A DNA stretch of 64,000 bases, taken from the NCBI RefSeq assembly GCF_003417535.1, contig NZ_QVLS01000007.1, positions 124,001-188,000 on the forward strand. Direction: 5' to 3'. Within the stretch, counting starts at the first letter, position 1; every line of letters starts with the position of its first letter. The notes beneath the pieces are model-generated. The model worked only from the letters and a program-made list of their open reading frames with translations. It was not told the DNA's origin and made no database searches. This document shows positions 1 to 64,000 of this stretch, piece by piece. Origin of the DNA: Hydrogenophaga borbori (GTDB taxonomy: Bacteria > Pseudomonadota > Gammaproteobacteria > Burkholderiales > Burkholderiaceae_C). Position numbers and translations under genes: made by a program.

Positions 1-1853
1 ACGACCTGATGGAGCCGGGCATCCGCGAACGGCTGGACCAGCTGCACGCCCAGATCAAGAACGACAAGATCACGGTCGCCTTCGTGGCCGAGTTTTCGCG
101 CGGCAAGTCCGAACTCATCAACGCCGTGTTCTTCGCGGGTTACGGCCGGCGCATCATGCCGGCGAGCGCGGGTCGCACCACCATGTGCCCCACCGAGCTG
201 GCCTACGACGCCGACCTGCCCCCCTGCCTGCGCCTGCTGCCCATCGAGACGCGCCTGCAGCCGCAATCCCTGCTCGACTGGCGCCACGCCCCCGCCAAGT
301 GGGAGCGCGTCGACCTCGACGTGAACGACCCCAAGCAACTCGCCAAAGCGATCCAGAAGGTGTCGGAGGTGCGGCACGTGCCGGTGGACGAGGCGCGCGC
401 CCTGGGCTTCTGGCACGACGAACTGCCCGAGGACAACCCCTTGCCCGGCCCGGACGGCCTGATCGAAGTACCGCGCTGGCGCCACGCGCTCATCAACATG
501 GCGCACCCGCTGCTCAAGCAGGGCCTGGTCATCCTGGACACGCCGGGCCTCAACGCCATCGGCGCGGAACCCGAGCTCACCGTGAGCCTGCTGCCCCAGG
601 CGCACGCGGTGGTGTTCATCCTGGCGGCCGACACGGGCGTGACCAAGTCCGACCTGAGCATCTGGCGCCAGCACCTGGCCACCCTGGGCGACGGACAGGC
701 CTCGCGCCTGGTCGTGCTCAACAAGATCGACACCATGTGGGACGCGCTGAGCTCGCCCGAGCAGGTGCAGCTGCAGATTGCCGCGCAGCGCGCCGATTCG
801 GCCGAGATCCTGGGCGTGCCTCAGTCGCAGGTGCTCGCGGTGTCGGCCCAGAAGGGCTTGCTCGCCAAGGTCAACCGCGACGAGGAACTGCTCAAGGCCA
901 GCCAGCTGATCGACCTGGAGCGTGCGCTCGGCGAAGGCCTGCTGGGCCAGCGCCGCCGCATCCTGGGTGCGGCCGTGGCGTCCGGCGTCGAGGCGCTGCG
1001 CGGCGAGGCCGGTCGCATGGTGCATTCGCGCCTGCGCGACCTGGTCGAGCAGATCCAGGAGCTGGACGGCCTGCGGGGCAAGAACGCGGGCGTGATCAAG
1101 CAGATGCGCCTGCGCATCGAACAGGAGCAGGCCGACTTCGACGCCAGCGGGGCCAAGATCCAGGCGGTGCGCTCGGTGCACCTGCGCCTGCTCAAGGACC
1201 TGTTCGCGTTGCTCAGTCCCTCGCACCTGAAGGCCGAGGTCGCCACGCTCGCGAAGCAGCTCAAGAGCCCCGGCATCAAGCTCGGCGTGCGCCGCGCCTA
1301 TGACGGCACCTTCAACCGCCTGCGCGAAGACCTCGCGCGCGCCGATGAGATGGCCGGCGAGATCCAGTCCATGCTGGAAGGCAGCTTCAAGAACCTCAAC
1401 GCCGAGTACGGCTTCTCGCTGCAGGCGCCGTCATCGCCGCAGCTCGCGCTCTACCGCCGGGACCTCGACCTGATCGAGAAAAGCCACCTGCAGTACCTGA
1501 GCCTGGGCAACGCGCTGCGCCTGGCGCAGCCCGAGTTCGCCGAGCGCCTGGCGCGCGCGCTGATGAGCCGCCTGCGCGTGGTCTATGAGACCGCGGTCAA
1601 CGAGGTCGAGCTCTGGAACAAGTCGGCCGCGGCCCAGCTCGACGCGCAGCTGCGCGAGCGCCGCCGCAACTTCACGCGCCGCATCGAGGCGGTCTCGCGC
1701 ATCCAGCAGGCCGCCAGTGGCCTCGACGAGCGCATCCGCGAGTTGCAGGGGCAGCAGACGGCGCTCAACCAGCTCGAGGCCAAGTTCGAGGAACTCACCG
1801 CGCACTTGCTGGCGGCGCCCGACGAAGAACCCGCCGAAGCCCTCGCGGCATGA
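1..1853 (+). CDS. Dynamin-family GTPase, 5' end cut by window edge
   Basis: Large bacterial dynamin-like GTPase, expected to act at membranes; no specific role can be given. The GTP-binding signature is clear: a G1 P-loop (EFSRGKSEL) about 30 residues after the first ATG at 9, a G3 motif DTPGLN, and a G4 motif NKID. A long helical, coiled-coil-rich C-terminal half follows, typical of the stalk region. The frame stays open through position 3 without a stop, and the P-loop lies closer to the first Met than usual, so the true start is probably upstream of the window; 614 residues are visible from the ATG at 9. The stop overlaps the mutY start codon (ATGA), so the two genes are probably cotranscribed and translationally coupled. 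Confidence 0.85.
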   Translation, partial: DLMEPGIRERLDQLHAQIKNDKITVAFVAEFSRGKSELINAVFFAGYGRRIMPASAGRTTMCPTELAYDADLPPCLRLLPIETRLQPQSLLDWRHAPAKWERVDLDVNDPKQLAKAIQKVSEVRHVPVDEARALGFWHDELPEDNPLPGPDGLIEVPRWRHALINMAHPLLKQGLVILDTPGLNAIGAEPELTVSLLPQAHAVVFILAADTGVTKSDLSIWRQHLATLGDGQASRLVVLNKIDTMWDALSSPEQVQLQIAAQRADSAEILGVPQSQVLAVSAQKGLLAKVNRDEELLKASQLIDLERALGEGLLGQRRRILGAAVASGVEALRGEAGRMVHSRLRDLVEQIQELDGLRGKNAGVIKQMRLRIEQEQADFDASGAKIQAVRSVHLRLLKDLFALLSPSHLKAEVATLAKQLKSPGIKLGVRRAYDGTFNRLREDLARADEMAGEIQSMLEGSFKNLNAEYGFSLQAPSSPQLALYRRDLDLIEKSHLQYLSLGNALRLAQPEFAERLARALMSRLRVVYETAVNEVELWNKSAAAQLDAQLRERRRNFTRRIEAVSRIQQAASGLDERIRELQGQQTALNQLEAKFEELTAHLLAAPDEEPAEALAA

Positions 1854-2974
1854 GCGGCGCACGGCCGCCCGGAGGCGCTCGCACCGCAGCGCGCAGCACG
1901 GTGGGGCATCCCATGCGGGCGCTGCCCGCGGACTTCGCGCCGCGCCTCATCCACTGGCAGGCCCGGGACGGCCGGCACGGACTGCCCTGGCAGGGCACAC
2001 GCGACCCCTACCGCGTCTGGCTGTCCGAGATCATGTTGCAGCAGACGCAGGTGTCGACCGTGCTGGCCTACTACCCGCGCTTCCTCGAGCGTTTTCCCGA
2101 TGTGGCCGCGCTCGCGGCCGCGCCCATCGACGAGGTGATGGCCCTGTGGAGCGGCCTGGGCTACTACAGCCGCGCGCGCAACCTGCACCGTTGCGCGCAG
2201 GCGGTGGTGGCCGATCACGCGGGCCGCTTCCCCACCACGGCCGCCGGGTTGGAAACGCTGCCGGGTATCGGCGCGTCCACGGCGGCGGCCATCGCGGCGT
2301 TCTGCTTCGGCGAGCGCGTATCCATCGTGGATGGCAACGTCAAGCGCGTGCTGGCGCGCCTGCTGGCGTTCGACGGCGACGTGGGTCAGGCCGCGGGCCA
2401 GCGCGCGCTGTGGGACCTGGCCCAGGGTTTGCTGCCGCCCCAGCCGTCGAATGAGGACATGCGCGCCTACACCCAGGGCCTGATGGACCTGGGCGCCACG
2501 GTGTGCACGCGCACCCGCCCGCGCTGCGAGGTTTGCCCGGCGCGCGGGCTCTGCCTGGCCTTCGAGCGCGAGGCCATCGCGCGCTACCCCGTGAAAACGC
2601 GCCGGGTGCAGCGGCGCTTCGAGCGCTGGTGGCTGCTGTTCGCCGTGCGCGGCGACGCCGTGTGGCTGCAGCGCCGACCCGAACGCGGCATTTGGGCCGG
2701 CCTGCACTCGCCCCCGGTGTTCGCGGGCGAAGACGACATGCGGGCCGCGGTGCCGGCCGGCTGGCCTTCGCACTGGAATGCCACCGAGCCGGTGGCCCAC
2801 GCGCTGACCCACCGCGAACTGCAGCTGCTGCCGCATTGGGTGGCGGTGAGCGAGGCCCCCGCCGGCTGGGCCGGCGAGTGGGTGAAGCGGTCGGCCCTGG
2901 CCTCGGTGGGCCTGCCGGCGCCGGTGCGCAGCCTGCTCGGCGGCGCCTGGGCCACTCAGGTCCTGGACCAGTAG
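1850..2974 (+). CDS. mutY: A/G-specific adenine glycosylase MutY
   Basis: Base-excision repair enzyme that removes adenine mispaired with 8-oxoguanine or guanine. The 374-residue protein has the MutY/Nth fold: [10 protein letters not shown] with the catalytic Glu, the helix-hairpin-helix [12 protein letters not shown] followed by the catalytic Asp in VDGNVKR, and a 4Fe-4S cluster loop with the spacing C-x6-C-x2-C-x5-C near residues 220-235. A C-terminal NUDIX-like domain for 8-oxoG recognition follows. The start at 1850 overlaps the stop of the GTPase gene. A second Met at 1913 (MRALPADF) is a plausible alternative because the first 21 residues look unconserved. The 3' end overlaps the convergent rapZ by 19 bases. 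Confidence 0.95.
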
Positions 2975-3840
2975 TCGGCCTCGCGGTGGCGCACGCGCGC
3001 CACCCAGTCCTGGCCGAAGTGCGCGGCCAGGCGCTCCACCAGGAACACCGAACGGTGCTGCCCGCCCGTGCAGCCGATGGCCACCGTGACGTAGCTGCGG
3101 TGGTCGCGTTCCATGTGGGGCAGCCAGTGCCGCAGGAAGGTGCGGATCTGCTCCTCCATCGCCAGCACGTCGGGACTGGCCTCGAGGAAGCGCGCCACCG
3201 GCGCGTCGCGCCCGGTCAGGGGCTTGAGCAGCGGGTCGTAGTGCGGGTTGGGCAGCATGCGCACGTCGAACACGAAGTCGGCGTCCATGGGAATGCCGCG
3301 CTTGAATGCGAAAGACTCGAACACCAGCGTCATGGGCGTGCGCGTCGCGCCCACCAGCTCCTTTACCTGGCTGCGCAGCTGCGCCGCGCGCGTGAGGCTG
3401 GTGTCGAGGACCAGGGCCTGCTCGCGCAACTCGGCCAGCAGCTCGCGCTCGTACTCGATGGCGTCGGTCAGCGCGCGGCGCTGGTCGTCGGTTTCCTGCA
3501 GCGACAGCGGGTGCAGGCGGCGCGTTTCGGAGAAACGGCGCACCAGGGTGTCGGTGGTCGAGTCGAGGAACAGCGTGGTGAGGTGGACGTCGCGCGAGCG
3601 CAGCGCGGCCAGGCGGCGCGGCAGGCCGGGCAGCGACTGGGCGCTGCGCACGTCCATGGCGATGGCGACCTTGCGCACGCGGTCGTGGCGGTCCAGGTCG
3701 ATGAAGGCCTCGAGCAACTCGGGCGGCAGGTTGTCGACGCAGTAGAAGCCCAGGTCTTCGAGGGCGGTGAGCGCGACCGACTTGCCCGAACCGGACATGC
3801 CGGTGATGACGACGAGTTCGGTGGGGGAGTGGGTGTTCAT
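2956..3840 (-). CDS. rapZ: RNase adapter protein RapZ
   Basis: RapZ (YvcJ family) binds nucleotides and, in enterobacteria, guides RNase E to a small RNA that controls amino-sugar synthesis. In other bacteria its target is less certain. The 294-residue protein has an N-terminal Walker A motif GMSGSGKS at about residues 14-21, and the family's C-terminal domain is recognisable by [10 protein letters not shown]. Length is normal for the family. The gene starts at 3840 as TGATG with the stop of recN, so recN-rapZ are translationally coupled. In many betaproteobacteria rapZ neighbours hprK and PTS genes; here recN is the neighbour. It ends convergently inside mutY. Confidence 0.93.
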
Positions 3841-5483
3841 CAGGCCGACAAAAGCTCGCGCGCGTGCGCAAGCGAGATTTCAGAGTGTTCGTTGCCGCCG
3901 AGCATGCGCGCCAGTTCGCGCACGCGCGCTTCGGCGTCGATGGGCTGCACGCTGCTCAGGGTTTGCTGGCCCTGGCGCTGCTTGGCCACCAGCAGGTGGT
4001 GGTCGGCGCAGGCCGCCACCTGGGCCAGGTGGGTCACGGCCAACACCTGGCGGTCCTGGCCGAGCTGGCGCAGCATCTGACCCACCGTGTGCGCAACGGC
4101 GCCGCCGATGCCGGCGTCCACCTCGTCGAAGATGAGCGTGGGCGCCTGGCCGAGGCGGCTGGTGACGACCGAGATGGCCAGGGCGATGCGCGAGAGTTCG
4201 CCGCCCGAGGCGACCTTGGCCACCGGCTTGGGCGTGCTGCCGGCGTGGCCCGCGACGCGCAATTCCACCTGTTCCAGTCCAAACGACTGGGGTTCGGCCA
4301 GCGCTTGCAACGCCACCTCGAACCGGCCGCCCTGCATGCCCAGGGTCTGCATGGCGTCGGTCACGGCGGTGGCCAGGCGCGGCGCGGCCTTCTGGCGCTG
4401 GCGGCCCACGGCGCGCGCGGCCTGGTCGAAGGCGGCGCGCGCGCTGGCTTCGCGCCGCTCCAGGGTGTCCAGGTCCAGGGTGTCGGCGAGGCGCTGGAGT
4501 TCGTGCTTCCACTGCGCGTGCAGCGCGGGCAGCTCCTCTGGCGTGGTGCGGTAGCGGCGGGCGAGCGAGAGCCAGGCGCCCAGGCGCTCGTCGAGCGCGG
4601 CCAGGGCGGAGGGGTCGAGTTCGGCATGGCGCTGGTGCTGGTGCAGCTCGTGCACCGCGTCCTGCACCTGGGCCAGCGCGCCGTTCAGGGAGTCGATGGT
4701 CTGGGCGAAGGCGGGCTCCACGTGCGCCTGGGCCTGCAGCGCGGCCACCGCGCGGCTGAGCAGGCGGCTGGCGCTGTCGTCCTGCTCGTCGAGGGCCTGC
4801 ACGGCGGTTTCGGCCGCGTCGATCAGGGCCTGGGCGTTGGCCAGGCGGCCGTGGCGCGTGTTCAGTTCTTCCCATTCGCCGGTCTGCGGGCCGAGCTTGT
4901 CGACCTCGGCGATCTGCCAGGCCAGGCGTTCGCTGTCCTGGCGCGCGGCGTCCTGTCGCTCGCGGGCCTCGCGCAGCGCTTGGGCGGCCTGACGCCAGGC
5001 GGTCCAGGCCGCGCTCAAGGCGGTGGCGTCGATACCGGCATAGGCGTCGAGCAGCTCGCGCACCGCCTCGGCCCGCGTGAGGCTCTGCCAGGCGTGCTGG
5101 CCGTGGATGTCGACCAGCGCGTCGGCGGCCACGCGCAGCTGAGCGAGCGTGGCCGGGCTGCCATTGATCCAGGCGCGGCTGCGGCCGTCGGTGTCGATGG
5201 TGCGGCGCAGCAGCAGCGTGCCGTCGTCGGCGAAGCCTTGCTCGTCGAGCCAGGGCTTCAGGGACGCGGGACGGTCGAACTCGGCGGCGATCTCGCAGCG
5301 CGGCGCGCCTTCGCGCACCACGCCGGCCTCGCCGCGCGCGCCCAGCGCCAGCTGCAGCGCGTCGATGAGGATGGACTTGCCGGCGCCGGTTTCGCCCGTG
5401 AGCACGCCGAAGCCGCCGGCCAGCTCCAGGTCCAGCGAGGTGACGATGACGAAGTCGCGCAGGACGATGCGTCGAAGGCTCAT
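3840..5483 (-). CDS. recN: DNA repair ATPase RecN
   Basis: SMC-like ATPase acting in recombinational repair of double-strand breaks. The 547-residue protein has the ABC-type head split around a coiled-coil: N-terminal Walker A GETGAGKS at about residues 29-36, a long Ala/Leu/Gln-rich coiled coil in the middle, the signature ASGGELSR, and Walker [13 protein letters not shown] near the C-terminus. Length is typical (about 550). The gene follows nadK on the same strand after a 28-base gap, a linkage common to many proteobacteria, and overlaps rapZ by one base. No LexA-type box was recognised in the short upstream gap. Confidence 0.95.
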
Positions 5484-5511
5484 GGCAGGGAGTGGGTGAA
5501 TCGGGCCCGCG

Positions 5512-6429
5512 TCAGGCGCCCTCGTTCCAGTGCAGCTTGCGGCGCAGGGTGTCGAAGTAGTTCCAGCCGACCGGGTGCAGCAGGCGCAGCGCGTGTTCCG
5601 AGCGCTTCACGACGATGCGGTCGCCGTGCAACAGGCTCGTGAAAGTCTGCATGTCGAAGTTCGCGCTGGCGTCGCGCCCGTTGACGAGCTCCAGGGCAAT
5701 CTCGCAATGCGCGGGCAGCACCACGGGGCGGTTGGACAGGGTGTGCGGCGCGATCGGCACCATCACCCAGCCGCCGATGCTCGGGTGCAGCAGCGGCCCG
5801 CCGGCCGACAGCGCATAGGCGGTGGAGCCGGTGGGCGAGGCGATGATCAGGCCGTCGGCGCGCTGGTTGGCCACGAAGCGGCCATCGACCTCCACGCGCA
5901 GCTCGATCATGCTGGCCACGGCGCCGCGGTTGACGACCACGTCGTTGAGCGCGGTGGCCTCATAGACGCAATGGCCATCGCGCCAGACGCTGGCCGCCAT
6001 CAGGGCGCGCGCCTCTTCCTGGTAGTCGCCGCGCAGGATGGGGCACAGGGCTTCGCGGTAGTCCTCGAAGGCAATGTCGGTGATGAAGCCGAGCCGTCCC
6101 TGGTTGATGCCCACCAGCGGCACGCCCTGGCGCGCCATCTGCCGGCCGATGCCCAGCAGGGTGCCGTCGCCCCCGACCACCAGCGCGAGTTGGGCGTGCC
6201 GGCCGATGCCGGGCACGTCGAGCGAGGGGTAGTCCGTCAGTCCCGTGTTCTGCGCGGTCTGCTGCTCCAGAGAGACCTCGCAGCCCTGGGCGTGAAGGAA
6301 CTGGGCGATCTCCTCGACCACATGGCGGGCGCCCGGCGCCTGGTACTTGCCCACGATGACCACGTGGACGAAGCGCAAGGGGCGTTTCGCGGCGGGTGTC
6401 GTGGCGCGGGGATCCAGCGGGGCATTCAT
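5512..6429 (-). CDS. nadK: NAD kinase
   Basis: ATP-dependent phosphorylation of NAD to NADP in the cytosol. The diagnostic GGDGTLLG motif and the downstream [10 protein letters not shown] motif (NAD-binding Asn-Asp) are both present, and the protein has a normal length of 305 residues from the ATG at 6429. A TTG two codons further upstream (6435) is in frame, but ATG is preferred. The gene is divergent from hrcA and heads the run nadK-recN-rapZ. The nadK/hrcA/recN neighbourhood is common in proteobacteria. Confidence 0.94.
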
Positions 6430-6518
6430 GCGCAAATTACATCACACGGTGTCGTGGGCGAAGCGGGTTGCGCCGCACCGCAGCGCGCGCCGCCGGGGCT
6501 TTCCTTAGAATGGTCTGA
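6430..6518. promoter_or_regulatory. Divergent nadK/hrcA promoter region
   Basis: This 89-base gap must hold promoters for both nadK (leftward) and hrcA (rightward). A TAGAAT hexamer at 6506-6511 is the best -10-like match for hrcA, but it lies very close to the start codon and has no good -35. No CIRCE inverted repeat (TTAGCACTC-N9-GAGTGCTAA) is visible, so HrcA autoregulation through CIRCE is not supported here. Confidence 0.3.
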
Positions 6519-7538
6519 ATGATGGACGATCGCGCTAAGTTGCTGCTCAAGGCGCTGGTGGAGCGCTACATCGCCGACGGGCAACCGGTGGGCTCGCGCA
6601 CGCTGGCCCGGGCCGCCGGGCTGGAACTGTCGCCAGCGACCATCCGCAACGTGATGAGCGACCTGGAAGAGCTGGGCCTGATCGCCAGTCCGCACACCTC
6701 GGCGGGGCGCATTCCCACGGCGCGTGGCTACCGGCTCTTCGTGGACACCATGCTCACCGTGCGGCGCGAGGAAATGATGCCGCGCGTCACCGAGTTCAGC
6801 GCGCCGGGCGCGGAATCGCCGCAGCGCGTCATCAGCCAGGCCGCGCACCTGCTGTCCAGCCTGTCGCAGTTCGTTGGCGTGGTCATGGCGCCGCGCCGCG
6901 CCTCGGTGTTCCGACACATCGAATTCCTCAGCCTGTCCGAGCGGCGCGTGCTGGTGATCATCGTCTCGCCCGACGGCGAGGTGCAGAACCGCATCATCCA
7001 GACCCAGGCCAGTTTCACGCAGTCGCAGCTGGTCGAGGCGGCCAATTTCCTCAACACGCACTACGCGGGTCTCACCATCGAGGCCGTGCGCGAGCGCCTC
7101 ACCACCGAGCTGGACGCGCTGCGCGGCGAGATTGCCGACCTGATGAAGCAGGCCGTGGACATCGGCGCGCAGCCGGCCCAGCAGGACGAGGTGGTGGTCG
7201 CCGGCGAGCGCAACCTGCTGTCGGTGAGCGAGTTCAGCAGCGACCTGGGCAACCTGCGCCGCCTGTTCGACCTGTTCGAACAGAAGACCCAGCTCATGCG
7301 CCTGCTCGATGTCTCCACGCAGGCCGACGGCGTGCGCATCTACATCGGCGGTGAAAGCCAGGTGGTGCCGTACGAGGACCTGTCGGTGGTGACGGCGCCC
7401 TACGAAGTGGATGGCCAGGTCGTCGGCACCCTGGGCGTGATCGGCCCGCAGCGAATGCCCTACGACCGCATGATCCAGATCGTCGACGTCACGGCCAAGC
7501 TGGTGAGCAATGCGCTGAGCCACACCAAGCAGGGGTAG
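6519..7538 (+). CDS. hrcA: Heat-inducible transcription repressor HrcA
   Basis: Repressor of groE/dnaK-type heat-shock operons, binding CIRCE elements with help from GroEL. The 339-residue protein has the N-terminal winged helix ([19 protein letters not shown], then [15 protein letters not shown]) and the GAF-like central domain of the family. Length is typical. Two in-frame ATG codons lie back to back at 6519 and 6522; the first is used here. It is divergent from nadK and followed 31 bases later by a tRNA gene. Confidence 0.95.
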
Positions 7539-7554
7539 GCGCGCAGGGGCGCCC

Positions 7555-7560
7555 TACAAT
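7555..7560 (+). promoter_or_regulatory. Possible -10 box for the CAT tRNA
   Basis: TACAAT ends 9 bases before the first base of the tRNA at 7570. The spacing suits a tRNA promoter, but no clear -35 lies upstream at the expected distance. Confidence 0.35.
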
Positions 7561-7569
7561 CCCGCGCTC

Positions 7570-7646
7570 GGGCCGTTAGCTCAGTTGGTCAGAGCAGAGG
7601 ACTCATAATCCTTTGGTCGTTGGTTCAAGCCCAACACGGCCTACCA
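7570..7646 (+). tRNA. tRNA with anticodon CAT, probably tRNA-Ile2
   Basis: A full cloverleaf with encoded CCA. The acceptor stem is GGGCCGT paired with ACGGCCT. The D stem is GCTC/GAGC, the anticodon stem GAGGA/TCCTT, and the loop CTCATAA gives anticodon CAT. Automatic tools may call this tRNA-Met. Two points favour the isoleucine tRNA read after lysidine modification by TilS: the C4-G69 and C5-G68 pairs of the acceptor stem, which are known TilS recognition elements, and the close match of the anticodon-to-T-arm region to E. coli ileX/ileY rather than metT. The gene is certain; the amino acid is less so. Confidence 0.92.
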
Positions 7647-7652
7647 AAAAAG

Positions 7653-7663
7653 CCTGCTATACT
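7653..7663 (+). promoter_or_regulatory. Extended -10 promoter of tRNA-Arg
   Basis: TGCTATACT ending at 7663 is an extended -10 element, placed 10 bases before the tRNA-Arg gene. It suggests that tRNA-Arg can be transcribed on its own as well as by read-through from the preceding tRNA. Confidence 0.5.
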
Positions 7664-7673
7664 GCGAGGCTTC

Positions 7674-7750
7674 GCGGCTGTAGCTCAGTTGGATAGAGTA
7701 CTTGGCTACGAACCAAGGGGTCGTGGGTTCGAATCCTGCCAGCCGCGCCA
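7674..7750 (+). tRNA. tRNA-Arg (anticodon ACG)
   Basis: A 77-base cloverleaf with encoded CCA. Acceptor GCGGCTG pairs with CAGCCGC, anticodon stem CTTGG pairs with CCAAG, and the loop CTACGAA gives ACG, which reads CGN arginine codons after A-to-I editing. The T arm TGGGTTCGAATCCTGCC has the usual TTCGAAT. It lies 27 bases after the CAT tRNA and is followed by a strong terminator. Confidence 0.97.
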
Positions 7751-7759
7751 CTACTGAAA

Positions 7760-7792
7760 GCCCGCAGCCACAAGCTGCGGGCTTTTCTCTTT
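7760..7792 (+). terminator. Rho-independent terminator after the tRNA pair
   Basis: A perfect 9-bp stem GCCCGCAGC/GCTGCGGGC with a 5-base loop (7760-7782), followed by TTTTCTCTTT. It ends the tRNA transcript before greB. Confidence 0.88.
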
Positions 7793-7822
7793 CCGGCGCC
7801 TCTTTCGCGCGTACCCGTCACC

Positions 7823-8380
7823 ATGAGCAAGGCATTCACCCGCGAATCCGATTCGGACGACGATGACGACGCCGTCGGCGCGCCAGCCACACCGGGTGGC
7901 AAGAACTACGTCACCCGCACGGGCTACGAGCGCCTTCGCCGGGAGCTCCTGGGCCTGATGGACGAGGAGCGGCCCAAGGTGGTCGAGGCCGTGCACTGGG
8001 CCGCCAAGAACGGCGACCGCTCGGAGAACGGGGACTACCTGTATGGCAAGAAGCGCCTGCGCGAGATCGACCGGCGCATCCGCTTTCTCACCAAGCGCCT
8101 GGAGATCGCCGAGGTGGTGGATCCTTCCGCGCACCACGGCAGCGACCAGGTGTTCTTCGGTGCCACCGTCACCTACGCGGATGAGTCGGGGCGCGAGACC
8201 ACCATCACCATCATCGGCATCGACGAGGCCGACAGCACGCAAGGGCAGGTGAGCTGGGTGGCGCCGGTTTCGCGCGCCTTGCTCAAGGCCCGTGTGGGTG
8301 ACGTGGTCAAGCTCGCCGTGCCGGGCGGTGTGCAGGAACTCGAGGTGCTGGACGTGAGCTACCCGGCGCCCGCCGCCTGA
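7823..8380 (+). CDS. greB: Transcription elongation factor GreB
   Basis: Gre factors enter the RNA polymerase secondary channel and stimulate cleavage of backtracked RNA. The 185-residue protein has an acidic N-terminal extension (an Asp run at about residues 11-16), then the coiled-coil hairpin with the GDRSENGDY tip and the FKBP-like C-terminal domain. The sequence YGKKRLREIDRRIRFL and the length fit GreB better than GreA (about 158). The stop abuts the convergent spoT stop with no base between, so the two genes share their 3' boundary and no separate terminator is visible. Confidence 0.92.
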   Translation: MSKAFTRESDSDDDDDAVGAPATPGGKNYVTRTGYERLRRELLGLMDEERPKVVEAVHWAAKNGDRSENGDYLYGKKRLREIDRRIRFLTKRLEIAEVVDPSAHHGSDQVFFGATVTYADESGRETTITIIGIDEADSTQGQVSWVAPVSRALLKARVGDVVKLAVPGGVQELEVLDVSYPAPAA

Positions 8381-10645
8381 TCAGGCCTTGGCCGCGGCCT
8401 TGTAGCGCTGGGCCTTGATGACCGAGGGCGTGCGTTTGAGGCTGCGCAGCACGTCGGCCAGGTGCTGGCGGTCGCGCACCGCCACCGAGAAGCGGATGTC
8501 CGTGGCGGTCTGCGCGGGTTCGTCGCCCATGTCCACGTGGGTGATGTCGGCCTCGGCCGCGGCGATGCTCGAGGCCACGCGCGCCAGCACGCCTTTGCCA
8601 TTGGCCACGGTGACGACCACGGTGGTGTCGAAGGAGCGCACGGGTTCGTCGGCCCATTCCACTTCAAGGAAGCGTTCGGCATCGCGGTCGCGCAGCCGGC
8701 GGGCGGTGGGGCAGTCCTCGGCATGCACCACCAGGCCTTCTCCTCGGCCCAGGTAGCCGACGATGCGATCGCCCGGGATGGGCTTGCAACATGGGGCGTA
8801 CTGCACCGACAGGCCTTCGCTGCCGTCCAGTGTGACCACACCCTGCAAGGCGCTCTCGCCATGACCGGCGGTGGCGTAGCGCTCGGTGCTGATCAGCACC
8901 GCGTCGGGCTTGAGCCCGGTTTCGGACAGCAGCACCGCGAGCTTCTTGCCCACCATGCTGGCGATGCGCCGGCCCATGCCGATGTCGGACAGCAACTCGG
9001 CCCTGCTCTTGTTGCCGGTGAAGCGCAGCAGCTTCTCCCACACCAGCGCCTGCTCACCGTCTTCGCCCGGCAATTGCGCGATGCCTTCGGAGCGCAGGGC
9101 CTGGCTGAGCATGCGCTCGCCCAGTTCAAGGGATTTTTCCTGCGCCACCGTCTTGAGGTGGTGGCGGATCTTGGAGCGCGCCCGGCCGGTCTTGACGAAG
9201 GACAGCCAGGTGGGATTGGGCTCGGCCTTCTCGTCCGTGATGACTTCGACCACGTCGCCGTTGGCCAGTTCGGACCGCAGCGGCCGCTGCTCGCCATTGA
9301 TGCGCGCGGCCACCGTGCGCTGGCCGATGTCGCTGTGAATGGCGTACGCGAAGTCGACCACCGTCGCGCCGCGCGGCAGCGCGAGGATCTTGCTCTTGGG
9401 CGTGAACACGTAGACCGCGTCGGGGAAGAGGTCGATCTTGATGTGGTCCCAGAACTCGCTGGCGTCGTGCGTTTCCTGCTGGATGTCCAGCAGCGACTGC
9501 AGCCACTGCGTGCCCAGGCGCTGCGACATGTCGCTGCCGGGCTCGTTGGCCTTGTAGAGCCAGTGCGCCGCCACGCCCGATTCGGCCACCACGTCCATGC
9601 CATGCGTGCGCACCTGGAACTCGATGGCGGTTCCGAAGGGCCCCACCAGCGTGGTGTGCAGCGACTGGTAGCCATTGACCTTGGGAATCGCGACGTAGTC
9701 GCGGAACTTGCCCGGCAGCGGCTTGTAGAGCTGGTGCAGCACGCCCAGGGCGGTGTAGCAGTCGGTCAGCTCGGGCACCACGATGCGAAAGCCGTAGATG
9801 TCGGTCACCTGGGCGAAGGACAGGTGCTTGCTGTCCATCTTGCGGTAGACGGAGTACAGCGTCTTCTCGCGGCCCATGATGCGCACCGGCATCAGCTGTC
9901 GCTTGAAGGCGGTTTCCACTTCCTGCTGCACGCGTGCGATCAGGTCGCGGCGGCGGCTGCGCGCCCGGTTCAGCGCCTTGGACAACACCTCGTAGCGCCA
10001 GGGGTGCAGGAACCGGAAGGCCAGGTCCTGCAGTTCGCGGTAGGTGAAGTTCAGGCCCAGGCGGTGGGCGATCGGGGCGTAGATTTCCAGCGTTTCCGAA
10101 CTGATGCGCTGCCACTTGCTGCGCGGCATGTCGGCCATCGTCCGCATGTTGTGCGTGCGATCGGCCAGCTTGATCAGGATGACCCGCACGTCCTTGGCCA
10201 TGGCCAGCAGCATCTTGCGGAAGGACTCGGCCTGGTTGTGCTCGCGCGAGGTGAACTCCAGCCGCTCCAGCTTGGTCAGTCCGTCGACCAGCTCGGCCAC
10301 CGGCGCGCCGAAGCGCTCGACCAGTTCCTGCTTGGTCACGCCGCAATCCTCGATGGCGTCGTGCATCAGCGCGGCCATCAGGGCCTGGGCGTCGAGCTTC
10401 CATTCCGCGCACATCGAGGCCACCGCGATGGGGTGGGTGATGTACGGATCGCCGTTCTTGCGCAGTTGGCCCAGGTGGGCCTCGTCGGCGAAGCGGTAGG
10501 CCTGCCGGATATGCTCGATGTCCGTGGGGCCGAGGTAGTCGAGCTTGCCCAGCAGCGCGGCGAAGCTGGCCGCAGCCGCGCTCGCGGCCGCGGTGGCCGC
10601 GTCAGGCGGGCTGACCGCCAGGGTACCGTCGACGGTAGGGGTCAT
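8381..10645 (-). CDS. spoT: Bifunctional (p)ppGpp synthetase/hydrolase SpoT
   Basis: Controls the stringent-response alarmone (p)ppGpp. Domain order in the 754-residue protein is: an HD hydrolase domain with the intact HDAIEDCG motif (about residue 95), the synthetase domain (DIYGFRIVVPEL, then GYQSLHTTLVGP), a TGS domain (VYVFTPKSKILALPRGATVVD), a helical linker, and a C-terminal ACT domain. The intact HD motif argues for SpoT/Rel rather than hydrolase-dead RelA. The ATG at 10645 (MTPTVDG) is preferred over a GTG ten codons upstream. It is the downstream member of yicC-gmk-rpoZ-spoT, the usual betaproteobacterial order, though a terminator-like hairpin separates it from rpoZ. Confidence 0.95.
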   Translation of the reverse strand: MTPTVDGTLAVSPPDAATAAASAAAASFAALLGKLDYLGPTDIEHIRQAYRFADEAHLGQLRKNGDPYITHPIAVASMCAEWKLDAQALMAALMHDAIEDCGVTKQELVERFGAPVAELVDGLTKLERLEFTSREHNQAESFRKMLLAMAKDVRVILIKLADRTHNMRTMADMPRSKWQRISSETLEIYAPIAHRLGLNFTYRELQDLAFRFLHPWRYEVLSKALNRARSRRRDLIARVQQEVETAFKRQLMPVRIMGREKTLYSVYRKMDSKHLSFAQVTDIYGFRIVVPELTDCYTALGVLHQLYKPLPGKFRDYVAIPKVNGYQSLHTTLVGPFGTAIEFQVRTHGMDVVAESGVAAHWLYKANEPGSDMSQRLGTQWLQSLLDIQQETHDASEFWDHIKIDLFPDAVYVFTPKSKILALPRGATVVDFAYAIHSDIGQRTVAARINGEQRPLRSELANGDVVEVITDEKAEPNPTWLSFVKTGRARSKIRHHLKTVAQEKSLELGERMLSQALRSEGIAQLPGEDGEQALVWEKLLRFTGNKSRAELLSDIGMGRRIASMVGKKLAVLLSETGLKPDAVLISTERYATAGHGESALQGVVTLDGSEGLSVQYAPCCKPIPGDRIVGYLGRGEGLVVHAEDCPTARRLRDRDAERFLEVEWADEPVRSFDTTVVVTVANGKGVLARVASSIAAAEADITHVDMGDEPAQTATDIRFSVAVRDRQHLADVLRSLKRTPSVIKAQRYKAAAKA

Positions 10646-10733
10646 CCTGCAACTGTAGCGCCAGACGGCATGCACCGCTTTGGGTCACCGATCTAGGCCC
10701 TGGTCCCGGGGCGGAATCGGGGCCGCCAGAAAC

Positions 10734-10761
10734 AAAAAGACACCGTCGAACGGTGCCTTTT
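10734..10761 (-). terminator. Bidirectional-looking terminator between rpoZ and spoT
   Basis: A 7-bp stem (10739-10745 with 10751-10757) around a TCGAA loop. On the minus strand it is followed by TTTTTG, and on the plus strand by TTTTG. It would end rpoZ transcripts, leaving spoT to read-through or its own promoter. Confidence 0.75.
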
Positions 10762-10785
10762 GTGGGGAGGGTGCGACGCTGCGAC

Positions 10786-10989
10786 TCAGGTCGGCACTTT
10801 TTTGAGCATCTCGAGGCCGACCTTGCCTTCGGCGATCTCGCGCAGGGCGGTGACACCCGGCTTGTTCTTGCTCTCGATCTTGGGGGCGTGGCCCTGGCTC
10901 AGCATGCGGGCGCGGTAGGTGGCGGCCAGCACGAGCTGAAAGCGGTTGGGGATCTGTTCCAGGCAGTCTTCGACGGTGATGCGTGCCAT
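10786..10989 (-). CDS. rpoZ: RNA polymerase omega subunit
   Basis: Small subunit that helps assemble RNA polymerase by holding beta-prime, and takes part in ppGpp binding. The 67-residue sequence begins [11 protein letters not shown] and contains [14 protein letters not shown], the conserved family core, and ends in the usual charged tail. It lies 18 bases after gmk on the same strand and before spoT, tying the transcription machinery to the alarmone gene. Confidence 0.96.
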
Positions 10990-11007
10990 GGCGGGCTCCG
11001 GGCAATG

Positions 11008-11628
11008 TCAGGGGATGTTGAGCGCTTCGAATGTGTCGCTGCGGGCGCTGCGCTGCGCCGCGTACTTCAAGCGCTGGGCGTGAACGATGGCCTTGAGATC
11101 AAACAGGGCCCGTTCAAACAACTCATTGATTATAACGAAGTCGAAATCCCGGGCGTGGGCCATCTCCAGGGCGGCATTGCGCAGGCGCAGATCGATCACA
11201 TCGGCGGTGTCCTCGGCGCGCCGCTCCAGGCGCGAGCGCAGCTCTTCCCAGCTGGGCGGCAGGATGAAGATCAGGACCGCGTTGGGAAAGATGCGCTTGA
11301 CCTGCAGCGCGCCCTGGTAATCGATCTCCAGCACCACGTCGGCGCCTTGCTTGATGCGCTGCTCGATGGCGGTCTTGGACGTGCCGTAGCGGTTGCCGTG
11401 CACCTGCGCCCACTCCAGGAAAGCGTCCTGCGCGATCATCTGGTCGAAGCTCTCCTGGCTCACGAAGTAGTACTCGCGGCCATGCAGCTCCTGCCCCCTC
11501 GGCGGGCGCGTGGTGTGCGACACCGAGGGCTGCACGCGGGCATCGAGCTCCATCAGCGCCTTGACCAGACTGGATTTGCCTGCCCCGCTGGGCGCGGCCA
11601 CGACGAACAGGTTGCCGGGGTATTGCAT
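11008..11628 (-). CDS. gmk: Guanylate kinase
   Basis: Phosphorylates GMP to GDP with ATP, supplying guanine nucleotides. The 206-residue protein has the P-loop [14 protein letters not shown] near the N-terminus, [20 protein letters not shown] for GMP binding, and [14 protein letters not shown]. Length is standard. It follows yicC after 7 bases and precedes rpoZ by 18, so the four genes yicC-gmk-rpoZ-(spoT) form the conserved operon. Confidence 0.96.
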
Positions 11629-11635
11629 CAGGGTC

Positions 11636-12547
11636 TCATTCGAGGTTCTGCACCTGCTCGCGCATCTGTTCGATGAGCACTTTCATGTCCACCGAGACGC
11701 GGGTGAGTTCCAGGCTCGACGACTTGGAGCCCAGGGTGTTGGCTTCGCGGTGCAGCTCCTGGATCAGGAAGTCCAGGCGCTTGCCCACCTCGCCGCCGCG
11801 CTGCAGCAGGCGTTCGATCTCGTCCAGGTGGGAGCGCAGGCGCGTGAGTTCTTCTGCCACGTCGATGCGGATGGCGAAGGCCGTGGCCTCGGCCAGGGCG
11901 CGGTCGCGCGCGGCCTCGCTGGCGGCGATGCTGCCCGAGGCGTCGGCGCCCAGGGCTTCCTGCCAACGGTCGAGGAAGCGCTGGCGCTGCTGGGCCACGA
12001 GCTCGGGGATCAGGGGTTGGGCCGTGTCGGTGAGGGCGCGCAGCTGGCCCACGCGATCGAGCAGCATGCTGGCCAGCCGGGCCCCTTCGCGCGCCCGGGC
12101 TTCGAGCAGCTGTGTCAGGGCGGTGTCCAGCAGTTCGGGCAGGCGTTCGTGCAGATCGGCCGGCGGGGCGCTGCGGCGTCCCACCAGGGCCAGCACCTCG
12201 GCCACCGACAGCGGTTGCGCCTGCGGGAGCCAGGTGCGGATGCTGTCCTGCGCCCCCAGCAGGCGCTGCAGTTCGGCGCTGCCCGGCGCGCGCGGCGTGG
12301 CGTCGGACGGGGTTTCGATCCAGGCGCGCACCTCGACCTTGCCGCGCTTGAGCCGCTGCGTGAGGCGTTCGCGCAGGGCGGGTTCGCTCGGGCGCAAGTC
12401 ATCCGGGAGCTTGAAACCGAGATCGAGGAATCGGCTGTTGACGGATCGGATTTCGACACCGACGGACGGGCCGGATTCTCCCGCGGCCGGCTCTGCGCCA
12501 GCGTTTCGCTGGGCCGAGGCGTAGCCGGTCATGCTGTAAACTGCCAT
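11636..12547 (-). CDS. yicC: YicC-family endoribonuclease-like protein
   Basis: YicC/YloC family; E. coli YicC is reported as an endoribonuclease acting on small RNAs, and the family is widely linked to gmk. The 303-residue protein starts with the signature [11 protein letters not shown] and has the family's conserved C-terminal part ([17 protein letters not shown], then [17 protein letters not shown]). The ATG at 12547 is chosen because the signature begins there, although the frame stays open for ten more codons. It is divergent from the kinase gene, with 59 bases between the starts. Confidence 0.93.
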
Positions 12548-12606
12548 CGCTCTGGGCCGGTGGTGTTGGAGGTCCAAAACGGGGCGTTTCGGAAACCGGT
12601 CGAATT

Positions 12607-13617
12607 ATGTCAAAGGTCAAACCCGCTCCTCTGCCACCCGACACGGTGATCGGTGGCTACCGCATCGTTCGCAAGCTGGCCGCCGGCGGTTTTGGCGTCG
12701 TGTACCTCGCGGTCGACACCGAAGGCCAGCAGGTCGCCGTCAAGGAATACCTGCCCTCGTCTCTGGCCACGCGTGGCCCCGGCGAGCTGTTGCCGCAGGT
12801 GCAACCCGAAAAGCTGTCGCTGTACCGACTGGGCCTCAAGAGTTTCTTCGAGGAAGGCCGCGCGCTGGCGCAGATCTCCCACCAGTCGGTGGTGAGCGTG
12901 CTGAACTTCTTCCGCGAGAACGAAACCGTCTACATGGTCATGAACTACCTGGAGGGCTCGTCCCTGCAGGAATTCATCATCACCGCGCGCGAGCTCAAGA
13001 AGCAGAAGGTCTTCCGCGAATCCACCATCCGCTCGCTCTACGACGAGGTGCTGCGCGGCCTGCGCATCGTGCACCAGCACAAGATGCTGCACCTCGACAT
13101 CAAGCCCGCGAACATCTTCGTCACCGACGACAACCGCGCGGTGCTCATCGACTTCGGCGCCGCGCGCGAAGTGCTGAGCAAAGAGGGCAACTTCATCCGG
13201 CCCATGTACACGCCGGGCTTCGCTGCGCCCGAGATGTACCGCCGCGATTCGTCCATGGGCCCCTGGACCGACATCTATGCCATCGGCGCCTGCATCTACG
13301 CCAGCATGCAGGGCTACCCACCCAACGACGCGCCCCAGCGCCTCGAGAAGGACCGCCTCTCGCTGGCCCTGTCGCGCCTGCGTGGCGTGTACTCCGACAA
13401 CCTGATCGAAGTGGTCGAGTGGTGTATGTCGCTCGACCCGCTCTCGCGCCCGCAATCGGTCTTTGCGCTGCAGAAGGAACTCAGCCGCGAGACCGAGCGC
13501 AGCTACACCAAGCTCACCGTGGCCGAGAAGATGCGCCTGCAGTTCGACAACATCGTCTCCGACAAGCAGAAGTCGCTGCTGCGCAAGTCCACCGACGTGG
13601 GCACCAAATTCCGATGA
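12607..13617 (+). CDS. Serine/threonine protein kinase
   Basis: Hanks-type kinase of 336 residues without an obvious transmembrane segment or sensor domain. Visible motifs are the glycine loop LAAGGFGVVYLA (about residues 25-36), the ATP-binding Lys in VAVKEYLP, the catalytic loop HLDIKPANIF, the magnesium motif DFGAA, and TPGFAAPEMY in place of APE. The catalytic loop reads HLD rather than HRD, so this is a non-RD kinase, which usually does not depend on activation-loop phosphorylation. Its last codons overlap the start of a PP2C phosphatase (ATGA), a classic kinase/phosphatase pair. The substrates are unknown. Confidence 0.9.
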   Translation: MSKVKPAPLPPDTVIGGYRIVRKLAAGGFGVVYLAVDTEGQQVAVKEYLPSSLATRGPGELLPQVQPEKLSLYRLGLKSFFEEGRALAQISHQSVVSVLNFFRENETVYMVMNYLEGSSLQEFIITARELKKQKVFRESTIRSLYDEVLRGLRIVHQHKMLHLDIKPANIFVTDDNRAVLIDFGAAREVLSKEGNFIRPMYTPGFAAPEMYRRDSSMGPWTDIYAIGACIYASMQGYPPNDAPQRLEKDRLSLALSRLRGVYSDNLIEVVEWCMSLDPLSRPQSVFALQKELSRETERSYTKLTVAEKMRLQFDNIVSDKQKSLLRKSTDVGTKFR

Positions 13618-14516
13618 AGTTTTCGGTCTACCAGATCAGCCGGCAAGGCGGTCGCGAGCGCAACGAAGACCGCATGGGCTACGCCTATACGCGCGAGTCC
13701 GGGCTGTTCGTGCTGGCCGACGGCATGGGCGGCCATCCGGAAGGCGCCATGGCCGCGCAGCTGGCGCTGCAGACGCTCTCGGCCTACTTCCAGAAGGCGG
13801 CCAACCCGACGGTGCGCGAGGTGCCTGAGTTCCTCTCCAGCGCGCTCATGGCCGCGCACCACCAGATCATCCGCTACGCCGCCGAGAAGGGCATGCTCGA
13901 CACGCCGCGCACCACGCTGGTGGCGGCCGTCATGGAGCGCGGCCACATCCACTGGGTGCACTGCGGCGACTCGCGCCTGTACGTGGTGCGCGACGGCGAG
14001 CTGCTCACGCGCACGCGCGACCATTCCTACATGGAGCAGCAGGCGCACCTGGGCCGCAACACCGAGCACATCAACCGCAACATCCTGTTCACCTGCCTGG
14101 GTTCGCCGGCCAAGCCGGTCTACGACCTGTCGGGCCCGGTGCAGCTCATGCAGGGCGACCGCGTGCTGCTGTGTTCCGACGGCCTCTGGGGCACGGTCGA
14201 GGACGACGAAATCGTGAACGAACTGTCCTCACGCCCGCTGGAGCAGGCCGTTCCCGACCTGGTGGAAACCGCGCTGCGGCGCGGCGGCCAGCGCTGCGAC
14301 AACGTCACGGTACTCGCCATGGAGTGGGAAACCGCCGACGAGTACCAGACGACGCGCGTGTCCACCGAAGACATCGAGGACGGCGTGTTCGCCTCCACCA
14401 TCCAGTCGGGCGTGCCCGACCCCACCGTCGAAGACCTGGACGACGCGGCCATCGAAAAGTCGATCGCCGAGATCAATGCGGCGATCGCCCGCACGGCGGC
14501 CGCGCGCAACGCCTGA
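13614..14516 (+). CDS. PP2C-family serine/threonine phosphatase
   Basis: Metal-dependent protein phosphatase, 300 residues, expected to reverse the neighbouring kinase. Motifs in order are RNEDRMGYAY, LADGMGGHPEGAMAA, HCGDSRLYVVRDG and LLCSDGLWGTVEDDEI, which supply the metal-binding Asp residues of the Stp/PphA group. A C-terminal acidic tail (about residues 240-300) follows the catalytic core. The start at 13614 overlaps the kinase stop; an upstream extension of the same frame is only a shadow of the kinase gene. rph follows 28 bases later. Confidence 0.92.
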   Translation: MKFSVYQISRQGGRERNEDRMGYAYTRESGLFVLADGMGGHPEGAMAAQLALQTLSAYFQKAANPTVREVPEFLSSALMAAHHQIIRYAAEKGMLDTPRTTLVAAVMERGHIHWVHCGDSRLYVVRDGELLTRTRDHSYMEQQAHLGRNTEHINRNILFTCLGSPAKPVYDLSGPVQLMQGDRVLLCSDGLWGTVEDDEIVNELSSRPLEQAVPDLVETALRRGGQRCDNVTVLAMEWETADEYQTTRVSTEDIEDGVFASTIQSGVPDPTVEDLDDAAIEKSIAEINAAIARTAAARNA

Positions 14517-14544
14517 GCTTCGTTTTTCCTGAGGTTTTTTCTCT

Positions 14545-15273
14545 ATGACGGCTGTCCAACGACCGGGCCAGCGGGCCGCCAATGCCCTGCGCCCGGTGCG
14601 CATCACCCGTGGCTACACCATGCACGCCGAGGGCTCGGTGCTGATCGAATTCGGGCACACCAAGGTGCTCTGCACCGCTTCCGTGGAAGAAAAAGTGCCG
14701 CCGCACAAGCGCGGCAGCGGCGAAGGCTGGGTGACGGCCGAGTACGGCATGCTGCCGCGCGCCACGCACACGCGCAGCGACCGCGAGGCGGCCAAGGGCA
14801 AGCAGAGCGGGCGCACGCAGGAGATCCAGCGCCTGATCGGCCGCTCGCTGCGCGCGGTGTTCGACCTCAAGGCCCTGGGTGAGCGCACCATTTCGCTCGA
14901 CTGCGACGTGCTGCAGGCCGACGGCGGCACGCGCACGGCGGCGATCACCGGCGCTTTCGTGGCCGCCCAGGACGCGGTGAGCCGCCTGATGGACGCCGGC
15001 AAGCTGACGGCCTCGCCGATCAAGGACCATGTGGCCGCGATCTCGGTCGGCATCCTGGACGGCGCACCACTGCTCGACCTGGAGTACGTGGAAGACTCTG
15101 CCTGCGACACCGACATGAACGTGGTCATGACCGGCGCCGGCCACTACGTGGAGGTGCAGGGCACGGCCGAGGGCGCGGCCTTCACCCGCGCCGAGATGGA
15201 CCAGCTGCTGGTGCTGGCCGAAAAGGGCATCGCCGAACTCGTGGCCTTGCAGAAGGCGGCGCTCGGCGCATGA
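14545..15273 (+). CDS. rph: Ribonuclease PH
   Basis: Phosphorolytic 3'-5' exoribonuclease that trims tRNA 3' ends. The 242-residue protein has the family pattern: [20 protein letters not shown] at the start, [27 protein letters not shown] and [19 protein letters not shown]. Length is standard. The stop overlaps the start of rdgB (ATGA), and hemW is coupled in the same way, so rph-rdgB-hemW form a tight operon. Confidence 0.96.
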
Positions 15274-15887
15274 AGCTGGTTCTCGCGTCGAACAACGCCG
15301 GCAAGCTGGCCGAATTGCAGGACCTGTTCGCGCCGCTGGGTGTGCAGCTCGTGCGCCAGGCCGAGCTGGGCATCCCCGAGGCGCCCGAGCCGCACCGCAC
15401 CTTCGTCGAGAACGCCCTGGCCAAGGCCCGGCACGCCGCGCGCGAGAGCGGCCTGCCGGCGGTGGCCGACGACGCCGGCCTGTGCGTGGAGGCTTTCGGC
15501 GGCCTGCCGGGCGTGGACACCGCCTACTACGCCACGCAGCACGGCTACCCCAAGGGCGACGACCACAACGTCACCGCGCTGCTGGAGCAGATGCGCGACG
15601 TGGGCGACCGCCGCGCGGCCCTGGTCAGCACCCTGGTGGCGCTGCGCCACGCCGACGACCCCGAGCCCCTCGTGGCCACCGGCCGCGCGCCCGGCCTGAT
15701 CACGCGCGAGCGTGTGGGCGCGCACGGCTTCGGTTTTGATCCGGTGATGTTCATTCCGGCCTTGGGCAAGACCTTCGCCGAGCTTGACCCCGAGGTGAAA
15801 AACCGGCACAGCCACCGCGGACAGGCCGCGCGCGCCATGCTCGAACTCATGCGCGAGCGCTGGTTCTCGCCCACCCCACCGGTATGA
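15270..15887 (+). CDS. rdgB: dITP/XTP pyrophosphatase (RdgB/HAM1)
   Basis: Hydrolyses non-canonical purine nucleoside triphosphates (ITP, dITP, XTP) to monophosphates, keeping them out of nucleic acids. The 205-residue protein has [14 protein letters not shown] at the N-terminus, [34 protein letters not shown] and [11 protein letters not shown], all HAM1 landmarks. It overlaps rph upstream and hemW downstream by four bases each. Confidence 0.95.
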
Positions 15888-17104
15888 GCGAACTGCCGCC
15901 CAGCCGCGACCCGCGCCACTGGATGCGGCCGGGCACGCTGCAGCTCGGCGCACCGCCGCCGCTGTCGCTCTACATTCACCTGCCGTGGTGCCTGAAGAAG
16001 TGCCCCTACTGCGACTTCAACTCGCACGAATGGAGCGCCACGGCCGCGTCGGGGCAGGCCATGCCCGAGGCGCGCTACCTCGACGCCTTGCGCGCCGACC
16101 TCGAGGCCTCGCTGCCCCTGGTCTGGGGCCGGCCGGTGCACAGCGTGTTCATCGGCGGTGGCACGCCCAGCCTGTTCTCCCCGGAGGCCATCGATCGCCT
16201 GCTGGCCGACGTGCGCGCGCGCCTTCCGCTGGAGCCCGACGCCGAGATCACCCTGGAGGCCAACCCCGGCACCTTCGAGAAAGACCGCTTTCGCGCCTTC
16301 CGCCAGGCCGGCGTGACGCGCCTGTCGGTCGGGGTGCAGAGCTTCGACGACGCGCAGCTCAAGGCCCTGGGCCGCGTGCACGACGGCGCGCAGGCGCGCG
16401 CCGCGCTGGAGGAGGCGGCCCAGGTGTTCGACACCTTCAACCTCGACCTGATGTACGCGCTGCCGGGCCAGACGCTCGCGCAGTGCGAGGCCGACCTGCG
16501 CACCGCGCTGTCCTTCGCGCCGCCGCACCTGTCGGTCTACCACCTCACGCTGGAACCCAACACCTACTTCGCCAAGTTCCCGCCCCCGCTGCCCGGCGAC
16601 GACGAGGCCTACGAGATGCTGGACCGCATCACCGAGCTCACCGCGGTGGCGGGCCTGCAGCGCTACGAGGTCTCGGCCTACGCCCGGTCCGGGCACGCCT
16701 GCCGGCACAACCTCAACTACTGGCGCTTCGGCGACTACCTCGGCATCGGCGCGGGCGCGCACGGCAAGCTCAGCTTCGCGCACCGCATCGCGCGCCCGGT
16801 GCGCGTGCGCGAGCCGCGGCTGTACATGGAGCGCGCCCTGGCCGGCGATGCCGTGGCCAGCATGGACGAGGTGCCGCGCGCGCAGCTGCCGTTTGAATTC
16901 ATGCTCAATGCGCTGCGCCTGCGCGAGGGCTTCGCGCTGGCCGACTTCATGTCCGGCACCGGCCTGCCGCTGTCCAGCATCGACGCGGCCTTGCGCGAGG
17001 CCGAGGCCAAGGGCCTGGTCGAACGGGAGGGGGGCTGGGTGCGGCCGACCGAGCGCGGCTTCGACTTCCTGAGCGACCTGCAGTCGCTGTTTCTGCCGGC
17101 CTGA
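15884..17104 (+). CDS. hemW: Heme chaperone HemW (radical SAM)
   Basis: HemW, formerly annotated as oxygen-independent coproporphyrinogen oxidase, is a radical-SAM protein that delivers heme. The 406-residue protein has CLKKCPYC, the C-x3-C-x2-C cluster motif, at about residues 40-47, and FIGGGTPSLFS and RLSVGVQSFDD follow. The motif is preceded by YIHLPWC, as in HemW. The final gene of rph-rdgB-hemW; it ends 17 bases from the convergent sensor kinase gene. Confidence 0.92.
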   Translation: MSELPPSRDPRHWMRPGTLQLGAPPPLSLYIHLPWCLKKCPYCDFNSHEWSATAASGQAMPEARYLDALRADLEASLPLVWGRPVHSVFIGGGTPSLFSPEAIDRLLADVRARLPLEPDAEITLEANPGTFEKDRFRAFRQAGVTRLSVGVQSFDDAQLKALGRVHDGAQARAALEEAAQVFDTFNLDLMYALPGQTLAQCEADLRTALSFAPPHLSVYHLTLEPNTYFAKFPPPLPGDDEAYEMLDRITELTAVAGLQRYEVSAYARSGHACRHNLNYWRFGDYLGIGAGAHGKLSFAHRIARPVRVREPRLYMERALAGDAVASMDEVPRAQLPFEFMLNALRLREGFALADFMSGTGLPLSSIDAALREAEAKGLVEREGGWVRPTERGFDFLSDLQSLFLPA

Positions 17105-17121
17105 GGCGCGGCAGGGCGGCG

Positions 17122-18510
17122 TCACACCATATTGAAGCCCACGCGCGTGCGGCCCGCGGCCGACTCGGCGGCCGCGAAGCCGTCGTGCATGCGCGCGATG
17201 GCGGCCACGATGGACAGGCCCAGTCCATGGTGCGGCTTTTCCAGTTCGCAGCGCGAGGCGTCGGCGCGGAAGAAGCGGTCGAACAGGCGTGGCAGGTGCT
17301 CGGGCTCGATGGCCGGTCCAACGTTCTCCACCCACAGCCGCACGCCCTGGTCGCCCTCGCGAAGGATGCGCACGCACAGGCGCGAGTCCTTGTCGGCGTA
17401 ACGAATCGCGTTGCCCAGCAGGTTGGACAGCGCGCGCTTGACCAGCGGCTCGTCCACCGAGAGCAGGGCGTCGCCTTCGATGTCGATGCCCAGGCCGGCT
17501 TCCTCCATGGGTGCCTCGTGGAACTCCACCACCTGCTGCACCAGCTCGGCCAGGCTCAGGGGCGCGCCGCGCCGCGCCTTCACGCCGCGGTCGGCCTGCG
17601 CCAGGAACAGCATGTCGTTGACGATGCCAGCCAGGCGCTGCAGCTCTTCCAGGTTGGACAGCAGCACCTCCTCGAGCTCGGGCGCGCTGCGCTCGCGGCT
17701 CAGCGCCACCTCGGTGTGGCCGATCAGGTTGGCCAGCGGCGTGCGCAGCTCGTGCGCCACGTCGGCGTTGAAGCCTTCGAGCTGAACGTAGGTGCGCTCC
17801 ACGCGCTGCATCAGGCCGTTGAACTGCTCGATCAGTGGCTGCAGTTCTTCGGTGGGCTCGCACAGCGTCAGGCGCTGGTCCAGCCGGCGCACGTCGATGG
17901 CGCGCGTCTGCGCCGCCAGGTCCATCAGCGGGCGCAGGCTGCTGCGCACGCGCCAGTAGGTGGCCCAGGCCACGAAGGCGCCCCCCGCCAGCGTGGCAGC
18001 CACCAGCAGCAGCGCCATGCGCCGGCCGTACTGCGCGTCGCGCGAACAGTCCATCACCAGCCGGCCCTTGAGCGGCGCGCTGCCATCGGCGCGCGGCACC
18101 TCGAACCGCAGCTCGCTCGTCGGGGCGGTGGCGGGGTCGAAGCTGGGCAGGGGATCGCGGTACAGGGTGCTGCCGTCGGCCCGGCGCAGCTCCACGAAGT
18201 TGCCGGGGCGGCGCTCGCTCAGCCACAACAGCTTTTGCACCATGTCGGCCTCGCTGCCGTGGGCGTCGGTTTCCTTCAGCACCTCGATGAGCACGTGCGA
18301 GTAGCCGCGCAGTTCCTCCTGCTGGCGCGAGGCGAACAGCATCCAGGTGGCGGCGTAGATGACGGCCAGCAGCACGCCCAGGCCGATGATGGTCTGCACC
18401 GCGAGCAACAGCGACAGGCGCTTGCCGATGGAGTAGGCGCAGGGCGTGGGCGCGGCGCGCAGCGCCGTCGTGGCCGAGTTGGTGGGCGGGGTGATGGCGG
18501 TGGTGTTCAC
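17122..18510 (-). CDS. Sensor histidine kinase, heavy-metal (CusS/IrlS-like) type
   Basis: Inner-membrane kinase of a two-component pair, 462 residues from a GTG start at 18510 that overlaps the regulator stop (GTGA). Layout: an N-terminal membrane helix ([19 protein letters not shown]), a periplasmic domain of about 130 residues, a second helix ([19 protein letters not shown]), HAMP, the H-box [15 protein letters not shown], the N-box [12 protein letters not shown] and a C-terminal ATP-binding domain ending near [13 protein letters not shown]. Similarity in layout to CusS/CopS/IrlS suggests metal or envelope-stress sensing, but no metal-export gene is adjacent. The frame continues upstream through the regulator gene as a shadow. 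Confidence 0.87.
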
Positions 18511-19190
18511 GCGCGTTCCTCCAGCACATAGCCCATGCCGCGCACGTTGTGCAGCAGCTTGGGGCGGAAGGGGTCGTCCATCTTGGCGCGCAGCCGGCGG
18601 ATCGCCACCTCGACCACGTTGGTGTCGGAGTCGAAGTTCATGTCCCACACCTGTTCGGCGAGCGTGGTGCGCGACAGGATTTGCCCCTTGCGGCGCGCCA
18701 GCAGGGCCAGCAGGGCGAATTCCTTGGCGGTGAGTTCCAGGCGCTGGCCCGAGCGCGTGGCCTTGCGGCTGAGCAGGTCGATCTCGAGGTCGCTCACGCT
18801 GAGCCGGCTGTTGCTGGCCTCGTTGCTGGCCGCGGGGCCGCGGCGCAGCAGCGCGCCGATGCGCGCGAGCAGCTCGGAGAAAGCGAAGGGCTTGACGAGG
18901 TAGTCGTCGGCGCCGGACTGCAGGCCGCGCACGCGGTCCTCCACGAGGTCGCGCGCCGTGAGCATGAGCACCGGGGTGTTGCGCTTCTCGCGCAGCGCGG
19001 CCAGCACGCCGAAGCCATCCACGCCGGGCAGCATGATGTCCAGCACCACGAGCTGGTAATCGCCCTCGGTGGCCAGGTAGCGGCCCTCGATGCCGTCGCG
19101 GGCCACGTCGACGGTATAGCCGGCCTCGGTCAGGCCGCGCCGCACGTAGTCGGCCTGCTTGGCTTCGTCTTCGATGACCAGGATGCGCAT
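18507..19190 (-). CDS. OmpR-family response regulator (CusR/IrlR-like)
   Basis: DNA-binding regulator of 227 residues. The receiver domain is intact: acidic pair in VIEDEAKQ, phosphoacceptor Asp in [13 protein letters not shown], Thr in MLTARD and Lys in YLVKPFAF. A winged-helix OmpR-type domain follows ([19 protein letters not shown], then [15 protein letters not shown]). It is paired with the downstream kinase through a GTGA overlap, and is divergent from a DUF4148 gene 207 bases away, a possible target. Confidence 0.92.
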
Positions 19191-19397
19191 GGCGTGGGCA
19201 GGGGCGGAAATAGGCGTGCGCTATTCGATTGCGCACCATGAAATTGTCACGGAAAGTGAGCCGACCTTGGGTTACGAATACGTAATTCAGGCGTTCGGTA
19301 AACGACAACCCCGCTTCCTACAGTTCCCTCCATGCCGACACACCGCGGCATTCAGAGCGTCTCCTCCCCTCCATCTGTCGTCATCAAAGGAACTGTC
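19191..19397. promoter_or_regulatory. Divergent region between the response regulator and DUF4148 genes
   Basis: This gap is less GC-rich than its neighbours. It contains an inverted repeat TTACG-AATA-CGTAA at 19272-19285 and a TTGTCA element at about 19245-19250 that resembles half of a CusR-type box. A good Shine-Dalgarno AAAGGA at 19386-19391 precedes the DUF4148 gene. No exact promoter could be fixed. Confidence 0.35.
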
Positions 19398-19799
19398 ATG
19401 AAAGCCTCGAAAAGCCTCCTGTTGCCCATCGCCTTCGCCCTCACCGCTGGCGCCGCCTTCGCCGAAGGTCCGCTGGAGGGCAATGAAGTGTTCAACTTCC
19501 AATCGACCCTGAGCCGTGCCGACGTCCAGGCCCAGGTCGCACCGGCCTACAAGGCCGACCAGATCGCCCGCGGTGAAGCCAACCCCGCGCAAGCCCAGGC
19601 CACCGTGGTGGCCAGCCAGCTGACCCGCGCGCAGGTGCTGGCCGAGGCCGCCGAGGCCCGCCGCCTGGGCCTGATCGCCAGCGGCGAGATCCTGCCCGTG
19701 GCCACGCCCCAGCAGGCCGAGCAGATCCGACTGGCCGGCCTGCGCGCCGTGCAAGGCCATGCGGTGGTGCAGGCGCCGAGCGCCGTGCAGGCCCACTGA
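19398..19799 (+). CDS. DUF4148 secreted protein
   Basis: Small exported protein of 133 residues of unknown function, a family expanded in Burkholderiales. A signal peptide is clear (MKASKSLLLP..AAFA, cleavage before EGP at about residue 23). The mature part carries the family's LSRADVQAQV and SQLTRAQVLAEAAEARRLGLI helices, which read as two related segments ending in GEI or GEA. The ATG at 19398 has an AAAGGA ribosome site six bases upstream; an earlier in-frame Met at 19332 is less likely. A strong terminator follows, so the gene is monocistronic. Its position opposite the two-component genes suggests, but does not prove, control by them. Confidence 0.85.
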   Translation: MKASKSLLLPIAFALTAGAAFAEGPLEGNEVFNFQSTLSRADVQAQVAPAYKADQIARGEANPAQAQATVVASQLTRAQVLAEAAEARRLGLIASGEILPVATPQQAEQIRLAGLRAVQGHAVVQAPSAVQAH

Positions 19800-19831
19800 C
19801 CCCGCGATTGCGCGTCTCCTCCAAGGTTTGG

Positions 19832-19860
19832 ACAGCGGCCCATGGGCCGCTGTTTTTTTT
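19832..19860 (+). terminator. Strong rho-independent terminator
   Basis: A perfect 9-bp stem ACAGCGGCC/GGCCGCTGT with a CATG loop, followed by eight T residues. It ends the DUF4148 transcript. Confidence 0.93.
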
Positions 19861-19924
19861 GCGCCGGCGCGGGCGCCTCGCATAATGCCCACGACCGCCC
19901 CAGCGGGGCCCCACAGGAACCGCG

Positions 19925-21190
19925 ATGCCGCCGCTTCCCTTGCGCAGACGCCCACTGGCCGCCGCGTTCTTCGGCCTGTTGGCCCTGATGGTCTGGGGCG
20001 TGCGGGCCGATCCCGTGTTCGTACCGGATGGCCCGCAGGCCGCGGCCTACGGCCAGGCGCAGGGCTACCCGGTGCCTCGGTCCGGCTTGCGAGCGGACGA
20101 GCTGCGCCAGGAGCACTACGTGGGCCTGCACAGCCACTACGACCAGGTCCGCCCCCTGAAGGAGGTGCCGACCGCCGCCGCGCCGTCCCCCTTGTCGCGC
20201 GCCGCGGAAAGCCTGGAGCTGCAGTACACCCACGAGGGGCGCACCCTCACGCTGGGCGACTACCTGCGCCGCCACCCGGTGACGGGCTTGCTGATCGCGC
20301 GCGACTCGACCATCCTGTTCGAGCGCTACCAGTACGGCCGCCGTGACAGCGACCGCTTCCTGTCGCACTCGCTGGCCAAGACCATCACCGGCCTGCTGGT
20401 GGGCGCGGCGTTGGAGGACGGCGCCATCCGCTCGATCGACGACAAGGTCTCGGCCTACCTGCCCGAACTCGCGGGCACGGCCTACGGCGCCACACCGATC
20501 CGCGCGCTGCTGAGCATGGCCTCGGGCCTGGCCTTCAACGAGAGCTACCAGCCGAACGACGACGTGCACCGACTGGCCGAGGCGCTCATCGGGCCCTCGC
20601 CCCTGGGCGCGGTGGCGGCGGTGCGCCAGTTCGACGCGCGCGTCGCCGAGCCGGGCACGGTGTTCCACTACTCCAGCGCCGACTCGCAGGTGCTGGGCAT
20701 GGTGGTGAGCCGCGCGGTGGGCATGCCGCTGCCCGAGTACTTCAGCCGCCGGCTGTGGGCGCCGCTGGGCGCGGAGGCCAACGCCGCCTGGGACACCGAC
20801 CCGTCGGGCGAGGCGCTGGGCTTTTGCTGCGTCGTGGCCCGCCTGCGCGACTGGGCGCGCCTGGGCCTCATGCTCGCCCACGACGGCCGCTGGAACGGGC
20901 GGCAGGTGGTCTCGCGCCCCTGGGTCTACGAAAGCACCGCGCCAGCGCGTGGCTTGAACGCGCCGTACGGTTACCAGATCTGGCTGTCGGGCGAGGCGCC
21001 GCGCTACTACGCCATGCGCGGCGTGCTGGGCCAGTTCGTGCTGATCGACCCGATCACGCGCTTCGTGCTGGTGCAGACCGCGGTCAACCTCAACCCCACC
21101 GACCCCGGAGCCACCGCCGAGCTGACGGCGCTGTGGCAGGCGCTGCTGGTGCAGCACGGTCCGCCCGGGCGCTTCGGGCGGACCTGGTGA
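19925..21190 (+). CDS. Beta-lactamase-fold serine hydrolase
   Basis: A 421-residue exported or membrane-anchored serine hydrolase of the class C beta-lactamase/6-aminohexanoate-dimer hydrolase group. The N-terminus has a hydrophobic signal or anchor (AAFFGLLALMVWG). The catalytic S-x-x-K is SLAK within SHSLAKTITG at about residue 152, and the Tyr motif is YSS within FHYSSADSQ. The substrate cannot be told from sequence; esterase, amidase or peptidase activity is possible. It stands alone after a terminator and ends 9 bases from the convergent DsrE-like gene. Confidence 0.82.
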   Translation: MPPLPLRRRPLAAAFFGLLALMVWGVRADPVFVPDGPQAAAYGQAQGYPVPRSGLRADELRQEHYVGLHSHYDQVRPLKEVPTAAAPSPLSRAAESLELQYTHEGRTLTLGDYLRRHPVTGLLIARDSTILFERYQYGRRDSDRFLSHSLAKTITGLLVGAALEDGAIRSIDDKVSAYLPELAGTAYGATPIRALLSMASGLAFNESYQPNDDVHRLAEALIGPSPLGAVAAVRQFDARVAEPGTVFHYSSADSQVLGMVVSRAVGMPLPEYFSRRLWAPLGAEANAAWDTDPSGEALGFCCVVARLRDWARLGLMLAHDGRWNGRQVVSRPWVYESTAPARGLNAPYGYQIWLSGEAPRYYAMRGVLGQFVLIDPITRFVLVQTAVNLNPTDPGATAELTALWQALLVQHGPPGRFGRTW

Positions 21191-21199
21191 CTCACCGGC

Positions 21200-21733
21200 T
21201 TATTGCAGTTCGGGGATCTGCTTGACCAGTTCCTCGCGCGTCAGGCGCGGGAACCACTCGGCGTACATGTAGCTGTAGCCCTCGTTCTGCCACTTGGCCA
21301 GATCGATCACGGCCGCCGGCACCACGGTGATCACGTCGTAGAACTCATCGGGCTTGTAGCCGCGCGAGCGCGCCGCGTTGGCGCAGACGCGGATGGTCAC
21401 GCCGGCGTCGGCCAGGGCTTTGAGCTCCTCGTACATGTCGGGATAGGCCGCGCGGTTCAGGCGCGAGAAGGCGTGCAGCTCGTTGCCGTGCGCCACGATC
21501 ACGATGTGGGACTTCGGGTCGCCGTATTCCTTGATCGCGCGCAGGTGGTTCTTCACATAGCCGAAGGCGGGCTTGGCGTCCAGCGGCTTGGCGAAGTTGA
21601 AGTCGTACAGCGCCTTCTGCGGCGCGTAGCGGGTGCCGTCGAACTTGGACGGGTCGTTGGGCCCGGCGATGGCGGCGCCGCTGAACAGCAGGCCGGCGAA
21701 CAGGGGCGCGAGGGCGCGGCGGGTGAGGGGCAT
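21200..21733 (-). CDS. Exported DsrE/DsrF-like protein
   Basis: A 177-residue protein with a signal peptide (MPLTRRALAPLFAGLLFSG, then AAIAG) and a DsrE-like fold suggested by IVIVAHGNELHAF and the segment ITIRVCANAARSRGYKP-like (VTIRVCANAARS). DsrE relatives take part in sulfur transfer; this exported type usually keeps one conserved Cys, here in VCANAAR. The role is unknown. It is alone on its strand, with tRNA-Ser upstream and the convergent serine hydrolase downstream. Confidence 0.75.
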   Translation of the reverse strand: MPLTRRALAPLFAGLLFSGAAIAGPNDPSKFDGTRYAPQKALYDFNFAKPLDAKPAFGYVKNHLRAIKEYGDPKSHIVIVAHGNELHAFSRLNRAAYPDMYEELKALADAGVTIRVCANAARSRGYKPDEFYDVITVVPAAVIDLAKWQNEGYSYMYAEWFPRLTREELVKQIPELQ

Positions 21734-21813
21734 GAGGGTCTCCGACAGTGTTGGAATGAGGGATCAACCGCAGGGGTTGAGCCGCCGACTGTAACGGGAC
21801 CGTTGGGAGGCGC

Positions 21814-21901
21814 TGGCGGAGACGGTGAGATTCGAACTCACGGACCCTTGCGGGTCGGCAGTTTTCAAGACTGCTGGTTTAAACCACTCACCCACGTCTC
21901 C
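21814..21901 (-). tRNA. tRNA-Ser (anticodon TGA)
   Basis: A class II tRNA of 88 bases with encoded CCA. The acceptor GGAGACG pairs with CGTCTCC, the anticodon stem is GCAGT/ACTGC around the loop CTTGAAA, giving TGA, and a long variable arm (GACCCGCAAGGGTC) marks a serine tRNA. It reads UCA and related codons. Confidence 0.96.
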
Positions 21902-21913
21902 GCAGCGGCTGGG

Positions 21914-21919
21914 ATTCTA
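21914..21919 (-). promoter_or_regulatory. -10 box of tRNA-Ser
   Basis: TAGAAT on the minus strand ends 12 bases before the 5' end of tRNA-Ser, the normal position. The -35 region is poor. Confidence 0.4.
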
Positions 21920-21963
21920 GTGCGCCGCGACCGACAGCACACGGGGCCGGCGGGCCGAGGCCT

Positions 21964-22635
21964 TCAGGCCGGCTGCGCCGCCGTCAGCAGGCCGCGTGTT
22001 TCGATGAAGCGCACCACCTCGTCCAGCCCTTCGAGGGTTTTGAGGTTGGTCATCACCCAGGGGCGGCGCTGGGCGTCGGGGCGCATGCGTGCGGTGTCGG
22101 CTTTCATCACCTCCAGGTCGGCGCCCACGTGCGGCGCCAGGTCGGTCTTGTTGATGACGAAGAGGTCGCTCTTGGTGATGCCGGGGCCGCCCTTGCGCGG
22201 GATCTTCTCGCCGGCCGCGACGTCGATCACATAGATGGTGAGGTCGCTCAGCTCGGGGCTGAAGGTGGCGGCCAGGTTGTCGCCGCCGCTTTCCACGAAG
22301 ACGATGTCGGCCTCGGGAAAGCGCTCGAGCATGCGGTCGATGGCCTCGAGGTTGATGGAGGCGTCCTCGCGGATGGCGGTGTGCGGGCAGCCGCCGGTCT
22401 CCACGCCCAGGATGCGCTCGGCCGGCAGCGCGCCGCTCACGGTGAGCAGGCGCTGGTCTTCCTTGGTGTAGATGTCGTTGGTGATGGCGATGAGGTCGTG
22501 GCGTTCGCGCATGGCCTTGCACAGCATCTCCAGCAGGGTGGTTTTGCCCGAGCCCACCGGGCCGCCGATGCCCACGCGCAAGGGGGGCAGGGGCTTGGTG
22601 CGGTTCGGGATGTGGTGCAGCGGTGTGGTGCTCAT
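21964..22635 (-). CDS. ureG: Urease accessory GTPase UreG
   Basis: SIMIBI-class GTPase that powers nickel insertion into urease with UreD, UreF and UreE. The 223-residue protein has the Walker A motif [14 protein letters not shown] near residue 25, the nickel-binding CPH in [25 protein letters not shown], and the base-specificity motif NKTDLAP. It is the last gene of the leftward urease run, overlapping ureF by four bases (ATGA). A longer open frame exists upstream but is a shadow of ureF. Confidence 0.97.
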
Positions 22636-23348
22636 GATCGGAACAGGCGTGAGTACTGGGTTTCGTGGCGCGCCGAGAGGATGGCGAGCATGGGGGTGAA
22701 GGCCTGGCGCTGGTCGTCGCTGTCGCGCGCGATGGCCTCGTCCACGGCGGCGGGGATTTCGCCCACCAGGCGCGCGAGCAGGCGCTGGCCCATGCCCTGG
22801 CCCAGGGGCACGGCCTTGATGGCGGCCTGCACCATGTTCTCGGCCCAGCCAAAGGCCAGGCCGATGAGGGCTTCGCGGACCGTGGCCTCGCCCTGCGCGG
22901 CGGCGCAGGCGGCGGCCACGGGCCAGGTGGGCGGGTTCAGCGCGGCGTCGCTGAGGGCGGCATGCACGGCGGTGCCGTGTTCGCCCAGGGCCTGCGCCCA
23001 GGCCAGCAGGGACTTGCCCATCTGCTCGCTCTGCAGGCGCAGCTCGCTGCTCTCGCGGGTGGTGAGCACCCATCGGTTCAGCGCGCGCACGCGTTCGACG
23101 TCGCGCGCGCGCCAGGCGCTCAGTGCCTCGGCCATCACGGCCAGGTCGCTGCGGGCCTGGCCCAGGTGCAGCTGGTCGACGAGCCAGGTGGCGACGCTGG
23201 CCTCGTCGTGCGCCAGGCCGGCGTCGATGGCGGCCTCCAGGCCTTCGGAATAGGAGAAGCCACCCACGGGCAGGGCGGGCGAGGCCAGCCACAGCGTGCG
23301 CAGCAGGCCCGCGTCAGTGGTCGTGCGAATGGCCGTGTTCGTGGTCAT
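22632..23348 (-). CDS. ureF: Urease accessory protein UreF
   Basis: Part of the UreD-UreF-UreG nickel-insertion complex, acting as regulator of UreG. The 238-residue protein contains the family motif [14 protein letters not shown] near the N-terminus and the C-terminal segment QYSRLFRS. The ATG at 23348 is preferred; a GTG eleven codons upstream is also in frame. Either start lies inside the histidine-rich 3' end of ureE, so ureE and ureF overlap by at least 35 bases. Confidence 0.94.
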
Positions 23349-23879
23349 GGGGGTGGCCAGGGGCGGCGTGGTCGTGCCCACTGCCGTGGGAGTGGCCGTG
23401 CGAGTGGCCGTGGCCCTGTCCGCCGTACGCCCCGCCTTCGGGTTCGAAGGCCTCGCTCGCCTCGGCCACGTCCAGGTGCATGGCGCGCAGCATGTCGGCC
23501 AGCACGTGGTCGGGTTCGATCTTCAGGTGGTCGGGCTTCAGCTCCATCGGCACGTGCCGGTTGCCCAGGTGGTAGGCGGCGCGCATCAGGTCGAAGGCCT
23601 GCTCGGCCAGCGGGTGCGCGGGGCAGGCGGTGATGCGCAGCACGGCCTGCGGCGCGGCGATCACGCGCACGAGTTCGCCCTCGGCCGTGACCAGCACGTC
23701 GCCGCCACGCACCACGCGGCCGCGCGGCAGGAAGACGGCGAGCGCGCGGCCGTCGCTCAGGCGCGCATCGAAGCGACTCTTCTGGCGGATGTCCCAGTCC
23801 AGCTCGACCGTGGGGGCGCGTTTGAGCAACACGGGCGCCAGGCCCTTGCCGGCGGCGATGAGTTGGGAGGCTTGTGGCA

Positions 23880-23880
<1 letters not shown>
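23314..23880 (-). CDS. ureE: Urease nickel metallochaperone UreE
   Basis: Nickel-binding dimer that hands nickel to UreG. The 188-residue protein has the N-terminal UreE domain ([20 protein letters not shown]), the core segment [20 protein letters not shown] with the interface His, and a C-terminal tail from about residue 155 holding fourteen histidines in [13 protein letters not shown] runs. The tail implies storage or buffering of several nickel ions. It starts as TGATG with the ureC stop. Confidence 0.96.
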
Positions 23881-25597
<1,717 letters not shown>

Positions 25598-25598
<1 letters not shown>

Positions 25599-25903
25599 CA
25601 GAGCTGTCCTTGTATGAGGCCGCGAAAGCCGAACACCACGCGGTCCCCGGCGTAGTCCACCAGTTCCACCGTGCGCTGCTGGCCGGGCTCGAAGCGCACG
25701 GCGGTGCCGCTGGCGATGTTCAGGCGCTTGCCGCGCGCGGCGGCGCGGTCGAAGTCGAGCGCGCCGTTGGTTTCGGCGAAGTGGTAGTGCGAGCCGACCT
25801 GGATGGGCCGCGTCGCGGTGTTCTTCACCACCAGCGTGAGGCTGGGCCGTCCGGGGTTGAGGGCGTGCTCGCCCTCGGCGATGAGGTATTCACCGGGCGT
25901 CAT
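25598..25903 (-). CDS. ureB: Urease beta subunit UreB
   Basis: Structural subunit of urease, 101 residues. It begins [19 protein letters not shown] and contains the family motif [12 protein letters not shown] and [12 protein letters not shown]. The ATG at 25903 is the family start; the open frame continues upstream only as a shadow of hupE. The stop overlaps ureC. A hupE/ureJ gene lies between this gene and ureA. Confidence 0.98.
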
Positions 25904-25908
25904 GGCCG

Positions 25909-26496
25909 TCAACCCGCCAGCAGGCCCCAGCCCATGTTCAGGCCCATCAGGGCCACCACCGCGCCGGCCGCGCGCGTCCACCACACGCTGTGGTGCCGCA
26001 GCCGCCGGCCCAGGGTGATGCCGGCCCCGTGGAGCAGGGCCGTGCCCGCCACCATGCCGGCCAGGGCGGCCAGCCCGCCGAGTTCCTGTCCGTGCGCCGC
26101 GCCATGGAACAGCGCGAAGCCCCCCACCAGCAGCGCGCCCGCGCCTGGCGGCAGCTTCGTCCGCGCCGCCAGCAGCAGGCCCACCACCAGCAGCGAGGCG
26201 GCGATCATGGGTTCGATGGCGGGGAGGCCCAGACCGCCCTGGGCGAGCAGGGCGCCGGCCAGGAGCGTGAGCGCGAAGGCGAGGGGGGCGGTCCACACGC
26301 GGCGCGTGGTGGCCGCGCTCCACACGCCCACGGCGAGCATCGCGGCCAGGTGGTCCGGGCCGGTGATGGGGTGCAGCAGCCCGGCGAAGAAGCCGTGGTG
26401 GCCGTGTCCGTCGGCCCCCACGTGGGCCAGGGCGATCGACCCCGTGCCCGCGAGCGCGGCGGCGCCCAGGGCCTTGATCCAGTGGCCTTGTGTCAT
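25909..26496 (-). CDS. HupE/UreJ-family nickel permease-like protein
   Basis: Integral membrane protein of 195 residues, likely to bring in nickel for urease. An N-terminal signal-like helix ([16 protein letters not shown]) is followed by the family motif [19 protein letters not shown] at about residues 39-57, and by six or so hydrophobic helices, including [15 protein letters not shown]. His and Asp residues of the HP-TGPDH motif are expected metal ligands. It sits between ureA and ureB with gaps of 16 and 5 bases, so it is part of the operon. HupE relatives of hydrogenase clusters share the fold; the urease context favours UreJ. Confidence 0.93.
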
Positions 26497-26512
26497 AGGT
26501 GTGTCTCCTCGT

Positions 26513-26815
26513 TCATGGAATGGGTTGGTGGACGGTAACCAGCTTGGTGCCGTCGGGGAAGGTGGCTTCCACCTGGATGTCGGGAATCATCTCGGCCACG
26601 CCGTCCATGACGTCGGCGCGCGTGAGCACCTCGCGGCCCGCGCTCATGAGCTGCGCGACGGTCCGGCCGTCGCGCGCGCCCTCCATCACGGCGGCGGTGA
26701 TCAGGGCGATGGCCTCGGGGTGGTTGAGCTTGAGGCCGCGCGCGCGGCGGCGTTCGGCCAGCAGCGCGGCGGTGAAGATGAGCAGCTTGTCCTTCTCGCG
26801 CGGGGTCAGGTCCAT
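26513..26815 (-). CDS. ureA: Urease gamma subunit UreA
   Basis: Smallest urease subunit, 100 residues, starting [20 protein letters not shown] and ending in the family's [15 protein letters not shown]. It is the first gene of the leftward operon ureA-hupE-ureB-ureC-ureE-ureF-ureG. ureD, normally just upstream of ureA, is absent here and found at 49826-50656. The start faces the permease-kinase gene across 60 bases, so the two transcription units share a short control region. Confidence 0.98.
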
Positions 26816-26875
26816 GGTGGTCGGTTTCTCCTGCGGGCCGGGTCAGCAAGACGCATACCCGATGAGGGTAGTGGC

Positions 26876-26902
26876 ATGAAAGCTGCAGCGCCAGTCTCGT
26901 GA
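26876..26902 (+). CDS. Possible 8-codon leader ORF ahead of the permease-kinase gene
   Basis: An ATG at 26876 with a GAGGG ribosome site seven bases upstream opens a frame of eight codons (MKAAAPVS) that ends in a TGA overlapping the GTG start of the next gene (GTGA). The large gene itself has no Shine-Dalgarno of its own before the GTG, so this minimal ORF could deliver ribosomes by translational coupling. Peptide function is not implied. Alternatively it is chance. Confidence 0.4.
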   Translation: MKAAAPVS

Positions 26903-29900
26903 ACGCCTCGTCCGCCGATCCCGCCGCCGCCGCGCCCGACGCCCCGCAGCGCATCATCAAGGTGCGGCGCGACTACAACAGCTGGGTCGGCAGCGAGACC
27001 CTGGAGGACTACGCGCTGCGCTACACGCCGCAGCGCTTTCGCAAGTGGAGCGAGTGGCGCGTGGCCAACACCGCCTTCGGCGTGGCCTCCTTCCTGGTGC
27101 TGGAGGCCGTGGGCGCCACGCTGCTGCTCAGTGTCGGCTTCACCAACGCGGCGCTGGCCATCCTCGCCACCGGCCTGATCATCTTTCTCGCCGGCCTGCC
27201 CATCAGCGTCTATGCCGCGCGCCATGGCGTGGACATGGACCTGCTCACGCGCGGCGCGGGCTTCGGCTACATCGGCTCGACCATCACCTCGCTCATCTAC
27301 GCCTCCTTCACCTTCATCTTCTTCGCGCTGGAGGCCGCCGTCATGGCCTACGCGCTGGAACTGGCGCTGGACATCCCGCCCGCCTGGGGCTACCTCATCT
27401 GCGCGCTGGTGGTGATCCCGCTGGTGACGCACGGGGTGTCGGTGATCAGCCGCTTCCAGATGTGGACCCAGCCGCTGTGGCTGGTGATGATGGTGGTGCC
27501 TTTCCTGGCCGTCGCGGTGCACGCGCCCGAGACCTTCCGCGAGGTGGCGCACTACGCGGGTGCGTCCGGCACCGCGATGGGTTTCGACTGGCACCTGTTC
27601 GGTGCGGCCCTCACGGTGGGCATCGCCCTGATCACGCAGATGGGCGAGCAGGCCGACTACCTGCGCTTCATGCCGGCGCGCCAGCCCGGCCGGGGCCTGC
27701 GCTGGTGGGCAGCGGTCGTCGCTGGCGGCCCGGGCTGGGTGCTGATCGGGGTGCTCAAGATGCTCGGCGGCGCGCTGCTCGCCTACCTGGCCATCCGCCA
27801 CAGCGTGCCGGCCGAGCGTGCGGTCGACCCGAACCAGATGTACCTGGCCGCCTACGACTTCCTGCTGCCCCATGGCTGGGCGGTGGCGGCCACGGCCCTG
27901 TTCGTGGTGGTCTCGCAGCTCAAGATCAACGTCACCAACGCCTACGCGGGGTCGCTGGCCTGGAGCAACTTCTTCTCGCGCCTCACGCACAGCCACCCGG
28001 GCCGCGTGGTCTGGGTGGTGTTCAACACCTTCATCGCCTTCCTTCTGATGGAGATGAACGTGTTCCAGGCCCTGGGCCAGGTGCTGGGCGTGTACGCCAA
28101 CATCGCCATCGCCTGGATCATGGCCGTGGTGGCCGACCTGATCGTCAACAAGCCCCTGGGCCTGAGCCCGCCCGGCATCGAGTTCAAGCGCGCCCACCTG
28201 TACGACATCAATCCCGTGGGCGTGGGTGCCATGGCGCTGGCCTCGGTGGTGTCGATCACCGCGCACCTGGGCGTGATGGGGCCCACGGCCGAGGCGTTCT
28301 CGGCCGTGATCGCGATGGTCACGGCTTTCCTGGCCGCGCCAGCGATCGCCTGGCTCACCCGGGGGCGCTTCTATCTCGCGAGGCCGTCCGACCCCGACAC
28401 ACCGCGGAGCCGGCGCCGCCAGGCCGCCGGTGCGCCCGCCATGGCGGGCGGGCGCGCCGGCGGTGCCGCGGGGGGCGTCTGCGTCATCTGCGAACAGGTC
28501 TACGAAGGGCCCGACATGGCCCATTGCCCGGCCTACCAGGGGCCCATCTGTTCCCTGTGCTGCACGCTGGACGCGCGCTGCGGCGACCTGTGCAAGCCGC
28601 ACGCACGCCTGTCGGTGCAGTGGAACGGCGCCCTGCGCCGCCTCTTGCCCCGGCGGGCCTGGCCCTACCTGGACGCGGGCCTGGCGCACTACCTGCTGCT
28701 CATGCTCATCGTGGCGCCGCTGCTGGCGGCCGTGCTCGGGCTGCTGTACCGGCAGGAGGTGCAGTCCCTGGCGGCAACCCTGGGCGGCGGCAGCGCCTCC
28801 CTGCTCGACACCGCGCTGCGCTCGGGCTTCCTGCGGGTGTACGCCGTGCTGCTGCTGATCGCCGCCACGGTGGCCTGGTGGCTGGTGCTGGCGCACAAGA
28901 GCCGCGAGGTGGCGCAGGAGGAGTCGAACCGGCAGACCCACCTGCTGATGCGGGAGATCGAGTCGCACCGCCGCACCGACGAGGCCCTGCAGCAGGCGCG
29001 CCACGCGGCCGAGCAGGCCAACCAGGCCAAGACGCGCTACATCAGCACCATCAGCCACGAGCTGCGCACGCCGCTCAACAGCATCCTGGGCTATGCGCAG
29101 CTGCTGCAGGAGGACAGCGGCCTGGCGCCGCACCGCGCCCAGGCCATCCGGGTCATCCACCGCGGCGGCGAACACCTGCTGTCGCTCATCGAGGGCACGC
29201 TGGACATCGCGCGCATCGAGGCCGGCAAGTTCGCGCTCGACGTCAAACCCATGGCCTTCGCGGCCACGCTGGCCGAGGTGGCGGGCCTGTTCGAGCTGCA
29301 GGCCGCGGCCAAGGGCCTGCGTTTCGTCTACGACACCGACGGTCGCCTGCCCGAGGCCGTGCGCGCCGACGACAAGCGCGTGCGCCAAATCCTCATCAAC
29401 CTGCTCGGCAATGCCGTGAAGTTCACCCGGTCCGGCGAGGTGCGCCTGCGCGTGCGCCACGCGCGCGAAATGGCGCACTTCGAGGTGCACGACACCGGTC
29501 CCGGCATGGGCAGCGCCGACGTCGAGCGCGTGTTCGAGCCCTTCGCGCGCGGCGCGGGCGAGGCCGGCGATCGCTCGGGCGTGGTCGGCACCGGCCTGGG
29601 CCTGACCATCGCCAAGATGCTGACCGACCTGATGGGGGGCGAGCTCAGCGTGCGCAGCGCGCCGGGCCAGGGCAGCGTGTTCACCGTGCGCCTGTTCCTG
29701 CCCGAGATGCGCGGTGCGCTGCCGGTGCGCGAGCGCGTGGAGCTGCCGGCAGGCTACGAGGGGGAGCGCTGCCGCGTGCTGGTGGTGGACAACGAGGAAG
29801 CCGACCGCGAGCTGCTGCAGCGCTGGCTGGAGCCGCTGGGCTTCGAGGTGCAACTGGCGCGCAGCGGCGACCACGCGCTGGAACTGCTGGCCGGCCTGCG

Positions 29901-30411
29901 GCCCGGCGAGGCGCGCGCGCCGCACGCGGTGTTTCTCGATCTCGCGATGCCCGGCATCGACGGCTGGGAGACGCGCCGGCGCCTGCGCGCCGCCGGCTGG
30001 GCCGGTGTGCCGCTGGCCATCGTCTCGGCCAACGCCTTCGACAAGGGCCTGCACAGCGAACTGGAACCCGGCGAGGCGCTGCCGCCGCAGGACTTCTTCG
30101 TCAAGCCGGTGCGGCGGTCGGAATTGCTGGCCTGGCTGGCGCAGCGACTGGACCTGCGCTGGACCGAGGCGGCCGCGGCGCCCGAGCCGCCGCCGCTGGC
30201 GCGGCCCGAGGCGGCGCCCCCGGCGCGCGAGGAGATCGCCCCGCTGCTGGAACTGGTGCGCCTGGGCTACACGCGCGGCATCCTGCAGTGGCTGGACGAC
30301 TGGGTGCGGCGGCGGCCCGAGCGCGCGGGCCAGGCCGCCGCGCTGGCCACGCTGGCGCGTGAGTTCCGCTTCGAGGCCATCGAACGGCAGCTGGGGCAGG
30401 ACCATGTCTGA
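26899..30411 (+). CDS. NCS1 permease fused to hybrid histidine kinase and receiver
   Basis: A 1170-residue membrane protein combining a transporter and a signalling kinase. Residues about 1-500 form an NCS1-type (nucleobase/cytosine/hydantoin) permease with roughly twelve helices. Residues 528-568 hold eight Cys and two His (CVIC, then CSLCC and CGDLCKPH), like a metal-binding knuckle. Two further helices lie at about 596-616 and 645-665, then a coiled coil, the kinase H-box ISHELRTPLN with His720, N-box LINLLGNAVKFT, and ATP-binding domain to about 935. A receiver domain (958-1075) has phosphoacceptor Asp1014 in FLDLAMPG and Lys in FFVKPV. About 95 further residues follow. The start is GTG. 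It is divergent from ureA and overlaps a LuxR-type regulator by 8 bases, its likely partner. The ligand is unknown. Confidence 0.88.
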   Translation: MNASSADPAAAAPDAPQRIIKVRRDYNSWVGSETLEDYALRYTPQRFRKWSEWRVANTAFGVASFLVLEAVGATLLLSVGFTNAALAILATGLIIFLAGLPISVYAARHGVDMDLLTRGAGFGYIGSTITSLIYASFTFIFFALEAAVMAYALELALDIPPAWGYLICALVVIPLVTHGVSVISRFQMWTQPLWLVMMVVPFLAVAVHAPETFREVAHYAGASGTAMGFDWHLFGAALTVGIALITQMGEQADYLRFMPARQPGRGLRWWAAVVAGGPGWVLIGVLKMLGGALLAYLAIRHSVPAERAVDPNQMYLAAYDFLLPHGWAVAATALFVVVSQLKINVTNAYAGSLAWSNFFSRLTHSHPGRVVWVVFNTFIAFLLMEMNVFQALGQVLGVYANIAIAWIMAVVADLIVNKPLGLSPPGIEFKRAHLYDINPVGVGAMALASVVSITAHLGVMGPTAEAFSAVIAMVTAFLAAPAIAWLTRGRFYLARPSDPDTPRSRRRQAAGAPAMAGGRAGGAAGGVCVICEQVYEGPDMAHCPAYQGPICSLCCTLDARCGDLCKPHARLSVQWNGALRRLLPRRAWPYLDAGLAHYLLLMLIVAPLLAAVLGLLYRQEVQSLAATLGGGSASLLDTALRSGFLRVYAVLLLIAATVAWWLVLAHKSREVAQEESNRQTHLLMREIESHRRTDEALQQARHAAEQANQAKTRYISTISHELRTPLNSILGYAQLLQEDSGLAPHRAQAIRVIHRGGEHLLSLIEGTLDIARIEAGKFALDVKPMAFAATLAEVAGLFELQAAAKGLRFVYDTDGRLPEAVRADDKRVRQILINLLGNAVKFTRSGEVRLRVRHAREMAHFEVHDTGPGMGSADVERVFEPFARGAGEAGDRSGVVGTGLGLTIAKMLTDLMGGELSVRSAPGQGSVFTVRLFLPEMRGALPVRERVELPAGYEGERCRVLVVDNEEADRELLQRWLEPLGFEVQLARSGDHALELLAGLRPGEARAPHAVFLDLAMPGIDGWETRRRLRAAGWAGVPLAIVSANAFDKGLHSELEPGEALPPQDFFVKPVRRSELLAWLAQRLDLRWTEAAAAPEPPPLARPEAAPPAREEIAPLLELVRLGYTRGILQWLDDWVRRRPERAGQAAALATLAREFRFEAIERQLGQDHV

Positions 30412-31420
30412 GGCCATCGATCCGCAGCGCCTGTCGCCCCGCCTGCCGCGCGGCGAGCACCGCGTGGTGCTGCTGGTCGACGACGCGCCCGACAACCTGG
30501 CGCCCCTGCACGACGCGCTGGACGGCGCCGGCTACACCGTGCTCGTCGCGCTCGACGGCGAGAGCGCCATCCGCCGCGCGCGGCAGGCCCTGCCCGACAT
30601 GGTGCTGCTCGACGCGCTGATGCCCGGCATCGACGGTTTCGAGGTGGCGCGCCGCCTCAAGGCCGATGCGCTGACGGCCACCACGCCCATCATCTTCATG
30701 ACCGGCCTGACCGAGCCCGAGCACCTGGAGGCCGCGTTCGAGGCCGGGGGCGTGGACTACGTGACCAAGCCGGTCAAGCCGCGCGAGGTGATGGCCCGCA
30801 TGGCCCTGCACCTGCGCCAGGCGCGCCAGGCCCGCGACGGCGCGCGCGAGCGCAGCCAGGCGCGCCACGCGCTGGACGCCTTCGGCTACGCCACCATCAC
30901 CGTGCGCGCCAGCGACGGCCGCCTGCTGTGGCAGACGCCGCTCGCGCGCGAGCTGCTGCGCCAGCACGGCGGCGGCGATTCGGTGCACGCGCCCGAGGCC
31001 GTGCTGCACTGGCTGCGCCGCCACCTGGCCGACGCCCAGGCCCTGCGCGAGCCGCCCCGGCTCACCCTGCAGAACGGTCCGCGCCGCCTGAGCTTTCGCC
31101 TGCACCAGCGCGTGGGCGACGAGGACGGCGATCCCCTGGGCCAGGGCGACTGGCTGATCGTGATGCAGGAGACCTCGGATGAGTCGGCCTTCAGCGCGCT
31201 GTCGCAGGCCTTCGGCCTGACCGCGCGCGAGGCCGAGGTGCTCTACTGGGTCGTCAAGGGCAAGATCAACCGCGACATCGCCGACATCCTGGGCGCCAGC
31301 CCGGCCACGGTGAAGAAGCACCTGGAGCGCATCCACGCCAAGATGGGCGTGGAGACGCGCACGGCGGCGGCGGCGATGGCGATGCAGCGCGTGCGGCAGC
31401 TGGAGACGCTGAGGGGCTGA
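30404..31420 (+). CDS. LuxR-type response regulator paired with the permease-kinase
   Basis: A 338-residue regulator. The receiver domain has the acidic pair in LLVDDAPDN, phosphoacceptor Asp in VLLDALMPGIDGF, Thr in IFMTGL and Lys in YVTKPVKP. A middle region of about 120 residues (YATITVRASDGRLLWQTPLA) resembles a small PAS-like segment but is not certain. The C-terminal LuxR/GerE helix-turn-helix is plain (LTAREAEVLYWVVKGKINRD, then VKKHLERIHAKMGVETR). The start at 30404 overlaps the end of the permease-kinase gene, so the two proteins are almost certainly partners. Nearby candidate targets are ureA and the urt genes. Confidence 0.9.
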   Translation: MSEAIDPQRLSPRLPRGEHRVVLLVDDAPDNLAPLHDALDGAGYTVLVALDGESAIRRARQALPDMVLLDALMPGIDGFEVARRLKADALTATTPIIFMTGLTEPEHLEAAFEAGGVDYVTKPVKPREVMARMALHLRQARQARDGARERSQARHALDAFGYATITVRASDGRLLWQTPLARELLRQHGGGDSVHAPEAVLHWLRRHLADAQALREPPRLTLQNGPRRLSFRLHQRVGDEDGDPLGQGDWLIVMQETSDESAFSALSQAFGLTAREAEVLYWVVKGKINRDIADILGASPATVKKHLERIHAKMGVETRTAAAAMAMQRVRQLETLRG

Positions 31421-31469
31421 GGGCGGGCCGCGCTTGGCGGACAATCCGCGTTCGCTGCCCGTTCCCGCC

Positions 31470-32798
31470 ATGCGACTGCGCACCAAGATCCTCCTGCTGG
31501 CCATCCTGCCGTTGCTGGCCGCGCTCGCGCTCATCGCCCTGGCCGTGCAGCAGCAGGAGCGCGCGCTGGCGCAGCGCGAGTACGCCCTGGTCGAGCGCGC
31601 CTACATGGACGCGCGGCGCAGCGAGTTGCGCAGCTACGTGGACCTGGCCGTGAGCACGGTGCGGCCGCTCTACGACCGGCGCGGCGGCGAGGCGGAGCGT
31701 GAACAGGCGCTGCGCCTGCTGGCGTCGCTCGACTACGGCCCCGACGGCTACTTCTTCGTCTACGACCTCCAGGGCAAGGTGCTGATGCACTCGCGCCAGA
31801 CCGAGCTGGTGGGCCAGAACCTCTGGGCGCTGAGAGACCCGCAGGGCCGGCCCACCATCCAGCGCCTGATCGCCCAGGCGCGCGCGGGCGGCGGTTTCGT
31901 CGACTACCTGTGGCAACAGCCCTCCAGCGGCCTGGTCAAACCCAAGCTGGGCTATGTCATCGCGCTCGAGCGCTGGGGCTGGATGATGGGCACCGGCCTG
32001 TACCTCGACGGCATCCAGGCCACGCTGTCGCAGCTGGAGCGCGAGGCCAACCGCAACATCGCCACCACGCTGCTGTGGATCGCCGGCATCGCGGCCTTTG
32101 GCATCGCCCTCATCAGCGCCAGCGGCCTGGCGCTCAACCTCAGCGAGCAGCGCGTGGCCGAGAACAAGCTGCGCCTGCTCGCGCGCCAGGTGCAGCAGTC
32201 GCAGGAGGACGAGCGCGCGCGCCTGGCGCGCGAGCTGCACGACGGCGTCAGCCAGACCCTGGTGTCGAGCAAGCTGCTGGTGGAGGCGGGCGCGGCGGAT
32301 GGCGATCGCGAGTCCCTGGCGCGCGCCCTGCGCCAGCTCGAAAACAGCCTGGTGGAGGTGCGGCGCATCTCGCACCGCCTGCGCCCCGCCTTGCTCGACA
32401 ACCTGGGCCTGCCCGCCGCGCTGCAGCACCTGGCGCGCGAGGTCGAAGACGCCAGCGGCCTGGCGGTGGCCGTGCGCCTGGAGGGCGCGCCGCGCGAGCT
32501 GGGCGACGAGGTCAAGACGGCGCTCTTTCGCATCGCCCAGGAGGGCCTGACCAATGTGGTCAAGCACGCGCAGGCCCGCCAGGTCGAGTTGCTGCTGGGC
32601 TTTGGCACCGGCGGCGCGCTGCGCCTGAGCCTGACCGACGACGGCCGAGGCTTCGACGAGCAGGCCGTGCAGCTCGACCCGGAACGCGGCATTGGCCTGC
32701 GCAACATGCGCGAGCGCCTGGCGGCCATCGGCGGGCGCCTGCGCATCCAGTCCGCGCCCGGCCATGGCACCCAGCTGGAGGCCGCGCTGTCCGCCTGA
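31470..32798 (+). CDS. Cache-domain sensor histidine kinase (NarX/HisKA_3 type)
   Basis: Inner-membrane kinase of 442 residues. Helix 1 is LLLAILPLLAALALIALAV, then an extracytoplasmic single-Cache domain of about 150 residues (YGPDGYFFVYDLQGKVLMH is the hallmark), helix 2 near TTLLWIAGIAAFGIALISA, and a HisKA_3 domain with RARLARELHDGVSQTL, followed by the ATP-binding domain with DDGRGF and GIGLRNMRERL. Single-Cache kinases often sense small carboxylates. The regulator gene follows after 8 bases, then cstA, so a role in sensing pyruvate or a similar acid is plausible. The start is taken at the ATG at 31470. Confidence 0.88.
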   Translation: MRLRTKILLLAILPLLAALALIALAVQQQERALAQREYALVERAYMDARRSELRSYVDLAVSTVRPLYDRRGGEAEREQALRLLASLDYGPDGYFFVYDLQGKVLMHSRQTELVGQNLWALRDPQGRPTIQRLIAQARAGGGFVDYLWQQPSSGLVKPKLGYVIALERWGWMMGTGLYLDGIQATLSQLEREANRNIATTLLWIAGIAAFGIALISASGLALNLSEQRVAENKLRLLARQVQQSQEDERARLARELHDGVSQTLVSSKLLVEAGAADGDRESLARALRQLENSLVEVRRISHRLRPALLDNLGLPAALQHLAREVEDASGLAVAVRLEGAPRELGDEVKTALFRIAQEGLTNVVKHAQARQVELLLGFGTGGALRLSLTDDGRGFDEQAVQLDPERGIGLRNMRERLAAIGGRLRIQSAPGHGTQLEAALSA

Positions 32799-32806
32799 GC
32801 TTTCCC

Positions 32807-33442
32807 ATGAACGCCCCCGGCAAGCCCATCCGCATCCTGCTCGTCGATGACCACCCCATGGTGCGCGAGGGCTTGCGCGCGCGCCTGTCCAGCGTGCCGC
32901 GCCTGCAGGTGGTGGGCGAGGCCGGCGACGCCGCCGAGGCGCTGCGCCAGCTCGAGCTGAACCCGCCCGACGTGGTGCTGCAGGACGTGGGCCTGAAGGA
33001 TGGCAACGGCATCGACCTGGTGCAGGCCATGCTGGCGCGCCAGCCCACGCTGCGCGTGCTGATGTTCAGCATGTACGACAACCCCGAGTACGTGCAGCGC
33101 GCCCTGCAGGCGGGCGCGCGCGGCTACGTGCTCAAGGAAACGCCGGCCGAGGAGGTGCTGGCCGCCATCGACGCCGTGGTGGCGGGCGGCACCTTCCTCA
33201 GCCCCGCCGTCTCGCGCCGCCTGTTCCGCGGCCAGGCGCCGCGGCCCATGCTCACGCCGCGCGAAAGCCAGATCCTCAGCGCCCTGGGCCGGGGCGAATC
33301 GAGCAAGCACATCGCCCAGGCCATGCACCTGAGCGTGCGCACCGTCGAGGCGCACCGCCAGAGCATCAAGCGCAAGCTGGGCATCGAAGGCCAGGCCGAG
33401 CTCATCAAGTACGCGGTGGAGCACGCGCGCGAAGCGCCCTGA
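32807..33442 (+). CDS. NarL/FixJ-family response regulator
   Basis: A 211-residue regulator: receiver domain with LLVDDHPMVREGLRARL, phosphoacceptor Asp in VVLQDVGLKDG and Lys in GYVLKETP, and a LuxR-type helix-turn-helix (LTPRESQILSALGRGESSKH, then VRTVEAHRQSIKRKLGI). It is the partner of the upstream Cache kinase, and cstA starts 166 bases downstream. Regulators of this type control cstA-like carriers in Pseudomonas and relatives, which fits the position. Confidence 0.9.
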   Translation: MNAPGKPIRILLVDDHPMVREGLRARLSSVPRLQVVGEAGDAAEALRQLELNPPDVVLQDVGLKDGNGIDLVQAMLARQPTLRVLMFSMYDNPEYVQRALQAGARGYVLKETPAEEVLAAIDAVVAGGTFLSPAVSRRLFRGQAPRPMLTPRESQILSALGRGESSKHIAQAMHLSVRTVEAHRQSIKRKLGIEGQAELIKYAVEHAREAP

Positions 33443-33471
33443 GCCCGCTGCCGCCGCGCTGCGGGGGGTGA

Positions 33472-33489
33472 TTAAGGGTTTTCCCTTAA
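33472..33489. promoter_or_regulatory. Inverted repeat upstream of cstA
   Basis: A perfect repeat TTAAGGG-TTTT-CCCTTAA in the 166-base gap between the regulator gene and cstA, about 120 bases before the cstA start. Its AT-rich arms stand out from the surroundings. It is a good candidate operator for the neighbouring LuxR-type regulator. Confidence 0.45.
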
Positions 33490-33568
33490 GTGGTGCCGCG
33501 CGGGATCGATCGTGGTGCAACGGATGCGCCACGGCGGTGCGCTGACCATACTGCGCGGCGCCCGGCGG

Positions 33569-33591
33569 CCCCGCCTTTTCTGGGGGCGGGG
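33569..33591 (+). promoter_or_regulatory. GC-rich hairpin just before the cstA ribosome site
   Basis: A 7-bp stem CCCCGCC/GGCGGGG with a 9-base loop ends three bases before the strong Shine-Dalgarno AAGAGGAG (33595-33602). It could modulate ribosome access or mRNA stability, or be incidental. Confidence 0.35.
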
Positions 33592-33608
33592 CTCAAGAGG
33601 AGACTGGC

Positions 33609-35681
33609 ATGTCTGGACTGGGTCGCCACCTCGGGTGGCTTTTCGTGGCCGTGTTGGGCGCCTTCGCGCTCGCGGCCGTGGCGCTGGGGCGCGGCGAGGC
33701 CGTCAGCGCCCTGTGGGTGGTGGTCGCCGCCGTCTGCGTCTACCTCATTGCCTACCGCTACTACAGCCTGTTCCTCGCCACCAAAGTGCTGGGCCTGGAC
33801 GGCCAGCGCATGACGCCCGCCTGGCGCCACAACGACGGCCTGGACTACGTGCCCACGCACAAGTACGTGCTCTACGGCCACCACTTCGCCGCCATCGCGG
33901 GCGCCGGTCCGCTGGTGGGCCCGGTGCTGGCCGCGCAGATGGGCTACCTGCCCGGGCTGCTGTGGCTGCTGGCCGGCGTGGTGTTCGCCGGCGCGGTGCA
34001 GGACTTCATCGTGCTGTTCATCTCCACGCGCCGCGACGGCCGCTCGCTGGGCGACCTGATCAAGCAGGAGATGGGCACCGTGCCCGGCCTGATCGCGCTG
34101 TTCGGCGCCTTCATGATCATGATCATCATCCTCGCGGTGCTGGCGCTGATCGTGGTCAAGGCCCTGGCCGACTCGCCCTGGGGCACCTTCACCGTGGCGG
34201 CCACCATCCCGGTGGCGCTGTTCATGGGCGTGTACCTGCGATTCATCCGCCCCGGTCGCATCGGCGAGGTCTCGGTGATCGGCTTCGTGCTGCTCATGCT
34301 GGCCATCGTGGGCGGCCAGTGGGTGCACGAGAGCCCGGTCTGGGCGCCGCTGTTCACCTACGACGGCAAGGCGCTGACCTGGATGCTCATCGGCTACGGC
34401 TTCGTCGCCGCTTCCATCCCGGTGTGGCTGCTGCTGGCGCCGCGCGACTACCTCTCCACCTTCCTCAAGATCGGCACCATCGTCGCACTGGCCATCGGCA
34501 TCGTGATCGTCGCCCCGCCGCTGCAGATGCCCGCCATGACGCAGTTCGCGGCCGGCAACGGCCCGGTGTGGTCGGGCAACCTGTTCCCCTTCCTGTTCAT
34601 CACCATCGCCTGCGGCGCGGTGTCGGGCTTTCACGCGCTGATCTCCTCGGGCACCACGCCCAAGATGCTGGACAACGAGACCCACGCGCGCTTCATCGGC
34701 TACGGCGGCATGCTGGCCGAGTCCTTCGTCGCCGTCATGGCCCTGGTCGCCGCCGCCTGCATCGACCCCGGTGTCTACTTCGCCATGAACAGCCCGGCCG
34801 CGCTGGTGGGCAACACGCCCGAGCTGGTCGCGGCCAAGCTGTCCACCTGGGGCTTCGTGATCACGCCCGAGATGCTGGTGCAGACCGCCAGGGACGTGGG
34901 CGAGAACACCATCCTGGCGCGCGCCGGCGGCGCGCCCACGCTGGCCGTGGGCATGGCCCACATCCTGCACCAGGTGGTGGGCGGCAAGACCATGATGGCC
35001 TTCTGGTACCACTTCGCCATCCTGTTCGAGGCCCTGTTCATCCTCACCGCGGTCGACGCCGGCACGCGCGCGGGCCGCTTCATGCTGCAAGACCTCATGG
35101 GCAGCTTCGTGCCCGCGCTCAAGCGCACCGACTCGCTGCCCGCCAACCTGATCGCCACCGCCCTGTGCGTGGCGGCCTGGGGCTACTTCCTCTACCAGGG
35201 CGTGGTCGACCCGCTGGGCGGCATCAACACCCTGTGGCCGCTGTTCGGCATCGCCAACCAGATGCTGGCCGCCGTGGCCCTGATGCTGGGCACCGTGGTG
35301 CTCTACAAGATGAAGAAGGACCGCTACGCCTGGGTCACCATGGCGCCCGCGGCCTGGCTGCTGGTCTGCACGCTGTCGGCGGGCTGGCTCAAGATCTTCT
35401 CCAGCGACCCCAAGGTGGGCTTCCTGTCCAACGCCCAGCGCTACGCCGACGCCATCCAGCAGGGCGTGCTGCTGGCGCCGGCCAAGACGGCAGAAGCCAT
35501 GTCGCGCATCGTCTTCAACAACCGCCTGGACGCGGTGCTGTGCGGCCTGTTCATGTTCGTGGTGCTGAGTGTGCTGGTCTACAGCGTCAAGAGCATCTTG
35601 CAGGCGCGCGCCGAGCGGCACGCCACCGCGAACGAGGTGCCCTTCGAAGCGCTGCCGGCCGGCGCCAATGCCGGTGCCTGA
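33609..35681 (+). CDS. cstA: CstA-family pyruvate/peptide transporter
   Basis: Inner-membrane carrier of 690 residues with many hydrophobic helices. CstA and its relative BtsT import pyruvate, and CstA has also been linked to peptide use. The family stretch ATKVLGLDGQRMTPAWRHND and KYVLYGHHFAAIAGAGPLVG near residues 56-105 is diagnostic, as is SGTTPKMLDNE. It begins with a strong ribosome site and overlaps ybdD by 14 bases. The Cache kinase/regulator pair lies just upstream and probably controls it. Confidence 0.95.
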   Translation: MSGLGRHLGWLFVAVLGAFALAAVALGRGEAVSALWVVVAAVCVYLIAYRYYSLFLATKVLGLDGQRMTPAWRHNDGLDYVPTHKYVLYGHHFAAIAGAGPLVGPVLAAQMGYLPGLLWLLAGVVFAGAVQDFIVLFISTRRDGRSLGDLIKQEMGTVPGLIALFGAFMIMIIILAVLALIVVKALADSPWGTFTVAATIPVALFMGVYLRFIRPGRIGEVSVIGFVLLMLAIVGGQWVHESPVWAPLFTYDGKALTWMLIGYGFVAASIPVWLLLAPRDYLSTFLKIGTIVALAIGIVIVAPPLQMPAMTQFAAGNGPVWSGNLFPFLFITIACGAVSGFHALISSGTTPKMLDNETHARFIGYGGMLAESFVAVMALVAAACIDPGVYFAMNSPAALVGNTPELVAAKLSTWGFVITPEMLVQTARDVGENTILARAGGAPTLAVGMAHILHQVVGGKTMMAFWYHFAILFEALFILTAVDAGTRAGRFMLQDLMGSFVPALKRTDSLPANLIATALCVAAWGYFLYQGVVDPLGGINTLWPLFGIANQMLAAVALMLGTVVLYKMKKDRYAWVTMAPAAWLLVCTLSAGWLKIFSSDPKVGFLSNAQRYADAIQQGVLLAPAKTAEAMSRIVFNNRLDAVLCGLFMFVVLSVLVYSVKSILQARAERHATANEVPFEALPAGANAGA

Positions 35682-35898
35682 GAACGCTTCGCCCGGCAAG
35701 GGCCTGCTCGACGACATCGGGCGGGCCGGCCGCTACCTGACCCAGAGCTTTCGCCTCATGGTCGGTGTGCCCGACTACGGCAGCTACGTGGCCCACATGA
35801 AGGCCACGCACCCGGACCAGCCGCCCATGAGCTACGAGGCCTTCTTCCGCGAGCGCCAGGCCGCGCGCTACGGCTCGCGCATGGGGCGCTGCTGCTGA
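35668..35898 (+). CDS. ybdD: YbdD/YjiX-family small protein
   Basis: A 76-residue soluble protein (DUF466) found next to cstA or btsT and needed for their function in some bacteria. Family features are LTQSFRLMVGVPDYGSYVAH, MSYEAFFRERQAARYG and a short Cys-containing end (GRCC). The ATG at 35668 overlaps the 3' end of cstA, indicating coupled translation. Confidence 0.93.
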   Translation: MPVPENASPGKGLLDDIGRAGRYLTQSFRLMVGVPDYGSYVAHMKATHPDQPPMSYEAFFRERQAARYGSRMGRCC

Positions 35899-35908
35899 CC
35901 GGTCGGCC

Positions 35909-35932
35909 GGGCGCGCCCACCGGGGCGCGCCC
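35909..35932 (+). terminator. GC hairpin after cstA-ybdD
   Basis: A perfect 10-bp stem GGGCGCGCCC on both sides of an ACCG loop, 10 bases after the ybdD stop. There is no T tract, so termination is only moderately supported. Confidence 0.45.
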
Positions 35933-35950
35933 AGCCTTCGCCCGAGGCGC

Positions 35951-35975
35951 GTACGCCAAGCGGCGTACATACGCC
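35951..35975. promoter_or_regulatory. Inverted repeat in the urtA upstream region
   Basis: GTACGCC-AAGC-GGCGTAC (35951-35968) is a perfect 7-bp inverted repeat, followed directly by a further partial copy, ATACGCC. It lies about 120 bases before urtA in a 189-base gap. It may be a regulator site. No sigma-54 promoter (GG-N10-GC type with TGGCAC/TTGC) was recognised. Confidence 0.35.
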
Positions 35976-36087
35976 ATCCCCGCTTCTTCCTAGCATCCGT
36001 TTCGTCCGCTGTCAGGGCCTTCGGGCCCGCCTCAGCGGCGCGAATCCCGTCCCACGGGCCCCCAACGGATCCAGCTGGAGAAGCGCC

Positions 36088-37395
36088 ATGTCGTCGAACA
36101 CCTCCCAACCGCGTCGCCTGACGCTCAAGACCCTGGCGGCCGCCGCCACCGCCGCCTCGCTCGGCTTCACCGGCCTGAGCGCGCACGCCCAGGACACCAT
36201 CAAGGTCGGTGTGCTGCACAGCCTGTCGGGCACCATGGCCATTTCGGAAACCGTGCTCAAGGACACGGTGCTCATGGCCATCGACGAGATCAACGCCAAG
36301 GGCGGCCTGCTGGGCAAGAAGCTCGAGCCCGTGGTGGTGGACCCGGCCTCCAACTGGCCCCTGTTCGCCGAAAAGACCAAGCAGCTGCTCACGCAGGACA
36401 AGGTCGCGGTGATCTTCGGCTGCTGGACCTCGGTCAGCCGCAAGTCGGTGCTGCCGGTGGTGGAAGAGAACAACGGCCTGTTGTTCTACCCCGTGCAATA
36501 CGAGGGCGAGGAGCTCAGCCCCAACGTGTTCTACACCGGTGCCGCGCCCAACCAGCAGGCCATTCCGGCGGTGGAGTACCTCATGAGCAAGGACGGCGGA
36601 TCGGCCAAGCGCTGGGTGCTGCTGGGCACCGACTACGTCTACCCGCGCACCACCAACAAGATCCTGCGCGCCTTCCTCAAGAGCAAGGGCGTGAGCGAGG
36701 CCGACATCATGGAGGAGTACACCCCCTTCGGCCACAGCGACTACCAGACCATCATCGCCAAGATCAAGAAGTTCGCGGCCGAGGGCAAGAAGACGGCCGT
36801 GGTCTCCACCATCAACGGCGACTCCAACGTGCCCTTCTACAAGGAACTGGGCAACGCGGGCCTCTCCGCCAAGGACGTGCCGGTGGTGGCCTTCTCCGTG
36901 GGCGAGGAAGAGCTGCGCGGCGTGGACACCAAGCCGCTGGTGGGCCATCTGGCCGCCTGGAACTACTTCATGAGCATCAAGAGCCCGGCCAACACGGCCT
37001 TCGTGAAGAAGTGGAGCGACTACGCCAAGGCCAAGAACATCGCCGGCCACAAGGACAAGCCCATCACCAACGATCCGATGGAGGCCACCTACATCGGCTT
37101 CAACATGTGGGCGCAGGCCGTGACCAAGGCCAAGAGCACCGACGTGGACAAGGTGCGCGAGGCCATGGCGGGCCAGACCTTCCCGGCACCGGGCGGCTTC
37201 GTCTCCACCATGGACAAGGAGAACCACCACCTGCACAAGCCGGTGTTCATTGGCGAGGTGCGCGCCGACGGCCAGTTCAACGTGGTGTGGAAGACCCCGG
37301 GCCCGGTGGTGGCCGACCCCTGGAGCGACTACATCCCCGAGAACAAGGGCAAGAAGAACGTGCCCAGCAAGGCCGCCAAGGTGGCGTCCAAGTAA
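36088..37395 (+). CDS. urtA: Urea ABC transporter substrate-binding protein UrtA
   Basis: Periplasmic binding protein of the high-affinity urea importer, 435 residues. The N-terminus carries a twin-arginine-like signal (PRRLTLKTLAAAA, ending AHAQD at about residue 35). The mature part begins DTIKVGVLHSLSGTMAISE, typical of UrtA/AmiC, with VIFGCWTSVSRKSVLPVVE. A ribosome site GGAGAAG precedes the ATG. First gene of urtABCDE, the usual order, with urtB 18 bases downstream. Confidence 0.96.
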   Translation: MSSNTSQPRRLTLKTLAAAATAASLGFTGLSAHAQDTIKVGVLHSLSGTMAISETVLKDTVLMAIDEINAKGGLLGKKLEPVVVDPASNWPLFAEKTKQLLTQDKVAVIFGCWTSVSRKSVLPVVEENNGLLFYPVQYEGEELSPNVFYTGAAPNQQAIPAVEYLMSKDGGSAKRWVLLGTDYVYPRTTNKILRAFLKSKGVSEADIMEEYTPFGHSDYQTIIAKIKKFAAEGKKTAVVSTINGDSNVPFYKELGNAGLSAKDVPVVAFSVGEEELRGVDTKPLVGHLAAWNYFMSIKSPANTAFVKKWSDYAKAKNIAGHKDKPITNDPMEATYIGFNMWAQAVTKAKSTDVDKVREAMAGQTFPAPGGFVSTMDKENHHLHKPVFIGEVRADGQFNVVWKTPGPVVADPWSDYIPENKGKKNVPSKAAKVASK

Positions 37396-37413
37396 GCCGG
37401 TGGTGGAGGCCCG

Positions 37414-39012
37414 ATGCGCGGTGTGATCGTCCGTTGCTGTGCCGCGCTGCTGGCCTGGTGCTGCCTGGCGGGACCCGTCCAGGCGCTGAGCGCGGCCGAC
37501 GCGCTCGCGGTGGCGCGGGGCGACACGGACGACCGCATCGCCGCCATCCACCGCCTCGCCGGCTCGGCCGACGATCGCGCCACGGCCCTGCTGCGCGCGC
37601 TCGCCGCCGAGTCGCTGAAGTTCAGCGACTCCCAGGTCTTCATCGTCGAGGGCGAGCGCGCCCTCGACGCCCTCAGCGGCCAGCCCGCGGCGCTGCCCGA
37701 CGCGGCCGAGGACGCGATGCTCAACAACCGCCTGCGCGGCGCGCTCGACACCGCCCTGGCCGGCATCGAGCTGTTCACTGCCGGTCCCGAGCGCCAACGC
37801 GAGGCCGCGCGCAGCCTGCAGCGCAACGCCTTCAACGACCCCGACCCCGAAGGCCTGCCCCTGATCGAGAAAGCCCTGGCCACCGGGCTGGACGCGGGGG
37901 CGCGCCAGTCGCTGGAGCTCGCGCAGGCGGCCCTGCAGCTCGCCAGCGCGGACCAGGCCCAGCGCCTGGCCGCCGCCCTCAAGCTGGGCGAGGCGCGCCA
38001 GCCCATCGTGCGCCCCTTGATCGAAGAGCGCCTGAAGAACGAGGCGAGTGCCGAGGTCCAGACCGCGCTGGCGGCGTCGCTCGCGGCCATCGACCGCCGC
38101 GTCGCCCTGGCCAGCGGCCTGGGCCAGGCGTTCACCGGCATCAGCCTGGGCAGCATCCTGCTGCTCGCGGCCCTGGGCCTGGCCATCACCTACGGGCTCA
38201 TGGGTGTGATCAACATGGCCCATGGCGAGCTGATCATGATCGGCGCCTACGCCACCTGGCTGGTGCAGGGCCTGTTCCGCCAGTACCTGCCGGACTGGTT
38301 CGACTTCTACCTGCTGCTGGCGCTGCCCGCGGCCTTCGCCGCCTCGGCCCTGGTGGGCGCGGTGATGGAGCGCACCGTGATCCGTTTCCTCTATGGCCGC
38401 CCGCTGGAGACCCTGCTGGCCACCTGGGGCATCTCCCTGGTGCTCATGCAGCTGGTGCGCAGCCTGTTCGGCGCGCAGAACGTGGCGGTGGAAAACCCCA
38501 GTTGGATGAGTGGCGGCATCACCGTGCTGGGCAGCCTGAGCCTGCCGTGGAACCGGCTCATCATCCTGGCCTTCGCGGCGGCGGTGCTGATCGGCGTGTC
38601 GCTGCTCATCGCACGCACCCGGCTGGGGCTGTTCGTGCGCGGCGTGACCCAGAACCGGCCCATCGCGGCCTGCATGGGCGTGAACACCGCGCGCATCGAC
38701 ACCTGGGCCTTCGCGCTGGGCTCGGGCATCGCGGGCCTGGCGGGCTGCGCGCTCTCGCAGATCGGCAACGTCGGCCCCGACCTCGGCCAGGCCTACATCG
38801 TCGATTCCTTCATGGTGGTGGTGCTGGGCGGCGTCGGCCAGCTGGCGGGCACCGTCTATGCGGCGCTGGGCCTGGGCCTGATCAACAAGTTCATCGAAGG
38901 CTGGGCCGGCGCGGTGCTCGCCAAGATCGCGGTGCTGGTGTTCATCATCGTGTTCATCCAGAAACGCCCGCAAGGCATCTTCGCCCTCAAGGGCAGGAGC
39001 GTGGAAGCATGA
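37414..39012 (+). CDS. urtB: Urea ABC transporter permease UrtB
   Basis: Membrane permease of the LivH type, 532 residues. It is longer than ordinary LivH because of an N-terminal region of about 230 residues with a signal sequence (LLAWCCLAGPVQA) and an HEAT-like helical segment, a known UrtB feature. The permease part starts near LGQAFTGISLGSILLLAALG and contains GVINMAHGELIMIGAYATW and VVLGGVGQLAGTVYAALGLG. The stop overlaps urtC (ATGA). Confidence 0.95.
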   Translation: MRGVIVRCCAALLAWCCLAGPVQALSAADALAVARGDTDDRIAAIHRLAGSADDRATALLRALAAESLKFSDSQVFIVEGERALDALSGQPAALPDAAEDAMLNNRLRGALDTALAGIELFTAGPERQREAARSLQRNAFNDPDPEGLPLIEKALATGLDAGARQSLELAQAALQLASADQAQRLAAALKLGEARQPIVRPLIEERLKNEASAEVQTALAASLAAIDRRVALASGLGQAFTGISLGSILLLAALGLAITYGLMGVINMAHGELIMIGAYATWLVQGLFRQYLPDWFDFYLLLALPAAFAASALVGAVMERTVIRFLYGRPLETLLATWGISLVLMQLVRSLFGAQNVAVENPSWMSGGITVLGSLSLPWNRLIILAFAAAVLIGVSLLIARTRLGLFVRGVTQNRPIAACMGVNTARIDTWAFALGSGIAGLAGCALSQIGNVGPDLGQAYIVDSFMVVVLGGVGQLAGTVYAALGLGLINKFIEGWAGAVLAKIAVLVFIIVFIQKRPQGIFALKGRSVEA

Positions 39013-40133
39013 GCCGGATGCCATCGCCGACCACCGTGGTGCTGCCCGCGCGCGCGCCGCTGCTCACGCGCGCGGGCTGGAGCGCCTTCCTGGCCGCGCT
39101 GCTCGCCGTGTGCGCGCTGGCGCCGGTGCTCAACCTGCTGCTGCCCGCGGGCCACCCGCTGCACCTGAGCGACTACATGGTGAGCCTGGTCGGCAAGATC
39201 ATGTGCTACGCCATCTGCGCGCTGGCCATGGACCTGATCTGGGGCTACAGCGGCATCCTCTCGCTGGGCCATGGGCTGTTCTTCGCGCTGGGCGGCTACA
39301 TGATGGGCATGTACCTCATGCGCCAGATCGGTCGCGACGGCCAGTACCAGAGCGAGCTGCCGGACTTCATGGTCTTCCTGGACTGGAAGGAGCTGCCCTG
39401 GCACTGGGCGCTGTCGGACAGCTTCCTCGCCACGCTCGCGCTCATCGTGCTGGTGCCGGGCGGCGTGGCCTTCGTGTTCGGCTACTTCGCCTTCCGCTCG
39501 CGCATCAAGGGCGTGTACTTCTCCATCATCACGCAGGCCCTGACCTACGCCGCGCTGCTGCTGTTCTTCCGCAACGAGACCGGTTTCGGCGGCAACAACG
39601 GCTTCACCGACTTCAAGCGCATCCTGGGTGTTCCCATCGCCACGCCGTCCACGCGCATGGTGCTGTTCGTGCTCACGGGCCTCACGCTGCTGGGCTGCTT
39701 TCTGCTGGCGCGCTGGCTGGTGCGCAGCCAGTACGGCCGCGTGCTGCAGGCCATCCGCGACGCCGAGAGCCGCACCATGTTCTGCGGCTACGACCCGCTG
39801 CCCTACAAGCTGAGCGTCTGGACGCTGTCGGCCGTGATGTGCGGCATCGCCGGCGCCCTGTACGTGCCGCAGGTGGGCATCATCAACCCCAGCGAGATGA
39901 CGCCGGCCAACAGCATCGAGATCGCCGTCTGGGCGGCCGTGGGCGGGCGCGGCACGCTGATCGGGCCCATCGTCGGCGCCTTCCTGGTCAACGGCGCCAA
40001 GAGCTGGCTGACCGTGACCTTCCCCGAGTTCTGGCTCTACGTGCTGGGCGGCCTGTTCATCGCGGTGACGCTGTTCCTGCCGCAGGGGGTGGTGGGCCTG
40101 GTGAAGAAGCTGCGCCGGGGAGGCTCGGCATGA
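39009..40133 (+). CDS. urtC: Urea ABC transporter permease UrtC
   Basis: LivM-type permease, 374 residues. About ten helices with the family landmarks YAICALAMDLIWGYSGILSL, GHGLFFALGGYMMGMYL and AVGGRGTLIGPIVGAFLVN. The start at 39009 overlaps the urtB stop, and the stop overlaps urtD. A much longer open frame runs upstream but is a shadow of urtA/urtB. Confidence 0.95.
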   Translation: MSRMPSPTTVVLPARAPLLTRAGWSAFLAALLAVCALAPVLNLLLPAGHPLHLSDYMVSLVGKIMCYAICALAMDLIWGYSGILSLGHGLFFALGGYMMGMYLMRQIGRDGQYQSELPDFMVFLDWKELPWHWALSDSFLATLALIVLVPGGVAFVFGYFAFRSRIKGVYFSIITQALTYAALLLFFRNETGFGGNNGFTDFKRILGVPIATPSTRMVLFVLTGLTLLGCFLLARWLVRSQYGRVLQAIRDAESRTMFCGYDPLPYKLSVWTLSAVMCGIAGALYVPQVGIINPSEMTPANSIEIAVWAAVGGRGTLIGPIVGAFLVNGAKSWLTVTFPEFWLYVLGGLFIAVTLFLPQGVVGLVKKLRRGGSA

Positions 40134-41005
40134 CGCCCGACCTGATGCAGGCCGGCGCCGAGCGCATGCAGCGGTTCGCGGGCGTCCTGCCCTCGGGCAA
40201 CACCGCCTCGGGCGGCCGCGCGGCAGGCTTCGCGCGCCCCCTGGTGCCGGGCGAGGTGGACGTCACGCACGGCCGCATCCTGTACCTGGAGGACGTGCAC
40301 GTCGCCTTCGACGGCTTCAAGGCCATCAACGGTTTGTCTCTGGACATCGCGCCCGGCGAGCTGCGCTGCATCATCGGCCCCAACGGCGCGGGCAAGACCA
40401 CGATGATGGACATCATCACCGGCAAGACGCGGCCGGACCGGGGCACGGTGTTCTTCGGCTCCACCATCGATCTGCTGCGCCACCGCGAGGCCGAGATCGC
40501 CACGCTGGGCATCGGCCGCAAGTTCCAGAAGCCCACGGTGTTCGAGCGGCTCAGCGTCTACGAGAACCTGGAACTCGCGCTGGCGACCCACAAGCGCGTC
40601 TGGCCGTCCCTGCGCTTCCAGCCCAATGGCGAGCAGCGCGACCGCCTGGCCGAGGTGCTGACGACCATCCATCTGGTTGAACACGTGGCGCGCACCGCCG
40701 GCGAGCTGAGCCACGGCCAGAAGCAGTGGCTGGAGATCGGCATGCTGCTGATGCAAGACCCCAAGCTGCTGCTGCTCGACGAACCCGTGGCCGGCATGAC
40801 CGACGAAGAGACCGAGCGCACCGCGCAGCTCTTCCTCTCGCTCAAGGGCCGGCACTCGCTGATGGTGGTGGAGCACGACATGGCCTTCGTGCGCGCCATC
40901 GCCGCCACGGTGACGGTGCTGTGCGATGGCGCCGTGCTCGCCGAAGGCACGCTCGACGAGGTGCAGGCCGACGAGCGCGTGATTGAGGTCTACCTGGGCC
41001 GCTGA
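40130..41005 (+). CDS. urtD: Urea ABC transporter ATPase UrtD
   Basis: LivG-type ATPase of 291 residues. Walker A is GPNGAGKTTMMDII, the signature is LSHGQKQWLEIGMLL (SHGQ in place of SGGQ, as in UrtD), and Walker B is LLLLDEPVAGM followed by the H-loop VVEHDMAF. The first 45 residues precede the nucleotide-binding fold. It overlaps urtC by four bases, and urtE starts 10 bases after its stop. Confidence 0.95.
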   Translation: MTPDLMQAGAERMQRFAGVLPSGNTASGGRAAGFARPLVPGEVDVTHGRILYLEDVHVAFDGFKAINGLSLDIAPGELRCIIGPNGAGKTTMMDIITGKTRPDRGTVFFGSTIDLLRHREAEIATLGIGRKFQKPTVFERLSVYENLELALATHKRVWPSLRFQPNGEQRDRLAEVLTTIHLVEHVARTAGELSHGQKQWLEIGMLLMQDPKLLLLDEPVAGMTDEETERTAQLFLSLKGRHSLMVVEHDMAFVRAIAATVTVLCDGAVLAEGTLDEVQADERVIEVYLGR

Positions 41006-41015
41006 AGGACTCCCC

Positions 41016-41720
41016 ATGCTCGACGCGAGAGACATTCACCAGGCCTACGGCGGCAGCCACATCCTGCGCGGCGTGAACCTGCAGGCCCGCGCGGGCGAGG
41101 TGACGGTGGTGCTGGGCCGCAATGGCGTGGGCAAGACGACGCTGCTCAAGTGCCTGATGGGCCTGGTGCCCCTCAAGAGCGGCGAGGTGGTGTTCGACGG
41201 CCGCTCCGTGCGCGCGGCGCCGCCGTACGCGCGGGCCCGCCTGGGCATGGGCTACGTGCCGCAGGGGCGCGAGATCTTCGCGCGCCTGACGGTGCAGGAG
41301 AACCTGCAGATGGGCCTGGCCACGCGCCCCCTGGGCACGCCCGTGCCGCCGCAGCTGTTCGAGCTGTTCCCCGTGCTCAAGCAGATGCTGGGCCGCCGCG
41401 GCGGCGACCTCTCGGGCGGCCAGCAGCAGCAGCTGGCCATTGCGCGCGCCCTGGCGAGCCGGCCCAAGCTGTTGATCTTGGACGAGCCCACCGAAGGCAT
41501 ACAGCCCAACATCATCAAGGACATCGGCCGCGTGATCCGCCAGCTCGCCACGCGGGGCCTGGACGGCGAGCCCATGGCCATCGTGCTGGTGGAGCAGTAC
41601 TACGACTTCGCCGAGGCCCTGGCCGACCGCTACCTGGTGATGGAGCGCGGCGAGGTCATCGCCAGCGGGCCGGGCAGCGAGATGGCGGAGAAGGGCGTGC
41701 GGCAGCTGGTGGCCATCTGA
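41016..41720 (+). CDS. urtE: Urea ABC transporter ATPase UrtE
   Basis: LivF-type ATPase, 234 residues from the ATG at 41016, which has a GAAGGA ribosome site. Walker A is GRNGVGKTTLLKCL, the signature LSGGQQQQLAIARAL, and Walker B LLILDEPTEGIQ. The UrtE-like EGIQPNIIKDIGRVI follows. Last of urtABCDE. An in-frame ATG-like start at 40983 would overlap urtD and is not preferred. Confidence 0.95.
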   Translation: MLDARDIHQAYGGSHILRGVNLQARAGEVTVVLGRNGVGKTTLLKCLMGLVPLKSGEVVFDGRSVRAAPPYARARLGMGYVPQGREIFARLTVQENLQMGLATRPLGTPVPPQLFELFPVLKQMLGRRGGDLSGGQQQQLAIARALASRPKLLILDEPTEGIQPNIIKDIGRVIRQLATRGLDGEPMAIVLVEQYYDFAEALADRYLVMERGEVIASGPGSEMAEKGVRQLVAI

Positions 41721-41938
41721 GGCCGCGGCGCCAGCCCAGGGTCGGGGCCTGATCCGCTGGTTCGGCCAAGTCCTGGCCAACCGCGCCGCCGACGGGGTCT
41801 CTGCGCACAGGCCTGGGGCACGGGCGCACCATGGCACGGTCCCGGTGGGCGCGGCGCGCGGCGCATTCACCCGGACGTGCCCGCAGGAACGCCGCTTGCC
41901 GCGCGCATTGCCCATCAACCGTTGTGAGGGCCCCTGCC

Positions 41939-42139
41939 ATGACGCACAAGTACCCACCCCCCGACCAGGCGCTGGCCGAGCACCCGAAGGATTACTCGGA
42001 CCCGGAGCTCAAGGAATACACCGACGAGTTCGCCCAGGACATTCTCGACGAGGTCATGCCCATCATGCCGCTGGTGCTGCCGCTGATGGCGGTATTGCAA
42101 ATGTTCATGCTGGCCTTCATTGCGGTGGTGATGGCCTGA
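41939..42139 (+). CDS. Small predicted membrane protein (66 aa)
   Basis: A 66-residue protein I do not recognise. It begins with a polar, proline- and acid-rich half (residues 1-38) and ends in one hydrophobic helix of about 25 residues (MPLVLPLMAVLQMFMLAFIA). A GTGAGGG ribosome site precedes the ATG at 41939. It lies 218 bases after urtE on the same strand and ends 9 bases from the convergent Bug gene. It could be a single-span membrane partner of a transporter; this is a guess from layout. Confidence 0.65.
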   Translation: MTHKYPPPDQALAEHPKDYSDPELKEYTDEFAQDILDEVMPIMPLVLPLMAVLQMFMLAFIAVVMA

Positions 42140-42148
42140 ACGCCTTGC

Positions 42149-43117
42149 TCAGTCCGCCGTGATCTTGCGTTCCTTGATGACCGCGCCGAAGCGCTTGGAG
42201 TCGTCCATGCCGCGCTTGCCGAACTCGGCGGGCGACAGCGGCAGGGCCTCGCCGCCGAGGTTGATCATCTTCTCGCGCACGGCGGGCGTGGCCAGGATCT
42301 TGTTGATCTCGGTGTTCAGCCGCGCGATGACGGCCGGCGGCGTGCCGGCCGGCGCGTAGAAGCCGAACACCGTGTCGGCGTCGAAACCCTTGAGGCCGGC
42401 CTCGTCCAGCGTGGGCACGTTGGGGAACAGAGGCGAGCGCTTGCTGCTGCCCACGGCCAGCAGCTTCAGGCGCCCGCTCTTGGCGTGCTGCAGGCCGATG
42501 CCCGGGTCGAAGGTGTAGTCGATCTGGTTGCCCAGCAGGTCGTTGAGCGCGGGCGCCGCGCCGCGGTAGGGCACGTGCACGGCGAACAGGCCGGCCTGGC
42601 TCTTGAACATCTCGCCGGCCAGGTGCGGCGAGCTGCCGTTGCCCGGCGAACCGTAGCTGAGCTTGCCCGGGCGTGCCTTCACGTAGGCGATGAATTCCTG
42701 GATGTTGTTCACCTCCAGCCCGTTGCGCGCCATCAGGTAGACCGCGATGCGCGCGGCCGAGGCCACGGGCACCAGGTCCTTCGCCGGATCGAAGGCCATC
42801 TTGGCGTAGAGGTGCGGGTTCACCGAGACCATGCCGCCCGAGGACAGCAGCAGGGTGTAGCCGTCGGCCGGCGACTTGGCCACGGCGTCGCCCGCCACGT
42901 TGCCGTTGGCGCCGGCGCGGTTCTCCACCACCACGGTCTGGCCCAGGGCGTCGGCCAGGGGGGTGGAGACCAGGCGCGCGATCTGGTCGGCCGCGCCGCC
43001 GGGCGCGAAACCCACGATCACCTTGACCGGCTTGTCGGGCCAGGCCTGCGCGAGCGCGGCGGGGGCGGCCAGCAGCGTGGCGGCGGCCAGGGCGGTGGCG
43101 GTGAGCAGGGATTTCAT
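42149..43117 (-). CDS. Bug-family tripartite tricarboxylate-type binding protein
   Basis: Periplasmic solute-binding protein of 322 residues, the Bug (TctC-like) family that is hugely expanded in Burkholderiales. A signal peptide ends at about residue 23 (APAALAQAWPDKPVKVIVG). The family signature FAPGGAADQIARLV and VENRAGANGNVAGDAVAK follow. A ribosome site AGGAG lies before the ATG at 43117. It is the last gene of the leftward run iorA-iorB-bug, with 41 bases after iorB. Its ligand may be an aromatic or keto acid, by context only. Confidence 0.9.
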   Translation of the reverse strand: MKSLLTATALAAATLLAAPAALAQAWPDKPVKVIVGFAPGGAADQIARLVSTPLADALGQTVVVENRAGANGNVAGDAVAKSPADGYTLLLSSGGMVSVNPHLYAKMAFDPAKDLVPVASAARIAVYLMARNGLEVNNIQEFIAYVKARPGKLSYGSPGNGSSPHLAGEMFKSQAGLFAVHVPYRGAAPALNDLLGNQIDYTFDPGIGLQHAKSGRLKLLAVGSSKRSPLFPNVPTLDEAGLKGFDADTVFGFYAPAGTPPAVIARLNTEINKILATPAVREKMINLGGEALPLSPAEFGKRGMDDSKRFGAVIKERKITAD

Positions 43118-43158
43118 GCGGGTCTCCTGGATGTGCGTGTTGTGGAGGGGAACGGAAC

Positions 43159-44745
43159 TCAGTGGGCCGGCTTCTTCAGGCGCGGGTTGTGGTGCCAGCG
43201 GATGGGCTGGGCCTTGAGCGGGCGCGCGGGCGCGCCGTGCTGCACCAGGGCGCGGTCGAGCGCGGTGCCGGCCTCGTCGGCCAGCGCGGCCTCGCGGGCC
43301 TGGGCCACGGCCTCGGCGGCGCCGGCCTTGGTGGCGTCGGACAGGTGGTCCACGATGTGCAGCAGGTTGTCCTTGCCGCGCTCGTTGGTGCTGCCGTAGC
43401 CCTTGATGAGCCGGCCGCACTTCGCCAGCTCCAGTCCCAGGCGCGCGTCGGCGCGCGCGCCGCGCTCCACGGCGGCCAGCCAGCGGTCCATGAGCGCCTG
43501 TTCGGTGGCGAAGCGGCTGCCCAGGGGGCGCAGGCGCTTGGTGGCGGCCAGCGCGCGCAGCGCGAGCAGGCCCAGCACGCCATGGCTGGACACCTTGAGC
43601 GGCAGCGCCCAGGGCGCCTGGCCGCGCTGCACGCGGCGCTGGTCCCAGGCCAGCACGCGGCGCGCGAGGGACTCGGGCAGCATGGCGGCGAACTCGGGCG
43701 CGCCGGGCTTGAAGTGGTCGTAGACCCGCAGCAGATCGCCGTTGCCGGCCTTGACCTCGCGGCGCACGCGCTCGGCGCGGCTGGCGCGGGCCTTGAGCTC
43801 GGCCACGCGCACGATGTCGTCGAAGGCCATCCACAGCGCGAGCCAGCGCGCGGCCTCGCGCGTGGCGGCGAAGCCCTGCGCGCCGGCCGGATCGCCCGCG
43901 CGCTCGGCGGCGAGCACGCGCTGCAGGCGCTCGAGGTAGCGCAGGCCGTAGGCGGCGTTCTGGTATTCAACCGCACGCGCGTGGCCCAGGGCCAGGATGT
44001 CGTGCAGCGCGGTGGGGAATGGCGCCAGCAGGGCGGGCGGCGTGGCGGCCGCGGGCACCGGCGCTTCGGCGTCGTCGTTCATCACCTGCTCGACCCAGCG
44101 CGCCTGTTCGCGCTGCGCGCTCACGGCGTCGAAGGCGAGGGCGAAGCCGCGCAGGCTGGCCTTGGCGTGGCCGCCGGCGCCGCCCACCACGGCCTCGTAG
44201 TCGGCGCGCGTGAAGGGCAGCAGGCCGCTGGCGGCGATGGCGCCCAGCATCACCGCGCTGACCACGGTGCCGGCCTCGCGCGTGAGCGCGGCCATGTCCA
44301 GCACGTGGTGCGCGCGGCTGTGCTCGCGCACCAGCGCCAGCAGCGGGGCCTCGTCGCGGCGGCCGTCGCCCATCACCATCTTCTCGGCGGTGGTGAAGGC
44401 GCGCGAGGACGAGGTGATGACCAGCGTGTGCTCGCCCGACGCCAGGCCGTTGCCGATCTGGCGGCCGGTCTCCAGCAGCTCGGAGGAGACCAGCGCGTCG
44501 AGCCGGCCCGGCAGCGGGTTCAGGCCGAACACCGGGCGGCGGCCGCGCAGCTCGGCCAGCGGCGTGGGAAAGACCTCGAGGTAGTAGGTGGTGGCGCCGG
44601 TGCGCTGGGCCACGCCGGGGATGCTGGTGGCCTGGGCCGCGTAGCCGGCGTGGCGCGCGGTGTCCACCAGCCAGTCGGTCAGCGTGCCGCCGCCTTCGCC
44701 GCCGAGGGCGCAGAGCAGGAGGGAAATGGGTTGGGCGGAAGACAT
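43159..44745 (-). CDS. iorB: Indolepyruvate oxidoreductase subunit beta (IorB)
   Basis: Second subunit of the ferredoxin-type enzyme that oxidatively decarboxylates aryl-pyruvates from aromatic amino acids. The N-terminal 200 residues form the gamma-type domain (LCALGGEGGGTLTDWLVDTA, QRTGATTYYLEVFP, and VSAVMLGAIAASGLLPF); the remaining 330 residues are the helical extension seen in the long proteobacterial IorB with DUF6537-like content. Total 528 residues from the ATG at 44745. It starts inside the 7-base gap after iorA, so the two are cotranscribed. Confidence 0.88.
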   Translation of the reverse strand: MSSAQPISLLLCALGGEGGGTLTDWLVDTARHAGYAAQATSIPGVAQRTGATTYYLEVFPTPLAELRGRRPVFGLNPLPGRLDALVSSELLETGRQIGNGLASGEHTLVITSSSRAFTTAEKMVMGDGRRDEAPLLALVREHSRAHHVLDMAALTREAGTVVSAVMLGAIAASGLLPFTRADYEAVVGGAGGHAKASLRGFALAFDAVSAQREQARWVEQVMNDDAEAPVPAAATPPALLAPFPTALHDILALGHARAVEYQNAAYGLRYLERLQRVLAAERAGDPAGAQGFAATREAARWLALWMAFDDIVRVAELKARASRAERVRREVKAGNGDLLRVYDHFKPGAPEFAAMLPESLARRVLAWDQRRVQRGQAPWALPLKVSSHGVLGLLALRALAATKRLRPLGSRFATEQALMDRWLAAVERGARADARLGLELAKCGRLIKGYGSTNERGKDNLLHIVDHLSDATKAGAAEAVAQAREAALADEAGTALDRALVQHGAPARPLKAQPIRWHHNPRLKKPAH

Positions 44746-44752
44746 GTCGGTA

Positions 44753-46912
44753 TCAGGCGGCTTGCAACAGGCGGACGAAGGGCGCGCGAACGGCATCGAG
44801 CAGGCGCTCGTGCCACTTCGGGTTCTGCACCACCTCGGCGCGGTAGAAGGAAGGGCACAGCGTGGCCGCGTGCGCGTTGGCGCCGCACAGGCCGCAGCCC
44901 ACGCAGCCGTCGATGACGGTGGCCACGGGGTCGACCTTCAGCGGATCGGGGTTGTCCTTGAGCGTGAGCGTGGGGCAGCCCGACAGGCGGATGCAGGCGT
45001 GGTCGCCGTTGCAGACGTCCTCGTCCACGCCGTACTTCACGCGCACCACGCGCTGGCCCTTCTTCAGCAGCCCGGCGATCCAGGGCTTGATGCGGCGCTG
45101 GCGTTCCAGCTGGCATTCGCCCTCGGCCACGATGACCTTGAGGCCCTGGAACTCGGTGGTGAAGGCCTCGGTGAGCGTGGCGCGCACGGTGTCCACCTCG
45201 TAGGTGTGCACGGTGCGCATCCATTGCACGCCCAGGCCCTTGAGCGTGCTCTCGATGGTCTGGTTCACGTGGGCCAGGCTTTGCGCCTTGTTGGGCGCGG
45301 CGGCCTTGGCCTCGTCGTCGGGCGTGGAGATGATGTCCTGCGTGCCGGTGGCCGAGGTGTAGCCGTTCTTGAAGATCAGCAGCACCGCGTCGTCGCCGTT
45401 GAAGAGAGCGCTTTGCACGCCGGTGAGCAGGCCGTTGTGCCAGAAGCCGCCGTCGCCCATCACCGACAGCACGCGCCGGCGCATCAGCGGCGAGACGCCC
45501 GCGCGGCTGGCCAGGCTCATGCCGTAGCCCAGGATGGAGTGGCCAAAGGAGAAGGGCTCGAAGGTGGCGAGCGCGTGGCAGCCGATGTCGCCCGCGATGT
45601 GCACCGGGCCCACGTCCTGCTGGGCCAGCTTGAGCGCCGAGAACACCGGCCGCTCGGGGCAGCCGATGCACATGCCCGGCGGGCGCGCGGGCAGGGCGCC
45701 GCCCACGGCCTTGGCCACGTCGGCGCGGCGCTGCGCGTTGCCTTGCAGCCAGGCGCGCGCCGAGCCCAGCGCGGCGGCATCGCTGGCCAGGTACTTCTCG
45801 ACGAAGCCGGCCAGGCCTTGCGACATCACCTCGGCCGTGTATTCGCCGGCGCTGGGCAGCAGGTCCTTGCCGTGCAGCGGCGTGGCAATGCCGGCGCGGC
45901 GCAGCAGCGTGGCCAGCTCCTGCTCGATGTACTCGGGCTGGCCTTCCTCGATCATGAGCACGGCGCGCTTGTCTTCGCAGAAGCGCTCCAGCTGATCGGG
46001 CACCAGCGGGCTGGTGACGTTGAGCACCAGCATGGGGATCTTCGACTCGCCGAAGGCGTCGGCCAGGCCGAACTGCTGCAGCGAGCGGATGAGGGTGTTG
46101 TAGAGCCCGCCCTGCACGATGAGGCCGAGGTCTTTGTGTTCGCCCTCGAACAGCTCGTTCAGGCCGTTCTCGGCGATGTAGCGGCGCGCGGCGGGGATGC
46201 GCTGCTCGCCCTTGAGCTTCTCGTGGCGGAAGGTCACGGGCGGGTGGGCCAGGCGCATGTAGTCGAAGCCCGCCGGCTCCTGGATCAGCTGGCGCGTGGA
46301 GATGGCGGGCGCGAGGTTGTCCTTGGTCTCGAAGCTGCCGCGCACGTGGCAGGCGCGGATGCGCAGCTCCATGATGGCCGGCATGTTCGAGGCCTCCGAC
46401 AGGCGAAAGCCGTGCTCGACCATGTGCACCATGCGCGCGAGGTCGGGCCGCGGGTCGAGCAGCAGCATGCCGCTCTTGAGCGCGTAGGCGTGGGTGCGCT
46501 CCTGGATCACGCTGGCGCCCTCGCCGTAGTCTTCGCCGACGACGATCAGCACGCCGCCGGTGACGCCGGGCGAGGCCAGGTTGGACAGCGCGTCGGCCGC
46601 CACGTTGGTGCCGACGATGGACTTCCAGGTGACCGCGCCGCGCACCGGGTAGTGGATGGACGCGCCCAGCATGGCCGCGGCCGAGGCCTCGTTGGAGCAG
46701 GCCTCCACGTGCACGCCCAGGGTGTCGAGGTAGGGCTTGGCCTGCACCATGACGTCGAGCAGGTGCGAGACCGGTGCGCCTTGGTAGCCGCCCACGTAGG
46801 ACACGCCGGACTGCAGCAGCCCTTTGGTGATGGCGAGGATGCCCTCACCGTGAAATGTCTGGCCCGCGCCGAGCTGGAGGGATTGGATTTCCTCGCCAAA
46901 TGAAACTTCCAA
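44753..46912 (-). CDS. iorA: Indolepyruvate ferredoxin oxidoreductase subunit alpha (IorA)
   Basis: Thiamine-diphosphate and iron-sulfur subunit, 719 residues from a proposed TTG start at 46912 with a GGAG site nine bases upstream. The open frame reaches 46984, but that would run through the divergent promoter. Features in order: the pyrimidine-binding domain (GVSYVGGYQGAPVSHLLD), MCIGCPERPVFSAL, the ThDP motif GDIGCHALATFEPF and GDGGFWHNGLLTG to KNGYTSATG, and a C-terminal ferredoxin-like region with CNGDHACIRLSGC and CVGCGLCGANAHAATLC. The neighbour iorB supports the call. It is divergent from a LysR-type regulator. Confidence 0.9.
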   Translation of the reverse strand: MEVSFGEEIQSLQLGAGQTFHGEGILAITKGLLQSGVSYVGGYQGAPVSHLLDVMVQAKPYLDTLGVHVEACSNEASAAAMLGASIHYPVRGAVTWKSIVGTNVAADALSNLASPGVTGGVLIVVGEDYGEGASVIQERTHAYALKSGMLLLDPRPDLARMVHMVEHGFRLSEASNMPAIMELRIRACHVRGSFETKDNLAPAISTRQLIQEPAGFDYMRLAHPPVTFRHEKLKGEQRIPAARRYIAENGLNELFEGEHKDLGLIVQGGLYNTLIRSLQQFGLADAFGESKIPMLVLNVTSPLVPDQLERFCEDKRAVLMIEEGQPEYIEQELATLLRRAGIATPLHGKDLLPSAGEYTAEVMSQGLAGFVEKYLASDAAALGSARAWLQGNAQRRADVAKAVGGALPARPPGMCIGCPERPVFSALKLAQQDVGPVHIAGDIGCHALATFEPFSFGHSILGYGMSLASRAGVSPLMRRRVLSVMGDGGFWHNGLLTGVQSALFNGDDAVLLIFKNGYTSATGTQDIISTPDDEAKAAAPNKAQSLAHVNQTIESTLKGLGVQWMRTVHTYEVDTVRATLTEAFTTEFQGLKVIVAEGECQLERQRRIKPWIAGLLKKGQRVVRVKYGVDEDVCNGDHACIRLSGCPTLTLKDNPDPLKVDPVATVIDGCVGCGLCGANAHAATLCPSFYRAEVVQNPKWHERLLDAVRAPFVRLLQAA

Positions 46913-46961
46913 GGCCTGTGTCTCCGTGGGTTTGTCGTGTCGAACACGCGAGTATGGGCGC

Positions 46962-46984
46962 TCGATCGGCATCGATCCATACAA
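46962..46984. promoter_or_regulatory. iorA/LysR control region with inverted repeat and -10 box
   Basis: TCGAT-CGGC-ATCGA (46962-46975) is a perfect inverted repeat between the divergent genes. TACAAT at 46979-46984 is a good -10 for the LysR gene. Such a site is expected for LysR autoregulation and control of iorA, though the exact T-N11-A pattern is not met. Confidence 0.4.
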
Positions 46985-47010
46985 TGAGCCGACTAACTGA
47001 CATTAGATTC

Positions 47011-47919
47011 ATGCATGTCAAAGACCTCGACCTGAACCTGCTTCGGCTGTTTGCCGAGGTGTACCGCGCGGGCAGCGTGAGCCGGGCGGCCGAGCGCCTG
47101 GGGCTGACGCAGCCGGCGGTGAGCCACGGCCTCACGCGGCTGCGCCTGCTGGTGAAGGACCCGCTGTTCACGCGCGCGCCCGGCGGGGTGCGGCCCACGC
47201 CGCGCGCCGTGGCCTTGGCCGAAGCGGTGCAGGACGCGCTGGACGCTTTGGAAGGCGCGCTCGGGCGCACCCGCGTGTTTGACCCCGCCACCTCGCGCCA
47301 CCTGTTCCGTGTGCACATGAGCGACATCGGCGAGGGGCGCTTCCTGCCCGAGCTGATGGCCTGGCTGCACGCGCAGGCGCCCGGCGTGCGCGTGGCCACG
47401 CGGCCGGTGCCGCACGCGGCGCTGGCCGAGTCGCTGGACGCGGGCGCGATCGATTTCGCCTTCGGCTTCCTGCCGCAGGTTCGCGAGACGCGCCGCGTGG
47501 AGCTGCTGCACGACCGCTACGTGGTGCTGATGCGCGCCGGCCACCCCATGGAGGCCTCGCTGCGCAAGCTGCGTGGTGTGGCGCAGCTGCGCGCGCTGCA
47601 GCAGCTGGACTTCGTGGCCGTGCGCGCGCACGCCGACACGCTGCGCATCCTGCAGCGCACGGGGCTGCAGGAGCGCCTGCGCCTGACCACGGAGCACTTC
47701 ATGGTGCTGCCCTCCATCGTGCAGGCCACCAACCTGTGCGGCGTGATGCCGCGCAACATCGCGCGCGGCTTCGTTCAGGCCGGCGGCTGCGCGGTGCTGG
47801 AGCCGCCCTTCGAGGGCGCCGACTTCACGGTCTCGCTGCACTGGAGCCACCGCTTCGAGGCCGACCCGGCCCACCGGTGGTTCCGCGAGGTCGCGGTCAA
47901 GCTGTTCGCCGAGTTCTGA
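47011..47919 (+). CDS. LysR-family transcriptional regulator
   Basis: A 302-residue regulator with the N-terminal winged helix (LNLLRLFAEVYRAGSVSRAA, then LGLTQPAVSHGLTRLR) and a C-terminal effector-binding domain (FRVHMSDIGEGRFLPELM). The ATG at 47011 is preferred over one at 46984 that would sit in the -10 box. Divergence from iorA is the classic arrangement, so it probably controls the iorA-iorB-bug genes. Effector unknown; an aromatic keto acid would fit. Confidence 0.9.
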   Translation: MHVKDLDLNLLRLFAEVYRAGSVSRAAERLGLTQPAVSHGLTRLRLLVKDPLFTRAPGGVRPTPRAVALAEAVQDALDALEGALGRTRVFDPATSRHLFRVHMSDIGEGRFLPELMAWLHAQAPGVRVATRPVPHAALAESLDAGAIDFAFGFLPQVRETRRVELLHDRYVVLMRAGHPMEASLRKLRGVAQLRALQQLDFVAVRAHADTLRILQRTGLQERLRLTTEHFMVLPSIVQATNLCGVMPRNIARGFVQAGGCAVLEPPFEGADFTVSLHWSHRFEADPAHRWFREVAVKLFAEF

Positions 47920-47948
47920 GGGCCAGGCCCTCGCCTGGCCCCGCCGCC

Positions 47949-49619
47949 TCAGGCCGGCCGCGCGTCGAGCAGCCCGGCGCGTTCGGGTTCCCGGTAGCCC
48001 GTCGACAGCGCCACGCCACCCGGCGTCACGCCGGCGTGGTCGCCCAGGCGCAGCGGGCGGGCGCGGTAGCTCTGGCGCATGGCGTCCACGCGCTGCTGCA
48101 GGGCTTCTCGCGTGGCGATGCGATCGGCGTGCCGCTGCAGCACCTGGTGGGCCGATTCGATGAGCTTGGCGTTGCGCGTGCGCTCGGCGTCGGCCAGCAG
48201 CTGTTCCACCGTGCCGGCGGGGTCGCCCTTGAGGCTCATGCGCATGGCGTGTTCGGACAGGTGCAGCACGCGCGCGTGTCCCTGCCGCAGGGTCTCGGCC
48301 CAGGCCTCATGGCCCTTGGCCGCGCAGGCCAGCAGCTCGCTCATGGCGCGGCTGGTGCCAAAGCGCAGGGAGATGGCACCGATGGCGGTGTCGGCCCCGG
48401 CGGGCGCCGTGCCGCGCTGGGCCAGGCGAACCATCAGCGTGATCAGGTTGCAGGCGCTCTCGGTGTCGAAGCCGGGCGCGAGCACCTCGCCCATGAGGCG
48501 GACCGTGGTGTCCAGCGCGGCCGCGCCCAGCTTGTTGTGCAGGTTGTTGATGGCGGCGGCCACCTCGTGCAGGCGGCGCGGGCGTTCGGGCTCGAAGCTG
48601 CGCTCGGCGGTGCGCGCCAGTTGGTCCACGCAGCGCTGCAGGCCGCGCGTGTCGTTGTTGTCGAAGCGCGCCAGCGCCAGCAGCACCAGCGCCTGGGGGT
48701 CGAAGAGCTTGGAGTCCACGCCCAGGCGCGCCGCGCGGTCCAGCAGGGCCACGCCTTCGCCGCGGTCGCCGCCATAAAAGGCCAGCATGCCGTGCTTGAG
48801 CAGCCGGCTCACCGAATGCGGCGTGAGCCGCGTGGCCATGGCATAGGTGCCCAGCGCGTGGTCGAACTGGCCCAGCTCGAACTGGGCGCGGCCCATGACG
48901 TCATAAGCGTCGGCATAGGCGTCGTCGTCCACCAGCAGGCTTTCGATGGTGCTGACGGCCTTGGCAGGCACGCCCGATTCGAGCTGCGCGCGCGCCACGC
49001 CCAGGCGGGCCCAGGGCAGCGTCTTGGCCTCGATCACGGCCTCGTACAGGCGCTGCGCCTCGCCGATGTGGCCGGCGCGCAGCAGCAGCTCGGCGCCGAT
49101 GCGCGCGGCATACAGCCAGTAGGCTTGTCGGGCTTCGAAGCGCGCCAGGCACAGCGCGGTGGCGTGGTCGAAGTCCTGCGCGTCGATGGCCGTGAAGATG
49201 GCGTGCAGCACCTGCTTGCGCTGGCGCGCGAGCTGGATGCGCTCGCCCAGGCTGGCGGCGGTGTGCGGCTTGAGCAGGTAGGCGTCAAGCGCCGACTCGG
49301 CCGCTTCGGCCACCCTGCTGTAGGTGGCTTCGGCGGTGAGCATCACGAACACCGTGTGGAAGGGCAGGATCTGGTGGCGGCGCAGGTCGTCCAGCAGCTC
49401 CTGCCCGGAGTAGCTTTCCTTGTCGAAGCGCTGTTCGCAGACCACCACGTCGTAGCGTTGCGCCTCCAGGCGGCGGCGCGCGTCGTGCACGCGCGCGCAC
49501 TGCGCCACGTTGCCCACGCCCAGGTCCCGCAGCTGCGAAACGATGATCGCGCGCGATTGGGCGTTGCCCTCGATGACAAGGGCCGATGCGGTGTGCAGTG
49601 GGTTGGTGGTGACGTGCAT
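47949..49619 (-). CDS. TPR protein with degenerate receiver domain
   Basis: A 556-residue cytosolic protein. Residues 1-130 resemble a response-regulator receiver, with Thr95 in VMLTAEA and Lys117 in YLLKPH, but the phosphoacceptor position is Glu62 (VVVCEQRF) and the usual acidic pair is EG (VIEGNAQ). The rest is helical with TPR-like repeats (WARLGVARAQLESGVPAKAV, then YADAYDVMGRAQFELGQFDH). Similar receiver-TPR proteins occur across proteobacteria, but I do not know a proven role. The ATG at 49619 is the plausible start; the longer open frame is a shadow of ureD. It lies 206 bases downstream of ureD with no obvious partner kinase. Confidence 0.78.
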   Translation of the reverse strand: MHVTTNPLHTASALVIEGNAQSRAIIVSQLRDLGVGNVAQCARVHDARRRLEAQRYDVVVCEQRFDKESYSGQELLDDLRRHQILPFHTVFVMLTAEATYSRVAEAAESALDAYLLKPHTAASLGERIQLARQRKQVLHAIFTAIDAQDFDHATALCLARFEARQAYWLYAARIGAELLLRAGHIGEAQRLYEAVIEAKTLPWARLGVARAQLESGVPAKAVSTIESLLVDDDAYADAYDVMGRAQFELGQFDHALGTYAMATRLTPHSVSRLLKHGMLAFYGGDRGEGVALLDRAARLGVDSKLFDPQALVLLALARFDNNDTRGLQRCVDQLARTAERSFEPERPRRLHEVAAAINNLHNKLGAAALDTTVRLMGEVLAPGFDTESACNLITLMVRLAQRGTAPAGADTAIGAISLRFGTSRAMSELLACAAKGHEAWAETLRQGHARVLHLSEHAMRMSLKGDPAGTVEQLLADAERTRNAKLIESAHQVLQRHADRIATREALQQRVDAMRQSYRARPLRLGDHAGVTPGGVALSTGYREPERAGLLDARPA

Positions 49620-49825
49620 GAAACGGCCCGGCCCGCAGGGGGCCGTGTGGGGATTCTGCGGGCTGGGGGCCGGGGCCGGTGCCGAAAAAAGCGCGGTGCG
49701 GGCGGCGCAGATGCCTCGATCGGTGCCGAGCGTCGCGGCAGAGGGCGCGGCGTGCGGGTGGGCGCCGGCTGCACCTGCCTGTCCAGGGCGTCCGATCTTG
49801 CGGCCGGGTCCCGGTGGGGCCGGTG

Positions 49826-50656
49826 TCAGACCCGCCAGATGCGGGGGGCCGTGCCGCCCAGCGACCAGGCGTGTTCGCGCAGCGCCGCCCAGGCGCGCTG
49901 CAAGGCCGCCATGAGCGGTTCGACCTGGGGCCCGAGCGCCCGTACCAGGAGCAGGCGCGGGTCGGGGCAGGTGGCGCCCGTCCGCACCTCGGGAGCCGCG
50001 CCGGCCAGGGCCAGGCGCACGCTGTCGAGCAGGGCCTCTCGCCGTGCGCTGGGCCAAGGCTCGCCGCTCGCCAGCCACAACGTGCCCAGGGCGCGTTGTC
50101 CGGCCAGGCCCAGGGGGCTGTCGAGCAGGCGGGTGTCGCTCGCGTCGATGCGCGCGCGCTCCAGCCACACGCCGGGCCACTGCAGCTCCTGCAGCAGGCG
50201 GCCCTGGTTGAAGGCCTGACCGGCGGCGGGCAAGCCCAGGGCACAGACGTCCCAGCCCAGGCACTCGCCGCCCGGGGCGATCTCCAGGGTGAGCGCGTTG
50301 CGCGCCTGGCATTGGGGGTAGGCGATGGCTTCCAGCGGCAGCCATTCGAGGCGCGCGCCCTCGTCCACGCGCAGTTGCACGCGCTGCGCGGCCTCAGCCC
50401 CATCGCTGCGGTAGAAGCGCGTGGCGCCGGGCGTGCTGATGAGCCCGTGGGCCCCGGCCTCGGCGTGCGCGGTGATGTCCAGCGTGTCGCCGCCGACCAG
50501 GCCGCCCGGCGGGTGCACGATCACGTTGTGGCAGACACCCTCGCCCTCGGGGTAGAGGCTTTTGAGGATGCGCAGCGGTCCGTCGTGCCGGTGCCGCAGC
50601 GTGGTGCGCGGACCGTCGCGGCGGTAGCTCAGGTCGAGGGTGGCGTGCCAGGGCAT
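49826..50656 (-). CDS. ureD: Urease accessory protein UreD, separated from the urease operon
   Basis: UreD (UreH) docks UreF-UreG onto apo-urease for nickel delivery. The 276-residue protein has the family's LSYRRDGPRTTLRHRHDGPL at the start, LYPEGEGVCHNVIVHPPGGL, VGGDTLDI, TPGATRFYRS, and GARLEWLPLEAIAYPQC. It is the only ureD in the window and lies about 23 kb from ureA, with the permease-kinase, cstA, urt and ior genes between. It is downstream of, and on the same strand as, the NitT/TauT-type ABC transporter, with a 166-base gap that shows nothing clear. Confidence 0.95.
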   Translation of the reverse strand: MPWHATLDLSYRRDGPRTTLRHRHDGPLRILKSLYPEGEGVCHNVIVHPPGGLVGGDTLDITAHAEAGAHGLISTPGATRFYRSDGAEAAQRVQLRVDEGARLEWLPLEAIAYPQCQARNALTLEIAPGGECLGWDVCALGLPAAGQAFNQGRLLQELQWPGVWLERARIDASDTRLLDSPLGLAGQRALGTLWLASGEPWPSARREALLDSVRLALAGAAPEVRTGATCPDPRLLLVRALGPQVEPLMAALQRAWAALREHAWSLGGTAPRIWRV

Positions 50657-50822
50657 GCGGCGAGTGTAGGGGCGGGTACCGCTCCACGAGCGCTTTCAGG
50701 CAAGCGGCTTTCCGCTCCAGCGACGCCCCGCGCAGCGCGCTCTCCAGAGCGGCCCGCCGGGCCGCCGGTGCGGGAGCCGGTGCCCACGCGGCTCCTGGCG
50801 GTCAAGCTTGCCCGGTCGATCT

Positions 50823-51599
50823 TCAGCCGCCCTGCGAGCCCCGGTGCGCCCAGGCCGTGGTGTGCTTCTCGACGAAGCTGAACAGCTCGTACATGGCCAT
50901 GGCCATCACGCCCACCACCAGCAGGCCGCTGAAGGCCAGCCCCATCTGCATGGATGAGCCGGCGGAGATCAGCAGGTAGCCGATGCCTTCGTTCGAGGCG
51001 GTCATCTCCGACACCGTGGTGCCCACGAAGGCCAGGGTGATGGCGACCTTGAGCGAGCCGAAGAAGTAGGGCATGGAGCGTGGCAGGCCGACCTTGGTGA
51101 GCACGTCCCAGCGCTTGGCGCCGAGCACGCGCAGCACGTCCTCCAGCTCGGGCTCCAGCGTGGCCAGGCCGGTGGCGATGTTGACCATGATGGGGAAAAA
51201 GCTGATGAGGAAGGCCGTGAGGATGGCCGGGCCCACGCCGATGCCGAACCACACCACCAGGATGGGCACGAAGGCCGCCTTGGGCAGGGCGTTGAAGGCG
51301 GTCATCAGCGGGTAGACCGCCGCGTAGGCCAGGCGCGAGCTGCCGATGAGAAAGCCCAGCAGCACGCCCACCACGATGGCGAGGCCGAAGCCGGCCATGG
51401 TGACCCAGAAGGTGCGCCAGGCGTGGCCCATGATGGTGGCCTTGTGCTCCAGCGTCTGTTCCCAGATGCGCGAGGGGCTGGGGAAGATGAACTCGGACAC
51501 GCCGAAGCCGACCGTGATGAGTTCCCAGACCACGACGATCGCGATCAGCAGCAGCAGCGGCGAGAGGCGTTCGAGGTTCTTTCGTTGTTGGCTGGTCAT
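50823..51599 (-). CDS. ABC transporter permease (NitT/TauT type)
   Basis: Inner-membrane permease of 258 residues with about six helices. The binding-protein-dependent transport motif is visible around LGAKRWDVLTKVGLPRSMPY (EAA loop) at about residues 150-170. The family serves nitrate, sulfonate, taurine and pyrimidine-precursor uptake. The ATPase gene ends 7 bases upstream, and the binding protein is the first gene of the set. Substrate is discussed under the binding protein. Confidence 0.9.
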   Translation of the reverse strand: MTSQQRKNLERLSPLLLLIAIVVVWELITVGFGVSEFIFPSPSRIWEQTLEHKATIMGHAWRTFWVTMAGFGLAIVVGVLLGFLIGSSRLAYAAVYPLMTAFNALPKAAFVPILVVWFGIGVGPAILTAFLISFFPIMVNIATGLATLEPELEDVLRVLGAKRWDVLTKVGLPRSMPYFFGSLKVAITLAFVGTTVSEMTASNEGIGYLLISAGSSMQMGLAFSGLLVVGVMAMAMYELFSFVEKHTTAWAHRGSQGG

Positions 51600-51606
51600 G
51601 GCGCGC

Positions 51607-52443
51607 TCATTGGTTGATGACGGCGCCGGCCTTGCGCATGGCGCCGATGTGGCCGCGCAGTTCGTGCACGACGTCGGTGAAGTCCTTGGTGTAGGTGACT
51701 TCGAGCTCGCGCGTGCGCGGAATCTGAATCTCGCGCTTGACGACGAATCGGCCCGGGCTCTTGCTCATGCAATACACCGTGTCGGCGAGAAAGACCGATT
51801 CGCGCAGGTCGTGCGTGACCAGGATGACGTTGAAGCGCTGCGCTTCCCACAGGTCGCGCAGGGTGCACCACAGTTCCTCGCGGGTGAAGGCGTCGAGCGC
51901 GCCAAAGGGCTCGTCGAGCAGCAGCATCTTGGGCTCGTGGATGAGCGCGCGGCAGATGCTGGCGCGCTGCTGCATGCCGCCCGACAGCTCCCAGGGAAAC
52001 TTCTGGCCCATGCCGCCCAGGCCCACGCTCTCCAGCAGCTTGAGCGCGCGCTCCTCGAACTCCTTGCGGCGGTCCTTGAACTGGTGGCGGTAGGGCTCGA
52101 CGATTTCCAGCGGCAGCAGCACGTTGTCGAGCGTGGTGCGCCAGGGCAGCAGCGAAGGCGCCTGGAAGGCCATGCCCGAGATCTTCAGCGGGCCGGTCAC
52201 GGGCTGGCCATCGATGCGGATGCTGCCCATGCTGGGCATCTTCAGGCCCGTGGTGAGCTTCATGAAGGTGGACTTGCCGCAACCCGAGGGACCGACGATG
52301 GCGATGAACTCGCCGCGCTTGACCTTCAGGTTGATGTCCTCGACGGCGAAGACCTTGCGGGCCAGCAGGTCCTCGTTGTAGGCGAGCCAGACCTGGTCGA
52401 AGTCGACGAAGGCGGCGTCGTGGGGCGGGGCGTTGGTCGACAT
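51607..52443 (-). CDS. ABC transporter ATPase (NitT/TauT type)
   Basis: A 278-residue ATPase. Walker A is GPSGCGKSTFMKLTTGL, the signature LSGGMQQRASICRAL, and Walker B MLLLDEPFGALDAFTRE, followed by VTHDLRESVFLAD, all typical of the SsuB/TauB/NrtD group. It lies between the binding protein (63 bases upstream) and the permease (7 bases downstream). Confidence 0.93.
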   Translation of the reverse strand: MSTNAPPHDAAFVDFDQVWLAYNEDLLARKVFAVEDINLKVKRGEFIAIVGPSGCGKSTFMKLTTGLKMPSMGSIRIDGQPVTGPLKISGMAFQAPSLLPWRTTLDNVLLPLEIVEPYRHQFKDRRKEFEERALKLLESVGLGGMGQKFPWELSGGMQQRASICRALIHEPKMLLLDEPFGALDAFTREELWCTLRDLWEAQRFNVILVTHDLRESVFLADTVYCMSKSPGRFVVKREIQIPRTRELEVTYTKDFTDVVHELRGHIGAMRKAGAVINQ

Positions 52444-52506
52444 GGGCTTCTTTCGTGAGAAGGGCCAGCCACCCGTTGGGGAGGCTGGCCCCGGTCCGCG
52501 CGGGCC

Positions 52507-53541
52507 TTACTTCTTGGCGGGCGGCAGGATGTCGAGTTCGGCCTTGCTGGGCAGCATGGAGCCGTTCCAGACCTTGGACGGGTCGACGCGGGTCTTGGTG
52601 GCGTAGGCGTCCGACACCTCGGAGGCCATCAGGGCCAGGCGGCCCGGCACGACCTGGCCGAAGCCTTCGCGGCGGGCGTCGGGGCTGGCCACCACGGCGT
52701 CGATGGCGAGCTGCAGGCGGCGCGTTTCCAGCGGCACGTTGATGATGCCGTCGCGCGCCTTCACGGTCTCGATGGTGGCGGCCGGGTTGGCCATCACTTC
52801 CTTGGCGCCCTTGGCGAAGGCCGAGAGGAAGGCCTTCACCGCGCCGGGGTTCTCGGCGATCAGCTTGGGCGTGGCGACGATCACGTTGCCGTAGAGCTTC
52901 ACGCCGTGCTCGGCGAAGGGCAGGATCACCACGTCTTCCGTCTTGACGCCGCGCGCTTCCAGGTTGAGCAGCGAGGTGAACGAGAAGCCGGTGATGGCCT
53001 CGATGTCGCCGCGCACCAGCATGGTCTCGCGCAGCGGCGGGTCCATGGAGGTCCAGCTCACGCTGTTGATGTGGTTGGCCTTCTGGAAGATGGGGAAGCC
53101 CTTGCGGCCGGCGTCGAACACAGGCGCGCCGAGCTTGCGGCCTTCCAGGTCCTTGGGTTGGGTGATGCCGCTTTTCTTGAGCGCGAGCACCGCGGCCGGC
53201 GTGTTGTTGTAGACCATCATCACCGCGACCGGCTTGTTGGGCGCGTCGGGGTTGTTGGCATGGAACTCCATCAGGGCGGCCATGTCGGCGAAGCCCATGT
53301 CGTAGGTGCCCGAGGCCACGCGGGTGACGGCGCCGCTGGAGCCGTTGCCGGAATCGATGGTCACGTCCAGCCCGGCCTGCTTGTAGTAGCCCTTGGCGGC
53401 GGACTGCAGGAACAGGGCGGCGGGGCCTTCGAAGCGCCAGTCGAGCTGGAACTTGATGGGGGTTTGCGCGTGCGCGGCGCCCGCGAAGCTGGCGGCCAGC
53501 GCCAGGGCGGTGGTGGTCTGGAGGAAGCGGCGTTTGTTCAT
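52507..53541 (-). CDS. ABC transporter substrate-binding protein (NMT1/THI5-like)
   Basis: Periplasmic binding protein of 344 residues with a signal peptide (MNKRRFLQTTTALALAASFA, cleaved near AHAQTP). The mature part starts TPIKFQLDWRFEGPAALFLQ, like the NMT1/THI5 group that binds thiamine pyrimidine precursors, taurine, nitrate or nucleobase-like ligands. A ribosome site GGAGAAACC precedes the ATG at 53541. Upstream lies a TGTATACA palindrome that matches the operator of the gntR-hiuH region at 63384-63399, so a purine-degradation intermediate is a reasonable but unproven substrate. Confidence 0.88.
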   Translation of the reverse strand: MNKRRFLQTTTALALAASFAGAAHAQTPIKFQLDWRFEGPAALFLQSAAKGYYKQAGLDVTIDSGNGSSGAVTRVASGTYDMGFADMAALMEFHANNPDAPNKPVAVMMVYNNTPAAVLALKKSGITQPKDLEGRKLGAPVFDAGRKGFPIFQKANHINSVSWTSMDPPLRETMLVRGDIEAITGFSFTSLLNLEARGVKTEDVVILPFAEHGVKLYGNVIVATPKLIAENPGAVKAFLSAFAKGAKEVMANPAATIETVKARDGIINVPLETRRLQLAIDAVVASPDARREGFGQVVPGRLALMASEVSDAYATKTRVDPSKVWNGSMLPSKAELDILPPAKK

Positions 53542-53681
53542 GGTTTCTCCAAGGCTGGCGAGTCGTCGTTGTGGATAGGCGCCGCTGGCGGAGGCCGGCG
53601 GGCCATGCGGAACGGATAGCAACATCGGTGCCAGTGCGCGGTCGCTGGCGGCGGGGTGGCCGTGGCCCCTTTTGCACACGA

Positions 53682-53697
53682 AATCTGTATACACATT
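53682..53697. promoter_or_regulatory. Palindrome matching the gntR/hiuH operator
   Basis: AATCTGTATACACATT is a palindrome except for one central-flanking pair. It shares 13 of 16 bases with AAAGTGTATACACTTT at 63384-63399. It lies 141 bases before the start of the ABC binding-protein gene. The TGTATACA core is typical of GntR/FCD operators. Confidence 0.55.
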
Positions 53698-53746
53698 CTC
53701 CGTGCGGGGTCGGATCGGGGTTATCCAGACATACCCTGAAATGGCA

Positions 53747-53780
53747 CGCCCCACGGCGGTGTGGGCACCGCCGTGGGGCG
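53747..53780. repeat. Long perfect GC hairpin
   Basis: A 15-bp perfect inverted repeat (CGCCCCACGGCGGTG and its complement) around a TGGG loop. It lies between the maeB 3' end and the ABC promoter region. There is no T tract on either strand, so it is either a rho-assisted terminator, an mRNA-stabilising structure or an intergenic repeat. Confidence 0.5.
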
Positions 53781-53800
53781 CATTGTTACCCCGATGTGGT

Positions 53801-53839
53801 GCGCGGCGCCCTCGGGCCAGTCCCGAGGGGGCGCCGCGC
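53801..53839 (-). terminator. GC hairpin directly after maeB
   Basis: A stem of about 16 bp (53801-53816 with 53822-53839, two unpaired bases) abuts the maeB stop. Likely a terminator or 3' stabiliser, but without a U tract. Confidence 0.45.
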
Positions 53840-56116
<2,277 letters not shown>

Positions 56117-56334
56117 GCTTGTCTCCTCAATGGACCGGTTGCGAGCGCGGATTGTCGCAGGAGGACACGGCGGCTTCGGCCGGGTCTGGGCATGACCTCG
56201 CGCCGAGCTGACCCAGGGCAGCGCGTGACCCGCGTCACGGAGGGCAATGGCACGGCGGGTCCATGGTGCATCTGCACTATTCGACGGCACGGCTCCGCTC
56301 AATACGCTCGGGTGGTCCCAGCCCATCGAGAGCC

Positions 56335-57258
56335 ATGCCCATGTTCATGAAGCCTTCCCACGCGCTGCGCGCGAGCCTTTTGCTGGCCTTGCCCTGGTGG
56401 TGCGGCCAGGCCCTGGCGTTCCCTGCACTGAAGGACGAGCCCTTGCAGCCGCTGATGGCGGCGGCAACCGCCGAGTACCAGCGGTACATGGCCCAGCCGG
56501 TCGCGCTGGCCGCGCCCACGGACGGGCAGGCCTGGCCTTGTGCCGTGTCCCAGGCCGAACTGGACGTGTTCGCGAACACCGTCGACTCGGACAACGACCC
56601 GGTGGCGAAAGCGGAGCTGGTGAACGACGCGCGCTCCGGCGGCCTGCCGCCCAGCAGGATCGTTTATGCCAACAAGGTGGTCACGCCGGTGCGCGCCCAA
56701 TGTGAAGGCGGCAAGCTGTCCGGTCCCGTCGAGTTCTGGATCGAATACGACCAGACCATCGGCAGCGGCCAGATCACGCTCAAGTACCACAACCTCATCC
56801 GCGTGCGGGCCCAGGCCCTGCAGGGCCGGCCGGACGGCGCGGTGCTGGTGACGGGGACCACCTTGTCGCAGCAGACGGTGTACGCCGACCGGGCGACCGC
56901 GGACATGATGGCGGCGCAGCCGAAGCCCAAGATCTCCACCGTGTTCTTCATGGCCTTCACGGTGGCCGGGCCGGCGCCCAAGACCTCGGTGGCCATCGCC
57001 CGCACCACCGTCGATGGCGCGCTCAGCCTGACCACCCGCACGCGGTTCTCGCGCCCGGACGGGCAGGTGGTCGAGGACGGCTATGGGGCGTTCGGCGGCC
57101 CCGGGCACCACGATTCCCGCACGCTGCGGCGCAACGGCAAGTTGCACGGGCCCCAGCAGACCTTCGCCGGCATGATGGGGCAGTTCCCCATCGCGGCCTC
57201 GACGGTGTGCTGGCAGGAGGGGGAAAAGGTCCTGACCAACACCTGCCCGGCGGACTGA
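56335..57258 (+). CDS. Exported protein of unknown function
   Basis: A 307-residue protein I do not recognise. A signal peptide covers about residues 5-27 (ASLLLALPWWCGQALAFP). The mature domain has Cys residues near the start (WPCAVSQ), in the middle (RAQCEGGKL) and near the end (STVCWQE, NTCPAD), suggesting disulfides in the periplasm. Three Met codons (56335, 56341, 56347) are possible starts. The lipoprotein gene follows after 2 bases, so the two form an operon. No ORF shadow on the opposite strand looks better. Confidence 0.65.
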   Translation: MPMFMKPSHALRASLLLALPWWCGQALAFPALKDEPLQPLMAAATAEYQRYMAQPVALAAPTDGQAWPCAVSQAELDVFANTVDSDNDPVAKAELVNDARSGGLPPSRIVYANKVVTPVRAQCEGGKLSGPVEFWIEYDQTIGSGQITLKYHNLIRVRAQALQGRPDGAVLVTGTTLSQQTVYADRATADMMAAQPKPKISTVFFMAFTVAGPAPKTSVAIARTTVDGALSLTTRTRFSRPDGQVVEDGYGAFGGPGHHDSRTLRRNGKLHGPQQTFAGMMGQFPIAASTVCWQEGEKVLTNTCPAD

Positions 57259-57260
57259 GC

Positions 57261-58631
57261 ATGCGCCCATTGATCCACCTGTTGCTGGCGAGCCTGGTCG
57301 CGGGCTGTGCCAACCGAAGCTACACCGAAGCGGAATTCAAGCGCCCGGCCCACGCCGAGTGCATCGCGGGGGACTGCCGCAACGGCACCGGGACCCTGCG
57401 CTACCTCGATGGCACCGAGGTCACCGGGGCGCGCGTCAACGGCGAGCAGACGGCCGGCACCTACCAGATCCGCTGGCCCTGCCAGCCGGACAGGACGCAC
57501 GCCCTGACCTACGACGCGCAGAAGCGCCCGGTGTCGGGCACGATCATCCGTACCTGCATCAAGGACTCGCTGGCCATGAGCCAGGCGCCGCGCGTGGCCT
57601 CGTTCTCCGGGACCTTCTTCGCCGTGAACAATCCCTTCACCCGGGAAACCGTGTCCTCGTACAAGAGCGGTACCTACACCGACACGCGCGGCATCGTCTG
57701 GGAAGGCGAGTTCGACTACATCCCCATCCGCGACTCGGTGGAACTGCCCGGCTACGGCAAGACCTTTCTGCGCTCGGGCGCCTTCGTCTTCGTCGGCGCC
57801 AGGATCGACACCGAGCTGGACGAGGTGGTCCGCGGGCTGTTCATCAGCGAGCCGACCCGGCCCGAAGCGGACATCCGGCTGATCCGCGCCCGCCCTGACT
57901 ACCTGGAAAGCCTGCGCTCCACCTTCGTGGCGGACCGCGCCGCCAATGCGGCGGAACTGGCCGAGGAACAGCGCGCCAGCCGGGAGGCCTTCAACACCGT
58001 CCTGAACGTCGCGGCCGGCGCCGCCATCGTTTATGGCAGCGCGCGTGCCATGGCCGCGGCCGACCGCGCGACGCTCGACTCGATGACGGGACTGATCCGC
58101 GGCGGGCGCCCGCCCGCGGCACCCGGTGCGCGCACGCCCACGGTGGCGGCCGCAGGCCGTGCCCCCACGCCAGTCTCCGTGGCCGAGTTCCGCCGGCTTC
58201 AGGGGGCGGCCGACAACGCCGCCGCGGGCCGGCCCGCGAACGCGCCGTCGCGGCCGGCCGCGACGCCACAGGCCACGGCACCAGGGAACGCCACCACCCC
58301 GGCGGCGGGCCCCCGGAACGCCCAGGCGCCCGCGCAGAACGCCGGCGGTGGCCAGCGCGGCTACCCGGGCCTGCCCAAGGTGCGGACCGACCAGTGGGAC
58401 AGCACGGTCACGGGCAAGAAGAACGCCGACGCCTGGTGCCCCAAGTGGACCAAGTCCATCCGCGACGGGTTTATTGGCAGCAAGAACGACTTCATCGGCA
58501 TGGGGCCGTGCGGCTGCGAACTGGCGAAGAACTCGGTGTCCAACACCATGCCGGGTGTCTTCGTGGCGGAGTACTTCTGCAAGTTCGACTACACCTGGCG
58601 CCAGAACGTCCCGGACACCACCAGCCGGTAG
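57261..58631 (+). CDS. MORN-like lipoprotein of unknown function
   Basis: A 456-residue predicted lipoprotein with a lipobox ending LVAGC (Cys16). Residues about 30-190 contain MORN-like segments (GTGTLRYLDGTEVTGARVNG, then GTYTDTRGIVWEGEF), a repeat that binds membranes or partners. A coiled-coil patch follows, then a Pro/Ala-rich linker at about 290-380, and a C-terminal domain with five Cys (WCPKW, GPCGCEL, EYFCKF). It is coupled with the upstream exported protein, separated by 2 bases. The function is not known; an envelope-scaffold role is inference. Confidence 0.68.
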   Translation: MRPLIHLLLASLVAGCANRSYTEAEFKRPAHAECIAGDCRNGTGTLRYLDGTEVTGARVNGEQTAGTYQIRWPCQPDRTHALTYDAQKRPVSGTIIRTCIKDSLAMSQAPRVASFSGTFFAVNNPFTRETVSSYKSGTYTDTRGIVWEGEFDYIPIRDSVELPGYGKTFLRSGAFVFVGARIDTELDEVVRGLFISEPTRPEADIRLIRARPDYLESLRSTFVADRAANAAELAEEQRASREAFNTVLNVAAGAAIVYGSARAMAAADRATLDSMTGLIRGGRPPAAPGARTPTVAAAGRAPTPVSVAEFRRLQGAADNAAAGRPANAPSRPAATPQATAPGNATTPAAGPRNAQAPAQNAGGGQRGYPGLPKVRTDQWDSTVTGKKNADAWCPKWTKSIRDGFIGSKNDFIGMGPCGCELAKNSVSNTMPGVFVAEYFCKFDYTWRQNVPDTTSR

Positions 58632-58698
58632 GGATTGGTCGGCGGCGGGCCCGCCGGCGCGCCGCCGCCGGGTGCGGTCCCGCTGGTGAACGGCGCCC

Positions 58699-59946
58699 TC
58701 AGGCCCGCAGCAGGTCGTGCAGCGTGCGCGCGACGACCTTGGTGGCGCGGCGCAGGTCGTCCAGGCGCACGTGTTCGTCGGCGCGCTTGGCGTTGGACTC
58801 GCGCACGGTGCGCGGGCCGGCGCCGTAGATGACGCCGGGGATGCCGCGCTCGACGTAGAGGCGCACGTCGGTGTAGAGCGGCGTGCCGACGGCGGGGATG
58901 GGTTCACCGAAGACCTGCTCGCCATGCGTCTGCAGGGCCTTCACCAGGGCGGCATTGCCCGCCAGGGGCTTCATGGCGCGCGCCAGCAGCATGCGCTTGA
59001 TCTCGACCCGCAGCGCCTTGCCGCCGCGCGGCGGGTCGAAGCTGGCCGCCGCTTGCGCGATGGTCTCGCGCAGCGCGGCCTCCACCTGCGCGGGGTCTTC
59101 TTCGGGGATCATGCGGCGGTCGAGCTTGAGCACCACCTTGCCCGGGATCACGTTGGTGTTGGTGCCGCCACTGATGAGGCCGACGTTGAGGTAGGGGTGG
59201 CTGATGCCCTCGACCTTGGAGCGCACCTGCAGGTAGTCGCGGTTGAGCGCGTACAGGGCATTCAGGATGTGGGTGGCGCCCTGCAGCGCGTCGGTGCCGC
59301 TGTCAGGGATGGCGGCGTGCGCCATTTCGCCCTGCACCGTCACCTCCAGCTGCAGGCAGCCGTTGTGCGCCACCACCACCTGGTAGCTGAAGCCGGCGGC
59401 GATCATCAGGTCGGGCTTGGTCAGGCCCTTGGCGAGCAGCCAGCCCGGACCCAGTTCGCCGCCGAATTCTTCGTCGTAGGTGAAATGCAGCTCCACGCCG
59501 CCCTTGAGTGGCGCGCCGAGCGATTCGAGCGCGCGCAGCGCGAAGGTGAAGCTGGAGAAGTCGCTCTTGCTCACGGCGGTGGCGCGGCCATACATCGCGC
59601 CGTCGACGATTTCGCCGCCGTAGGGGTCGTGGGTCCAGCCCTCTCCGGGGGGCACCACGTCGCCGTGCGCGTTCAGCGCGATGGTGGGGCCGCCTTCGCC
59701 GAATCGGCGGCGCACGATGAGGTTGGTGATGCTCTGCAGGCCGGCGGCCCTCACCTCGGCCTCGGGCACCGCGTGCTTCTCGGCGGCATAGCCCATGGGG
59801 GCCAGCAGCTCGGCGGTGCGCTCGGCGTGCGGCGCGTTGTTGCCGGGCGGCGAGTCGGTGGGCACGCGCACCAGTTCGCGCAGGAAGGCGAGCTGTTCGT
59901 CGAAGTGGGCGTCGATCCAGGCGTCGAGTTGGGTGTGGGCGGTCAT
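58699..59946 (-). CDS. M20-family metallohydrolase (ArgE/DapE type)
   Basis: A 415-residue zinc hydrolase of the M20 family. Metal-binding motifs are NAHGDVVPPGEGWTHDPYGG (His-Asp and the second Asp) and TYDEEFGGELG with the catalytic and metal Glu. The C-terminal GTPLYTDVRLYVERG supplies the last ligand region. It is the final gene of gntR-puuE-uraD/allC-this gene, with a 2-base gap upstream, so it probably acts on a ureide or formamide intermediate. Its exact substrate is unknown; ordinary ArgE/DapE activity is less likely given the operon. Confidence 0.82.
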   Translation of the reverse strand: MTAHTQLDAWIDAHFDEQLAFLRELVRVPTDSPPGNNAPHAERTAELLAPMGYAAEKHAVPEAEVRAAGLQSITNLIVRRRFGEGGPTIALNAHGDVVPPGEGWTHDPYGGEIVDGAMYGRATAVSKSDFSSFTFALRALESLGAPLKGGVELHFTYDEEFGGELGPGWLLAKGLTKPDLMIAAGFSYQVVVAHNGCLQLEVTVQGEMAHAAIPDSGTDALQGATHILNALYALNRDYLQVRSKVEGISHPYLNVGLISGGTNTNVIPGKVVLKLDRRMIPEEDPAQVEAALRETIAQAAASFDPPRGGKALRVEIKRMLLARAMKPLAGNAALVKALQTHGEQVFGEPIPAVGTPLYTDVRLYVERGIPGVIYGAGPRTVRESNAKRADEHVRLDDLRRATKVVARTLHDLLRA

Positions 59947-59948
59947 GG

Positions 59949-61730
59949 TCAGGCGGTTTCTTTCGCGAGCTGCTCGAGGAGGTGGTCGAAGGCCAGCACG
60001 CTCAGTTCGATGTCGTCGCTGGTGCTGCTTTCCAGAGGGTTGTGGCTGATGCCGCTGTTTTCGCCGCGCACGAACAGCATGGCCTGCGGCATCACCTCGT
60101 GCAGCTTCATGGCGTCGTGGCCGGCGCCGCTGGGCATGCGGTGCACCGGCAGGCCCAGCGCGGCCACGGCCTTCTCCCAGCGGGCCTGCCAGTCGGGGTG
60201 GCTGGGGGCGGCGGACGCGGTCATGGTGCGCTCCAGGCGCTGGCCCAGGCCGCGGCGTTCACAAATGGCGCTGAGCTCGGCGAGCACGTCGCGCTCCAGC
60301 GCGTCGCGCTGGGCGTCGCTGGGCGCGCGCAGGTCGAGCGAGAACTGGCAGCGCCCGGGCACCACGTTGATGGAGCCACCGGGCACGTTGAGCAGGCCGA
60401 TGGTGGCGACCGAGTCGCCGTCCTGGGCGGCGCGCCGCTCCATGTAGAGCGCGAGCTCGGCCACCGCGCAGGCGGCGTCGCGGCGGCGGTCCATGGGCGT
60501 GGTGCCGGCGTGGCTGGCCATGCCGATCACCTCGCCCATGTGGCGCACGCCGGCGTTGATGGAGGTGACCACGGCCAGGGGCAGGCCCATTTCGTTGAGC
60601 ACCGGGCCCTGTTCGATGTGCACCTCGACGAAGCCCAGGTAGCGCGACGGGTCGCGGCGCAGCGCGCCGATGGCGTCCAGCGTGCCCGGCAGGCCGGCGG
60701 CGCGCATGGCGTCCTGCAGGCGCACGCCATCCGCATCGGTCTGGTCCATCCAGGCGGGGTTGAAGTCGCCGGTGAGCGCGCCCGAGCCCAGGAAGGTGGC
60801 CTTGTAGCGCTGGCCTTCCTCTTCCGAGAACGCCACGACCTCGACGCCGAAGGGCAGGCGCCGGCCGGCCCGGTGGAGGCGCTGCACGCAGGCCAGCGGC
60901 ACGAAGATGCCGAGTCGCCCGTCGTACTTGCCGCCGTTGCGCACGGTGTCGAAGTGGCTGCCGGTGAGCAGGCGCTTCGCATCGGGCGTGGCGCCGTGGT
61001 ACACGCCGACCACGTTGCCCACGGCGTCGATGGAGACCTCATCGAAGCCGCATTCGCGCATGCGCGCCATCAGCGCCTGCTGGCAGGCCTGGTGCGCGGC
61101 GGTGAGGTAGGTGACGGTGAGCTGGCCGCTCTCTTTGAACCCCGGGTCGCTGTGGCGCGCCAGGTCTTCGTGCCAGTCCCACACATGGTGGCCCAGCGCG
61201 GGTTCTGCGCCGAACTTGTCGGCCAGGCGAATCTCGGCGATGCGGTGGATATTGCGCAGGGCCTCTTCGCGCTCGAAGTCCACCGGGTTGTGCAGGCGGC
61301 GCTGGAAGGTGGCGATGATCTGCTGGCGCGTGAAGCCGCTGCCGCGCGGCCCGCGCACCGCCAGGATGAAGGGAAAACCGAAGCGCGCGTTGTAGTCGGC
61401 GTTGAGCCGCTGCAGCGCCTGGAACTCCTCGGGCGTGCAATGCGTGAGGCCGGCGCGGCTTTGCTCGCCCGTGCTTTCGCTGGTGAGGGTCTGGGCCACC
61501 ATGGCCTTGCCGGCCAGTTCGGGGTGGGCGCGGATCAGCGCCAGCTGCTCGTCGCGCGTGGCCTGGGCCACCGCCTGCACCAGCGCCCACTTGAGCGCGG
61601 CCAGGCTGGCGAAGGGGCGCTGGGCCAAGGTGCGTTCCACCACCCAGGGCGAGTGTTCGTACAGGCCGTCGAGCAGGCGCAGGGCCTCGGCGGGCGCGGC
61701 GGCGTTGAAGGTGTCGAGCGTGAGGGCCAT
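59949..61730 (-). CDS. OHCU decarboxylase-allantoate amidohydrolase fusion
   Basis: A 593-residue protein joining two steps of urate breakdown. Residues 1-170 are UraD (OHCU decarboxylase): AHPELAGKAM holds the catalytic His, and NADYNARFGFPFILAVRG follows. The linker carries HRIAEIRLADKFGAEP. Residues about 175-593 are an AllC/hydantoinase-type M20 hydrolase: TGSHFDTVRNGGKYDGRLG, FSEEEGQRYK, VEVHIEQGPVL, MASHAGTTPMDRR and PSGAGHDAM supply the dinuclear metal ligands. Both parts look intact. It is cotranscribed with puuE upstream (4-base gap) and the M20 gene downstream (2 bases). Confidence 0.93.
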   Translation of the reverse strand: MALTLDTFNAAAPAEALRLLDGLYEHSPWVVERTLAQRPFASLAALKWALVQAVAQATRDEQLALIRAHPELAGKAMVAQTLTSESTGEQSRAGLTHCTPEEFQALQRLNADYNARFGFPFILAVRGPRGSGFTRQQIIATFQRRLHNPVDFEREEALRNIHRIAEIRLADKFGAEPALGHHVWDWHEDLARHSDPGFKESGQLTVTYLTAAHQACQQALMARMRECGFDEVSIDAVGNVVGVYHGATPDAKRLLTGSHFDTVRNGGKYDGRLGIFVPLACVQRLHRAGRRLPFGVEVVAFSEEEGQRYKATFLGSGALTGDFNPAWMDQTDADGVRLQDAMRAAGLPGTLDAIGALRRDPSRYLGFVEVHIEQGPVLNEMGLPLAVVTSINAGVRHMGEVIGMASHAGTTPMDRRRDAACAVAELALYMERRAAQDGDSVATIGLLNVPGGSINVVPGRCQFSLDLRAPSDAQRDALERDVLAELSAICERRGLGQRLERTMTASAAPSHPDWQARWEKAVAALGLPVHRMPSGAGHDAMKLHEVMPQAMLFVRGENSGISHNPLESSTSDDIELSVLAFDHLLEQLAKETA

Positions 61731-61734
61731 GGTG

Positions 61735-62682
61735 TCAGGCGGTGAGTGGGTGTTGGGCGCGCCAGTGGCGCGCGATGTCCAGGCGGCGCGCGACCCACAC
61801 GCCGTCGTGCGACTGGACGTGGTCCAGGAAGCGCTGCAGCGCGGTGATGCGTCCGGGCCGGCCGAGCAGGCGGCAGTGCATGCCGACGCTCATCATCTTG
61901 GGCCGGTCCAGGCCGTTCGGGTCACCCTCGGCGTAGAGCGCGTCGAAGCTGTCCTTCATGTACTGGAAGAAGGGATCGGCGTGCGAATAGCCCTGCGGCA
62001 GCGCGAAGCGCATGTCGTTGCAGTCCAGGGTGTAGGGCACGATGAGCTGGTGCGCGTCGCTGCCGTCGCTCTTGCGCACCTTCATCCAGAAGGGCAGGTC
62101 GTCGCCGTAGTAGTCGCTGTCGTACTCGAAGCCACCGAAGTCGGCCACCAGGCGGCGCGTGTTCGGGCTGTCGCGCCCGGTGTACCAGCCCAGCGGGCGC
62201 TGGCCCGTCAGCTCCGTGAGGAGGCGCATGGCCTCGGCCATGTGGGCGCGTTCGGTGGCCTCGTCCACGTTCTGGTAGTGGATCCACTTGAGGCCGTGGC
62301 AGGCGATGTCGTGGCCAAGTTCGGTGAAGGCGGCGCAGACCTCGGGGTGGCGCTGCAGCGCCTGCGCCACGCCGAACACGGTGAGCGGCAGGCCGCGGCG
62401 CTCGAACTCGCGCAGCAGGCGCCAGACGCCGGCGCGCGAGCCGTACTCGTAGATGCCCTCCATGCTGATGTGCCGCGCGGGGTAGGCCGCGGGGTTGAAC
62501 ATCTCGGAGAGGAACTGCTCGGAGGCGGCGTCGCCGTGCAGCACGCTGTTCTCGCCGCCTTCCTCGTAATTGAGGACGAACTGCACGGCGATGCGCGCGC
62601 CGCCGGGCCAGCGGGCGTGCGGCACATCGCGGCCGTAGCCGATGAGGTCGCGCGGGTAGGGGGCGGTGGCGTCGTAGGTCAT
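61735..62682 (-). CDS. puuE: Allantoinase PuuE (polysaccharide-deacetylase fold)
   Basis: Metal-dependent allantoinase of the PuuE type, unrelated to AllB: it hydrolyses allantoin to allantoate. The 315-residue protein starts MTYDATAPYPRDLIGYGRD, with FVLNYEEGGENSVLHGD, GIYEYGSRAGVWRLLREF, DIACHGLKWIHYQNVDE and WYTGRDSPNTRRLV, all typical of PuuE. The ATG at 62682 is the family start; the open frame upstream is a shadow of gntR. gntR ends 8 bases upstream. Confidence 0.96.
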   Translation of the reverse strand: MTYDATAPYPRDLIGYGRDVPHARWPGGARIAVQFVLNYEEGGENSVLHGDAASEQFLSEMFNPAAYPARHISMEGIYEYGSRAGVWRLLREFERRGLPLTVFGVAQALQRHPEVCAAFTELGHDIACHGLKWIHYQNVDEATERAHMAEAMRLLTELTGQRPLGWYTGRDSPNTRRLVADFGGFEYDSDYYGDDLPFWMKVRKSDGSDAHQLIVPYTLDCNDMRFALPQGYSHADPFFQYMKDSFDALYAEGDPNGLDRPKMMSVGMHCRLLGRPGRITALQRFLDHVQSHDGVWVARRLDIARHWRAQHPLTA

Positions 62683-62690
62683 GGAGGCGC

Positions 62691-63365
62691 TCAGGACAGG
62701 GCGAGCGAGAGGTCGTTGGCGGGCCGGGGGCGGTCGAAGGCCAGGCTGGCCTCGACGTGCTGCAGGTGTTCTTCCATCAGGCGCACGGCCAGGGCCTCGT
62801 CGCGACCGGCCAGGGCCTTGACGATGGCGGCGTGCTCGTCGCACGAATCGGCGGCGGCCTCGCTGCTCTGGTACATGAGCGTGATGAGCGCGCAGCGCGA
62901 GATCAGGTCGCGCAGCAGGTCGGACAGCACGCGGTTGCCCATGAGCTCGGCCATGCGCACGTGGAAGTCGCCCAGCAGCTCGGTGCGGCCGGGCACGTCC
63001 TGCCGCAGCACGGCCTGGCGCTCCTGCGCCAGGTGCTCGCGCAGGGCGCGCAGGGTGGCCGGCGTGGCCTGGCGGACGAAGGCGCGGGTCATTTCCACCT
63101 CGAGCATGCGGCGCACGGCGAAGACCTGGCGGGCCTCGTCGGCCGAGGGCGTGGACACGAAGGCGCCGCGCGCGGGCTCCAGCCGGATGAGGCGGTTCTG
63201 GGAGAGTTGGAACAGGGCCTGCCTGACCAGGGTGCGCGAGACGCCGAAGTGATCGGCGAGTTTCTGCTCGGCGAGCTTGGTGCCTGGACGCAGCCGGTGT
63301 TCGACGATGGCGCGCGTGAGGGCGTCGACGATCTGGGCCGTGCTGGACGTTTCCATGCGCCGCAT
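62691..63365 (-). CDS. GntR/FCD-family transcriptional regulator
   Basis: A 224-residue regulator: winged helix at the N-terminus (LRPGTKLAEQKLADHFGVSR, then VRQALFQLSQNRLIRLEPAR) and a C-terminal FCD effector domain with metal-binding His (LLGDFHVRMAEL, SCDEHAAIV, LMEEHLQHVEASL). The start is taken at 63365 (MRRMETSS); starts further upstream would run through the palindrome at 63384-63399. It heads the ureide operon and is divergent from hiuH, so it most likely represses the catabolic genes and itself until an intermediate binds. Confidence 0.9.
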   Translation of the reverse strand: MRRMETSSTAQIVDALTRAIVEHRLRPGTKLAEQKLADHFGVSRTLVRQALFQLSQNRLIRLEPARGAFVSTPSADEARQVFAVRRMLEVEMTRAFVRQATPATLRALREHLAQERQAVLRQDVPGRTELLGDFHVRMAELMGNRVLSDLLRDLISRCALITLMYQSSEAAADSCDEHAAIVKALAGRDEALAVRLMEEHLQHVEASLAFDRPRPANDLSLALS

Positions 63366-63383
63366 GATAGCCAGATTCGCGCC

Positions 63384-63399
63384 AAAGTGTATACACTTT
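63384..63399. promoter_or_regulatory. 16-bp palindrome between gntR and hiuH
   Basis: AAAGTGTATACACTTT is a perfect palindrome in the 65-base gap between the divergent gntR and hiuH genes. It fits a GntR/FCD operator. TATACA inside it could also serve as a -10 element, so repressor binding would block transcription. A near copy is at 53682-53697. Confidence 0.7.
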
Positions 63400-63430
63400 C
63401 GGTCGACCAAATTCACAGGAGAACGCGGCC

Positions 63431-63784
63431 ATGGGCTTGAGCACCCACGTACTGGACACGATGCACGGTTGCCCGGCGGCGGGCATGGCGGTGGCGCTCT
63501 ATGCCACGCAGGGCGAGCAAGCGACGCTGATCAAGCGCTTCACGCTCAACGCGGACGGGCGCAACCCGGATGGCCCCTTGCTGGACAACGCCTCGCTGAA
63601 GGCGGGGACCTATCGGCTGGTGTTCGATGTGAAGGGCTACTTCGACGCCCGCGGCGTGGACCTGCCGGAGCCCCGCTTCCTGGACCGCGTGGCGCTGGAT
63701 TTCGGCGTGGCGAGGGTGGACCAGCACTACCACGTGCCGCTGCTGGTGAGCCCCTGGGCCTACTCCACCTACCGCGGCAGCTGA
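63431..63784 (+). CDS. hiuH: 5-hydroxyisourate hydrolase (transthyretin-like)
   Basis: Hydrolyses 5-hydroxyisourate to OHCU in urate degradation. The 117-residue protein begins MGLSTHVLDTMHGCPAAGMA with the catalytic His near the N-terminus and ends in the signature YRGS; DQHYHVPLLVSPWAYSTYRG precedes it. An AGGAGA ribosome site lies upstream. It acts just before the UraD domain of the opposite operon. There is no secretion signal, so the pathway is cytosolic. Confidence 0.96.
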   Translation: MGLSTHVLDTMHGCPAAGMAVALYATQGEQATLIKRFTLNADGRNPDGPLLDNASLKAGTYRLVFDVKGYFDARGVDLPEPRFLDRVALDFGVARVDQHYHVPLLVSPWAYSTYRGS

Positions 63785-63824
63785 GCCGCCGTGCCAGCCG
63801 CAGGGCCGGCGTGCCGCCAACAAG

Positions 63825-63847
63825 AAGGCCCGCACGAAGCGGGCCTT
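63825..63847. terminator. Hairpin between hiuH and the convergent partial gene
   Basis: A perfect 9-bp stem AAGGCCCGC/GCGGGCCTT around ACGAA. Neither strand has a strong T tract, but the convergent position suits a bidirectional terminator. Confidence 0.6.
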
Positions 63848-63870
63848 GAAAACGTCTCAAACCACGGAGA

Positions 63871-64000
63871 TCACTTGTTGCGCTGTCCCTCGGTCAGCGT
63901 GTCGAGTTGGAAGTTGCCGCTCTTGTCCCAGAGCCACACGTCGGTGTAGGTGACGCGACCCATGCGCACCGGCGCCGGGAAAGGCGCCGCGGCGCGCACC
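63871..64000 (-). CDS. C-terminal end of an unidentified protein, cut by window edge
   Basis: A frame open from the right edge to a TGA at 63871-63873 gives 42 residues ending TLTEGQRNK, with VTYTDVWLWDKSGNFQ before it. I cannot assign it to a family. Its convergent position next to hiuH and codon use like the neighbours suggest a real gene, and a purine-related membrane or binding protein would fit the context, but this is a guess. Confidence 0.5.
   Translation of the reverse strand, partial: VRAAAPFPAPVRMGRVTYTDVWLWDKSGNFQLDTLTEGQRNK

Follow-up and report, generated by a model that had tools for sequence, protein, structure and literature searches.

What does a transporter-like protein fused to a histidine kinase sense, and which genes respond to it? 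The question is raised by a single reading frame that lies between ureA and the urea importer genes in the window, a 64,000-nucleotide stretch of the Hydrogenophaga borbori genome. An earlier note on this DNA took the frame for an NCS1 nucleobase/hydantoin permease joined to a kinase and supposed that a nucleobase, hydantoin or ureide may let it report nitrogen supply. Our analysis leads to a different ligand. We consider it likely that this permease-kinase fusion senses urea or short-chain amides, and we predict that its LuxR partner activates urea/amide uptake genes from the palindrome TACG-N8-CGTA.

The fusion frame itself is confirmed as real. It opens with GTG and contains no internal stop (Table 1), and 42 homologous fusion frames, all unbroken, occur in 38 of the 299 Pseudomonadota genomes sampled. 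We found nothing in favor of two separate proteins or of a misassembled frame, and set against these homologues the chance of either is negligible. The protein is a complete hybrid histidine kinase with matched HisKA, HATPase_c and receiver domains: His720 is kept in 41/41 aligned fusions and Asp1014 in 39/41, the remaining two (L060 and L070) having no receiver. The L060 fusion is adjoined by a REC-HisKA-HATPase protein. The two extra helices and the dedicated LuxR regulator described in the earlier note are also present, the former as hydrophobic stretches and the latter as a protein with Response_reg and GerE/LuxR domains whose gene overlaps the fusion gene by 8 nucleotides. The permease part is better conserved than the kinase (mean pairwise identity, 0.617 versus 0.56, over the 741 pairs among 39 sequences, with the two receiver-less rows left out).

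Table 1. Features of the fusion locus, in positions of the window
Feature	Position	Strand	Evidence
ureC	23880..25598	-	family match
ureA, divergent neighbor of the fusion gene (gap, 83 bp)	26513..26815	-	family matches
Sigma-54-like -24/-12 site facing ureA	26845..26859	-	consensus match, predicted
Sigma-54-like -24/-12 site facing the fusion gene	26873..26887	+	consensus match, predicted
Fusion gene, 1170 aa (NCS1-like permease, eight-cysteine module, two transmembrane helices, HisKA, HATPase, receiver)	26899..30411	+	
NCS1-like permease domain, residues 35-497	27001..28389	+	
Eight-cysteine module, residues 528-565	28480..28593	+	alignment and pattern counts
Two extra transmembrane helices, residues 590-622 and 638-669	28666..28905	+	hydropathy; structure model with two long helices
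HisKA with His720, residues 710-776	29026..29226	+	domain match and alignment
HATPase_c, residues 824-934	29368..29700	+	domain match
Response_reg (receiver) with Asp1014, residues 960-1078	29776..30132	+	domain match and alignment
LuxR-type response regulator, 338 aa (Response_reg and GerE/LuxR domains)	30404..31420	+	domain matches
TACGCCAAGCGGCGTA, predicted regulator binding site, 120 bp before urtA; sole exact match in the window	35952..35967	.	
urtA, predicted target	36088..37395	+	TIGR03407 above cut-off
urtB	37414..39012	+	TIGR03409 above cut-off

The permease part (residues 1 to 503) matches no Pfam or NCBIfam model even at an E value of 10 and returned no match in PDB sequence searches; PF02133 and TIGR00800 have no match in the fusion at E 10 and none in its own genome. 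The label "NCS1 permease" given in the earlier note therefore cannot be read from family models. It rests instead on the predicted fold, which is of the CodB/Mhp1 type and nearest to these two proteins among solved structures, and on a 32%-identical relative that does match PF02133 and TIGR00800. SLC5 transporters have the same superfamily fold, and in the structure comparison NCS1 proteins score far better than the SLC5 entries among the matches listed (CHT1, 22.0). An hhalign comparison of the family with the single CodB sequence covered 130 columns only, at a probability of 11.9. A PF02133 scan of 114 genomes gave 11 places, and no open frame at any of them exceeds 550 aa, so this model does not surface the fusion.

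Unlike CodB and Mhp1, which are stand-alone proteins (PMC9379551), the permease domain does not keep the aromatic pair (TM3 Trp and TM6 Phe/Trp) that sandwiches the substrate in canonical NCS1 proteins. The TM3 Trp position holds Phe in 37/41 fusions and Leu in 4/41, and the TM6 position, where an excerpt of the CodB paper gives an aromatic residue as conserved throughout NCS1 (PMC9379551), is nonaromatic in either alignment register. For this reason, we class the domain as NCS1-like, not canonical NCS1. The invariant Lys342 was considered as a sodium-site residue and dropped; in the Na2-site comparison the TM8 register shifts by one residue with a single alignment gap, and Lys342 corresponds to CodB Thr278 ungapped and to Trp277 gapped.

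The link to urea genes, which had been drawn from position alone, is upheld by synteny across the phylum and by a common DNA site upstream of urtA. Downstream of urtB, the list of open reading frames continues with urtC to urtE. Elsewhere, urt, fmdA/fmdB, amiE or urease genes lie with the fusion in 39 of the 40 sampled loci outside the window, taken as stretches no longer than 20 kb; the exception, L042, has its fusion at a contig end. Urea or amide genes are likewise found in 67 of 80 named beta loci and in 52 of the 60 that span at least 18 kb. Many loci are related, and the counts in this analysis are therefore not independent. No such gene lies near the fusion in the other eight of these 60 (L112, L124, L130, L133, L134, L135, L142 and L159); a 1178-aa neighbor in L159 was considered as a urea carboxylase, which its start does not resemble. 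All five annotated plasmid contexts inspected, of 526 records with a match, carry urea/amide genes; a pSymB record of Sinorhizobium meliloti, for instance, has the fusion, its regulator and urtABCDE. A distinct binding-protein subfamily (at least 74% identity to that of L035, against 47% for the best match outside it) is present in 28 of the 299 genomes, every one of them among the 38 with a fusion. A neighboring Cache kinase, its regulator and CstA, considered as partners, do not recur beside the fusion.

These surroundings bear on the ligand. A sensor of a nucleobase, hydantoin or ureide would accord with the closest solved folds, those of CodB (a cytosine transporter) and Mhp1 (a hydantoin transporter), and with source annotations of relatives as purine-cytosine or allantoin permeases. 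However, AllB or CodA relatives are absent from all 120 loci (half-query coverage, E 1e-10; hydantoinases covered through the AllB query only), the aromatic sandwich is lost, its TM6 member included, and the neighbors and nonfused kin of the permease indicate urea and small amides. We regard such a sensor as quite unlikely; the earlier substrate guess probably does not hold.

The nonfused kin (about 44% identity) have the same residues as the fusion at the 11 candidate pocket positions checked, in 7/7 cases. In six of eight annotated records they are encoded within or close to operons for urease, formamidase or amidase; the other two show no such neighbor. The PF02133-positive relative (L073) is accompanied by a CN-hydrolase, a binding protein and an AmiR-type ANTAR protein. 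AmiC/AmiR is an antiterminator pair for amide control; it resembles the proposed role of the fusion in sensing small amides and differs in having no kinase. In the nitrogen-starvation table of PMC4222082, a "cytosine permease" (msmeg_3402), possibly of this permease family, appears together with a formamidase (msmeg_3403). In an excerpt on the metformin transporter MetT (PMC13390362), an NCS1 protein takes an open-chain nitrogen compound as its substrate, which sets a precedent; MetT, unlike the fusion, is stand-alone, and the likeness drawn here is one of substrate type.

The linker from permease to kinase contains eight cysteines and the two transmembrane helices and gave no Pfam match of note. 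The cysteine module, which the earlier note did not list among the parts, has the pattern C-x2-C-x11-C-x7-C-x2-CC-x5-C-x3-C. All eight cysteines are invariant in 41/41 aligned fusions, and the pattern is matched by 181 of 185 homologues of at least 650 aa. Within the genome sample the module belongs to this family only (42 places, plus two weak matches whose frames are broken or short). Its structure matches are weak and RING/PHD-like, and as none falls below an E value of 1, the likeness is only a hint. Urease requires nickel, and this requirement, like the invariance and confinement of the module and its RING/PHD hint, would suit a module that itself senses zinc, nickel or redox state while the permease merely anchors or transports. 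We think this unlikely, because conservation is highest in the permease and because 3/7 nonfused kin retain the checked pocket positions although their Cys ligands are gone. Sensing by the permease domain is the reading that we prefer.

The palindrome TACG-N8-CGTA is distributed with the fusion. An exact copy lies within 600 bp upstream of the binding-protein gene in 27 of the 33 sampled loci that hold this gene; four of the other six have a one-mismatch site, and two have none. In the named loci an exact site stands 64 to 208 bp upstream of 26/26 binding-protein genes (25 urtA-like and 1 FmdD-like), whereas in genomes that lack the fusion it is found in 0/40 regions upstream of urtA. The site is kept at urtA genes distant from the fusion (about 100 kb in G019 and 59 kb in G225), and on a Methylovirgula plasmid it lies upstream of both the formamidase and the aliphatic amidase. 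Among 20 further urtA upstream regions of fusion genomes, 12 have no site; 11 of these precede a second urtA copy that lies apart from an amide-type fusion, and that of G162 adjoins the fusion. The H. borbori genome has two other exact sites, one on C12 and one on C9 in a TetR/MFS gap, the latter taken as chance.

In the gap between ureA and the fusion gene, the palindrome is present in just 14 of 64 urease-type cases and absent in the window, so that control of ureA or of the fusion gene is unsupported there; the distribution of the site favors urtA over ureA as the putative regulated gene. This scarcity in the gap, the predicted nature of the pairing between palindrome and regulator and the fusions that have no urea genes nearby would all fit a palindrome that belongs to another regulator, with the fusion controlling something else. 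We judge this very unlikely given the contrast between 0/40 regions without the fusion and 27/33 and 26/26 with it. The TAC...GTA inverted repeat also argues against it, being of the type used by LuxR-family regulators, with CrbR as precedent in an excerpt of PMC5715377.

The same gap holds two sigma-54-like sites, one facing each gene; scans of both gaps for generic sigma-70 promoters and terminators were negative. A dyad, TACCCGATGAGGGTA (26856-26870), was dropped as a candidate regulator site because it is exact only in the window among 108 gap sequences, is altered in close relatives and overlaps the sigma-54-like site facing ureA.

We propose that the NCS1-like domain binds urea in the branch of the window and a small amide in most other branches. 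Binding or a transport cycle would shift the conformation of the added helix pair and of the adjacent eight-cysteine module and so switch autophosphorylation at His720. Phosphate would pass to the LuxR regulator, via Asp1014 or directly, and the regulator would then bind the palindrome that precedes urtA or a formamide/amide binding-protein gene and turn uptake on. In the urease-type branch, divergent sigma-54 promoters probably serve both ureA and the sensor gene; nitrogen hunger would thus cause sensor and urease to be made, and urea itself would call up the importer. More tentatively, and a little short of an even call, an unrecognized NCS1-fold branch may consist of secondary urea/short-chain-amide permeases that became fused to a kinase once in Pseudomonadota, the transport cycle of this transceptor setting urea/amide uptake through a zinc- or redox-tuned cysteine module and two helices.

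Transporter-fused kinases such as CbrA and CrbS are already known; the NCS1-like variant is new. The comparison with CbrA made in the earlier note is apt, as both proteins join a transporter to a histidine kinase. In excerpts of the cited papers, CbrA of Pseudomonas likewise has a LeuT-fold transporter N-terminal to its kinase (PMC13022988, PMC7096432), with SLC5, STAC and PAS domains and histidine as its ligand (PMC13022988); the fusion differs in its NCS1 fold, eight-cysteine module, two transmembrane helices, receiver, LuxR partner and urea/amide genes. CrbS/CrbR, for acetate use, is described as a hybrid kinase with a transporter domain and a LuxR-family partner, with an inverted-repeat site before substrate-use genes that is missing where the system is missing (PMC5715377). 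In these respects it resembles the fusion; it differs in its SLC5 and STAC domains, its acetate regulon and its ACTU motif (e.g., TACTACCATCGTCGAAT), which is distinct from TACG-N8-CGTA (PMC5715377). RpuS/RpuR, for pyruvate uptake, is also a transporter-fused kinase system that controls an uptake gene; unlike the fusion, it is of the SLC5/STAC family and targets a pyruvate symporter (PMC9100948).

Examples of transporter-fused bacterial kinases are known in the SLC5 branch (acetate, histidine and pyruvate). If our reading is correct, this kind of fusion also evolved in another branch of transporters, where the linker is different and the regulon is one of nitrogen use, and a dedicated urea/amide sensor is present in many bacteria of soil, plants and fresh water. 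A permease family auto-annotated as cytosine or allantoin permease would also gain a substrate, and an off-the-shelf sensor of urea and formamide would be at hand. The predicted site and predicted ligand make the proposal testable in one laboratory strain. Our search of one open library found no characterized fusion of an NCS1 protein to a kinase and no report of a urea-related function of this permease, and the excerpts of PMC12625717 and PMC11109136 hold no relevant case. A figure legend in PMC13296017 does place a hybrid kinase and a LuxR regulator, with no function given, among the urea genes of Ectopseudomonas.

Searched with the permease part of the fusion, the 299-genome Pseudomonadota sample gave matches at 46 places in 40 genomes; 42 of these places, in 38 genomes, hold long frames (894 aa or more), and the remaining 4 are shorter frames. 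The Cys region alone returned 44 places, namely the 42 fusions and two weak matches (one interrupted by stops, the other in a 102-aa frame), and a non-fused relative used as query recovered the same 42 genes in 38 genomes and nothing else. The recurrence of these long frames in 38 of 299 genomes, refound with other queries, argues that the one-chain permease-kinase arrangement is old and stable. His720 is present in 41 of 41 aligned fusions and Asp1014 in 39; mean pairwise identity among 39 sequences is 0.617 for the permease, 0.56 for the kinase and 0.415 for the receiver. The two exceptions (L060 and L070) stop short of the receiver; this variant is 885-894 aa long and has formamidase and FmdB-type genes in its vicinity. 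L060 also has an AmiS/UreI-type channel gene nearby, and since its adjoining protein is a REC-HisKA-HATPase, a split phosphorelay is possible there.

The 42 fusions comprise 40 other fetched loci (at most 20 kb each), the window and L072. The earlier note had linked the fusion to urea genes from position in the window, and this held for the proteins of the same domain order: urea or amide genes are present in 39 of the 40 fetched loci, and in the remaining one (L042) the fusion sits at a contig end. Cluster representatives compared with Pfam and NCBIfam named UrtA, UrtB, UrtC, ABC ATPases, formamidase FmdA, FmdB-type zinc ribbon and aliphatic amidase among the neighbors. In a named betaproteobacterial set (the best 80 of at least 595 loci), where the fusion is mostly divergent to ureA as in the window, a urea or amide gene is nearby in 67 of 80 loci and in 52 of the 60 with at least 18 kb of sequence; the other eight stretches of that length (L112, L124, L130, L133, L134, L135, L142 and L159) have none, and there the fusion and regulator may have targets elsewhere in the genome. 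One UrtA-like subfamily (at least 74% identity, next 47%) occurs in 28 of the 299 genomes, all 28 fusion-bearing. In the permease tree, urease-type rows, the window included, fall mostly within one starred branch, yet L068 and L071, of urease setting, fall elsewhere amid amide-type rows. Two fusion copies, one per type, occur in genomes G225 and G246 and in locus L100; in L100 the first adjoins an FmdD-like binding-protein gene with the palindrome TACG-N8-CGTA upstream. Overall, the fusion is a transporter-kinase that is conserved, unannotated and associated with urea and small amides.

An inverted-repeat search of gaps upstream of fusions yielded this palindrome, a predicted site of the LuxR partner, in 23 of 108 gaps, where mononucleotide shuffles predict 0.3; all 23 belong to the 40 sampled-set gaps (39 loci and the window), and the window's own gap lacks it. 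It lies within 600 bp upstream of the binding-protein gene in 27 of 33 sampled loci having that gene (36 exact copies in 780,164 bases), with a one-mismatch version in 4 of the other 6, and 64-208 bp upstream of 26 of 26 called binding-protein genes in the named loci (36 copies in 1,519,955 bases). The whole 4.58-Mb genome of the window has three exact copies. In fusion-free genomes, none of 40 regions upstream of urtA contains it (one region being only 210 bp). Among 20 further urtA regions from fusion-bearing genomes, eight do: three of window type (G019, G225 and G246, with urtA about 100 kb from the fusion in G019 and 59 kb in G225), four adjoining their fusions and already within the 27, and G174, where the match is odd. 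Of the 12 lacking it, one (G162) adjoins its fusion and all the others are second copies of urtA, in genomes of amide type. The palindrome recurs in four of five named plasmid contexts: in L238, L240 and L241 it precedes the binding-protein gene, and in the Methylovirgula plasmid L239 it stands ahead of formamidase and a second time ahead of aliphatic amidase; the urease-only context L243 has none. This distribution indicates that the palindrome tracks the fusion and its substrate genes, not urtA as such. It is itself a TAC...GTA inverted repeat, a type of site common among LuxR-family regulators. The palindrome is unlike the ACTU motif of CrbR (PMC5715377).

The ureA/fusion gap of the window is 83 bp and holds the window's only two sigma-54-like matches, a number that is not rare per se (0.99 expected per 64 kb). 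Among urease-type gaps such sites point toward the fusion in 38 of 64 (0.1 expected) and toward the upstream gene in 37 of 64 (0.08 expected), against 7 and 0 of 33 amide-type gaps; by score matrix, 14 of the 64 contain the palindrome, and the gap of the window is not one of them. On this evidence, the simplest circuit would be one in which sigma-54, under nitrogen hunger, has the sensor and urease made, and the sensor induces urtABCDE once it encounters urea. Urea or amide as ligand, transport, phosphorylation and DNA binding by the regulator are all predicted.

Positions and settings of features
Feature	Record	Position	Strand	Setting
Palindrome, sole exact match	window	35952-35967		120 bp before urtA
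Sigma-54-like site	window	26845-26859	-	ureA/fusion gap, back to back with partner
Sigma-54-like site	window	26873-26887	+	ureA/fusion gap, back to back with partner
Cache-domain histidine kinase, LuxR-type regulator, CstA	window	31470-35681		downstream of fusion's regulator
UrtB	window	37414-39012		
Non-fused permease	L242	7947-9554		urease or formamidase locus
Non-fused permease	L248	5956-7563		urease or formamidase locus
Non-fused permease	L245	5926-7569		urease or formamidase locus
Non-fused permease	two Acinetobacter plasmids			first gene of urease operon
Non-fused permease	Klebsiella			downstream of urease genes
Non-fused permease	Moraxella			divergent to fmdA-fmdB
Non-fused permease	Tsukamurella			near fmdA
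Non-fused permease	Arthrobacter U41			adjoins aliphatic amidase
Fusion	Burkholderia vietnamiensis plasmid			formamidase, HAAT transporter
Fusion	Methylovirgula plasmid			formamidase, aliphatic amidase
Fusion	Klebsiella quasipneumoniae plasmid			urtABCDE, formamidase
Fusion	Sinorhizobium meliloti pSymB			urtABCDE
Fusion	Mitsuaria plasmid			urease

In the plasmid collection, 526 records match the permease, and all five contexts inspected are urea or amide loci. Klebsiella supplies 342 of the 526; in the one Klebsiella record inspected, IS elements flank the fusion, urtABCDE and formamidase.

Two substrate-flanking aromatics of CodB are described in PMC9379551 as conserved across NCS1. In 41 fusions, the TM3 Trp position is Phe (37) or Leu (4) and the TM6 aromatic is replaced, in either alignment register, by Leu, Ile, Val, Met or Ser, which would deprive a flat base of stacking. 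Invariant polar residues close to these two positions (Thr138, Glu145, Gln247, Glu250, Gln251, Gln340, Lys342, Asn344 and Asn347) would suit a small polar ligand, and open-chain ligands have a precedent in an NCS1 protein that accepts metformin (PMC13390362).

Stand-alone kin of the permease include a 535-aa protein of Acinetobacter lwoffii (43.9% identity over 488 columns). This class numbers 17 plasmid-collection records at E 1e-150, of which nine were inspected, eight of them annotated; the Klebsiella stretch looks chromosomal because rpoD and dnaG are also on it, and the Streptomyces and Arthrobacter NicSoilB11 records have no urease, formamidase or amidase gene near the permease. Eleven of 12 candidate pocket positions checked are identical in seven of seven non-fused kin and the window, position 245 being Ile or Met; a reduced C-terminal Cys motif persists in four of the seven and is lost in three. 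A starred branch (99) separates fusions from non-fused kin, so a single fusion event fits the tree, whose root is unsure with a distant outgroup. The permeases of loci L242, L248 and L245, labeled hypothetical, cytosine or allantoin permease, are likely urea/amide transporters. Neighbors of a more distant relative, L073, include a CN-hydrolase as well as UrtA/AmiC-like and AmiR/ANTAR proteins.

A literature search of one open library found no characterized NCS1-kinase fusion. The fusion may work in a mode similar to that of CbrA and CrbS, although by its transporter and, as far as seen, its linker it belongs to neither.

Downstream in the window, the Cache kinase best matches NCBIfam MctS (416 bits, under the cutoff of 700) and CstA scores 1148 bits against a pyruvate/proton symporter model (cutoff 1188); with their LuxR-type regulator they appear to form a pyruvate circuit of their own, and none of the three recurs beside the fusion. 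UrtB of the window is extended well beyond its family model at the N-terminus, as the model spans residues 237-528 of 532, and UrtB of the relative L062 is of similar length.
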